DNA from: a virus
DNA length: 36,334 nucleotides
Direction: 5' to 3' (one strand)
Virus record (IMG/VR): IMGVR_UViG_3300009684_000080
Span: 1 to 36,334 of that record
The notes under the pieces are model-generated. The model had not been told where the DNA came from, searched no databases, and saw only the letters and a program-made list of their open reading frames with translations. Shown in pieces: positions 1 to 36,334 of this stretch (positions are counted from its first letter, which is position 1; every line of letters begins with the position of its first letter). The position numbers and the translations under genes were made by a program.

Positions 1-2
1 AG

Positions 3-860
3 CTTGTTCCATATGTTCAGCGCAGCAAAAAGCGTAATGCTTCAATTCACTACTTCCACTCTCAAGACAATCCGTTCGGGGGTTATGAACGAATCAAGGA
101 AACTCTCATAGGCAGATCGAGAGAGGAAATTCTTATTCGTGCTTACGGAGTTCCAGTAAAATCTCAAGCAACAAAGTTTCCCAAGTTCAATACTGCCGTC
201 AATGTTATTTCTCCATACATGATTCCAGAAGAAGGAGTGACAAGGTATCATGTGATTGACCCTGCTGGAGCAAAGAACTGGTTCATGTGTTGGATTGCAG
301 TTGATGCAAGCGGAACATTCTACGTTTACCGCGAATGGCCGGGAGTTGATGTTGGCGATTGGGCTGAATGGAAATCCGGGAAGTGGATTGGTGGCGAAGG
401 AGCTAAGGGTCAAGGATACGGTATCAGAGATTATGCCGATTTGATTCTTGATCTTGAGGGCGACGAGGAGGTCTTTGAGCGTCTTATTGACCCAAGATTG
501 GGAGCGGCACGTTATCAGGCCTCTGACGGGGCTTCCAGCATTATTGAAGACTTATCTGATGCTGGAATCGTTTGCATTCCAGCTCCCGGCATTGAAATTG
601 ATGACGGATTGCAAATTCTTATTGGCAAGATGTCATGGGATACGGCAAAACCAATGGACTCAGTCAATCGTCCCAGATTCTATGTCTCAAAAGATTGCGA
701 AAACATTATTTCGGCATTATCTGAGTACACTGGAGAACAAGGCTTGAAAGAAGCGTGGAAAGATCCTATTGACGTTCTCCGATATGCAGCAGTTGCAGGA
801 ATAGATCATATTGACAATTCTGTCAGTTTGGTTACAACTCAGGGAGGTGGAGGTTATTAA
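3..860 (+). CDS. Terminase large subunit, C-terminal part (nuclease domain), truncated by window edge
   Basis: This is the C-terminal half of the DNA-packaging motor. The frame is open from the left edge, so the N-terminus is missing here; the matching N-terminal half is at 35634-36334. After the sequence YFHSQDNPFGGYE, which is typical of the inter-domain region of phage terminases, comes an RNase H-like nuclease domain. The three expected acidic positions are visible: VIDPAGAKNW, then LIDPRLGAARYQ, then KDPIDVLRYA. The domain cuts concatemeric DNA at the prohead portal. The small subunit is directly upstream on the circle. Assignment is by motif and gene order; the exact family was not tested. 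Confidence 0.9.
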   Translation, partial: LVPYVQRSKKRNASIHYFHSQDNPFGGYERIKETLIGRSREEILIRAYGVPVKSQATKFPKFNTAVNVISPYMIPEEGVTRYHVIDPAGAKNWFMCWIAVDASGTFYVYREWPGVDVGDWAEWKSGKWIGGEGAKGQGYGIRDYADLILDLEGDEEVFERLIDPRLGAARYQASDGASSIIEDLSDAGIVCIPAPGIEIDDGLQILIGKMSWDTAKPMDSVNRPRFYVSKDCENIISALSEYTGEQGLKEAWKDPIDVLRYAAVAGIDHIDNSVSLVTTQGGGGY

Positions 861-872
861 ACGAAAAAGAAA

Positions 873-1346
873 ATGGAACAAAGCAAAGAAATAAAAGAAC
901 TAATTGAAAAGAGGAATCGTGAATACAGAAGGCTTCATCCTCTTACAAGTGACGAAAGACACAAGGAGATATTGGAAGCATCAAGCCACATAATACTAGG
1001 TGACTACAATCCAGATTCACAGTGGACGTTTACAGATGGCGAATCTCCGTTTGAGTGGTATGATGCTCAAGTCAAAGCGATAAACCATTTTGGTCATATT
1101 TTTTGCATAAATCCATTTTACAACAACTTCAATGAATTTACTCGAAACGGACAGCGTAGGCCACCTGACTCGCCTGATATTTTTTGGGGATGGGAGTTCA
1201 AGTCAACCGATGAGATGTTGGCAAGGCTAACTGGGTCGTGGCAACATTACTCAGATATGACGATTCGTACTATTAAATATCTAAAAGCCCAGTGTGGCGT
1301 TGAGTTCCCAAATGGTTGGGGTGACCAATTCATAAAAACAGTATGA
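873..1346 (+). CDS. Hypothetical protein between terminase and portal
   Basis: This 157-residue protein is not recognised. It is soluble and rich in aromatic residues (WTFTDGESPFEWYDAQ, IFWGWEFKS), with a charged N-terminal helix (about residues 1-30). It lies 12 bp after the terminase stop and overlaps the next start by ATGA, so it is part of the late operon and probably translated with it. Its place between terminase and portal suggests an accessory packaging or virion role, which is inference only. No Shine-Dalgarno sequence is visible before the ATG; the leader is purine-rich. Confidence 0.65.
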   Translation: MEQSKEIKELIEKRNREYRRLHPLTSDERHKEILEASSHIILGDYNPDSQWTFTDGESPFEWYDAQVKAINHFGHIFCINPFYNNFNEFTRNGQRRPPDSPDIFWGWEFKSTDEMLARLTGSWQHYSDMTIRTIKYLKAQCGVEFPNGWGDQFIKTV

Positions 1347-1618
1347 GAAAAGTAGTTAAAAAACTAGGCCGCCATAAAAAGATGGATATGCCAGAAGAAA
1401 TCACTGAAATTCAAGTTGATGAAGATATTTCTGAAGATCAAGTATTTGATAATATACTTGTATTGCGTAAATGTCCAAATCCAGATTTTGTCATTGGAAG
1501 GCTTGATGGCTTTGCAATCAATATCCGCTGTGGACGAAAGGCATCAAATAGGTTAATAGGAAAGCAGATTTCCATTAAGAAGTCAAAAGACGAAGAGATT
1601 TACCATTATTTACCATGA
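1343..1618 (+). CDS. Hypothetical small protein
   Basis: This 91-residue protein is not recognised. It has a basic N-terminus (MRKVVKKLGRHKK), an acidic middle (residues about 17-36) and a mixed C-terminal part with CPNPDFVIGRLDGFAINIRCG. Two cysteines flank what may be a small beta domain. It overlaps the gene before and the portal gene after by ATGA at both ends, which argues for translational coupling and a real gene. Function unknown. Confidence 0.6.
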   Translation: MRKVVKKLGRHKKMDMPEEITEIQVDEDISEDQVFDNILVLRKCPNPDFVIGRLDGFAINIRCGRKASNRLIGKQISIKKSKDEEIYHYLP

Positions 1619-3687
1619 GCAAATACGAAGCAGAAGTCAGTGATGACTCACTAATTTACGCCGAAGAAGAGCCAGATATTAACATGCTGGCAATGGCTTA
1701 TGATAATATCCTTATTGAATTGGATGAATACTTTCAAAGTTGTCAGCAGTCATATCAAGATCGACGTAATATCTGGGATGGTAAGTCTGATGATCTAAGA
1801 AAACATGGAGCAAATGCTTTCCCGTGGGAAGGTGCTAGTGACCAAGAAGTTAACATCGTTGGTGAGCGTATTGATATGTTTGTGTCAATTCTTGACCAAG
1901 CATTAAGCCGTAGTCACATCAAGGCATTCCCAACAAGCATGGCATCAATGCCAAGGGCTTCAATGGTTTCCTCGTTCTTAAAGTGGATGCGATCAAGCTA
2001 CATCCCAAACTTCCGCAACGAAATGGAACTTGGGGCGAACTACTTGCTTGAGAAGGGAATCATGGTTTCCTATGTTGGATGGAAACGTGAGAAACGCACA
2101 TTCCTACAAGAAGTATCACTAGATCAAATCGCTCAACAATCACCAGATTTAGCTAATTTGATTGTTTCTGGAACTGATGACGAGACAATTCTTGCAATGT
2201 TGGAGCAAGCATTTCCAGATTTGACTACTAAACGCGCAAAGAAAGCCATTAAAGAGCTTCGAGTGACTGGGAAAGCTAAGATTCCAATTCCTCGCCTATC
2301 AGTTGATTGTCCAGTTGTTCACTCTTGTTCATCCGATGGAGAGATTCTATTTCCTCCGTATGTTTCAGACCCACAACGTAGTCCATATGTATTCTGGCGC
2401 ACATTCCTTACGGCTCAAGAGCTTGAGAAAAAAGTAGTAAACGAGGGATGGGATGAAGACTGGGTTCGTGGAGCAATCGAAGAGCTTCGCGGAAAAGACT
2501 CCATGTATATTGATGGGGAAAAGCTAAAGACTGTTACTCGTCTGCCAATCACTGATGACAATGATCTCGTAATGGTTGTCTATGGATATCAGAGACTCAT
2601 TGATGAAGAAGATGGTTCAGAAGGAATCTATTGCACTATCTTCCATCCTCAGAAAGATGGATATGCAAAGCATGAGCTTCTCAACGGATATGATAATTAT
2701 CCATTTGTTGTAACTCGCCTTTCAAACGATCAAAAGCGTATGTACGAAGTTCAGACATTCTCTGATATTCTTCGTGGAGCGCAAATGCAGATTAAGACTG
2801 AGCGTGATTCGCGTGTAGATAGGGCATCCATTGCTACTCTGCCACCGATCATGCACCCCGCTGGCCGTCCTCCATCTGATTGGGGTCCGGGACGTAGGGT
2901 TCCTTACCGTCGTCTTGGTGAGATTGCTTTTGGCCCTGTTCCTCAAATGGATCAAGGATCAATGGAAGTTGAGCAATCAATGCGTCTTCAAGCAGATCGT
3001 GCAGTAGGACTTGACTTGACTAATCCGATTTCAGCTATTCGCCAGCAATTTTATGTTGGTAAGTTTCTTGACCATGTTCGTGATGTTCTTGCCCTTGCTT
3101 GGAAACTTTATCAGCGAATGGGACCAGACGAGGTGTTCTTCCAAGTCACTGGTAATCCAAATCCACAAGTGATGTCAAAGGGAAGTCCAGATGAAAACTT
3201 CTCAATTACTGTTGCGTTTGACTCTCAATCAAATGATCCAGAGACTGCTGAAGCTCAACTGAAAAACATGATTAGTCTTGTTCAGATGGATCGTAATGGA
3301 ATCATCGACATCAACAAGATGCTTGAGTTTGTCGCGTCATCCATCAACCCAATTTTTGCGGATTATGTATTGCAACCTGCTGAAGAGTCCCAGCAAAAAA
3401 TTGCTAAAGCGGTTACAGATGATCTTGCAAAAATCTTTTCTGGAATTGAGGTTCCTGCACAAGCCAATGGAGCGCAAGTTGCGATGCAGATGGTTCAAGC
3501 CTATGTGCAACAACCAGACATTGCCCAACGTGCTCAACAGGATGAGGCATTTGCTGCAAGGCTTCAGAAGTATGCTGGCCAGTACCAGTTCATGCTTCAA
3601 CAAGCTCAGAATGCTCAAATTGGACGAATCGGAACTGCTCCAGCCCAAATGGGTGGAATGCAGACTCAACAAATGAATCAACAATAA
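1615..3687 (+). CDS. Portal protein
   Basis: This 690-residue protein has the length, position and composition of a podovirus portal, the dodecameric ring through which DNA enters and leaves the head. The N-terminal part carries the DGKSDDLRKHGANAFPWEG segment common in this portal class. A central region (about residues 380-480) contains VVTRLSNDQKRMYEVQTFSD and the DSRVDRASIATLPP stretch. The C-terminus (from about 600) is Q/A-rich and probably helical, like the barrel or crown of portals. It sits downstream of the terminase and upstream of scaffold and capsid genes, the standard order. Start is ATG in an ATGA overlap. Confidence 0.88.
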   Translation: MSKYEAEVSDDSLIYAEEEPDINMLAMAYDNILIELDEYFQSCQQSYQDRRNIWDGKSDDLRKHGANAFPWEGASDQEVNIVGERIDMFVSILDQALSRSHIKAFPTSMASMPRASMVSSFLKWMRSSYIPNFRNEMELGANYLLEKGIMVSYVGWKREKRTFLQEVSLDQIAQQSPDLANLIVSGTDDETILAMLEQAFPDLTTKRAKKAIKELRVTGKAKIPIPRLSVDCPVVHSCSSDGEILFPPYVSDPQRSPYVFWRTFLTAQELEKKVVNEGWDEDWVRGAIEELRGKDSMYIDGEKLKTVTRLPITDDNDLVMVVYGYQRLIDEEDGSEGIYCTIFHPQKDGYAKHELLNGYDNYPFVVTRLSNDQKRMYEVQTFSDILRGAQMQIKTERDSRVDRASIATLPPIMHPAGRPPSDWGPGRRVPYRRLGEIAFGPVPQMDQGSMEVEQSMRLQADRAVGLDLTNPISAIRQQFYVGKFLDHVRDVLALAWKLYQRMGPDEVFFQVTGNPNPQVMSKGSPDENFSITVAFDSQSNDPETAEAQLKNMISLVQMDRNGIIDINKMLEFVASSINPIFADYVLQPAEESQQKIAKAVTDDLAKIFSGIEVPAQANGAQVAMQMVQAYVQQPDIAQRAQQDEAFAARLQKYAGQYQFMLQQAQNAQIGRIGTAPAQMGGMQTQQMNQQ

Positions 3688-3691
3688 TAAT

Positions 3692-3838
3692 ATGAAACAA
3701 GGGTTGTATAGTGCAATCAACGCAAAGCGCAAACGTATTAAAGCTGGAAGCGGAGAAAAAATGAACAAAGTCGGCAGTAAAAATGCACCAACGGCTAAAG
3801 ATTTCAAACAATCTGCTAAAACTGCAAAGAAAAAGTAA
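3692..3838 (+). CDS. Small lysine-rich basic protein (48 aa)
   Basis: This is a 48-residue, strongly basic peptide beginning MKQGLYSAINAKRKR and ending KQSAKTAKKK. It starts 4 bp after the portal stop and its TAA overlaps the next ATG (TAATG), which supports translation. Peptides with a GSKNAPTAKDFKQSAKTAKK-like tail are, from memory, frequent in metagenomic phage head operons. Function is unknown; nucleic-acid binding or a minor virion role are guesses. Confidence 0.6.
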   Translation: MKQGLYSAINAKRKRIKAGSGEKMNKVGSKNAPTAKDFKQSAKTAKKK

Positions 3839-4080
3839 TGGAGAAGCGGTTTAAAAAGGTAATCACAAATCCCACAACGGGACGTAAGAAAACAATCAAA
3901 TATGGTCAAGCTGGCAAAGCTGCTGATGGAGGTGATCGTATTCGTCCCGGCACGGCTAAAGGTGATTCTTATTGCGCTCGTTCTGCAAAGATCAAAGGTG
4001 ACTGGAAGTCAGATCCAAACTCACCAAATAACTTGTCGAGACGCAAATGGAAATGCAAAGGCTCTAAATCAATGAAATAA
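3838..4080 (+). CDS. Conserved small basic phage protein (80 aa)
   Basis: This 80-residue basic protein contains RIRPGTAKGDSYCARSAKIK followed by DPNSPNNLSRRKWKC. That Cys- and Arg-rich signature recurs in many environmental phages and some large viruses as a domain of unknown function. The conserved cysteines may bind metal, which is inference. It overlaps the previous gene by one base and lies one base before the next start, so it is part of the portal-to-terminator unit. Confidence 0.65.
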   Translation: MEKRFKKVITNPTTGRKKTIKYGQAGKAADGGDRIRPGTAKGDSYCARSAKIKGDWKSDPNSPNNLSRRKWKCKGSKSMK

Positions 4081-4081
4081 T

Positions 4082-4300
4082 ATGACGCAACTACCAAAAC
4101 TAACAATCCTGCAAGCTGTGGAATCACTCTCTGATCGAGATGAATTCAAGGTGATTATTCAATTTGTCCGAGATGAACGTGAGCGATTCTTTGCTGATCT
4201 TCGTATGGCACAAGACACTAATGATGTGATGAAAATTGCAGGTTCAATTTCTACTCTTGACGAGTTATTGAATTTGTTGCACATTCCTGTCACTCAGTAG
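4082..4300 (+). CDS. Hypothetical helical protein (72 aa)
   Basis: This 72-residue protein is not recognised. It appears all-helical, with heptad-like spacing through FKVIIQFVRDERERFFADLR and a second helix ISTLDELLNLL. It is the last gene before the terminator at 4333-4367 and starts in the AATATG context common in this late arm. A small head-completion or assembly factor would fit its position but cannot be shown. Confidence 0.55.
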   Translation: MTQLPKLTILQAVESLSDRDEFKVIIQFVRDERERFFADLRMAQDTNDVMKIAGSISTLDELLNLLHIPVTQ

Positions 4301-4332
4301 TTGTGTTCTGAGTTTCATGTTCGGTGTTCGGG

Positions 4333-4367
4333 GAGGGGCTAGGGTTAATTCTCTAGCCTCTCTTTTT
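4333..4367 (+). terminator. Rho-independent terminator after the terminase-portal unit
   Basis: The arms GAGGGGCTAG (4333-4342) and CTAGCCTCTC (4353-4362) pair over 10 bp with one G-U wobble around a 10-nt loop. Five T residues (4363-4367) follow at once. It lies 32 bp after the last stop codon and just before the promoter at 4404-4433. Confidence 0.85.
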
Positions 4368-4403
4368 GCCTAAAACTAGGAATGTAGCTATTGAAACTTT
4401 GCA

Positions 4404-4433
4404 TTGACACACATATCATTGTTACATTACATT
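4404..4433 (+). promoter_or_regulatory. Candidate sigma70-type promoter for the scaffold-capsid unit
   Basis: A perfect TTGACA (4404-4409) is followed after 18 bp by TACATT (4428-4433), or after 17 bp by TTACAT; both -10 matches are only partial. It stands between a strong terminator and the scaffold gene, so a new promoter is expected here. The spacer and -10 contain TTGTTACATT (4419-4428), a near copy of the palindrome found three times in the control region at 25.4-25.7 kb. Confidence 0.6.
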
Positions 4434-4477
4434 CCGCTCATCGCCTTCGCTAGGGCGTACAAGCTAGTGTTTTAATT

Positions 4478-5527
4478 ATGAGTAACAATCAAGCTATCGC
4501 TGGAGCTGAAGAACCAGTGTCAAATATCTCAATCGAAGAGCTAATTGCTCAACGTATTGGAAAAGCAACTGCATCCCAAGAAGAACCTTTAGAAGAATCT
4601 GAAGAGGAGACAGAGGAGGAAGACGATCTTGCCAGCTCAGAAAGCGAAGACGTTGAGGAATCCGATGAAGAATCAGAAGAAGAGAATGAAGAGGAAGTCG
4701 AAGGGCAGAATGAAATTGATCTCTTAGACCTCACAACTGAGCAAATCCAAGAACTTGCTAAAAAGGGCAAAAGCCGACTACTCCAACGAATTGGAGAACT
4801 CACGGCACAGAAGAAAGCCCTTGAAGAAAAGCTCACGGCCCAACCTCAAGTTGCGGAGTCCAAACGAGAAATCCCGCAAAATGATATTCCAGAATCTATT
4901 CGCTCTCTCAAGACATTTGAGGAGGTTAAGAGTAAGTTTGAAGAATATGAAGCAGTGATTGAGGCAACAGATGATCTTCTTCGTCAGTATCGTAAATACG
5001 ATGACGATGATATCATTGAATACCAAGGTCAAGAGCTTACCAAATTGCAGATTGAAAATGCTAATATCAACTCAAGGAAAGCACTGACAAAGTATCTTCC
5101 TGCTCAACAACAACATTTAGGTAAGATTGCTCAATACGATCAGCTTAATAAGCAATATGTTGCCGCAATCGAGCAAGAAGTTCCAGAAATCAATGATTCC
5201 GAAAGCGAAATTGGTAAGAACTACGCAAATTTCATTGCCGATCCACTCATCGAACGAGTACGAAAAGAAATTCCAGAAATCGGAATTCAGATCGAATATA
5301 TCCTTGGTCATGCTGTAAGGTCTATCTTTGCAGGTAAAAAGCTAAAAAATTCAACTCCAGTAATGGGAAGTAAATTGAAGGCAAGTCCGCCATCAAACCC
5401 AGTTGGTTCTGGAGCTGCAAAATCTAGCGTTAAACCTGCCCAGAAAAACAAAGACGCATATCAACGATTTGAATCTTCTGGTCGCCCAGAGGATTGGATT
5501 GCTGCTCGCATTTCAAAATTCAAGTAA
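4478..5527 (+). CDS. Probable capsid scaffolding protein
   Basis: This 349-residue protein sits directly before the major capsid gene. Its N-terminal third (about residues 28-80) is almost wholly Glu/Asp/Ser, followed by predicted helices and coiled-coil segments (about 90-240) and a basic, low-complexity C-terminus (from about 285) ending RISKFK. An acidic N-terminus, helical middle and basic C-terminal capsid-binding tail are the usual layout of podovirus scaffolds. No sequence motif proves it; position and composition carry the call. No Shine-Dalgarno is visible. Confidence 0.75.
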   Translation: MSNNQAIAGAEEPVSNISIEELIAQRIGKATASQEEPLEESEEETEEEDDLASSESEDVEESDEESEEENEEEVEGQNEIDLLDLTTEQIQELAKKGKSRLLQRIGELTAQKKALEEKLTAQPQVAESKREIPQNDIPESIRSLKTFEEVKSKFEEYEAVIEATDDLLRQYRKYDDDDIIEYQGQELTKLQIENANINSRKALTKYLPAQQQHLGKIAQYDQLNKQYVAAIEQEVPEINDSESEIGKNYANFIADPLIERVRKEIPEIGIQIEYILGHAVRSIFAGKKLKNSTPVMGSKLKASPPSNPVGSGAAKSSVKPAQKNKDAYQRFESSGRPEDWIAARISKFK

Positions 5528-5558
5528 ATTAACTTTCGATATTTAAAAATATACTATT

Positions 5559-6551
5559 ATGGCTATTTCCGCTACATACAATCCAAACGCCCCAGCCCAA
5601 AAAACGGGTACGGGTTCCGCAATCAGCAACCGCGAAGACCTCAGTAATGAGTTGACCCTGCTCGCACCAGAAGAAACCCCACTCTTGAGCCTTTGCTCCA
5701 AGGGCCGTGCTACTGGTACGTTCAGCGAATGGACTGCTGACAAACTTGCAACTCCAGTTACTACGGGTATCTCCGAAGGTTCTGACGTTACCTCGTTCAG
5801 CGACAAGTTCTCTGATCGCGCTCGTCTTGGAAACTACGTCCAAATCTTCCGCCGTGACTATCTTGTCTCCAATCTGCAAAATGCAGTTAGCTCTGTTGGC
5901 CCTGCAAACGTGGCTCAAGCTGAAGCTAAATGTATGCGTGAATTGAAGCGTGACGTAGAAGCTGCTATCTGCTCGGACAATGATCTGACTGTTGAGAATG
6001 GTGCTGGCACTCCATATGCCCTCCGTGGCCTTGGTAAGTGGCTTCAATCGACCGCTCTGTCTGGTGTCCCAACGGCGTACCTTACACCTTCTGATTCGAT
6101 TCAATCTGGTGGTGCTACTCTTGCTGAAAGCTCCTTCAATACGATCATTGGTTCAATCTTCACTGAAAATGGTGAAGCCAATTCGCTTACCTGCATTGCT
6201 GGTGTTGCTCTTCGTAAAGCGATCTCCAACTTCACTCGTAATGATGGCGGCGCAAGCAACGAAAACATCTATATGGTTACCCAAGATGCAGTTGCTAAAA
6301 AGGTTACTCTGTCCGTCAATCTTTATGACTCCGACTTCGGTATCGTGAACATTGTTAATGGTAACCCAAGCTGTATGCCAGCTACAAGCCGTGGTTATGT
6401 CATCAATCCAAAGTACCTTGCTTTCAACACTCTCATCCCAATGGGTGCTACTCGTCTTGAGAACCAAGGTGGTGGAGAGCGTGGTTTCGTCGACATGACT
6501 GGAACGCTTGTTGTTAAGCATCCTCGCGCTCACGGTAAGATCACTGCTTAA
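5559..6551 (+). CDS. Major capsid protein (SU10-like / DUF5309 type, HK97 fold)
   Basis: This 330-residue protein resembles the SU10-type major capsid family. Visible signs are an N-terminal ELTLLAPEETPLLSLCSKG, then TFSEWTADKLATP, then the diagnostic RLGNYVQIFRRDYLVS, and a C-terminal NPKYLAFNTLIPMG before a G-rich tail. It would form the icosahedral shell. The codon choice differs from the neighbours, with more C-ending codons (TTC, CTC, GAC), which fits very high expression. It follows the scaffold by 31 bp with an A/T-rich leader and no Shine-Dalgarno. Confidence 0.85.
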   Translation: MAISATYNPNAPAQKTGTGSAISNREDLSNELTLLAPEETPLLSLCSKGRATGTFSEWTADKLATPVTTGISEGSDVTSFSDKFSDRARLGNYVQIFRRDYLVSNLQNAVSSVGPANVAQAEAKCMRELKRDVEAAICSDNDLTVENGAGTPYALRGLGKWLQSTALSGVPTAYLTPSDSIQSGGATLAESSFNTIIGSIFTENGEANSLTCIAGVALRKAISNFTRNDGGASNENIYMVTQDAVAKKVTLSVNLYDSDFGIVNIVNGNPSCMPATSRGYVINPKYLAFNTLIPMGATRLENQGGGERGFVDMTGTLVVKHPRAHGKITA

Positions 6552-6583
6552 TTCATCAATTATAGAATCAACTAAATAAAATT

Positions 6584-7018
6584 ATGCCTCAACTATCTAA
6601 TCAAGAATCGCGTGGATTTACCCATGGCCTTAAGATTACCTCAACTGATCTTAATACAACTGGTTATCTTACATCATCGCAAAAGATTATCGGATATATC
6701 CCTGCTGGTGGAATTGTAACAAACTGCGCTGTTGTAGTTAACACAGCAGCCGCTGGTGCAACTAATATCACACTAGCTGTTGGAACTACTTCTGGTACAG
6801 CTACTGAACTTATTGCAAGTACAGATCTTGATGCACTTACCAAAGTTGCATATAACACTGGTGGATCTGTTGATACAGAGCCTGGCCTTGTGAACAATAC
6901 TGCTTCTGCTGTACCTATTTACGCATTGTTTGGTGGAACCATTGCCAACCTCACGGCTGGTGAATGGTATATTGCCTATACTTTGCTTGATCCAGCAAAT
7001 CTTGTAGTAAACGCTTAA
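6584..7018 (+). CDS. Probable head decoration or fibre protein
   Basis: This 144-residue, Thr/Ala/Gly-rich, probably all-beta protein lies straight after the capsid gene. The segment GYIPAGGIVTNCAVVVNTAA and the repeated NITLAVGTTSGTA strands look like a compact beta-sandwich virion protein. Proteins of this size and composition after a SU10-type capsid gene are often decoration proteins. A hairpin at 7028-7055 closes this two-gene block. Family not recognised with certainty. Confidence 0.6.
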   Translation: MPQLSNQESRGFTHGLKITSTDLNTTGYLTSSQKIIGYIPAGGIVTNCAVVVNTAAAGATNITLAVGTTSGTATELIASTDLDALTKVAYNTGGSVDTEPGLVNNTASAVPIYALFGGTIANLTAGEWYIAYTLLDPANLVVNA

Positions 7019-7027
7019 TCAAAATTT

Positions 7028-7055
7028 GGTAGGGGAGGTTAAAATCTCCCCTGCC
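7028..7055 (+). terminator. Strong hairpin after the capsid block, probable attenuator
   Basis: GGTAGGGGAG (7028-7037) pairs with CTCCCCTGCC (7046-7055) over 10 bp with one wobble, and the loop is 8 nt. The sequence after it (ATCTTCTT) is pyrimidine-rich but not a clean T run. It may act as a leaky terminator or an mRNA 3'-end stabiliser that keeps capsid mRNA above downstream mRNA. Confidence 0.6.
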
Positions 7056-7063
7056 ATCTTCTT

Positions 7064-7351
7064 ATGAACATCTCTGAAGCATCGTTGAATCACGCACTCA
7101 TTGCAGAACTTTGCAGTGGTCGCAAGTTTATGGAAGCTAAACAAGAGCTTCGTGAGCGTGATTGTGCAAGAGAAGCACTAGCTGCAAAAGGACACAAGAG
7201 CATCCAACAGCTTGGAAAATTAGCCGCTGTTATCCCGCAACATGAATACTTCATCATGCGTGATCGTTATGGTGAAGACTGCTGGCACGATAGGGAATTT
7301 GTGCGTGACTTTCAAAGAACTCAATCACACCTTGCCGTACATAAAATCTGA
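7064..7351 (+). CDS. Conserved hypothetical head-tail region protein
   Basis: This 95-residue helical protein is charged, with REALAAKGHKSIQQLGKLAA in the middle and the C-terminal motif DCWHDREFVRDFQRTQSHL. The W-x-DREFxRDFQR ending recurs, from memory, in small proteins placed between capsid and tail genes in environmental phages, but no function is known. It starts 8 bp after the hairpin and overlaps the next gene by TGATG. Confidence 0.6.
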   Translation: MNISEASLNHALIAELCSGRKFMEAKQELRERDCAREALAAKGHKSIQQLGKLAAVIPQHEYFIMRDRYGEDCWHDREFVRDFQRTQSHLAVHKI

Positions 7352-7971
7352 TGCAATATCGAACCTTCGCTGATCTCTACGCACTCATTCAAGCACTTTG
7401 CGGAGTTAGCTTTGCTGTTGTTACTGAAAAGCCTCGTATCAAGGCATTGATAAATCGTAGAGCGCAAAAAGCGTATCGTTCAAGCAATTATTGGCCTCGT
7501 TATCTAAAAGTTGGAGAAGAGCGCACTGTTGCTAGTGGATCTTTAATTGGTTACACTCAATCTGGATTGTCATCCATTGACACGTTTCTTCGCATTCACA
7601 AAATTGCTCCCTACATGACAGCATCGTCACAGGAGTATGATTTTATGATTGGTGCTTCTGGAGCAACATTGATTGCAGGAACTCTTAACCCAACATCTGC
7701 TTTTGTTACTTATAAAGCACAAATTTCCACAACCCAACTTGGTGATGGATCTGGAGAAGATACCAATATACCCTATGAGTGGTTTCAGTATATTGCTCAC
7801 GGAACTTATGCAGATTATCTTCGTGCTGAAGGACAGCAAGAAAAAGCAGCACTTGCTGACCAAGAGGCAACTGAATTGCTTCAAGATGAGTTGATTCGTA
7901 TTGACGAACAACATACTTTACAAATTGTTGCTAATCGTATATTTACAACTGGTAATACTCAATCTCGATAA
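7351..7971 (+). CDS. Head-to-tail adaptor (tail tubular A-like)
   Basis: This 206-residue protein resembles podovirus adaptor proteins that bind under the portal. The N-terminal FADLYALIQALCGV is followed by ALINRRAQKAYRSSNYWPR, a helix-turn segment typical of gp4/gp11-like adaptors. The C-terminal half has GTYADYLRAEGQQEKAALADQ, a conserved helix in the group. It lies after the capsid genes and is coupled to both neighbours (TGATG before, TAATG after). The call rests on motif resemblance and place. Confidence 0.7.
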   Translation: MQYRTFADLYALIQALCGVSFAVVTEKPRIKALINRRAQKAYRSSNYWPRYLKVGEERTVASGSLIGYTQSGLSSIDTFLRIHKIAPYMTASSQEYDFMIGASGATLIAGTLNPTSAFVTYKAQISTTQLGDGSGEDTNIPYEWFQYIAHGTYADYLRAEGQQEKAALADQEATELLQDELIRIDEQHTLQIVANRIFTTGNTQSR

Positions 7972-9518
7972 TGGAATACTCACTCTCTAGTTCACTTGTC
8001 GGAGGATCTGGATCACTAAACCCAGATGGGTTATCGCTGGATCTTCAATTCGCTGCGGACAAGACACTCACTGCGCGTAAGGGGCCGACACCTGTATTTA
8101 CTAGATCAAGTGGAGACACAGGCGGAGTAACATATTTTGCTCCATGCCGTATTAGTTATTTAAGTGTTGATACATTTCAATCTTCATCAATGAATAATGG
8201 ACGTTATTCTTGGGTTAGCGTAGATGGTGTAATTACAATTTCTTACAATGGGGTATCTTGGGAATTAGCTTCTGATGGAAACATTATTGCCACATCAGCA
8301 CCAACTACTGCATACAGACCAGATTTAGCTAATTGGAGTGCGTCTGGAGTTAATGTTTCTGCAACTAGTACTTTTGGCATTGTAAGAGCAGTAAATAACG
8401 AGCCAAGATTTGATTATGATCCAATCACCCTTGCTAGTAGAGGACTTCTAATTGAAGAACAGAGAGTTAATCAAATTAAATTTAGTTACAATAATTTTAA
8501 AAATATCTATTGGAATAGTACGGCGAATAATGTTTTAGCAGTTGATACAGTTGCAACTGGACCAGATGGAATATCTGCCAGTTCCAGTTCTTTGGCAGAG
8601 AGAGTTGGCACTCTCGTTACACGTCACATTCATGAAACAACTGGAGTATTTACTCCAGCAGCAAATACTGCATACACAATGAGCGCGTGGGTAAAGCAAC
8701 CACCATCTGATCCAATTCGGTATGTTCAGTTAGCATTCTGGATTGCTGGATTTGGATCTACTTCCTACATGAATTATGACATTCAGACTGGAACAGTTGG
8801 CACTGGTGGTGCTGGAATTACTGCGTCATCAATCACTGCTTATCCAGACGGATGGTATAGGATTACCGCTACCGCAACAAGTGTAGCAAGTCCAGCAGCA
8901 AGTGGATTTCAGTTAGGATTCTCCACATCATCGAGCGCAGTTAGGACTGAGGCATATACTGCTGCATCTCCATTCAAATCAATTTATCTTTGGGGCGCAC
9001 AGGTTGAACAGGGATCATTTGCCACTAGCTACATCCCTACTGTTTCCTCTTCATTAACACGCTCTGCTGACGTTTGCAGCATTACTGGATCTGACTTTAC
9101 AAGTTTTGCCAAACAAGGACAGGGATCAGTAATAGTTCACGGAGATTCCTATCAAGGCACGACTCCAGCATTTTGTCAATTTACTGATAATGTCAATGCT
9201 TCTACTTCTTTTGTTTTCGTTAGAAACAATTCAACTGGCGCATTGATTTTTACAGATTCAAGTTCTGGTAGTGTAAATGTATCGACATCACCATCATACC
9301 CAGTAAAATTTGGTGCAGTAAGAGGACAGGTTTTAGGAGTTCGCACTTACTATAATGGATCAATAGTAGCGGCAAGCAACTTCACAACAAATGGAGTACA
9401 AACAAAAATGTTAATTGGAAACTCCTCATCTGGACTCCCTTTGAATGGATGTATACGATCCATAAAGCACTATAAGCAAGTCTTGTCTCAAACTAAAATG
9501 CAATCGCTTACTACATGA
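7971..9518 (+). CDS. Spike or fibre protein with lectin-like (ConA/LamG-type) domain
   Basis: This 515-residue, Ser/Thr/Gly-rich, beta-dominated protein has two parts. An N-terminal region (about 1-150) has the DLQFAADKTLTARKGPTPVF signature seen in virion proteins of this class. A carbohydrate-binding-like region (about 200-360) has YTMSAWVKQP and YLWGAQVEQGSFATSYIPT, strong marks of this phage spike family. A second beta domain fills the C-terminus. It probably binds host surface sugars. It is far from the other tail genes (25.8-34.9 kb), so it may decorate the head or be a second receptor binder. Confidence 0.7.
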   Translation: MEYSLSSSLVGGSGSLNPDGLSLDLQFAADKTLTARKGPTPVFTRSSGDTGGVTYFAPCRISYLSVDTFQSSSMNNGRYSWVSVDGVITISYNGVSWELASDGNIIATSAPTTAYRPDLANWSASGVNVSATSTFGIVRAVNNEPRFDYDPITLASRGLLIEEQRVNQIKFSYNNFKNIYWNSTANNVLAVDTVATGPDGISASSSSLAERVGTLVTRHIHETTGVFTPAANTAYTMSAWVKQPPSDPIRYVQLAFWIAGFGSTSYMNYDIQTGTVGTGGAGITASSITAYPDGWYRITATATSVASPAASGFQLGFSTSSSAVRTEAYTAASPFKSIYLWGAQVEQGSFATSYIPTVSSSLTRSADVCSITGSDFTSFAKQGQGSVIVHGDSYQGTTPAFCQFTDNVNASTSFVFVRNNSTGALIFTDSSSGSVNVSTSPSYPVKFGAVRGQVLGVRTYYNGSIVAASNFTTNGVQTKMLIGNSSSGLPLNGCIRSIKHYKQVLSQTKMQSLTT

Positions 9519-9814
9519 TCGACCACCTCCTAAAATTTCCAAGCAAATCTATCGCTGAACAATTTGGCATTGCTAACGGATTCGCACAACTGGACGAAAA
9601 GTCTGGAGCAGTTGTCTCGTCTCTAGCATCCCATACTCACGCACTATGCCAGATTGGCGAGCATAATGGCGACGGGAAGTATTGGGTCTTATTCCGCGAT
9701 CTTGTCGGCATCCCGATTCCTGAAGGCGGCAATCAGTTCATCTTTTGGTCATCGACTTCTGGGAAACCAAGGCTAACTAATGATCCATCTGTACCCAGTA
9801 TATTTTGGGCGTAA
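9515..9814 (+). CDS. Hypothetical virion-associated protein (99 aa)
   Basis: This 99-residue protein is coupled to the spike gene by an ATGA overlap. The C-terminus reads GNQFIFWSSTSGKPRLTNDP and the middle has SHTHALCQIGEHNGDGKYW. It is probably a small beta protein, perhaps a spike chaperone or tip. No family recognised. Confidence 0.55.
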   Translation: MIDHLLKFPSKSIAEQFGIANGFAQLDEKSGAVVSSLASHTHALCQIGEHNGDGKYWVLFRDLVGIPIPEGGNQFIFWSSTSGKPRLTNDPSVPSIFWA

Positions 9815-9820
9815 TTTCTT

Positions 9821-9949
9821 ATGAAAGCAAAAAAAACAACTAAGAAGATGGCAAAATCTATGCCAAAAATGACGATGGCCCAACACAAAAAAATGATGGG
9901 TAAGCATGAAAAGTCTGAGTATGGCAAAAAAAACAAAGGAATGTGCTAA
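9821..9949 (+). CDS. Small Lys/Met-rich basic peptide (42 aa)
   Basis: This 42-residue peptide is rich in Lys and Met (MKAKKTTKKMAKSMPKMTM) and ends KGMC. It starts 6 bp after the previous stop and its TAA overlaps the next ATG (TAATG). With the 48-residue peptides at 3692 and 34928 it is one of three tiny basic proteins in the late arm. Function unknown. Confidence 0.55.
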   Translation: MKAKKTTKKMAKSMPKMTMAQHKKMMGKHEKSEYGKKNKGMC

Positions 9950-10098
9950 TGAAAACTACTATTCTTGGAGTACTAACGATTATCGGAGCAGTTGTGTCTG
10001 CTGCCACTCAGTTTCTCACATCTGGGTCTATTGACCTGCTATCAATTATCCCGGCTGTAACGGCTGGATTTGGACTAATTAAAGCTAAAGATCAGTGA
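9949..10098 (+). CDS. Small membrane protein, holin candidate
   Basis: This 49-residue peptide has an N-terminal membrane segment (about residues 4-22, ILGVLTIIGAVVSAATQFL) and a second hydrophobic stretch (about 29-44), ending KAKDQ. Two short membrane helices just before an endolysin gene suggest a holin, which would open the inner membrane at lysis. It is one base from the second membrane peptide gene. Assigned by topology and context only. Confidence 0.6.
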   Translation: MKTTILGVLTIIGAVVSAATQFLTSGSIDLLSIIPAVTAGFGLIKAKDQ

Positions 10099-10099
10099 T

Positions 10100-10270
10100 A
10101 TGGATGACCATCTCAAGAATGCAATGCACGGAGTATTTGGCACAATCATGCCAGCACTAGGACTAATTACTTCTATGCAAGAACAACTTGAGTATGGTCT
10201 TCGTATCACTTCTCTTGGTATAGGCATATTTGTCGGCATTTTATCATTGACAAAGTTGCTAAAAAAGTAA
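10100..10270 (+). CDS. Second small membrane protein, holin/antiholin candidate
   Basis: This 56-residue peptide has a short hydrophobic patch (about 11-24) and a clear C-terminal membrane helix (about 36-53, LRITSLGIGIFVGILSLTKL) with a basic KK end. It lies directly before the endolysin. Paired with the preceding membrane peptide, it could be the holin, an antiholin or a pinholin partner. No family recognised. Confidence 0.55.
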   Translation: MDDHLKNAMHGVFGTIMPALGLITSMQEQLEYGLRITSLGIGIFVGILSLTKLLKK

Positions 10271-10280
10271 CTATCCAATT

Positions 10281-10844
10281 ATGACATTCAATGAAATATG
10301 CAAATTGCAGGAAAAGATTGGGGCTTGTGTTGATGGATTCTGGGGGCCAAAGAGTATTGACGCTTGCCAAAGACATCTAAAAAGTCTTTATCCAGTAATA
10401 AATCCTTGGCCTAAATCAGACCAAGAAAGCCTATTGTCATTCTATGGAAGGGCAGGAGATGAGTCTAAACTTGTATCACTTGGTGTGTCACATCTAAATA
10501 TCGAATATGATGGATCTCCAGTATCGGTAATTCGATGCCATGAGAAAGTGGCTCAGTCTTTATTTAGGATTCTTACAAAAATCAGCGAGTCAGAAGACAA
10601 AGGCATTTTAAAAGAGTATGCTGGAGTTTTCAACAATCGTCCTATGAGGAACGGAAGACTTCCTTCCCTCCATGCTAGGGGTGCTGCCATTGACTTAGAT
10701 CCAAGCAGGAATGAAAATATGGATCATTGGCCAACTAAATCATCAATGCCGTTATCTGTGATGGAGGCATTTGCAAGAGAGGGCTGGTTGTCTGCTGGAG
10801 CATGGTGGGGTCGCGATAGTATGCACTTTCAAGCCACATCATAA
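10281..10844 (+). CDS. Endolysin: peptidoglycan-binding domain plus M15 peptidase
   Basis: This 187-residue lytic enzyme starts with a peptidoglycan-binding repeat (residues about 5-35, LQEKIGACVDGFWGPKSID). The catalytic domain has the zinc signature of M15 (VanY/D-Ala-D-Ala-type) peptidases: SLHARGAAIDLDPSRN gives the SxHxxGxAxD ligands, and DSMHFQ gives the last histidine. It would cut peptide cross-links in the cell wall at the end of infection. No signal peptide is seen, so export through a holin is expected; two candidates lie just upstream. Confidence 0.88.
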   Translation: MTFNEICKLQEKIGACVDGFWGPKSIDACQRHLKSLYPVINPWPKSDQESLLSFYGRAGDESKLVSLGVSHLNIEYDGSPVSVIRCHEKVAQSLFRILTKISESEDKGILKEYAGVFNNRPMRNGRLPSLHARGAAIDLDPSRNENMDHWPTKSSMPLSVMEAFAREGWLSAGAWWGRDSMHFQATS

Positions 10845-10849
10845 TAACT

Positions 10850-11149
10850 ATGAAAATCCCTAAATCAGTATTGATTGGAGGGGTTAAATTCAAGATTCTC
10901 ATCAAGAAGATGGAGTCTTGGGGTGAAACGCACTTTGATGAGAAGGAGATTCACATATCAAAAAATGCTATTCTCAAAGATCATATTTTTCTTGACACGC
11001 TTCGCCATGAGATGCTTCATGCGTCATTGTCAGTCGCTGGAATATCATGGAGTGAGAAATATGATGAAGAATCCATAGTTCGCGCGATTGAGAATATCTT
11101 CTTTCCTGCGTTTAAATCAATCAAAAATCAAATTAGCGATGGCATTTAA
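10850..11149 (+). CDS. Small HExxH putative zinc metalloprotein
   Basis: This 99-residue protein carries LDTLRHEMLHASLS, an HExxH zinc-peptidase helix, after a short beta part (FKILIKKMESWGETHFD). The layout is like tiny ImmA/SprT-type gluzincins common in phages. Substrate unknown; no signal peptide. It lies 5 bp after the endolysin and overlaps the phosphoesterase start by 11 bp. A role in lysis or in degrading a host regulator are both open. Confidence 0.65.
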   Translation: MKIPKSVLIGGVKFKILIKKMESWGETHFDEKEIHISKNAILKDHIFLDTLRHEMLHASLSVAGISWSEKYDEESIVRAIENIFFPAFKSIKNQISDGI

Positions 11150-11867
11150 GAAATTCCTAGTATGTGCAGATAATCACGGGCATCTTGTGAATCAAGAATG
11201 CAAGAAGAAGTTCATAGATTTCAAGAAAGAGTGGAAGCCTAATTACACCATTTGCTTGGGAGACATTTGGAACATGAATGGACTCCGCAGATCTGCTGAT
11301 GACGAAGAGAAACGCGAGGGTATTTCTGCTGACTTCAAGGCCGGGATTGACTTTCTTGACATTGGGTTTAATTACCTAACGCTAGGGAACCACGACGCAA
11401 GGCTCTGGGAGGCCGCTGAAGGCGCAGCAAATGGAATCCTGCGTGAATCATGCCAAGAACTTGTGCAATGCGTTACGGGCGAGTTCAAGAAGCGGAAGAT
11501 TAAATGGGTTCCATATAATGTAAACTCGTATTTACAACTTCCCGAGGGAGGGCCAAAGTTCATTCATGGATTCCTAGCTGGAATAAATCCCGCTAAGGCG
11601 CATTTTGAAAGATTCGGAAGCTGCTTATTCGGCCATGTCCATGCTCCCTCGTCATACGTTGCGAAGCATATTGACCAAGGGCAAGCATACGCTTTACCGT
11701 GTATGGCGGATATTGAGTCGCTGAAGTACGCCGAACGCTATCCTAATCGTCTTGGATGGCGTAATGGCTGGGGCTTTGGAATCATCAATGACAAGACTGG
11801 CAAATGGTCTTTCTGGAATGTAACCAAGGAAGACGGTTCTTACATCTCACCAATGGGAATTTTGTAA
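11139..11867 (+). CDS. Calcineurin-like metallophosphoesterase
   Basis: This 242-residue protein has the full metal-binding set of the calcineurin-like superfamily: CADNHGH (D11, H13), CLGDIW (D42), LTLGNHDARLW (N84, H85, D86), FIHGFL and FGHVHAP. It could be a nuclease, a 2',3'-cyclic or nucleotide phosphodiesterase, or a protein phosphatase; the sequence does not decide. The start at 11139 is preferred because the metal motif follows at once, leaving an 11-bp overlap with the HExxH gene. An upstream in-frame ATG at 11088 would add 17 unlikely residues. Confidence 0.85.
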   Translation: MAFKKFLVCADNHGHLVNQECKKKFIDFKKEWKPNYTICLGDIWNMNGLRRSADDEEKREGISADFKAGIDFLDIGFNYLTLGNHDARLWEAAEGAANGILRESCQELVQCVTGEFKKRKIKWVPYNVNSYLQLPEGGPKFIHGFLAGINPAKAHFERFGSCLFGHVHAPSSYVAKHIDQGQAYALPCMADIESLKYAERYPNRLGWRNGWGFGIINDKTGKWSFWNVTKEDGSYISPMGIL

Positions 11868-11873
11868 TACATT

Positions 11874-12107
11874 ATGAAACACAGCACGAAAAAAGCACTA
11901 TCAAGCCTTGATTTCGCAATCGCAGAGTGTACCCGGCCATCTAAAATGGATGATGAGTTCACACTCGCTGAGTACATTGTGAAATCGAAAATGCCACGAA
12001 GTACGGCTCAAGAACATCTTGACAATCTTGTAAGGAGCGGAGTATTGAGCAAGCGAAAGATTTCCATTGATGGATCTCTTCGCAACTTGTTCAAGAAAAC
12101 CTGCTAA
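11874..12107 (+). CDS. Small winged-helix DNA-binding protein
   Basis: This 77-residue protein has a helix-turn-helix core: FTLAEYIVKSKMPRSTAQEH, then LDNLVRSGVLSKRKISIDGS, with the last part as the wing. The pattern resembles MarR/ArsR-type or replication-initiator-like winged helices. As the last gene of the rightward arm it could regulate phage genes or bind the control region. Its stop (12105-12107) overlaps the stop of the oppositely oriented loader gene. Confidence 0.65.
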   Translation: MKHSTKKALSSLDFAIAECTRPSKMDDEFTLAEYIVKSKMPRSTAQEHLDNLVRSGVLSKRKISIDGSLRNLFKKTC

Positions 12108-12685
12108 ATTGCAGATTGCTTTCGATAGCTTTCCCAATCAAAGTGCAATCCAAGTCCGTTTTCACGGATTCTGTCAAGTATCGCTGGAGACATTGCTTGT
12201 GCAAACTTCTCTCTTGAGTAGTTTGAAATCAGCATCGTTGGTCGTCCATCAGCATATCTTGCATCAATAATTGAGGTTAGCTTGCGATCCTCGAAAGAAG
12301 TTTCTCCACGCTCTTGGATCTCATCAATTACAAGGAATGCCGATTCTGAGTATTTTTTGACAACTTGCATCTCTGACATCTCAGCCTTAGGTGAGAATGA
12401 TTCACGAAGCTCCATGAAGAGCATTACGGCAGTTGTGTAGTAACATGGCCTTGACTTACGAATTGATGACATTCCAACAGCAGGAAACTCATCTCTTGGC
12501 ATCGTACAAGCCTTTGCGAGTTCATAAGCCATGCGAGACTTGCCTGTGCCATTAGTTCCATAGACAACAAGTATCCCTCCAGATTCGATTATCGGCTTGC
12601 TCTTATTAAAAGCGTCATACCATTTATCTCCAGTTGCCTCTTTAGCTTCCTTGTATATTTCTGGGAATCCTTTAAGAATGTTCAT
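12104..12685 (-). CDS. DnaC/IstB-like AAA+ ATPase, putative helicase loader
   Basis: This 193-residue AAA+ protein has Walker A GTNGTGKS (43-50), Walker B FLVIDE (117-122), a sensor-I Asn in MLISNYSREKF, and DRIRENG near the arginine-finger region. This matches the ATPase core of DnaC/DnaI-type loaders, which place the replicative helicase on DNA. No phage helicase is present, so the partner would be the host DnaB. A short N-terminal domain (1-40) may be the helicase contact. It is the last gene of the leftward arm. Confidence 0.82.
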   Translation of the reverse strand: MNILKGFPEIYKEAKEATGDKWYDAFNKSKPIIESGGILVVYGTNGTGKSRMAYELAKACTMPRDEFPAVGMSSIRKSRPCYYTTAVMLFMELRESFSPKAEMSEMQVVKKYSESAFLVIDEIQERGETSFEDRKLTSIIDARYADGRPTMLISNYSREKFAQAMSPAILDRIRENGLGLHFDWESYRKQSAI

Positions 12686-12689
12686 TGTG

Positions 12690-13112
12690 TTAGTAGTTGT
12701 TCAAGATATTCGTGATTGAATACCTCTTTCTCATGTCAATCAATGCCAATTTGTCAACTGGCTGGGTTTTCTCAATTTTTTCTGACTCCTCCGTGCGAAT
12801 CAACCTCTCAATCGCCTTTGATTCAGTGCATTTAAGCCTCTTAGCAAGTCTCTGTACCCGCTGGTAAGTCTCAACTGTAAGTCTTAAAGCAACTTGAACT
12901 CCGCGCTCTTCTGGAGGTATTGGGTCACGGCCACCAACAAATCTAAACTTCTTCATGTCCTCTCGGGACATCTTTGTCTTCGTTCCTGTGATGCGCTCCA
13001 AAGGTTTCCCAATCGCCTCTCCCCAAGAATGATCGCTCTGATTGCTGCCTTGGGTTGTCGAAAAGCCTTCTGATTGGGTTGTTTCTCCATCCGTATCCGT
13101 ATTCTCCATCAT
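12690..13112 (-). CDS. Ribbon-helix-helix-like DNA-binding protein
   Basis: This 140-residue protein has a Ser/Thr/Gln-rich N-terminus (about 1-45) and a C-terminal VQVALRLTVETYQRVQRLAK followed by CTESKAIERLIR, the strand-helix-helix pattern of RHH/Arc-type proteins. It ends 4 bp before the helicase loader starts. A role as a small regulator or as a replication accessory factor is inferred. Another frame (13149 to 12943) stays open over the N-terminal part, so the true start is uncertain. Confidence 0.6.
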   Translation of the reverse strand: MMENTDTDGETTQSEGFSTTQGSNQSDHSWGEAIGKPLERITGTKTKMSREDMKKFRFVGGRDPIPPEERGVQVALRLTVETYQRVQRLAKRLKCTESKAIERLIRTEESEKIEKTQPVDKLALIDMRKRYSITNILNNY

Positions 13113-13187
13113 AATCGTCTAAGTCTTGGTCAAATTGATGTTGATTCATGGAGAGGCAAGTGATTTTTGCAACTCTATTGTGAACAA

Positions 13188-13400
13188 TCAATCATGGCAA
13201 GTGATTTTCTTTTGTGTTTTGTAGTAATTATTCCTGCACCGTTGTTGCTGTGCATCCCTTTTTTCTGGGTTAAGATAAGTCAGCTTCTTCACTTCTGATA
13301 TGCACCGAATGCAGCGAGTTTTGTGGCCTTCATAGAAGTGATTTGATGGCTTATCTTGTTGACATCTTCTGCACCATTGAGCTTCAGTCGAGAATGTCAT
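13188..13400 (-). CDS. Small zinc-finger protein (70 aa)
   Basis: This 70-residue protein has two CxxC pairs, WCRRCQQDK and RCIRCISEV, 17 residues apart, so a four-cysteine zinc ribbon is likely. The rest is basic (YYKTQKK). The pattern resembles short HNH-associated or phage zinc fingers, but no HNH residues are present. It overlaps the upstream coiled-coil gene by 17 bp. Function unknown. Confidence 0.6.
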   Translation of the reverse strand: MTFSTEAQWCRRCQQDKPSNHFYEGHKTRCIRCISEVKKLTYLNPEKRDAQQQRCRNNYYKTQKKITCHD

Positions 13401-13704
13401 CTTGAACCTTCTTCTTGAGCTTATCCAAGTCTTGCCAAACTATGTTAAGTCGTTCAACGGCATCGTTTATTTGGCCTTCAAGCATGTCGTCATATTCAAG
13501 ATACATATCTCTCCAGCGTTTTGCTTCTTCCTGCCACAGGTCGCGTTCGGCAACAATATCTGAGTGTCCTTTCTGCCAGATATGGCAACTACGAACTGCC
13601 TCATTGTGTTCTGCAATAATTTCGTCAATGCGCTTGAGCATATGCAAGTAGTTCTCCTCATGCGCTTTTGCTCTTGATTTCCAGATTTCTAGTTCAGTCT
13701 TCAT
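13384..13704 (-). CDS. Coiled-coil hypothetical protein
   Basis: This 106-residue protein is helical and highly charged throughout (LKRIDEIIAEHNEAV, LWQEEAKRWRDMYLEYDDML), with a final DKLKKKVQDDI. A long coiled coil is likely and no enzymatic motif is seen. It overlaps the upstream gene by 11 bp and the downstream zinc-finger gene by 17 bp. Confidence 0.6.
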   Translation of the reverse strand: MKTELEIWKSRAKAHEENYLHMLKRIDEIIAEHNEAVRSCHIWQKGHSDIVAERDLWQEEAKRWRDMYLEYDDMLEGQINDAVERLNIVWQDLDKLKKKVQDDILD

Positions 13705-14050
13705 CGTATTGGGTTCTGTAAATTTTGTCTATTTCAGCAAGTGCTGAAACAACGCATTTTTCTGAAAGAGAAATGTTCCGCGCTATGTAAATCTTCGCGC
13801 AGATCTTCCCTGCTTCGACGTATTTCTTTGCGAGTTGTTTTTGAAACAGCAGCTCGCTGCATAGTTCCTCCATCCGATCCGCTGCTTCTGCAATAGCTGC
13901 GTTCCAAAGTTGGAACGCTACGGCGTCACAAATCACCTCCATCCGAACCGCTGGTTCTGCAATAGCTGCGTTAGCGACTCCTTCTTCGCTTTGTATATCA
14001 TTGGCGAGAACGCGTAGTGCGCCGATAATTGTTTCTGTGCTGCTTCTCAT
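13694..14050 (-). CDS. Hypothetical protein with internal Ala-rich repeat
   Basis: This 118-residue helical protein holds two copies of a repeat: NAAIAEPAVRMEVICDA and NAAIAEAADRMEELCSE. The start at 14050 (MRSSTETIIG) is chosen because a GGAGGA Shine-Dalgarno stands just upstream and the ATG overlaps the previous stop as ATGA. A longer frame from 14137 would run through the end of the upstream gene. Function unknown. Confidence 0.6.
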   Translation of the reverse strand: MRSSTETIIGALRVLANDIQSEEGVANAAIAEPAVRMEVICDAVAFQLWNAAIAEAADRMEELCSELLFQKQLAKKYVEAGKICAKIYIARNISLSEKCVVSALAEIDKIYRTQYDED

Positions 14051-14409
14051 TCTTCCTCCTCCCATTTGCCAAGTGTTCGTAGAAAGGCTTCTGCTCGCTG
14101 GCGAGCGGTTGAATCCAGTAATGTTTCTGCATTCCATTCGTTACGGTTTACGGTTTTCCCCTTTATTATATTGGCTAAGTTGTCGTTGAAAACATATCTT
14201 TTGTTCCAATCCATACGCCATAATGCCTGCTCAGCTTCGTGCATTGCGTTGAGGCATCCTGAGCAGTTTGGGACTCTGTGGTAAATAAAATTTACCGCGA
14301 TCTTAGTGCCATTAGGATCTTCCCAGTATGGCTCGTAGTCGGGATCATTCTCTATGAATCTCCACCCGAGTAGTTCTGCGATTGCTATGTCGATTTGTTC
14401 GTTAGTCAT
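14047..14409 (-). CDS. Phage ABA-sandwich-like protein, copy 1
   Basis: This 120-residue protein begins MTNEQIDIAIAELLGW, has CLNAMHEAEQALW in the middle and ends ARQRAEAFLRTLGKWE. It is clearly paralogous to the protein at 14776-15180 (same start, LNAMHEAE and LRTLGKWEE blocks). These blocks match small phage proteins described as ABA-sandwich domain; their role is unknown. The start at 14409 is chosen by alignment with the paralogue; an earlier ATG is at 14433. Confidence 0.7.
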   Translation of the reverse strand: MTNEQIDIAIAELLGWRFIENDPDYEPYWEDPNGTKIAVNFIYHRVPNCSGCLNAMHEAEQALWRMDWNKRYVFNDNLANIIKGKTVNRNEWNAETLLDSTARQRAEAFLRTLGKWEEEE

Positions 14410-14422
14410 TTTATCTGGTTGG

Positions 14423-14764
14423 TTAGTTATCATTTAGAATTTCCCACATACTCGCAAACTCTCCGCAAAATCCGCACTCCTTTGGCGTGTCGTGTGATCG
14501 GCTAATGGCTATTTGAAAACGTCCGCAAGCCGAGCATCGTTGCTCGCCCATGCTCATGATGTCGGATTCGCATGGCTCTAATTTGTAATAATACTCCATC
14601 GCAATAACCATGCGTTGCCCCATCGGAGAGCCGTAGCGGTATCCAGTAAGTTCTTTGCATCGGTCTGCACCCCACAAGACTTGGCAGCACATAGCAAGTT
14701 TTCCAAAACTACATTTAAAATGCAGCCGTAATAATGCCACAGTGCGAGATTCTAGTTCGGTCAT
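14423..14764 (-). CDS. Hypothetical protein with C-terminal zinc ribbon
   Basis: This protein is about 113 residues long. A helical N-terminal part (LESRTVALLRLHFKCSFGKL) is followed by a four-cysteine ribbon: RCSACGRF, then KECGFCGEF about 20 residues later. The ribbon likely binds zinc. It stands between the two ABA-sandwich paralogues. The start at 14764 leaves an 11-bp gap to the upstream gene; an ATG at 14794 would overlap that gene. Function unknown. Confidence 0.6.
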   Translation of the reverse strand: MTELESRTVALLRLHFKCSFGKLAMCCQVLWGADRCKELTGYRYGSPMGQRMVIAMEYYYKLEPCESDIMSMGEQRCSACGRFQIAISRSHDTPKECGFCGEFASMWEILNDN

Positions 14765-14775
14765 GTGTTCGTCAG

Positions 14776-15180
14776 TCAATTTGGTTCCTCCCATTTTCCA
14801 AGTGTCCGCAAGAACGCCTGTGCTCGCTGGCGAGCGGTAAGACTAACTGTATTTCCATACTTTTCGTAAAGATTCGAGCAATAGCACCCATATGCGTGGT
14901 TATCATCTGATTCCAGCATCTTCTCAGCTTCGTGCATTGCGTTGAGGTCATTGAGATATTCTGGAAGACTAACAATACTGGTCTGCCCACTTCCATGCCA
15001 TCCGTATTGAGTACACTCATCCTGTGTCATATTAGCTACCAAGGTCAAACTCCAAATTGGAGTGTGATACTTAGCTGGTTCACCCCTCCACGACCACGAC
15101 TTAGGATAGGTAGTGAATTGCGTGTACTCAAGCCACCCACAGGCTTTAGCTATCGCGATTCTTTGTTGTTCGTCAGTCAT
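14776..15180 (-). CDS. Phage ABA-sandwich-like protein, copy 2
   Basis: This 134-residue paralogue of the protein at 14047-14409 starts MTDEQQRIAIAKACGW, contains LNDLNAMHEAEKML and ends ARQRAQAFLRTLGKWEE. Similarity at both ends is high at DNA level too (shared GCTCGCTGGCGAGCGG), while the middle differs, with extra Trp/Tyr-rich sequence. A tandem duplication followed by divergence of the middle is the simplest reading. Function unknown. Confidence 0.7.
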   Translation of the reverse strand: MTDEQQRIAIAKACGWLEYTQFTTYPKSWSWRGEPAKYHTPIWSLTLVANMTQDECTQYGWHGSGQTSIVSLPEYLNDLNAMHEAEKMLESDDNHAYGCYCSNLYEKYGNTVSLTARQRAQAFLRTLGKWEEPN

Positions 15181-15249
15181 AATGTTTGTAGTAAATTAGC
15201 GTCATTGCAACCACCACACCTGCGGCGATTGCTAGTTGGATTGTTTCAG

Positions 15250-15615
15250 TTATTTTGGTTGAAATGGAATTGGGAAAGAAGCAATCTCAAATAGCAGCCC
15301 ATAGTGCGGATGATCTTTGAATAGTTCTGGTCGATCTGTTGCCCACAGCCCAATCGTTGTAGACTCATGGTGCTCCAGTTGTTTTAGCCGTTTAGTTGCG
15401 GCAACTGCTTCAAGATTCGTGTGCGGAATGTCTTTAAGTTCGCATACCATGACACACAGCGCGGCTGACATGTCGGGATTTTTGTAAACCTCAGAGACGA
15501 GGTGATAATAGATCGCAAGATGATGCGATAAATCGTATTGCATTGTCGCATTGGGGTATTTGAGTTCCACCGTTTTAGTGGAATCGTTGATAGTAATTGA
15601 ACGTCCTTTTATCAT
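15250..15615 (-). CDS. Hypothetical protein (121 aa)
   Basis: This 121-residue protein is not recognised. It has a short beta N-terminus (ITINDSTKTVELKYPNATM), then a helical middle with LSHHLAIYYHLVSEVY and AAVAATKRLKQLEHHES. Its ATG overlaps the stop of the 34-residue Cys-rich peptide (ATGA), so it belongs to a coupled series with its upstream neighbours. It ends about 70 bp before the next gene; that gap has no convincing gene. Confidence 0.55.
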   Translation of the reverse strand: MIKGRSITINDSTKTVELKYPNATMQYDLSHHLAIYYHLVSEVYKNPDMSAALCVMVCELKDIPHTNLEAVAATKRLKQLEHHESTTIGLWATDRPELFKDHPHYGLLFEIASFPIPFQPK

Positions 15616-15716
15616 ATTTTTAATTTTCTTGGTGTTTCAGTCATTTTGGTTGGTTGATGGAACGGGCAGTCCGCAGCGGGGACTGTTGGGCAGGTGCAGA
15701 TTTTGGGAAGGCTCAT
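15612..15716 (-). CDS. Tiny Cys-rich peptide (34 aa)
   Basis: This 34-residue peptide starts MSLPKICTCPTVPAADCPFH and ends RKLKI. The three cysteines plus His (CTC-x8-C-x2-H) could hold a metal ion. Its ATG overlaps the previous stop as ATGA and its TGA overlaps the next ATG as ATGA. This double coupling is the main reason to believe it is translated. Function unknown. Confidence 0.55.
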   Translation of the reverse strand: MSLPKICTCPTVPAADCPFHQPTKMTETPRKLKI

Positions 15717-16183
15717 GGGTAAATTTCATCGTTCGTCCCAGAATGAAACCACGCCTCGAAGTCTGCGGACATCTTTTCCATCTCGGCCTTTTTCTCATCC
15801 TCCGACAATGCTTCCCATCGGGCGTCGTCTTTCATCCTGCATTTCTTGCAGACCCAGGGGCATTTGTGTCCGATGAAGTCGGTATCGCAGGCCGCGCACT
15901 TGTTGAAGTAGTTGCCGTTTTCGAGCCTGTCGCGCTGCTGTTGCGCCTCATCGCGTTCGGCAATGGCGGTATCGCGTTCGTCGATCAACTTTAGCGACCA
16001 CTTGCAGGGCGATTGACCGTTCTGGCAAAGGTCGATTTCGTTAAACCGAGACCGCGCCTCATCGCGTTCGGCAATGGCGGCATCGCGCTCGCGTTCCAGC
16101 TTGCGAGCGCATGAGGCTGGAACCACTTCCAGTCCGCCGACTCCCCACCCGCACCATGAGTCTGTTTCTGGTGTGTCAGTCAT
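15713..16183 (-). CDS. Coiled-coil protein with zinc ribbon
   Basis: This 156-residue protein begins MTDTPETDSWCGWG, then PASCARKLERERDAAIAERD starts a coiled coil in which AIAERDEA occurs twice, 37 residues apart. A zinc-ribbon follows: CAACDTDFIGHKC then CKKC. The C-terminus is acidic and helical. The start at 16183 fits the usual MTDTPETD opening of such phage proteins and gives an ATGA overlap; a longer frame begins at 16216. Function unknown. Confidence 0.62.
   Translation of the reverse strand: MTDTPETDSWCGWGVGGLEVVPASCARKLERERDAAIAERDEARSRFNEIDLCQNGQSPCKWSLKLIDERDTAIAERDEAQQQRDRLENGNYFNKCAACDTDFIGHKCPWVCKKCRMKDDARWEALSEDEKKAEMEKMSADFEAWFHSGTNDEIYP
15943..16091 (-). repeat. Pair of direct repeats inside a coding region
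   Basis: A block of about 27 identical bases (core CATCGCGTTCGGCAATGGCG) occurs twice, about 111 bp apart, and encodes the doubled AIAERDEA motif. Near-perfect identity at silent positions points to a recent internal duplication. End positions are approximate to within a base or two. Confidence 0.7.
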
Positions 16184-16446
16184 TTTAGCACCTCCTGCAC
16201 GGTAATGCGTTCCCAAGTTTCATGTTTTTCGTTTGATAGGGGATACATCGTTCCATGCGGTGCTAGCCACATCTCAAACGTGCGCGGTTCTGGCTTTATG
16301 CGGTATTGGTTGGAGTCATACTGCCATGTGAATTCAGCATGATTTGCAGAATCTGTCCATACTCCATTAAATTCAAATTGAATCGTCTTCCCATCTGCCA
16401 ATGCTTGTACCAAAGGCAGGTATAAGTGTGCGTTTTCTTTGTTCAT
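16180..16446 (-). CDS. Hypothetical protein (88 aa)
   Basis: This 88-residue protein is coupled on both sides by ATGA. It starts MNKENAHLYLPLVQALADGK, then shows beta strands with many aromatics (IQFEFNGVWTD, FTWQYDSNQYRIKPEPR) and ends in WERITVQEVLK. Small phage proteins with the YRIKPEPRTFEMWL pattern are common and probably form a beta barrel, but their role is not known. Confidence 0.62.
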   Translation of the reverse strand: MNKENAHLYLPLVQALADGKTIQFEFNGVWTDSANHAEFTWQYDSNQYRIKPEPRTFEMWLAPHGTMYPLSNEKHETWERITVQEVLK

Positions 16447-16634
16447 GTGTCGTCTTCTGCTAGTTCTTCGATCTCCAGTAATTTGCCTACGATTTTGTGG
16501 GCGGTTTCCAAAGTCATTAGTGAGTCCTTATTCGGTGGGAAATCCTTTCCATTAAGTTTCATAACCCAAAGGCTTGAGTTGGTATTGTCAGTAATTTGGG
16601 ACTGGTCGTCCCAGAGTTCTAAAGTGATTTTCAT
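16443..16634 (-). CDS. Small paralogous protein, copy 1 (63 aa)
   Basis: This 63-residue protein begins MKITLELWDDQSQ, has LWVMKLNGKDFP and SLMTLETAHKIVGKLLE. It is a tandem paralogue of the next upstream gene (16631-16837): the strand-strand-strand-helix pattern and the SLxTLETA block align over the full length. Coupled by ATGA on both sides. Function unknown. Confidence 0.62.
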   Translation of the reverse strand: MKITLELWDDQSQITDNTNSSLWVMKLNGKDFPPNKDSLMTLETAHKIVGKLLEIEELAEDDT

Positions 16635-16837
16635 AAATCTCCTTCACATTCAGTTGCTGTTTCTTGTGCTTTCATTATGGATTCGGCAACGGATCGCGCT
16701 GTTTCTAAAGTCACTAACGAATAGTCACTATCTGGAAAATGCTGTCCGTTAAGACGTATGATCCACATATTGCTTTTTACGTTAATGGGTTCGTCTGATC
16801 CATTGGGGTCGTCGTATAGTTCTAAGGTAATGTTCAT
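16631..16837 (-). CDS. Small paralogous protein, copy 2 (68 aa)
   Basis: This 68-residue protein (MNITLELYDDPNGSD, MWIIRLNGQHFP, SLVTLETARSVAESIM) is the partner of the gene at 16443-16634. The two arose by tandem duplication. It overlaps the RNA ligase stop by ATGA and lies directly downstream of that gene. No enzymatic motif; a small alpha/beta fold is likely. Confidence 0.62.
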   Translation of the reverse strand: MNITLELYDDPNGSDEPINVKSNMWIIRLNGQHFPDSDYSLVTLETARSVAESIMKAQETATECEGDL

Positions 16838-17496
16838 AGTTGTCCTTTCGGTTTATCATCATCTTTAATTGTCATCTTAAAGCCAACGCCAGCAGCTTTG
16901 TGATACACTACAATGCCTTCTGGATTCATGAATCCCTTTGCCGCTACGCTTCCATTAACTCTGAGATGATCTAGTTCAAATTCTGCATCAAATGTAGTAA
17001 ACAGCTCTTCCCAAAGTACAGGAACTACTTTGCAGCAAGCTGGCGCGTGTTCTTGGAACAACGGTGGTGCTTTTGGATTATCGCTGGAGATAGAAGCTGT
17101 TGGCTTATCGTGTTCGACCCAACGGGTAGCATTGAAAAGCGAGAAGAACCGCTCGCCGTTTTTGAAGCCGTAGCCGCGTTGGATACCGCTGCCCCACCAC
17201 TCTCCGAAGTGATGGCCTTCGCCTAATTTGAATAGCTCGTTTGAGTTTTCGAAAACCCATTTAGCGAAGTCGAAGTTGTCGTTAGCGGTAGTAATCCAGC
17301 GAGTGCGGGAGCCAGCCCACATACCTAAAGCGGTTCCGTCTTTCTTGAAGAGTGTGGCGACAGACTGATTGGGCGTTTTTAGATCAGTCGGCCCAATGTA
17401 AATGCTGGCATTCGTGCCGTCGATTTTTTCAGTAATGATGCACTCGCGTCGAAGGCGAGCCATTTTCGGGAATGGTTTGAATTCTAGTGTGTTCAT
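16834..17496 (-). CDS. RNA ligase (nucleotidyltransferase superfamily)
   Basis: This 220-residue protein has the covalent-nucleotidyltransferase motifs. Motif I is TEKIDGTNAS with the AMP-accepting Lys at about residue 24; a motif III-like HFGEWWGSG and RFFSLFN follow; motif IV is EGIVVYH and motif V FKMTIKDD. It fits RNA-ligase-domain proteins in phages, which seal RNA breaks such as cleaved host tRNA. No polynucleotide kinase is found in the window. The start MNTLEFKPFP at 17496 is chosen; the in-frame extension upstream to 17637 has no support. Confidence 0.82.
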   Translation of the reverse strand: MNTLEFKPFPKMARLRRECIITEKIDGTNASIYIGPTDLKTPNQSVATLFKKDGTALGMWAGSRTRWITTANDNFDFAKWVFENSNELFKLGEGHHFGEWWGSGIQRGYGFKNGERFFSLFNATRWVEHDKPTASISSDNPKAPPLFQEHAPACCKVVPVLWEELFTTFDAEFELDHLRVNGSVAAKGFMNPEGIVVYHKAAGVGFKMTIKDDDKPKGQL

Positions 17497-17691
17497 AGTT
17501 TTAGTAGAGTGGCGGCCCGTTGACTTTCTGCCATTTTGGAGGAGCATGGAACCTTTACATTGTGGGACGGGCCACGCCCACAACAGCACCAGATTTTTTT
17601 GTTTCACAAATTGGTCAGCGAGCATGGTTAGCGACATGCGTTTCCCAGTTTATCGGTCTGGGTGGATTCGATCATCCTATCGCTGAAGGTA
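17497..17691 (-). other. Gap with a possibly frame-shifted small gene
   Basis: About 195 bp lie between the zinc-ribbon gene (17692) and the RNA ligase. No intact gene is convincing. A frame containing CCCGRGPSHNVKVPCSSKMA runs to an ATGA overlap with the ligase start, yet has no start codon. A single-base shift at the A7 run (T7 on the plus strand, 17594-17600) would join it to an upstream ATG reading MLADQFVKQ. It may be a broken gene, a recoding site or an assembly error. Confidence 0.35.
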
Positions 17692-17889
17692 TTATTGGTA
17701 GTAATCTTGGTATTTAAGTTCGCAGTCTTCACAAATAACTCCAAGGAAGAAGTGATTAACCATTTCAGCACCGCATTCACAAAAGTCAACATTTGAGTCT
17801 TGCTTTGGCTTTCTAAAGATACTTTCATAGTTTTTGCCATAAGTATCCATATCAACTGGTCTTGGCAAATCTCCCTTTCCCGCGCTCAT
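17692..17889 (-). CDS. Small zinc-ribbon protein (65 aa)
   Basis: This 65-residue protein starts MSAGKGDLPRPVDMDTYGKN and carries CECGAEMV and CEDCELKY about 15 residues apart, a four-cysteine ribbon. The opening SAGKGDxPRPVD is familiar in small phage proteins of unknown role. It overlaps the stop of the HTH gene by ATGA. Confidence 0.65.
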   Translation of the reverse strand: MSAGKGDLPRPVDMDTYGKNYESIFRKPKQDSNVDFCECGAEMVNHFFLGVICEDCELKYQDYYQ

Positions 17890-18089
17890 TTAATCAACTT
17901 GTATTTTGCAAAAGTTTTGCCGTTAGTTTGTTGATTGATAGTTTGAATCATATACCCCATTTCGCGCAGGTCATGGATTCTAGCACTCAATCGAAAGCAT
18001 CCCCATTTATTCAAGGCTTGAATCGGAGTAATTGCATAACCACGATTTAACCATGATTCCAGCTTTTCAATAATTGACTTCGCCTTCAT
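17886..18089 (-). CDS. Helix-turn-helix domain protein
   Basis: This 67-residue protein has YAITPIQALNKWGCFRLSAR followed by IHDLREMGYMIQT and a beta tail ending KYKLIK. This is the pattern of the small phage helix-turn-helix family in which a TPxxAL-xx-GCFRLxARIxDLR core is followed by a wing. It probably binds DNA and could regulate early genes. The start at 18089 (MKAKSIIEKLESW) is preferred over 18185, which would overlap the upstream gene heavily. Confidence 0.7.
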   Translation of the reverse strand: MKAKSIIEKLESWLNRGYAITPIQALNKWGCFRLSARIHDLREMGYMIQTINQQTNGKTFAKYKLIK

Positions 18090-18270
18090 ATTCTTCTGAT
18101 TCGATTTCAAAATTAAACTTGTTATGCAGTTCTGACCAAATTGCCCGATCAATCTCTTGACTGACAACTTCATCAGTTGGGTCATCAGAGTGTTTCTTGG
18201 ATTTTCTTAATCCATAAAGAATTCCTGTTTCAATGCAGTCACTTAATATGTTGTACATCTTAGGTTTCAT
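18067..18270 (-). CDS. Hypothetical helical protein (67 aa)
   Basis: This 67-residue protein starts MKPKMYNILSDCIETGILYG and continues with a charged helix (DEVVSQEIDRAIWSEL) and an acidic end (FEIESEEYEGEVNY). It overlaps the upstream gene by 11 bp and the HTH gene by 23 bp. Small proteins of this shape often stand beside resolvase genes in phages; the role is unknown. Confidence 0.58.
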   Translation of the reverse strand: MKPKMYNILSDCIETGILYGLRKSKKHSDDPTDEVVSQEIDRAIWSELHNKFNFEIESEEYEGEVNY

Positions 18271-18520
18271 TATTGTTTTCTGGTTGCGAGAGAAGATTGA
18301 CTTCAATTTCCCTCATTTCAAGCACAATTTTCATGTATTTTCGTGCTGTTTTCTTGTCTGAGATTGATTCTAGCTTCTTTTCAAGACATTTCTGGCACTC
18401 ATGGCCTCCTCTAGCTTGCTCTTGGCAGGTTTCATTCCAGCATTTTGAGAAGGTTGACGGCCATCTTGGGAATTGCCTGTGAATAAGTGAGAATAATTGC
18501 TCCTTTTCGTATGGGGTCAT
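18260..18520 (-). CDS. Hypothetical Cys-containing protein (86 aa)
   Basis: This 86-residue protein starts MTPYEKEQLFSLIHRQFPRW, has CWNETCQEQARGGHECQKC in the middle (four Cys and one His, a likely metal site) and ends in a helix (KYMKIVLEMREIEVNLL). It overlaps the RuvC-like gene by ATGA. No family recognised. Confidence 0.58.
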   Translation of the reverse strand: MTPYEKEQLFSLIHRQFPRWPSTFSKCWNETCQEQARGGHECQKCLEKKLESISDKKTARKYMKIVLEMREIEVNLLSQPENNNET

Positions 18521-18948
18521 TTCTGCCTCCTTCCGAATTCAGCGATCAAAAGGGAATCTGCAATGGCATGGGTCACCTTGATGTTTGGAAACATCTCTTG
18601 AGCCTTTGCCTTAGTAATGCCTTTGTCGCCCTTTGTGAGGCATCCTAGGGCTTTCTGCCATACTTGTGGCCTAATCCTCTCAAAAGGTATGCCGCAAGCC
18701 GTCAGAGCCATCTCCAGATGACCAAAGCCATTGCCAAAAGTAAAAGCACTTTTAACACCCATTTGGGGGCTTGAATGCACTTGCTCCAGATAAGCTCTGC
18801 AATTTCCATCATAACCCACGCTGTAAGAATTAAGCAATTCAAATAAATCCTGCAAAGTCTCTGGCATTTTTTCAGCATAAGCATTTCTTTTTTCATCAAT
18901 TATTGCAATTCCTCCGTTTGCGCCGGGGTCAATTCCGATTGTTGTCAT
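18517..18948 (-). CDS. RuvC-like Holliday-junction resolvase
   Basis: This 143-residue protein has an RNase H-fold start MTTIGIDPGANGGIA with catalytic D7, a second acid in YLEQVHSSPQMG (E55) followed by a GNGFGHLE helix, and a C-terminal HAIADSLLIAEFGRR with D131. This matches phage/poxvirus RuvC-type resolvases that cut branched DNA formed by recombination-dependent replication, ahead of packaging. It stands in the same coupled run as SSB, exonuclease and Erf genes upstream. Confidence 0.82.
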   Translation of the reverse strand: MTTIGIDPGANGGIAIIDEKRNAYAEKMPETLQDLFELLNSYSVGYDGNCRAYLEQVHSSPQMGVKSAFTFGNGFGHLEMALTACGIPFERIRPQVWQKALGCLTKGDKGITKAKAQEMFPNIKVTHAIADSLLIAEFGRRQK

Positions 18949-19151
18949 TGGTTCCAGAGTTTAAGTTTCAGTTTCTTCGCAAGTCCGATAACAGCATGGT
19001 TTTCGTCATTATCCCTACAAAAGTGTTTTGTTCGCTCTTTGTAAGCAATCCATGATCCATCCTTTGATTGCTCAATTTGGATCAAGTGATGCTTCATCCA
19101 TTTTAAGCGCGGCGAGAGTTCTTCGGGGAGGTCGGTGAAAAGACTTTCCAT
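18945..19151 (-). CDS. Hypothetical protein (68 aa)
   Basis: This 68-residue protein starts MESLFTDLPEELSPRLKWMK and ends LAKKLKLKLWNQ. It is basic, with HHLIQIEQSKDGSWIAYKER in the middle, and is coupled to the resolvase by ATGA. It could help the recombination proteins, but nothing in the sequence shows it. Confidence 0.55.
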   Translation of the reverse strand: MESLFTDLPEELSPRLKWMKHHLIQIEQSKDGSWIAYKERTKHFCRDNDENHAVIGLAKKLKLKLWNQ

Positions 19152-19291
19152 AAGTTTTTGATGATTCTGAATGTGAACCAGATTGGCTTCTTATTGCTTC
19201 GTTCTCCGATAGCTTTTAAGACTTCAATGGTTAAAAGTGGATCACGTCCAATGACGTAAAGAGGTGATGAGAATGTTGTTTGTGTTTTCAT
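19103..19291 (-). CDS. Possible small protein (62 aa), doubtful 3' part
   Basis: This frame encodes 62 residues starting MKTQTTFSSPLYVIGRDPLL and overlaps the stop of the upstream gene by ATGA, as most neighbours do. Against it, its last 49 bp overlap the start of the next gene in another frame, and the C-terminal PTSPKNSRRA looks unselected. If real, the protein is basic and unknown; a frame error near its end is also possible. Confidence 0.4.
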   Translation of the reverse strand: MKTQTTFSSPLYVIGRDPLLTIEVLKAIGERSNKKPIWFTFRIIKNLWKVFSPTSPKNSRRA

Positions 19292-19482
19292 ATCAGTTCG
19301 CTTTTATGCCTCCAGATTTCCTTTTGGCTTCTTGGTAGTTCAACGATGACGATATTGCATCCATTAAAGGTGCTTAAAGCATTGTTAAACCATTCTTGCT
19401 CATGTTCTGTGGTGTTATATCCAATAGTCATTGGAACATATCCACGTTCTTTTGCATCTGTTTCATTTGTTGTTTCAATCAT
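19288..19482 (-). CDS. Hypothetical protein (64 aa)
   Basis: This 64-residue protein is MIETTNETDAKERGYVPMTI followed by a short alpha/beta stretch (WFNNALSTFNGCNIVIVELP). It is preceded by a 73-bp gap with possible secondary structure. No family recognised. Confidence 0.5.
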   Translation of the reverse strand: MIETTNETDAKERGYVPMTIGYNTTEHEQEWFNNALSTFNGCNIVIVELPRSQKEIWRHKSELI

Positions 19483-19555
19483 AAAATTAAAGTTGCCCCA
19501 AGAATAAAGGACGGGCCAGCCTACAAACGTAACGCTTATTCTTTAGCCGATTGTT
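19483..19555 (-). other. Short gap with possible RNA hairpin
   Basis: The 73-bp gap upstream of the 64-residue protein has AAGAATAA and TTATTCTT about 28 nt apart, able to pair over 8 bp. It also shares the word TGGCCCGTCC with the gap at 17497-17691. No gene is seen. It may be a structured leader. Confidence 0.35.
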
Positions 19556-19828
19556 TCAGAACGGGATATCGTCGTCCTCTAAAGCCTGTTTCACTTGGTT
19601 ATCAAAGAGTTTAATCTTGGCATTGCCTAAGATAGGGCCTTTATTTCCAGCCTCTTTCTGTTCCTTGCTAACATCCTGCACGATGAATCCATCGTTCCCA
19701 TATTGATCTGGCTCATCACGAAGCAGAACAGTAAGATTGAGATATTTTGCTTTGGTTTTCGGTGAGGTGTAAATCAGCGACTTGTCAATTTTGTCGAGAT
19801 TCAGATTTAGTTTAATCAGTTGTTTCAT
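19556..19828 (-). CDS. Single-stranded DNA-binding protein-like
   Basis: This 90-residue protein starts MKQLIKLNLNLDKIDKSLIY, is mainly beta (YLNLTVLLRDE, FIVQDVSKEQ) and ends EDDDIPF. The acidic tail with terminal DDDIPF is the hallmark by which bacterial SSB recruits partner proteins. A small OB-fold phage SSB is therefore likely. It lies 12 bp downstream of the exonuclease gene, in a recombination block. The OB fold itself is inferred. Confidence 0.78.
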   Translation of the reverse strand: MKQLIKLNLNLDKIDKSLIYTSPKTKAKYLNLTVLLRDEPDQYGNDGFIVQDVSKEQKEAGNKGPILGNAKIKLFDNQVKQALEDDDIPF

Positions 19829-19840
19829 TGTTTTCTTGTT

Positions 19841-20629
19841 TTAGACCAGCCATTTTGGGGCTGAGATTGTTTGAATTCCCTCAATTTGCTTTGGGAAATG
19901 ATTTGTTTTTAGGCATTGAGTCCACTTAGACAGGGCTTGCATGTAACCATTGCGGCCAATCTGGATAAGCGAATCATCTAAATTGACCCAAGCCGATTCA
20001 TGCGGTGATGATGTTTCGACGAAGCAAAATAGGAACTCATTGCGATTTTCGCCAGATGCAGCATTCCACAAATCCAAGTACAAGGCTGCTTGCCAGTGGT
20101 ATCCTCTCGAAATGATCGTCCTTGTCAATCCATCAATGCCGTCAATGCTTGCCGTCGTCTTGAGATCAATCAAGCAATTTGAACTTGATGGCACAAGATC
20201 AATCATTCCCTTCAGCTTAACGTCACCGATTTGGGAATACACGGCGGCTTCTGTCACGCATGGCGAAATTGCGCCACTTAGGAATTCTTTAGCCATTGCA
20301 TGAGCCTTGTCAAAATCCTCGTCCGAAACGATGGTCATCCCACGAAAAACGACACTCGCTTTCCAGTTTTGAGCTTCCTTTGTGCGGAAGTTATCGAATG
20401 GCGAAACGACGAATTCATCCATGTCCTCTGGAGTGAGCGCAATGGCATGTACAAGCCTCCCGAAGTCTATTGCTGGAGTAGATTCCCGCTTTTTGCTGTG
20501 AAGCCACCTGTAAGGGCTTTTCACGAAGTCAAACAGCATTGACTTAGAGGCATATCCTTCAAGGTTTTGCGGAGTTGCCCCGTCCTTGTAGTATTCACGC
20601 CCAAGGTTATATTTTACGATTGCCTTCAT
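19841..20629 (-). CDS. PD-(D/E)xK exonuclease (RecE/Cas4-like, recombination)
   Basis: This 262-residue nuclease has FGRLVHAIAL (about 56-65), VKLKGMIDLVP with D144, CLIDLKTTAS giving D155-x-K157, and YHWQAALYLDLW, the QxxxY-type helix. These are the ordered motifs of phage PDDEXK exonucleases placed beside single-strand annealing proteins. It would resect double-stranded ends for Erf-mediated annealing. It overlaps the Erf stop by ATGA, the usual pairing. Confidence 0.85.
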   Translation of the reverse strand: MKAIVKYNLGREYYKDGATPQNLEGYASKSMLFDFVKSPYRWLHSKKRESTPAIDFGRLVHAIALTPEDMDEFVVSPFDNFRTKEAQNWKASVVFRGMTIVSDEDFDKAHAMAKEFLSGAISPCVTEAAVYSQIGDVKLKGMIDLVPSSSNCLIDLKTTASIDGIDGLTRTIISRGYHWQAALYLDLWNAASGENRNEFLFCFVETSSPHESAWVNLDDSLIQIGRNGYMQALSKWTQCLKTNHFPKQIEGIQTISAPKWLV

Positions 20630-21207
20630 TGTGCTGCCTCCATTTTCTTTTGCTTGGCATCAAGCGACTTTGTGGCGATTGCCATCTTGTCGATTGTAAT
20701 ATCTTCCATTTTTTCAACTCCGAGGAAATTACAAAATGCTTCTTCCACGACTTGCAGCTCTTCCATTCGAGCTTGAAGACCCATGATCTGAAGCGGTGAG
20801 ATTGGCACTTTTTTCATCGTATGGGCGGCAGATTGCCCATCGTCATCTTCTTGTGCAATTCCGCAAACCGAAGCGAGGGAATAGCGGCGAAGGTAAGTTG
20901 TGGCCGCTCCAATGCCTTGTGCGTCAGTCTTTGCAGGGATACAGGACGAAACCCCTGTAATCGTTCCGCCTCCAGCATGGGCCAAGCAGGTTGTCACGCT
21001 TGCCATTGACCCATCAAAGGAGGGGATTTGCAAGATGCTTAACCCATTGGCCGAATAAACTGGGCGAATGGTGTTGAGCACTTCAGCAAGATCCGCGTAT
21101 TTAGATTTGAAATGCGGGTTTGTGCTGCCTTTTGTTGCGTTTTCCACTTCACTTTGTGCTTTTGCAAGGGCGGTGAATAATTCGGGTGTTGCGTTTTCTA
21201 GGTTCAT
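20626..21207 (-). CDS. erf: Erf-family single-strand annealing protein
   Basis: This 193-residue protein matches Erf recombinases: NPHFKSKYADLAEVLNTIRP near the N-terminus, GLSILQIPS, then AQGIGAATTYLRRYSLASVC, and GIAQEDDDGQ. Erf proteins anneal complementary strands and help circularise or recombine phage DNA. The C-terminal part (about 120-193) is helical. It is coupled to the exonuclease and stands downstream of the DnaA-like gene. Confidence 0.88.
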   Translation of the reverse strand: MNLENATPELFTALAKAQSEVENATKGSTNPHFKSKYADLAEVLNTIRPVYSANGLSILQIPSFDGSMASVTTCLAHAGGGTITGVSSCIPAKTDAQGIGAATTYLRRYSLASVCGIAQEDDDGQSAAHTMKKVPISPLQIMGLQARMEELQVVEEAFCNFLGVEKMEDITIDKMAIATKSLDAKQKKMEAAQ

Positions 21208-21219
21208 TTTTTCGTTGTT

Positions 21220-21558
21220 TTATGGTTTTGCCGTAGCGGCCAGATCAATTTGGATGTTTTCTTTAGGGTAGCAAGACAATTCTTCGACTTTTTTCATCAC
21301 GTTGATTGCCTTTTGGCGAAAATGAGCGTCAAATTTGACTAGGATTCTAGTTCGTTGCCGTCCGTGCATGACAGTTTGATGTGAGTTTTTTCCGAATCTC
21401 CTTGCCGTATAATTCAGCGAATGAACCTCGGAATAAATGGTCATCGCTAGCCATCGAGGCTTGACGAATTCCATCAAACGAGTTTTGCAAACCATTTTTG
21501 CGGGATCTACTTCAAATTCAGCGGCAACAATCTCAACAAGTTTCTTGAATTCGATCAT
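21220..21558 (-). CDS. DnaA domain IV-like DNA-binding protein
   Basis: This 112-residue protein resembles the C-terminal DNA-binding domain of the bacterial initiator DnaA. EFEVDPAKMVCKTRLMEFVK, then PRWLAMTIYSEVHSLNYTAR, then FGKNSHQTVMHGRQR line up with the DnaA helix-turn-helix and its GxRDHTTVxHA signature (here NSHQTVMHG). No AAA+ domain is present. It could bind the phage origin, host DnaA boxes, or both, recruiting or diverting the host initiation machinery. The latter is inference. Confidence 0.8.
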   Translation of the reverse strand: MIEFKKLVEIVAAEFEVDPAKMVCKTRLMEFVKPRWLAMTIYSEVHSLNYTARRFGKNSHQTVMHGRQRTRILVKFDAHFRQKAINVMKKVEELSCYPKENIQIDLAATAKP

Positions 21559-21797
21559 CGTGAAAGGGCTTCATAGGTTGGTTGATCTTCGTAGCGGATA
21601 GCGTCCCCATCCCAAAATGGGCCAAGCAAGTCTGAAATTTTCATTGAGCCTTGCAATTCAGGCCTTGCATGTGGACTTGTGAATCGTCCGGTGATTGCGT
21701 GGCCGTTTTGATCGAGGAACCTTGCAGCGTCGTTTTCATTGGAAAATTCATAAGTGGAAAATGCGCTTTTCTCTCTTTTCGTGATTCTAATTTTCAT
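21555..21797 (-). CDS. Hypothetical protein (80 aa)
   Basis: This 80-residue protein starts MKIRITKREKSAFSTYEFSN and continues ENDAARFLDQNGHAITGRF. It is mixed alpha/beta and not recognised. It is coupled by ATGA to the genes on both sides, including the DnaA-like gene downstream. Confidence 0.58.
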   Translation of the reverse strand: MKIRITKREKSAFSTYEFSNENDAARFLDQNGHAITGRFTSPHARPELQGSMKISDLLGPFWDGDAIRYEDQPTYEALSR

Positions 21798-21976
21798 TTG
21801 ATTGGCTTTTGTGGATTTGCAAGAATTAGGACGGTAACAATGTCAGCGAAGATGCAAGCCCAAAATAAATCATAGTTCCATTTTCCGGAAATCAGATTAG
21901 CTTGGTGGACACAGTGGAACACGCCAACATGGGCGAGAAGAATAATGGTGAAGAATGCGGCTGGGTGTAGTTTCAT
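21794..21976 (-). CDS. Small membrane protein (60 aa)
   Basis: This 60-residue protein has two hydrophobic helices: FFTIILLAHVGVFHC (about 8-22) and LFWACIFADIVTVLILA (about 37-53), with a basic end PQKPIK. An inner-membrane protein of the early region could serve superinfection exclusion or host control. Coupled by ATGA on both sides. Function unknown. Confidence 0.6.
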   Translation of the reverse strand: MKLHPAAFFTIILLAHVGVFHCVHQANLISGKWNYDLFWACIFADIVTVLILANPQKPIK

Positions 21977-22242
21977 GGTTTGAAGTGGTGTTTGTATCTT
22001 GGATGATTTTTAAGTCTCGGTGAGTTTCTGATTTGTGAAGCCGTAGCATTCCAGCTTTGGCTTAAATAAATTGCAATCTCTGTTTTAGTCATGCCAATTT
22101 CCAACATTCGACTTGCAATGATGCTTTTAAGCCGTGATGCGTTCCACGAGTCCCGTCCGGTTGTGTCTTTGATAACTTCAAGCGGGCTGATGGATGGAAT
22201 GGAATTTTTGCAGACCTGTTGGATGATTTCACTTGGCAGCAT
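21973..22242 (-). CDS. Second DnaA-domain-IV-like or Trp-repressor-like HTH protein
   Basis: This 89-residue protein has SPLEVIKDTTGRDSWNASRL, then IIASRMLEIGMTKTEIAIYL, then SQSWNATASQIRN. The order (F/L-x-V-IKxxTGR, an R-rich helix, then HTH) resembles DnaA domain IV, less clearly than the protein at 21220-21558 and without the DHTTV signature. The start at 22242 is chosen because an AGAGG Shine-Dalgarno stands before it; an ATG at 22275 also exists. It may bind phage DNA. Confidence 0.6.
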   Translation of the reverse strand: MLPSEIIQQVCKNSIPSISPLEVIKDTTGRDSWNASRLKSIIASRMLEIGMTKTEIAIYLSQSWNATASQIRNSPRLKNHPRYKHHFKP

Positions 22243-22447
22243 TTCTTGCCTCTTTGATGGTTTTAGCAAGCTCATCCCTTGAGATATTCATACTTTTCCC
22301 ATCTCTAAGCCATAGCCTCGACTCTTTTTGAATGTTGCCAAAATAATCCTTCCAGCAAAATACATGGAATGACATTGGTGAATTTTCATGCCATGATGGC
22401 AATCTGTAAATAACACCGTTTCCTGTTTTTCTGCGTTCTATTTTCAT
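22229..22447 (-). CDS. Hypothetical protein (72 aa)
   Basis: This 72-residue protein starts MKIERRKTGNGVIYRLPSWH, is mainly beta with aromatics (FHVFCWKDYFGNIQK), and ends in a helix (RDELAKTIKEARNAAK). It overlaps the next gene by 14 bp and follows the previous stop after 8 bp. Not recognised. Confidence 0.58.
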   Translation of the reverse strand: MKIERRKTGNGVIYRLPSWHENSPMSFHVFCWKDYFGNIQKESRLWLRDGKSMNISRDELAKTIKEARNAAK

Positions 22448-22455
22448 GTTTTTTT

Positions 22456-22770
22456 TTAGTTGAATTCTGCAATCATTTCTGGTTTTTCGTAGATGTCAAT
22501 CCCATCAAGTTCAAAAAGATTCTTGTACACTTCAAGTTCACTTTTCGGTTCACGGCGCAAGATGTAAGCGATGGATTCCCCGCTTTCAGTCATGCTTTTA
22601 TAGGCCGATTCCATCATTTCAAGGTGCCATTGCAAGTCCGATTTAGCTTTTTGAAACTTTGTTTCACCATTCTCAGGTTCTGCAATGCTTTCAAGATACG
22701 CCAGCCGTTTACAGTAAAGGTTTTTTTCTCTGAATTTCTTCAAATCTTCAATTTCTCCAGTGAATTTCAT
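22456..22770 (-). CDS. Hypothetical helical protein behind leader element E
   Basis: This 104-residue protein starts MKFTGEIEDLKKFREKNLYC and is almost entirely helical with charged residues. The start at 22770 follows an A-rich stretch and the repeated leader element at 22782-22820; ten extra in-frame residues upstream fall inside that leader and are rejected. Function unknown. Confidence 0.6.
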   Translation of the reverse strand: MKFTGEIEDLKKFREKNLYCKRLAYLESIAEPENGETKFQKAKSDLQWHLEMMESAYKSMTESGESIAYILRREPKSELEVYKNLFELDGIDIYEKPEMIAEFN

Positions 22771-22781
22771 ATTATTTGATT

Positions 22782-22820
22782 TGTTTAAGGTTTGCTGCAA
22801 CTTGGCTGGAAGCTAGGCCA
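22782..22820 (-). repeat. Early leader element, copy E
   Basis: On the coding (minus) strand it reads GGCCTAGCTTCCAGCCAAG then TTGCAGCA, then an A-rich tail to the ATG at 22770. It matches the consensus GCCTAGCTwwCGGCC-n-AGTTGmAGCA of copies B, C and D. UGGC/GCCA can close a small stem. It starts only a few bases after the previous stop and has no obvious promoter. Confidence 0.7.
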
Positions 22821-22825
22821 TAGAA

Positions 22826-23284
22826 TCAGTCAAACCATTTCGCGGCAACTTGCTTTGCTAAGTCTTCATATTTCTCAGACGTGGAGCAATTACGGGCAAA
22901 AAATTTCCCGCGTAACTTCGCATAATGTGCTGTAATGTTTCCGCTAAGGTATTCGCACATCCGGAAAATTTCCACTCCGCGAACATTCTGCCATTTTTCG
23001 GGCGGTAATACTTCCAAGGCACCCCACCATTCATCTTCCGTAATTTCTCGCCAGTCTCCACAATACTCGGATTTTCTAGCCTCTTCCATCATCGGAAAAG
23101 CCTCATCCAATGGCATAATCTGAAATTCAGGGCTTCCGACTTCCCGCCTTTCGTTTAGCTCTCGAAGCATGTTTTCAAACAGTTTGCCCGTATAAGGGCT
23201 TTTAAGCGTTTCACCCTCTTCCGCAAGGCAAGCGGTTTCTATGTGGGTTTTTCCCGGCTGGTAAATACAATGATGTTTTTTCAT
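22826..23284 (-). CDS. Hypothetical protein (152 aa) behind leader element D
   Basis: This 152-residue protein has an N-terminal MKKHHCIYQPGKTHIETACL, and a C-terminal EITEDEWWGALEVLPPEKWQ then FRMCEYLSGNITAHYAK. The WWxxLEVLPPxxW and FRMxEYLSGxITxxYA blocks recall a small family of unknown function from plasmids and phages (possibly DUF1419; from memory). It may be a single alpha/beta domain. Role unknown. Confidence 0.65.
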   Translation of the reverse strand: MKKHHCIYQPGKTHIETACLAEEGETLKSPYTGKLFENMLRELNERREVGSPEFQIMPLDEAFPMMEEARKSEYCGDWREITEDEWWGALEVLPPEKWQNVRGVEIFRMCEYLSGNITAHYAKLRGKFFARNCSTSEKYEDLAKQVAAKWFD

Positions 23285-23300
23285 TTTCTTTATTTTCTTT

Positions 23301-23340
23301 GTTTAATTTAATGCTTCAACTAGGCCGAAAGCTAGGCCTT
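23301..23340 (-). repeat. Early leader element, copy D
   Basis: The minus strand reads AAGGCCTAGCTTTCGGCCTA then GTTGAAGCATTAAATTAAAC. AGGCC and GGCCU can pair over 5 bp around the loop UAGCUUUC. It fills most of the 61-bp gap between the clamp-like gene and the gene starting at 23284, and has no obvious promoter. Confidence 0.75.
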
Positions 23341-23345
23341 GAGAT

Positions 23346-23894
23346 TTAGGACATGCGAATTGGCATAATTACCCCGAAAGCATCATAGCAAGCAGGCTTT
23401 TCCTCATTATGCTTCCCGCTACTTGTTGGAATTACTTTAATTGGTGCTTGGTCAAAATTGCCAGCATCAAATTCAAGAACAACCCCTTTAGTTCCCATCG
23501 CGGAAGCAATAGCAAAAAGCATTTCAGCATTTAGGGCTACCCTCCGCAAGGTTTTTCCTTCTTGGTCGGGGATGACTCGCCTCCAATTCGGAAATTCCCC
23601 AAGGACAATTCTGGGAAAGCTAGAACCATCTTGCAAGTCAATGGTCTCTTCCAAGCATTCTAGGCTAGGTTCTAGGTTTTTCTCTTTCCTGCTTGCTTTC
23701 AAGGCTTGGATTGAGACGTGACCAGAAACATCATTTTTTGACAATTCCACGGGTACAATGACAAGCCCTTGACCATTTGTTGCAATGAGATTCCCCTTGC
23801 CGTTTTCAACTTCCAAAAATGGGGCTGTTATGACATGGCGGGTTTGGTCATTGCTTGCGATTGCTTCAATTTTAATCTTTTTATTTAGTTTCAT
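23346..23894 (-). CDS. Truncated sliding-clamp (DnaN)-like protein
   Basis: This 182-residue protein resembles the beta sliding clamp, but at about half its length. NLIATNGQGLVIVPVEL corresponds to the ATDG..L part of a clamp domain. SFPRIVLGEFPNWRRVIP recalls the FP...W segment. RVALNAEMLFAIASAMG then VVLEFD and the C-terminal FGVIMPIRMS match the last clamp domain (VxINxxxL, ending xxLMPxRL). It could form a ring by multimerising, or bind host polymerase or loader as a decoy. The start at 23894 follows leader element C. Confidence 0.72.
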   Translation of the reverse strand: MKLNKKIKIEAIASNDQTRHVITAPFLEVENGKGNLIATNGQGLVIVPVELSKNDVSGHVSIQALKASRKEKNLEPSLECLEETIDLQDGSSFPRIVLGEFPNWRRVIPDQEGKTLRRVALNAEMLFAIASAMGTKGVVLEFDAGNFDQAPIKVIPTSSGKHNEEKPACYDAFGVIMPIRMS

Positions 23895-23905
23895 CGGTTT
23901 GTTTT

Positions 23906-23955
23906 GTTTAATTTGATGCTGCAACTTGGCCGTTAGCTAGGCGGGAGAATTATTT
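23906..23955 (-). repeat. Early leader element, copy C
   Basis: The minus strand reads TAAATAATTCTCCCGCCTAG, CTAACGGCCAAGTTGCAGCA, then TCAAATTAAAC. Together with the promoter, copies B and C share nearly all bases from AATAAACTTGCAA to the A-rich tail except an 11-bp spacer part. It precedes the clamp-like gene. Confidence 0.8.
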
Positions 23956-23976
23956 ACAAGATAGAATTGTTTGCAA
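23949..23976 (-). promoter_or_regulatory. Early promoter PC for the clamp-like gene
   Basis: The minus strand has TTGCAA (23976-23971), 16 bp, then AATAAT (23954-23949, 5 of 6 matches to TATAAT). Transcription would start about 7 bp downstream, right at the CCCGCCTAGC leader element. An identical arrangement occurs at 24594-24621. Confidence 0.68.
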
Positions 23977-23996
23977 GTTTATTTCAGAGAAACTTT

Positions 23997-24296
23997 TCAG
24001 GCTTTTCCTTCCGCTTTGGCGATAGCTTCCCGAGCGTCACTTGCCGAACGGTTAAAGCTGTCCCGCATCGGTCCCGCCATCAATCCCGCTTTCCTCAGCA
24101 GAAATTCAGCATCTTTCAACGCTGACAGCAATTCGGGAGCGGTAGCAATGACGTTAGCGTGACGCATGGCCGAAATGGTAGGAAAATACGCAATTACATA
24201 ATCACCATTAGCAAGGCATCCTTCCATCTCTTTTCCTTCTGATTCATTGCACTCTGATCGGCTGGCTTTTAGTATTTCCCAATTATTTGATTCCAT
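23997..24296 (-). CDS. Hypothetical phage protein of the 'APELLxALKDA' type
   Basis: This 99-residue protein has YFPTISAMRHANVIATAPEL then LSALKDAEFLLRKAGLM and a final ASDAREAIAKAEGKA. The NAxxIAxAPELLxALK pattern ending in AIAKAEG occurs in a great many phage proteins of unknown function. The start at 24296 (MESNNWEILK) is chosen; the longer frame from 24341 overlaps the upstream gene. A short piece of the leader motif (ACATCAAACTAATCAAA) stands before it. Confidence 0.7.
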   Translation of the reverse strand: MESNNWEILKASRSECNESEGKEMEGCLANGDYVIAYFPTISAMRHANVIATAPELLSALKDAEFLLRKAGLMAGPMRDSFNRSASDAREAIAKAEGKA

Positions 24297-24316
24297 TTTT
24301 TTGATTAGTTTGATGT

Positions 24317-24535
24317 TTAGAAATTCCCGCCATAAAAACATTCATCGAACTTTGCAGCATCGAAATCACGGCTTTCTTGCTTTCCGCATTCATTCTTGCC
24401 GCATGATACGGACTTGGCCGATGGATTGTAAAATACTTGTTCACCCCGCTTAACCTTGCCTTTGCAACAAGCGCAAGTTGAATCGAACTTAGCATAAATC
24501 CACTTAGGGTCATTGGAATAATAGTTACTTTTCAT
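24317..24535 (-). CDS. Small zinc-finger protein (72 aa) behind leader element B
   Basis: This 72-residue protein starts MKSNYYSNDPKWIYAKFDST and contains CACCKGKVKRGEQVFY then CGKNECGKQ, giving two Cys pairs for a likely zinc site. It has its own promoter and leader (element B). The fold may be like treble-clef fingers. Role unknown; its own promoter suggests an early host-interaction protein. Confidence 0.65.
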   Translation of the reverse strand: MKSNYYSNDPKWIYAKFDSTCACCKGKVKRGEQVFYNPSAKSVSCGKNECGKQESRDFDAAKFDECFYGGNF

Positions 24536-24550
24536 GTTCCTTTTTTCTTT

Positions 24551-24600
24551 GTTTAGTTTGATGCTTCAACTGAGCCGAAAGCTAGGCGGGAGAATTATTT
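24551..24600 (-). repeat. Early leader element, copy B
   Basis: The minus strand reads AAATAATTCTCCCGCCTAGC, TTTCGGCTCAGTTGAAGCAT, then CAAACTAAAC. It is the closest relative of copy C and shares GCCTAGCTTTCGG with copy D. It precedes the zinc-finger gene. Confidence 0.8.
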
Positions 24601-24621
24601 ACAGGGCTGGATGAGTTGCAA
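24594..24621 (-). promoter_or_regulatory. Early promoter PB for the zinc-finger gene
   Basis: The minus strand has TTGCAA (24621-24616), 16 bp, then AATAAT (24599-24594). Upstream AATAAAC is also shared with promoter PC. It overlaps the 3' end of the preceding gene, as expected for an internal early promoter. Confidence 0.68.
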
Positions 24622-24623
24622 GT

Positions 24624-24897
24624 TTATTTTATGCTGAAATCAACTTTCTTTAAGATTGCTTCATTTTCTTTGGCGTAATCGTTGGCAAAATCAAAATCAA
24701 CTTCAGTGCCTAAATAATTTCCATTTTTATCAGTTAGGATATATTTAACAGGCTTTTCTGGTAATTCTGGCAACAATTCGACAAGATGAGATTTTCCAGC
24801 CATTCTCCGACCACTGTTTATTTTAGCAAGTTTGGATCTTGTCATTTTAGCTTGCAAATATTCATTAACTCTCAATTCCCATTCTTTTCTTGTCATT
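24624..24897 (-). CDS. First early gene: small basic protein (90 aa)
   Basis: This 90-residue protein starts MTRKEWELRVNEYLQAKMTR and ends ENEAILKKVDFSIK, with KYILTDKNGNYLGTEVDFDF as a beta hairpin. It is the gene nearest the control region on the leftward side and so probably the first expressed. The start at 24897 is chosen because the promoter at 24955-24983 lies inside the longer frame that begins at 24995. Host-takeover roles are typical at this place, but no function can be read. Confidence 0.62.
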
Positions 24898-24904
24898 GTC
24901 TTTG

Positions 24905-24951
24905 TTTGGTTTTGTTTGGTTTGATTGTTGGCTTTGCTCCGGCCAACTGCA
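24905..24951 (-). repeat. Early leader element, divergent copy A
   Basis: The minus strand reads TTGCAGTTGGCCGGAGCAAA, then GCCAACAATCAAACCAAAC. Here GTTGGC pairs with GCCAAC (6 bp). The stem sequence differs from copies B-E but the layout is the same: promoter, GC-rich hairpin, ATCAAAC and an A/C-rich run to the ATG. Confidence 0.55.
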
Positions 24952-24954
24952 ATC

Positions 24955-24983
24955 AAGATAAAGCAAGTATTCGGGCTTGGCAA
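24955..24983 (-). promoter_or_regulatory. Early promoter PA, start of the leftward arm
   Basis: The minus strand has TTGCCA (24983-24978), 17 bp, then TATCTT (24960-24955). It is weaker than PB and PC by consensus but placed in the same way before a leader hairpin and the first early gene. An AT-rich tract lies upstream (about 24,990-25,080). Confidence 0.55.
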
Positions 24984-25450
24984 CAAAAACTTCATTTATT
25001 TTTCACTTTTTTACAAGTTATTCATTTTCAACAATTAAGGAGAGTTAGAATCAAATTGAATCCATTTATTCAAATTCAAAGCCTTATCGAAACGCTATTC
25101 CCACCAATCACCCACTTAATGCTGGCATTCAAAGCCGGCCATACTTTGTTTGGTATTGATTGAGGCAAGGTCGGTAGCGCAAGCCTAGGCAATCATACTG
25201 GCAAGGATTGCTGCTGGTCTTAGATAAGTTTAACCATGGATGGCAATGATCCGTCAATAGCTAATATTGGCACCCAGGCTCCAATCCCAATAAATACGTT
25301 AAAAAGTTTTGATACCCCCCCACAAAAGCACTGTTCAAACGTACATCGTGCTTATTTGGCCGGGAATGCCCCTAGAATCGATCGATGCCATTTATGGGAT
25401 AAAGCTAGGCAAGATTCATTCAAAGCGATTTTCATCTAACATCATCCAAT

Positions 25451-25460
25451 AATGTAACAT
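25451..25460. promoter_or_regulatory. Putative operator site 1 (AATGTAACAT)
   Basis: It matches the palindrome AATGT-N-ACATT in 9 of the 10 defined positions. Two more copies follow at 25487 and 25658, and a fourth near copy is in the capsid promoter (4419-4428). Confidence 0.5.
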
Positions 25461-25486
25461 GGCATGGAATCTGTACTGCGCCATTG

Positions 25487-25496
25487 ATGTTACATT
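25487..25496. promoter_or_regulatory. Putative operator site 2 (ATGTTACATT)
   Basis: Second copy of the AATGT-N-ACATT palindrome, lacking only the first base. It lies 36 bp from site 1. Confidence 0.5.
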
Positions 25497-25539
25497 GACG
25501 CCATCATGGCAAAGCGTGTCGAGTTGTCACATGGTCGGT

Positions 25540-25584
25540 TGAACATTGCACGGATGAACACTGGATGAATGAACACTGGCAAGC
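25540..25584 (+). repeat. Iteron-like array, three 15-bp units
   Basis: TGAACA recurs at 25540, 25555 and 25570, exactly 15 bp apart; the second and third units share TGAACACTGG. A fourth TGAACA stands at 25706. Regular phasing suggests a binding array for an initiator or regulator. Confidence 0.65.
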
Positions 25585-25587
25585 GCA

Positions 25588-25626
25588 TGATTCAAGCGGG
25601 TGATTCAAGCGGATGATTTAAACGAT
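25588..25626 (+). repeat. Iteron-like array, three 13-bp units
   Basis: The units are TGATTCAAGCGGG, TGATTCAAGCGGA and TGATTTAAACGAT. The third unit runs into an inverted copy (ATCGTTTGAA), forming the palindrome at 25617-25634. Confidence 0.7.
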
Positions 25627-25634
25627 CGTTTGAA
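25617..25634. repeat. 18-bp palindrome at the end of the iteron array
   Basis: TTTAAACGATCGTTTGAA is self-complementary over all 9 pairs except one T-G pair. Its centre AAACGATCGTTT is a perfect 12-bp palindrome. It may be a dimer site or a cruciform. Confidence 0.7.
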
Positions 25635-25657
25635 TTGATTGATTGGAGCAGGGATGT

Positions 25658-25668
25658 AATGTTACATT
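25658..25668. promoter_or_regulatory. Putative operator site 3 (AATGTTACATT, full palindrome)
   Basis: This is the complete 11-bp palindrome with a central T. It lies about 135 bp upstream of the late promoter at 25802. Confidence 0.55.
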
Positions 25669-25697
25669 GCGACATTAACGCGTGTTCGAGTGAGTAG

Positions 25698-25711
25698 TGT
25701 TCGGATGAACA
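25698..25711. repeat. Inverted repeat TGTTC-GGAT-GAACA
   Basis: Perfect 5-bp arms surround a 4-bp centre. The right arm is a fourth copy of the TGAACA word of the 15-bp array, so the same protein may bind both. Confidence 0.55.
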
Positions 25712-25728
25712 GGGGGGGAGGGGGTTGG
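25712..25728 (+). other. G-rich run, possible G-quadruplex
   Basis: G7-A-G5-TT-GG on the plus strand, in a genome of about 41% G+C (rough estimate). It lies between the repeat arrays and the late promoter. It could fold into a quadruplex or mark an origin strand signal. Confidence 0.4.
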
Positions 25729-25801
25729 CAGCGGCCTGTGATAATAAATGCTGAGCGATTCCCCATCCAAACAAAAAATTCTTAATTGCCCAAACATTCT
25801 A

Positions 25802-25830
25802 TTGACAAGCCTACCATCAATCTCTATAAC
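25802..25830 (+). promoter_or_regulatory. Main rightward (late) promoter
   Basis: TTGACA (25802-25807), a 17-bp spacer and TATAAC (25825-25830) make the best sigma70-type promoter seen in the window. Transcription should start near 25837, which is the A of the first ATG of the next gene. Confidence 0.82.
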
Positions 25831-25836
25831 CGCGAC

Positions 25837-26094
25837 ATGGCGCGTGGTGACTCATATCAACTTCAAGGGCAACAAGGTGGACAGGTATATACGTCTGCTG
25901 ATGGTGCGGTGACTGGAAACTTTCGTTGGATTCAGATTGTGAATGATGCTGTGTTTAGTGCGATTGCGAGTCCGAATGTAACGAATGCAAGTACTAAGTT
26001 GATTACGATTACGCATTTTGCTGGTACTGGGCTTGGAGGCTTGTTTACGGGCTTTACGGTTACGAGTGGCGTTGTGATTGCATACACTGCTTAA
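25837..26094 (+). CDS. Small virion-like protein, probably translated from a leaderless mRNA
   Basis: This 85-residue protein starts MARGDSYQLQGQQGGQVYTS and is Gly/Thr/Val-rich beta sequence (KLITITHFAGTGLGGLFTGF). It resembles small structural or decoration proteins. The start at 25837 lies 7 bp after the -10 box, so the mRNA would begin at or next to the ATG; an earlier ATG at 25786 is upstream of the promoter and is rejected. Its stop overlaps the next start (TAATG). Function unknown. Confidence 0.7.
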   Translation: MARGDSYQLQGQQGGQVYTSADGAVTGNFRWIQIVNDAVFSAIASPNVTNASTKLITITHFAGTGLGGLFTGFTVTSGVVIAYTA

Positions 26095-28529
26095 TGTCGC
26101 AGTATAGATCATCTGGTGCGTTAGATGATGCCATTGCCCAAGATGGTGATGGAGGATTTACAGGTGTGAACCAACGATTACAACTTAACCAGTTGGAAGT
26201 TGGTGAGGTTAGGGAGTCCCTGAATGGAAGGATGGATGGGTATTGGAAGCCCCGTAAGGGAGTTGTGGCGAGGACAGGATCACTGACCAGTGGTGGAAGT
26301 CCATTACAGTTGCCATTCCTTTTAATTGGATCAAGTGCAAAAACCATTGCATCATCTAGCCTTGCGACAAATGAAGTGACTATTGTTGTTACTGCTGGAC
26401 ATGGGTTTGCGGTAGGTAGCGTTGGATATGGACTAATTGCTGGATTGACATTTTCTGGGACTAACCCAAATGGTGTAAGGCTTTTGACTTATGTCTCATC
26501 AACTCAGATGAAGTTTTCCGTTACGGCATTGACTACTGCTGTTTCTGGTGCTGGCACATTATCTCAAGTACCAATCAATGATGCAGCTAACGTCAATGTA
26601 AGAGCATCCTGCTTATTCAGTGATCCAAACTCAGATAATGCTGAGAGCGTTGTGTTGGCACTAGACTCTAAGGCAATCTTGGTTAATCTCAATGGGTATA
26701 CTACGCAGGATATTGCATATCCTACTGGCAAGTCATTGGCTGGCAATACAGACATGATCCAAGCATTTGATCGTGTGTTTTTATTCCGTGATGGAGCGCA
26801 AGCATTTGAGTGGTTTCCTAATGGCAGACAGATTGAGAGTGCTAGTTCAAGTGCTTTTACTGTAACAATGCGAATTAAAGATCACGGACTTACTGTTGGT
26901 GACAGCATTGTTATTAGTGGGTTAACTGGAGGAACACCAGCTAACGGCACATTTACTGTTGTTACTATTACTGACAAGGATGTTTTCACTTATACGTTCA
27001 CTACTTCTCAAACACAAACATTTGGAATTACCAATGCAGTACTAAAAAATGGATTCACACTTATTCCAGCAGGAGTCTATGTACAACCACAAGTGTTTGT
27101 TTCTACCACTGGATCAGTGACAAATGGAGTTGTGAGCCTCACAGTTAGTGGTAATACTACTATTGTTAAAGGTGACACAATAACTGTGTATGAAACAGAT
27201 ATACCCACATTTAGTTCAATTTCTGGTCAGTCATTTGAAGTACTAAGTGCAACTACTACAAATATCTCGTTCATTGCTCCAGTAGCAAACTTGGCAAGTA
27301 TTACTGGCAGTGAACAAATTCAGATTGGTGGTCAATTTAGTATTGGAGGAGGTTTTATCCATCAACCAGCACCGCCATGGGGAGTTTACTTCCAGCGAAG
27401 ATTATGGGTTCCATTTTACTACGATCCAGCAGGCACGTTTAGCTCACCAACCTACACAAATAGGAACATTACTGATGAAATTGCCGTTTCTGACATTTTA
27501 GACAGTCATACGTTTGACCAGATTGCCAATCAATTCAGAATTACTGGTGGAACTGCTGATTTTCTTGTAGCAATGCAAGGATTCTATGATGATAAGCTTG
27601 TTGTATTGAATAGAAATAGCTTGCACCTAATTAGCGGAACACTAGGAAGCTTGGCCGACACAAAAGTTACGCAGTTGACAAGTGAAGTTGGATGCTTGGC
27701 AAAGAAAAGTGTCATGATGAAAGGTAACTCCATGTTCTTTTTATCAGATCAAGGAATCTATGCTGTTGAATTCTTGAATGATTACAATCTTCGGGGAGCA
27801 GATGAGCCTATTTCTAAAAATATCCAGCCATACATTGACAGAATTAATAAAAATCTAGCTGTTGATGCAGTTGGAATGCTGTTTAATAACCGATATTACC
27901 TTGCTGTTGCTTTAGATTCCGTATCAGGAGCAAATGATGCACTTGGGAACAATACAATTCTGATATTCAACTTCCTAAACAAGGCTTGGGAGTCAGTTGA
28001 CACCTTTGGTGCGAGTGATTTTGTCATAAAAAACCTAATTGTTGGAAGTGCCGCTGAAAGAAATAACATTTACGCTGTGACTTCACTTGGTGGACTTCAT
28101 CAACTAGAAGCTATCGAGACTTCCAATGACATTCTTGTATCTGATGGTGTTGCTACTAGCTTTAGTATCAATTCCTCTTTAACTACTAGGGGATATGCTT
28201 TAGGGAATCTTGATCGCAAGCGATTTACTGATGGACAAGTCACAATGCAATGCGTTGAAGGCGGTCTTGGTGAATATAATGTTTCATTTGCAGCGGAAGA
28301 TCCAGACAACAATCAATTTGTTGGTACTACAACTGACTTTCTTAATGGCACTGTTCTTGGAACTGGATCAGCTCCAGAAGATGAAACAGGAAATATCCGT
28401 TTTCGACTTGGCGGTATTAGAGGATATGTTGGAAGCCTTACCTTGACAAGAACAATCGGATCTCCTAAAATTACTTCAATTAAGATCACTGGTTCAGTGA
28501 CAAATAGACAAATCATTTCCCAAACATAA
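26094..28529 (+). CDS. Tail nozzle / stabilisation protein (tail tubular B-like)
   Basis: This 811-residue protein is a tail-tube component of the podovirus type. The N-terminus has GVNQRLQLNQLEVGEVRESL, as expected for the first strand of the nozzle family. Two inserted small beta domains (about 83-160 and 245-320) resemble the E1-FCCH-type fold (HGFAVGS, HGLTVGDSIVISGL). A central propeller-like part has FDRVFLFRDGAQAFEWFPNG and GGFIHQPAPPWGVYFQRRLW; WESVDTFGASDFVIKNLIVG follows. It would extend the tail below the adaptor and close the exit channel. Confidence 0.8.
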   Translation: MSQYRSSGALDDAIAQDGDGGFTGVNQRLQLNQLEVGEVRESLNGRMDGYWKPRKGVVARTGSLTSGGSPLQLPFLLIGSSAKTIASSSLATNEVTIVVTAGHGFAVGSVGYGLIAGLTFSGTNPNGVRLLTYVSSTQMKFSVTALTTAVSGAGTLSQVPINDAANVNVRASCLFSDPNSDNAESVVLALDSKAILVNLNGYTTQDIAYPTGKSLAGNTDMIQAFDRVFLFRDGAQAFEWFPNGRQIESASSSAFTVTMRIKDHGLTVGDSIVISGLTGGTPANGTFTVVTITDKDVFTYTFTTSQTQTFGITNAVLKNGFTLIPAGVYVQPQVFVSTTGSVTNGVVSLTVSGNTTIVKGDTITVYETDIPTFSSISGQSFEVLSATTTNISFIAPVANLASITGSEQIQIGGQFSIGGGFIHQPAPPWGVYFQRRLWVPFYYDPAGTFSSPTYTNRNITDEIAVSDILDSHTFDQIANQFRITGGTADFLVAMQGFYDDKLVVLNRNSLHLISGTLGSLADTKVTQLTSEVGCLAKKSVMMKGNSMFFLSDQGIYAVEFLNDYNLRGADEPISKNIQPYIDRINKNLAVDAVGMLFNNRYYLAVALDSVSGANDALGNNTILIFNFLNKAWESVDTFGASDFVIKNLIVGSAAERNNIYAVTSLGGLHQLEAIETSNDILVSDGVATSFSINSSLTTRGYALGNLDRKRFTDGQVTMQCVEGGLGEYNVSFAAEDPDNNQFVGTTTDFLNGTVLGTGSAPEDETGNIRFRLGGIRGYVGSLTLTRTIGSPKITSIKITGSVTNRQIISQT

Positions 28530-28530
28530 T

Positions 28531-29208
28531 ATGGCAGGAGTCGTAGATACAACAAATACATTCGCAACAAACGATGTGATTACCAGTGCGGCAATGAATA
28601 ACATCATTGACCAAACAGTATTTACAGGCGATGCGATTTCTGGAGGTACACTTGCAGTTACTTCTGGAAAATTAAAGGTAGCAACAAGTGGAATCACATC
28701 AAATGAGATGGCAGTTAATGCTGTAACGACAAATACGATTGCTGATGGCACAGTTACAGCAGCAAAACTTGCATCAGATGCAGTTATTCCAGTTGGGATG
28801 ATTCTTCCTAGAGCCGTATATGGTAATGCGACTGGATGGTTATTTTGTGGTGGAGCAGCAGTAAGCAGGACAACGTATGCAGCATTATTTGCATTGATTG
28901 GAACCACTTATGGATCTGGAGATGGAAGCACAACATTCAATGTCCCAGATTTACAAAGTAAATTTATTCGTGGAGAACTTACTGGAACGACAGCAGCAAT
29001 CGGAGCTACTCAAGCCTCAAATGTTGGAAGTCATACTCATAATGTGGACGTATTATTCAATCAAGCCAATTCAAATGGATCGGCATCACTAAGTGGAACC
29101 GATCAAACTCCAGCCAATCTATCTAAAACATTCACTACTGGAAGTGGCACTCAAACTGGAGAAACTCGTCCGATTAACATGGCGATGCCATTTTATATCA
29201 AGTATTGA
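28531..29208 (+). CDS. Tail fibre with phage tail-collar domain
   Basis: This 225-residue fibre has an N-terminal repeat-like part (ATSGITSNEMAVNAVTTNTI, DGTVTAAKLASDAV) and a tail-collar domain (about 90-150): GMILPRAVYGNATGWLFCGG, then YAALFALIGTTYGSGDGSTT and FNVPDLQSKFIRGE. The C-terminus ends ETRPINMAMPFYIKY, as usual for these fibres. It probably binds the receptor. It is short, so a partner fibre protein such as the spike at 7971-9518 is likely. Confidence 0.85.
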   Translation: MAGVVDTTNTFATNDVITSAAMNNIIDQTVFTGDAISGGTLAVTSGKLKVATSGITSNEMAVNAVTTNTIADGTVTAAKLASDAVIPVGMILPRAVYGNATGWLFCGGAAVSRTTYAALFALIGTTYGSGDGSTTFNVPDLQSKFIRGELTGTTAAIGATQASNVGSHTHNVDVLFNQANSNGSASLSGTDQTPANLSKTFTTGSGTQTGETRPINMAMPFYIKY

Positions 29209-29540
29209 TGAATGAATATCTTGCAAAAACAATTGAAATTTATGAGCAAAACAAAATTGATTTTCATGGTTTGCTTAACTGGCATTTATGTCATGGAATC
29301 GTTGTTTCTTGCTTTGATGGATTTGCTATGGGATTCTACACTCGTAGTGAAGATCCGACAAATCCTACTCCAATTTATCATTCAGACTCATTATTTGTTA
29401 CAATGTGTTGTGGAAATATGCAAAAATGCTTGCAGTCATTTAAGAGTGATTTTGAGTTTATCATTTTTCAAAGATCATTCAAAAACTCACCAAGGATAAG
29501 ATTATATCCTATGGAAAAATTCTTCAAACAACTTAAATAA
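29208..29540 (+). CDS. Conserved hypothetical tail-region protein
   Basis: This 110-residue protein starts at the ATG in the TGATG overlap (a TTG one codon earlier is less likely). WHLCHGIVVSCFDGFAMGFY then LFVTMCCGNMQKCL and a final RIRLYPMEKFFKQL resemble a small phage protein family placed beside tail and ejection genes. It is Cys-rich for its size. No function is known. Confidence 0.62.
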   Translation: MNEYLAKTIEIYEQNKIDFHGLLNWHLCHGIVVSCFDGFAMGFYTRSEDPTNPTPIYHSDSLFVTMCCGNMQKCLQSFKSDFEFIIFQRSFKNSPRIRLYPMEKFFKQLK

Positions 29541-29547
29541 TACAATT

Positions 29548-30432
29548 ATGGGCGGCTCTCCTAAAGTTCCAACTCCACAAACTCCGAATTACGGATCTGA
29601 TATCAATACTTTGCTTGGTTCATACCAGCAATCAATGCCGGGAGTTCTTGGTTTTGAGCAACAGTATCGACCTCAATTTGGTAATTTGAATCTTGGTGAT
29701 GTTCAAAATTTCTTACAAGGTGGACAGGGACAACAGGGCATTCAAGGACTTGGTGGACAAGCATATCAAACTGGAATTAGCCAACAACTTGCCGCACAAC
29801 AGCAGCAACTAGCTGGACAGCAAGACCAGACTCAAGGATTGCGTCAGCTTCAAGCTGGATTATCTCCAGAAGCAGCAATGGCTACCCAACAAGCCTCTGA
29901 TGCGGCTAGAACTGCTTACGCTGCATCTCTTGGAGTTACACCAGAGCAACAACGCATGGCACAGCAGACAGCGCGTGAGGCAGCACAAGCAAGCGGTCGC
30001 CTTGGAAGTAACTCAGCTATTGCTGGTGAGATCCTCAACCGTGAAGATATTCTTGCTCGCAAACGTGCTGAAGCAGCTCAAGCGGGAAGTCAAGCATTTC
30101 AATTTGGGCAATCGTTTTATCAACAGCCGGGACTTCAAGCACTTTATTCAACTCCTGCTGGAATGCAGATTGGTCAAAACTATCTGAATGCTGGAATTGG
30201 CTCTATTGGACAATCAAGTCCACAACTTTTCGATATTGGACAAGCACTTAATCTTGGAGCAGCACAACGTCAGAATGTTCTTCAAGCTCAACAAGTTAAT
30301 GCTCAAATCAAATCATCAAACCAAGCATCCGGGATGGGACTATTTGGAGATATTGCAAAAGGAGTTGGCGGAATTTTAGCAGCACCTGCAACAGGTGGAA
30401 CCTCACTATTTGCATCATTCTTAGGAAAATAA
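29548..30432 (+). CDS. Internal virion (ejection) protein 1, Gln/Ala-rich
   Basis: This 294-residue protein is very rich in Gln, Ala and Gly. After MGGSPKVPTPQTPNYGSDI, a long Q-rich helical part (about 50-200) contains GRLGSNSAIAGEILNRED, and the C-terminus is a glycine-zipper-like, membrane-active sequence (GLFGDIAKGVGGILAAPATG). This layout fits a small ejection protein like gp14 of T7-type phages, which inserts in the host envelope as DNA enters. It is the first of three such genes in order of size. Confidence 0.7.
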   Translation: MGGSPKVPTPQTPNYGSDINTLLGSYQQSMPGVLGFEQQYRPQFGNLNLGDVQNFLQGGQGQQGIQGLGGQAYQTGISQQLAAQQQQLAGQQDQTQGLRQLQAGLSPEAAMATQQASDAARTAYAASLGVTPEQQRMAQQTAREAAQASGRLGSNSAIAGEILNREDILARKRAEAAQAGSQAFQFGQSFYQQPGLQALYSTPAGMQIGQNYLNAGIGSIGQSSPQLFDIGQALNLGAAQRQNVLQAQQVNAQIKSSNQASGMGLFGDIAKGVGGILAAPATGGTSLFASFLGK

Positions 30433-30435
30433 TTT

Positions 30436-31896
30436 ATGGCACTTCTAGGACAATCAATCAATCCAGCCTTATTTGTTCAAGATTACTCTGGCTTTACAAA
30501 AGCCGCAGGAATTCAAGCACAGGGAATGCAGAATCTTGGACAGCAGATTCAAAGCGTTGCAAATGACTATGCTGCGAATAAAAAAGAAGAATCAAAGCTA
30601 AGTGCGGCAAAGAAAGCTGGCATTGCTGATATTCAGGCAGCTATTCAGCTAAGTAAATCAAGTGGTCTTGGCATGGAGTCAACACTTGAGCCTCTACTTG
30701 CTGCTGCAACAGATCCAAACTCATCATTGATTGAGCAAGCTACTGCTGCCCAACAAGCATCACAGAGCATTGCTTCAAATATGAATGCCAAGTTCAAGAT
30801 TGAAGAGCTTAATATGCAGCGTCAAGCAGCTTCAAGAGCAGGAGCAATGGATGCAGCAAAACTTCAAGCTATTGCTGATGAGAAGAATCAAAGAGACGCA
30901 TTATCTAGTGCTATTGGGAATCCATTATTCCAAAGCGTTGTTTCACAACTACCAACTGAAATGTCAAAATCAATTTTGGCAAGTTCTGAAAATCTTACTC
31001 CATCTCAAAAGTTTGATTTGGCAAATTCACTTACGCAATTTGTTCCAAAACCTAAAAATATTACAGCTCCACGTGTTGAGACATTTGATACTCCACAAGG
31101 AAAAGTCCAATTACAGCATGATGAATCTACTGGAAAATGGATTCCAATTCAAGCTACTGGAGTTGATGGACAAGTTGGAGTTTCCCCTGCAACATCACTT
31201 CCACTTGTTAACCCTCCTGCTGGATATGAATCATATAGAACTCCATCTGGAGGAATTGGAGTGAGGCCACTAGAGGGAAGTCCAGATTATGTTAAGCAAG
31301 AGCAGGCAAGAGCCGCTGAAGAAGCACTGAAAGATCAAAGAGCAATTAGTGGAGCAACAGTAATTCAAGATGCTTCAAGAGCATTAGCAGAACTTAAAAA
31401 TATCACTCAAGGAACTGGAATTATTGCAGCAAATGCCCGAGCAGCAGCTTCTGGGATTAAAGGGACTCCAGAATATAAGATATTAAATAATTATATTCCA
31501 ACTATTGTTGCAAACATAACATTTGATAAACTTCAAGAATTAAGACAAAATTCACCAAGTCATTCATCTGGACTTGGATCACTAAATCAAGGAGAAGCCA
31601 GTTCATTGAGAGATTCTGCTGGAAAATTAAATGACATTAGTGATCCCGTACTTTTCGCTGAAAATTTAATTCGTGTTCAAACAAAATTCATTGATGCTGT
31701 TCATGGAACATCAGCACAACGCCAAAAACTTGTTGATGATGGCAAACTTAGTCGAGTGGAAAATCTTAAAATTGAATCACTTTATCCAGACATTCAGATG
31801 TCAGGTTCTGGACAAATGATACCAAGGAATATAACTCCAGCACCAGTATTTGTTCCCAGATCAGACGTTCAATCAATTATTGACAAATATAAATAA
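30436..31896 (+). CDS. Internal virion (ejection) protein 2
   Basis: This 486-residue, mainly helical protein has an N-terminal domain (FTKAAGIQAQGMQNLGQQIQ), a long alanine-rich coiled-coil part, a Pro-rich linker with FDTPQGKVQLQHDESTGKW (about 215-235) and a C-terminal helical domain (from about 290). It follows the first ejection protein by 3 bp and precedes the large one. Gene order and composition support the call; no catalytic motif is visible. Confidence 0.68.
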   Translation: MALLGQSINPALFVQDYSGFTKAAGIQAQGMQNLGQQIQSVANDYAANKKEESKLSAAKKAGIADIQAAIQLSKSSGLGMESTLEPLLAAATDPNSSLIEQATAAQQASQSIASNMNAKFKIEELNMQRQAASRAGAMDAAKLQAIADEKNQRDALSSAIGNPLFQSVVSQLPTEMSKSILASSENLTPSQKFDLANSLTQFVPKPKNITAPRVETFDTPQGKVQLQHDESTGKWIPIQATGVDGQVGVSPATSLPLVNPPAGYESYRTPSGGIGVRPLEGSPDYVKQEQARAAEEALKDQRAISGATVIQDASRALAELKNITQGTGIIAANARAAASGIKGTPEYKILNNYIPTIVANITFDKLQELRQNSPSHSSGLGSLNQGEASSLRDSAGKLNDISDPVLFAENLIRVQTKFIDAVHGTSAQRQKLVDDGKLSRVENLKIESLYPDIQMSGSGQMIPRNITPAPVFVPRSDVQSIIDKYK

Positions 31897-31901
31897 AACT
31901 T

Positions 31902-34900
31902 ATGGCAGATAGTACAAATAGTAATCAGGCATTTGATGAAATTCAAAATACGATTGTCAAAGTTAATGGAAAACTAGAAGAAGCAAAAGCACAAAATGAC
32001 ATTGATGCTCAGAATGAATACTCTTCTGACTTACAATCTCTTATTGGAGAACTTCAAAGATTTCGAGTTGAGGGGCAAGCTATTGAGCAGAAATCACAAG
32101 ACGCGTTAAAAAAAGAATTAGCAAGTCCAGACATCTTAAAGAAAGATATTGCAGTGTCATCTGCTGACATTTTGATGGGACAAGCTGGTGGAATGGGTGG
32201 AGCTATGCCACTTGGGCCTAAAATTCAGACTTATACTGATGCTAAAGTAGTCCCAATTCTCTCTCAAGTTCTTAATGCTCCAGAAGAAGCTATTGATGCC
32301 AAGAGTGGATTTCCACTTCTTGATCGTCTCTGGATTGGAATGGCTCCAACTGAAGGCGATAAGCAAAATTACCTAGTTCGTAAGTATGGGCAAGAAAACG
32401 TAACTCCAGTAAACATCGGAGGACAATCGAATTATGCCATTAAAACTGGTGATGGTAAAATCACATTGTTTGATGAAGTTGGACCAAGTGCAAAAGATAT
32501 TGCAGATATTTCTGGTGAAGTAGTGCCAATGACTGCTGCTACTATTGCCGCAACAACAGCCGCAGGATCAACTGGAAATCCATTTTTTGTAGCTGCTGCT
32601 GCGAATGGAGCATACTTTGGTGCAACTGGAATTCAAGATGCACTTGTTCGTGAGAGAATGGGTGAGAGAATTCAGCCAATGGAAATTGCTGCTCGACGAG
32701 GATTTGAAAGTGGTATTGGGATGGCTACTGATTTAGTTACTGCTGGTACTGGTAGATTTATTACTCGTCGTCTAGGCAAAGGAGTCATCAACCAATATGG
32801 GAAAGCTATTGCTGATGCTGAGCAAGTTCTGAGGAGCAAAGGTATGAATGTAGAAACTCCATTTGCTGCTGAGTTTGGCCCATCAAAACTTGAAGCACAA
32901 CAAAAATACGCAGGAAGAAATCCAAATAGTGGAGAATCAGTAAGACTTAACAAAAATCTTAATATCCTTTCTGATTATCAATCATCACTTACTCCTAATC
33001 CACAGACACCAGCAGCAACATTCGATAAGGTTATTGGCACTCTTCGCACTGAGTATGATGATTTAGTCAAAGCTGTTGAATCTGAAGATAAGAAAGCTGC
33101 TGCGATTATTCGCAAATCACTTGATGATAAACTTGCTGGAATTTCAAATTATCAGCAATGGAAAGATGAAGGGTTCCAGAAAGAACCTCTTGGTAACGCT
33201 CTTAATGCAATTTTGATTCAAGGAAAAGAACAAATAAATGAATTAAAGGGTAAAGCATTTAGACAATTTTATGATACTTCTAATAAAGCTGGTGCATTTA
33301 TTGCTCCTAAAGAAGCATCAAAAACAATTAAAAAAGCCATTTCTGTATTTAAAGGAATTAAGACCAATTCTGAAGTTGATCGAATTGTTGGGATATTGGA
33401 CGAAATGCACTCTTGTAAACTTAAAGCAGATAAACTTGAAAGACTTATCAATCAAGGCAAAGTAAAGCCAACAAAGGAAAATTTGAAAATTATTAAAAAC
33501 CTCAGGAATGCTTCTGCTCCACTTGATGTGGAAGCATTGAATATGTATGTACAAACAATTAGTCAAGCAATTCCAGAAAAGGGAGCTATTGGCGGGAAAA
33601 ACGCAGCTCAAGTCGCATCTGTTGCTGGAGGAGCTTTAACAAATTTGCGCGACTCAGTAATTGCCAAAAAGAAACTTGGAAAGCAATTTGCTGATGTTAA
33701 TGCTCAATACGTAAATGATGTTTTGCTTTTTGAAAGGCAATCACCCGGTGCTATTCTGAAAGAAAGATTAGGAGATCCTGTCCTCACCCCATCACAAATG
33801 GTAGATAGAGTTGTTTCTGACCCTGCCCATGTTGACGATGTGTTGAGGGCTATTTCACTTGCTGATCCTAACCAAGTGCCCAAATTTAGAGAACAGCTCC
33901 AAAGGGCTTATCTTGATAAAATTGGCTTAACGGCTCGTAATGGCCCATCCGATAAGATTGACTTCAATCCAGAGATTATTCAAAAGTTATACGGAGTTGA
34001 TGTCAATGGCGTACCCAATGCAAATTCTGGCAAGTTGATGGTTGGTAAGTTACAAGAACTTGAAGGTGCATTAAAAGATTCAAAACTCAATCTTTCAAAT
34101 GTTAAGCCAGATGAGGTTGATGCGTTATTCAAATCATTAAGCCAGCAAGAAAGAGAAGGAGTTGTAAAATCAATTACATCTAGGCTTGCTTCTGAGAAAC
34201 AAGCTGATTTAATGCTTGAAAATACTTTAATCAAACTTGCTAAAAAAGGAGAATGGACTAAAGTTGATAATGATGAGTTCGCAAGAGCGATGTTTAATGC
34301 TCCAATTCAAGATGTAAGAACTATTATAGGAAAGATGCCACAATCTGAAAGAATTTCTCTTAATGCTGATTTTGTTTCTCATCTATTTTCTCGCTATCCT
34401 AGTAATGGGCAAATGACCAAAAATGGTATTGAATTATGGAATGCTGATGCTTATTTAAATGATCTAAAGTCAGAAAAGGGAAAAGAACTACAAAAGAAAA
34501 TTATTCTAGTTCTTGGTCAAGACTTCTTTGATACATTTACTGCTTCTTCAATAGTTCAATCTGCAAGTAAGATGCCAACATCAGCACAGCAATCTCAACT
34601 TGCTCAAATTAGTATGCGAAAAGGTGGCATTCCTGCAATGATATCTAAAATCTATGGTAGTACAGTTAACAAACTTATGGGTGCTGCCTACTCAACTGGT
34701 AGATTAAAGCCTTTTCTTAGATTTATTGAGAAAGATGTTGGATATGAAAAATCTGATGAAAATCTTAAACGATTATTTTATCCGCTTGTAACTACAAATC
34801 TTGGGATTCGCGCATTGACCCATCAAAGCAGAAATGATCCTAAATTTGCAGAAGCAAATCAAGCAATGCTTAACATGATTCCAAAAGAAGAGGAGAACTT

Positions 34901-34925
34901 TAAAAATACATACGAAAATCAATAA
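31902..34925 (+). CDS. Large internal virion (ejection) protein 3
   Basis: At 1007 residues this is the largest protein. The N-terminus (1-70) is a charged coiled coil; a hydrophobic Ala/Thr/Gly stretch (about 205-250, VPMTAATIAATTAAGSTGNP) could cross a membrane; the rest is helical and Lys/Asn-rich. A C-terminal part has YSTGRLKPFLRFIEKDVGYE. This fits the long core or trans-envelope ejection protein of podoviruses. No transglycosylase or peptidase motif is evident, unlike gp16 of T7. Confidence 0.7.
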   Translation: MADSTNSNQAFDEIQNTIVKVNGKLEEAKAQNDIDAQNEYSSDLQSLIGELQRFRVEGQAIEQKSQDALKKELASPDILKKDIAVSSADILMGQAGGMGGAMPLGPKIQTYTDAKVVPILSQVLNAPEEAIDAKSGFPLLDRLWIGMAPTEGDKQNYLVRKYGQENVTPVNIGGQSNYAIKTGDGKITLFDEVGPSAKDIADISGEVVPMTAATIAATTAAGSTGNPFFVAAAANGAYFGATGIQDALVRERMGERIQPMEIAARRGFESGIGMATDLVTAGTGRFITRRLGKGVINQYGKAIADAEQVLRSKGMNVETPFAAEFGPSKLEAQQKYAGRNPNSGESVRLNKNLNILSDYQSSLTPNPQTPAATFDKVIGTLRTEYDDLVKAVESEDKKAAAIIRKSLDDKLAGISNYQQWKDEGFQKEPLGNALNAILIQGKEQINELKGKAFRQFYDTSNKAGAFIAPKEASKTIKKAISVFKGIKTNSEVDRIVGILDEMHSCKLKADKLERLINQGKVKPTKENLKIIKNLRNASAPLDVEALNMYVQTISQAIPEKGAIGGKNAAQVASVAGGALTNLRDSVIAKKKLGKQFADVNAQYVNDVLLFERQSPGAILKERLGDPVLTPSQMVDRVVSDPAHVDDVLRAISLADPNQVPKFREQLQRAYLDKIGLTARNGPSDKIDFNPEIIQKLYGVDVNGVPNANSGKLMVGKLQELEGALKDSKLNLSNVKPDEVDALFKSLSQQEREGVVKSITSRLASEKQADLMLENTLIKLAKKGEWTKVDNDEFARAMFNAPIQDVRTIIGKMPQSERISLNADFVSHLFSRYPSNGQMTKNGIELWNADAYLNDLKSEKGKELQKKIILVLGQDFFDTFTASSIVQSASKMPTSAQQSQLAQISMRKGGIPAMISKIYGSTVNKLMGAAYSTGRLKPFLRFIEKDVGYEKSDENLKRLFYPLVTTNLGIRALTHQSRNDPKFAEANQAMLNMIPKEEENFKNTYENQ

Positions 34926-34927
34926 CT

Positions 34928-35074
34928 ATGAAGGCAAAACTAAAAGTAAAAACCAAGTCAATGAAACAAGTTGGCTATCTCCTTAGTAAGGCAAGTCCAC
35001 TAACTTCAAAGGAACAGAACAAACTGAAAAAAGAGTTGCATTCTGGCAAGGTAAAGATTAAAAAAGCTAAATGA
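34928..35074 (+). CDS. Small lysine-rich basic protein (48 aa), second of its kind
   Basis: This 48-residue peptide starts MKAKLKVKTKSMKQVGYLLS and ends KVKIKKAK. It lies 2 bp after the large ejection gene and overlaps the terminase small subunit by ATGA. Same length and similar charge as the peptide at 3692-3838, but sequence relation is weak. Function unknown; a DNA- or RNA-binding role is a guess. Confidence 0.58.
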   Translation: MKAKLKVKTKSMKQVGYLLSKASPLTSKEQNKLKKELHSGKVKIKKAK

Positions 35075-35637
35075 CCGATGAGACTCAAACACAACCAACC
35101 GAGTACAAGAACATAAGGGAGGAGAAGTCTGCTTGGTTTCTTGAGATCAAGGAAAGAGCCAAGAATCTTCCAAGGGGTTCAGTTGAACACTATGCTCCAG
35201 CAGTTGCTGCACAAGCACTCTGGATGCTGGCTCAAGGCGCAAGGATTAAATCAATCTCAGAAAAGACTGGTTTAGGACATGAGACAATTCGGAAACTTGA
35301 ATGGAGACATAATGACACGCTTGAGACAAAGCGTAAGGAATTTTCCATGCGTTATGCTATTGCCGCCCAAGAGTATACTGACTTGCTATTTGAAAAGGCT
35401 GAGCAATTATCCAATGATTCAGAAGCTCTATCTAAAATTTCTCCAGACAAACTGGCTCTTACTATCGGCATTATGACAGACAAAGCAGCTCAGTTGACTG
35501 GCATGGCTGGAATGGTCATCGAGCATCGCAAGGGAGCATCTATTGATGATGCAATGAAGATGATTGCTGAAACCAAAGCAAGGATTGCAGAACGGATTAA
35601 ATCTCAAGCAATCGAAGCTGAAATTATTGAAGAATGA
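35071..35637 (+). CDS. Terminase small subunit
   Basis: This 188-residue protein precedes the large subunit with an ATGA overlap. It has a helix-turn-helix (about 56-80, RIKSISEKTGLGHETIRKLE) for recognising the packaging site, then a long helical oligomerisation part (YAIAAQEYTDLLFEKAEQLS) and a C-terminal tail with RIKSQAIEAEIIEE. Position and fold signs make it the DNA-recognition partner of the packaging motor. Confidence 0.8.
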   Translation: MTDETQTQPTEYKNIREEKSAWFLEIKERAKNLPRGSVEHYAPAVAAQALWMLAQGARIKSISEKTGLGHETIRKLEWRHNDTLETKRKEFSMRYAIAAQEYTDLLFEKAEQLSNDSEALSKISPDKLALTIGIMTDKAAQLTGMAGMVIEHRKGASIDDAMKMIAETKARIAERIKSQAIEAEIIEE

Positions 35638-36334
35638 TTTGGAAGCAACATCAGATTCTATCTCCTCCAAATGACGATGAGATTGCGCTTATGGAACCAC
35701 AAGAGCTTGTGGATCTTCATAAGGCGTACCATGATGCCATTGATAATTCAGAGAAAGACCCATATCGCTTTGGATTTAGGCTTCCTCACTGGATCAAGGC
35801 TGAAGAACAACTTGATGAAGTAAATGAAATTCTTGCGTTAGGAGGGAATAGGTCAGGAAAAACTCAATGGGGTGCATTCTCTGTTGTTCGTGCAGCAGTT
35901 GAGAATCCAAAGTCTGAAATCTTTTGCTTCGCCCAAACCTCTGAAGTCTCGATCCGTCAGCAACAAAGCGCAGTTTACGATTGGCTTCCTGCTGAGATGA
36001 AGACAAAACAGACTTCGGCAAATGCTTATATCAGCTACACAAAGAAGAATGGATTCACGGACTCCTCATTGATCTTGCCGAATGGAAGTCAGATCATTTT
36101 CAAGACTTATTCACAGTATCAGAACAACCCAACTATCCTAGAAGGTGCTGAATTGGGAAGCAGAAACCCAACTTGGCACAATGTTGGAGTTTGGCTTGAT
36201 GAGTATCTTCTTGGCCCAGAACTAATCAATACTCTCCGCTTCCGATTGGCTACTCGCAATGCCAAGATGTTAGTTACCTTCACACCTATTGATGGCTGGA
36301 CAGAGGTAATCAAAGAATATCTTGATGGAGCAAC
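35634..36334 (+). CDS. Terminase large subunit, N-terminal part (ATPase), truncated by window edge
   Basis: These 233 codons hold the ATPase half of the packaging motor: Walker A GGNRSGKT (about 70-77), an FCFAQTSEVSIRQQQ region, Walker B VGVWLDEY with the catalytic acid, and the coupling motif MLVTFTPIDGW. The frame runs off the right edge at EYLDGA. The C-terminal half is at 3-860. Joining position 36334 directly to 1 would put the two halves out of frame, so bases are missing at the junction or there is an error. Confidence 0.9.
   Translation, partial: MIWKQHQILSPPNDDEIALMEPQELVDLHKAYHDAIDNSEKDPYRFGFRLPHWIKAEEQLDEVNEILALGGNRSGKTQWGAFSVVRAAVENPKSEIFCFAQTSEVSIRQQQSAVYDWLPAEMKTKQTSANAYISYTKKNGFTDSSLILPNGSQIIFKTYSQYQNNPTILEGAELGSRNPTWHNVGVWLDEYLLGPELINTLRFRLATRNAKMLVTFTPIDGWTEVIKEYLDGA

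Follow-up and report, generated by a model that had tools for sequence, protein, structure and literature searches.

Many early genes of two unrelated, uncultured kinds of phage are preceded by an undescribed, recurrent family of cis-acting RNA elements. For two of the genes led by the element, homologues in sister phages have a hammerhead ribozyme in its place. The motif was not described before, as far as the searched open-access subset of the literature reaches. Sequence comparison gives good support to an action of the element at the RNA level. The reading favoured here, tentatively and with confidence a little short of even, is that of an intercistronic RNA leader acting in cis, which would define or insulate the 5' region of the downstream cistron, probably as a processing or 5'-end element.

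The window (the whole stretch of DNA analysed, a 36,334-base IMG/VR virus record) came from a podovirus-like phage, whose head and portal proteins shared 54-56% identity with those of phage C75C1 and whose major head protein had further distant relatives among Pseudomonas phages. The minus strand carried the early genes, which ran from about 24.9 kb down to 12.1 kb and encoded among others an Erf annealase, an exonuclease, a DnaC-like loader, a resolvase and an RNA ligase, and the leader elements occupied the promoter-proximal, accessory end of the early operon (Table 1). The putative operon promoter read TTG-N20-TATCTTG in the window and TTG-N20-TACCTTG, equally spaced, in contigs L007 and L015. 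The product of the 182-aa gene appeared distantly similar to phage processivity-factor and resolvase families.

Table 1. Features of the leader region in the window and hammerhead ribozymes in sister phages.
Feature	Position	Strand	Evidence and context
Element copy B	24562..24588	-	Pattern match with 1 mismatch; model R1 40 bits; before 24535
Element copy C	23917..23943	-	Exact pattern match; model R1 37.2 bits; before 23894
Element copy D	23312..23339	-	Exact pattern match; model R1 47.1 bits; before 23284
Element copy E	22793..22820	-	Exact pattern match; model R1 38.6 bits; before 22770
A-rich linker, element B to ATG	24536..24561	-	Sequence
A-rich linker, element C to ATG	23895..23916	-	Sequence
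A-rich linker, element D to ATG	23285..23311	-	Sequence
A-rich linker, element E to ATG	22771..22792	-	Sequence
Linker-type tail without element, before gene 24296	24297..24317	-	Sequence
Hairpin A, before first early gene (24896)	24921..24956	-	Fold; conserved in L007, L012, L015, L088
Putative early operon promoter	24954..24983	-	Same spacing in L007, L015
72-aa gene	24317..24535	-	Led by element B; 93% identity to L007 3387-3602, led there by a hammerhead
182-aa gene	23346..23894	-	Led by element C; phrog_3007 E 9.5e-10, phrog_947 E 9e-4
DUF1419 gene, 152 aa	22826..23284	-	Led by element D; Pfam PF07215 E 3e-6
104-aa gene	22456..22770	-	Led by element E; ORF and relatives
Hammerhead type I	L007 3301-3341		Precedes homologue (93% identity) of the element-B gene of the window
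Hammerhead type II	L012		Homologues of its gene in L015 and L099 (46-56% identity) carry the element
Hammerhead type II	L006/L088/L099		Ahead of another early gene; overlap with the upstream stop codon

An earlier note on this DNA had placed one ordered element before five early genes, which stood for copies B-E and failed for copy A. Pattern GCCTAGCTNNCNGCCNAGTTGNAGCA, with up to 3 mismatches, matched the window at copies B-E only (4 matches), with 0 matches in 100 dinucleotide shuffles of the window. Copy A formed a separate hairpin (stem GUUGGC/GCCAAC in the fold), adjoining the putative promoter and kept in sister phages as GTTGAGCGAARCAAAGC, and the covariance model of the element did not match it even at E<=1. 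Hairpin A is thus a different leader and not a copy of the element. The block ATCAAAyTAAACAAA, formerly counted as a part of the element, varied between copies (AAACCTTAAACAAA in E) and belongs to the A/C-rich linker. Before the gene at 24296, where an element fragment had been seen, linker-type sequence was indeed present and no element was found in the window, while the homologue of this gene in L012 had a full element upstream. Single-strand folding energies of the window leaders were no better than those of shuffles.

The consensus of the element consisted, from 5' to 3', of a 4-bp stem (NGCN/N'GCN') enclosing an 8-nt loop (YAGCUUNC), followed by NAGNUGNAGCR, with NAGNUGNAGC as conserved 3' single strand. 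Residues A9, G10, C11, U12, G22, A27, G28 and C29 were invariant in 46 distinct sequences. The middle stem pairs were almost invariant as well, while the outer pairs changed in a compensatory way among the same sequences, the basal pair being UA (25), GC (11), CG (2), GU (1) or unpaired (7), and the top pair GC (34), CG (11) or unpaired (1). Since these counts represent sequences and not independent events, the RNA stem is considered well supported rather than proven. Four stem classes were found (TGCG/CGCA, GGCC/GGCC, GGCG/CGCC and CGCG/CGCG), and covariation was limited to two or three pairs, mostly between lineages. The observed covariation score was reached by 0 of 500 shuffles, and slid versions of the structure scored far below it. 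The partly compensatory stem changes described in the earlier note were weak within the window and were confirmed in relatives by the covariance search that the note had proposed. The GCU of the loop was complementary to the 3' AGC in 46/46 sequences, without any variation, and a compact pseudoknot between the two may close the element. Pairing of the loop UAGCU with AGUUG was rejected because AGAUG and AGUCG variants break it.

IMG/VR viral contigs were scanned by pattern and filtered for stem complementarity, and a covariance model (R1), built from 34 sequences, was run on whole records and fetched loci. In one run of this model, true copies scored 29-51 bits and all other matches at most 17 bits. 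Together, scans and model yielded 58 R1 matches, which represented 53 distinct places spread over more than 20 phage contigs, mostly with 4-5 stem pairs and an A-rich leader. Many single-copy pattern matches were discarded as coincidences within coding sequences, with mostly 0-3 stem pairs and no leader-like context.

Two lineages carried the element. Group I was the podovirus-like group of the window (the window, L006/L099, L007, L012 and L015), and group II encompassed phages with N4-type ATPase and VWA genes (L026, L028, L038, L052, L089-L097, L184 and others), with conserved genes matching ATPases of N4-like and other phages and with up to 7 element copies per contig. No match to the element was obtained in the cultured phages of the collection, nor to one exact group II pattern in bacterial genomes. 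Bacterial genomes scanned for a host through the group II ATPase contained no relative of it, and 78 loci with Erf genes gave no copies beyond a group I contig already known. No Rfam 15 family matched the element at thresholds up to E 5, be it in the window, L089, L092, L095, L097, L088 or L007, and none did so at gathering in 11 loci.

The position of the element was tied to the downstream gene. All copies (53/53) lay on the strand of the next ORF, at a median of 28 nt from AGC to ATG (interquartile range 24-31, 53 copies), and the distance from the upstream stop codon to the stem was looser (median 13 nt, range 0-128). Linkers between element and ATG, all copies taken together, contained 60% A, 22% C, 13% T and 5% G. 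Shine-Dalgarno (SD) sequences were enriched in control phages (45% of ORFs versus 10% expected), with no enrichment in the window (7% versus 10%) or in group II (1% versus 7%). Adenine was commonest near -3 and -6 in both groups, and also at -12/-13 in group I. In Flavobacterium johnsoniae, which belongs to the Bacteroidetes, a phylum lacking SD sequences, initiation is promoted by A at -3 (PMC6847099). The absence of SD enrichment together with A at -3 therefore indicates that the hosts are probably of the non-SD type.

Hammerhead ribozymes of types I-III were searched for with a complete core and closed helices required. Three were found in close relatives of the window, and none in the window, in group II or in shuffled sequence. 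A further 757 kb of other Erf-phage loci contained one more hammerhead, outside the group of the window. Minimum-free-energy folds gave the canonical three-way junction in 3/3 hammerheads of the relatives, two of which had Rfam matches below gathering (HH9, E 0.015; Hammerhead_II, E 0.011). They were situated directly behind the upstream ORF and some 17-45 nt ahead of the ATG, and were followed by an A-rich linker like that of the element. The element itself displayed no hammerhead core (CUGANGA, GAAA, three helices and NUH site). From the interchange before homologous genes we infer equal function of element and hammerhead; shuffling of cassettes could also produce it without equal function. 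A hammerhead variant is located 13 nt before an early gene in haloviruses HF1/HF2, in which the 5' end of the early transcript falls within three nucleotides of the hammerhead cleavage site (PMC3088659). The substitution is not visible from the window alone.

Located between early cistrons, in most cases a short way past the upstream stop codon and some 28 nt ahead of the ATG, the element would mark the 5' region of each downstream cistron and insulate it, preventing upstream coding sequence from pairing with the A/C-rich region of initiation. Acting in processing or as a 5'-end element, it would do a job equivalent to that of the hammerheads at homologous junctions of sister phages. The presence of hammerheads in its place before related genes suggests that it may separate or trim the messages of neighbouring genes, and cleavage of RNA at the element is accordingly proposed by analogy. 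The class of translation-control or mRNA-stability elements, put forward from the sequence of the window, fits the covariation in relatives, the narrow distance to the ATG and the absence of an Rfam family. A bolder version, which is unlikely, would treat these roughly 27 nt as a minimal self-cleaving RNA of a new class, or else as a signal dedicated to cleavage by a nuclease; in phages of non-SD hosts, it would be interchangeable with hammerheads and split early polycistronic mRNAs into single cistrons. Related genes that have the element in some phages and a hammerhead in others offer a natural, built-in comparison, making the long-open question of the role of hammerheads in phage genomes directly testable, and they hint at how shuffled early genes may be translated independently in phages of non-SD hosts.

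RiboJ-type synthetic insulators use a ribozyme or hairpin to standardise the 5' leader of the downstream gene; RiboJ is engineered, whereas the element is natural and not a hammerhead, and would insulate only on the reading proposed here. Phage hammerheads (HHphage of HF1/HF2, and PaP3, intergenic; PMC3088659) are likewise short structured RNAs between cistrons, placed shortly before the start of an early gene, but the element lacks their core and three-way junction, and its cleavage is presumed. Early mRNAs of phage T4 are cut by RegB in intergenic initiation regions, A-rich 3' of the site as is the element, although RegB recognises GGAG in the Shine-Dalgarno sequence (PMC3014915), whereas no GGAG is conserved in the element and SD enrichment is absent from its phages. 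The manA and wcaG leader RNAs of cyanophages, also found by comparative genomics as structured RNAs within potential 5' UTRs of phage genes, are larger and tied to metabolic genes (PMC2864571), while the element has no sequence or Rfam match to them.

Conservation of the loop and 3' strand beyond the need of an inert insulator suggests a specific partner or activity, and for this reason the main competing reading, though a rather unlikely one, is a translational operator bound by a protein. A phage or host RNA-binding protein would recognise the loop and 3' strand and repress or activate an early regulon, as T4 gp32 (pseudoknot and unstructured leader), gp43 (hairpin) and RegA do. One element, variable in its stem and conserved in its loop and 3' strand, recurs before several early genes, at a fixed place before the ATG (53/53 copies, median 28 nt) and with an unstructured linker. 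The operators of T4 genes 32 and 43 are laid out in this manner, a compact structure being followed by an unstructured leader to the start (PMC3014915). Unlike these, the element is repeated before many unrelated genes and its pseudoknot is only possible. Hammerheads at homologous genes, which a specific protein would not be expected to bind, also argue against an operator, as do the lack of a candidate RNA-binding regulator among the genes scanned (Pfam, PHROGs) and the occurrence of one element in two lineages with different gene sets. If the loop and 3' strand instead formed a catalytic pseudoknot, the element would be a new minimal self-cleaving ribozyme cutting the mRNA between cistrons. 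The interchange with hammerheads at homologous junctions and the 8 invariant non-stem residues in 46 sequences, including the pairable GCU and AGC, favour this reading, which is nevertheless improbable: with about 27 nt and one well-supported 4-bp helix, the element would be unusually small, its candidate pseudoknot is invariant and no flanking helix is conserved. To our knowledge, all known classes of self-cleaving ribozymes are larger than that.

At the DNA level, the element could be a site that each gene cassette brings along when copied, serving as promoter, as operator (the possibility that the earlier note had envisaged) or in recombination. Flanking genes indeed differ between relatives around a constant element, and some 45 nt of promoter-like sequence upstream are common to copies B and C. 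Against it speak the covariation of the stem around a conserved loop, the single orientation of 53/53 copies and a spacing tied to the ATG, and copies D and E start 6-7 nt past the stop codon, too close for a separate promoter, leaving a DNA element somewhat more improbable still. A search with PF00940 (T7-type phage RNA polymerase) gave no response from anything, controls included. By eye, an integron attC-like cassette site was dismissed, as the sequence does not agree with the required GTTRRRY box and its inverse partner. A signal for termination or antitermination of transcription would suit the intercistronic location and the palindrome upstream of some group II copies, but the element has no U-tract, its 4-bp stem leads into conserved AGNUGNAGC and then into an A/C-rich linker with 13% T, its spacing tracks the start and not the stop codon, and the same palindrome also occurs inside ORFs without element; such a signal is very unlikely. 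A riboswitch sensing a metabolite in early infection is the least probable reading: the compact loop, possible pseudoknot and A-rich tail bear a superficial likeness to small riboswitches, but the window and several relatives gave no Rfam match up to E 5, and the controlled genes have no common pathway. A preQ1-like riboswitch, suggested by the UAGCU loop and A-rich tail, was rejected with no match to an Rfam aptamer.

Genes at the element junctions were shuffled between sister phages. Behind the 182-aa gene, an element was present in the window, L007 and L015, and the gene that came after it differed in all three. Behind the DUF1419 gene, an element was present in both the window and L007, where the genes that came after it also differed. 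The pattern is compatible with recombination at the junctions in a phage encoding an Erf annealase, and cassette shuffling is regarded as a consequence rather than the function. Some group II junctions harbored a second family of hairpins, with variable 6-bp stems and loop UCCRACC, at 8 places, all preceding ORFs and 23-38 nt before the ATG. These hairpins support a general rule for these phages, by which early cistrons are furnished with a compact RNA structure whose distance from the start codon is set.

Three hammerhead ribozymes with complete cores, one of type I and two of type II, were found ahead of early genes in sister phages of the window, and two of the three matched Rfam weakly, below gathering. 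The early operon of the window that contains the element-led genes also encoded an RNA ligase family protein, which is noteworthy beside the putative RNA cleavage in these sister phages.

Leaders also carried other features around the element (a 4-bp hairpin with a YAGCUUNC loop). A block of about 45 nt on its upstream side (TTGCAA...TAAATAATTCT) was common to copies B and C of the window, absent from copies D and E, and present in a sister phage (L099, ahead of its element copy at 1622); this block is possibly a promoter. The unusual element-to-ATG spacing of 73 nt at one element copy in L007, another sister phage, was due to an extra intervening hairpin, CCCGCCTATTTAATTTAGGCGG.

Phages of group II, the second element-bearing lineage, harbored a second leader hairpin 23 to 38 nt upstream of an ATG, with a variable 6-bp stem (AGGAGG/CCUCCU, UGCAAG/CUUGCA, GGGAGG/CCUCCC, GCAGGG/CCCUGC) and a UCCRACC loop resembling the tRNA T-loop. 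A palindrome, AGTCAAGACNGTCTTGACT, was dispersed across these phages approximately every few hundred bases, also within ORFs, a scattering reminiscent of the dispersed repressor sites of some phages.

Coordinates of features in the window, its sister phages and group II phages
Feature	Sequence	Position	Strand	Remark
RNA ligase family gene	window	16834-17637	-	phrog_548, E 2.8e-26
Hammerhead	L007	3301-3341	+	
Hammerhead	L012	3688-3742	+	
Hammerhead	L088	2123-2177	-	identical in L006 and L099
Shared B/C region	window	24543-24629, 23898-23984	-	
Extra hairpin	L007	4744-4788		
UCCRACC hairpin	L038	6226		
UCCRACC hairpin	L052	1482, 7365		
UCCRACC hairpin	L090	5634		
UCCRACC hairpin	L091	1182, 3301	-	
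UCCRACC hairpin	L093	219, 6102	-	
Palindrome	L026	5799, 6283, 6483, 7710		examples; also in L052, L028, L089-L093
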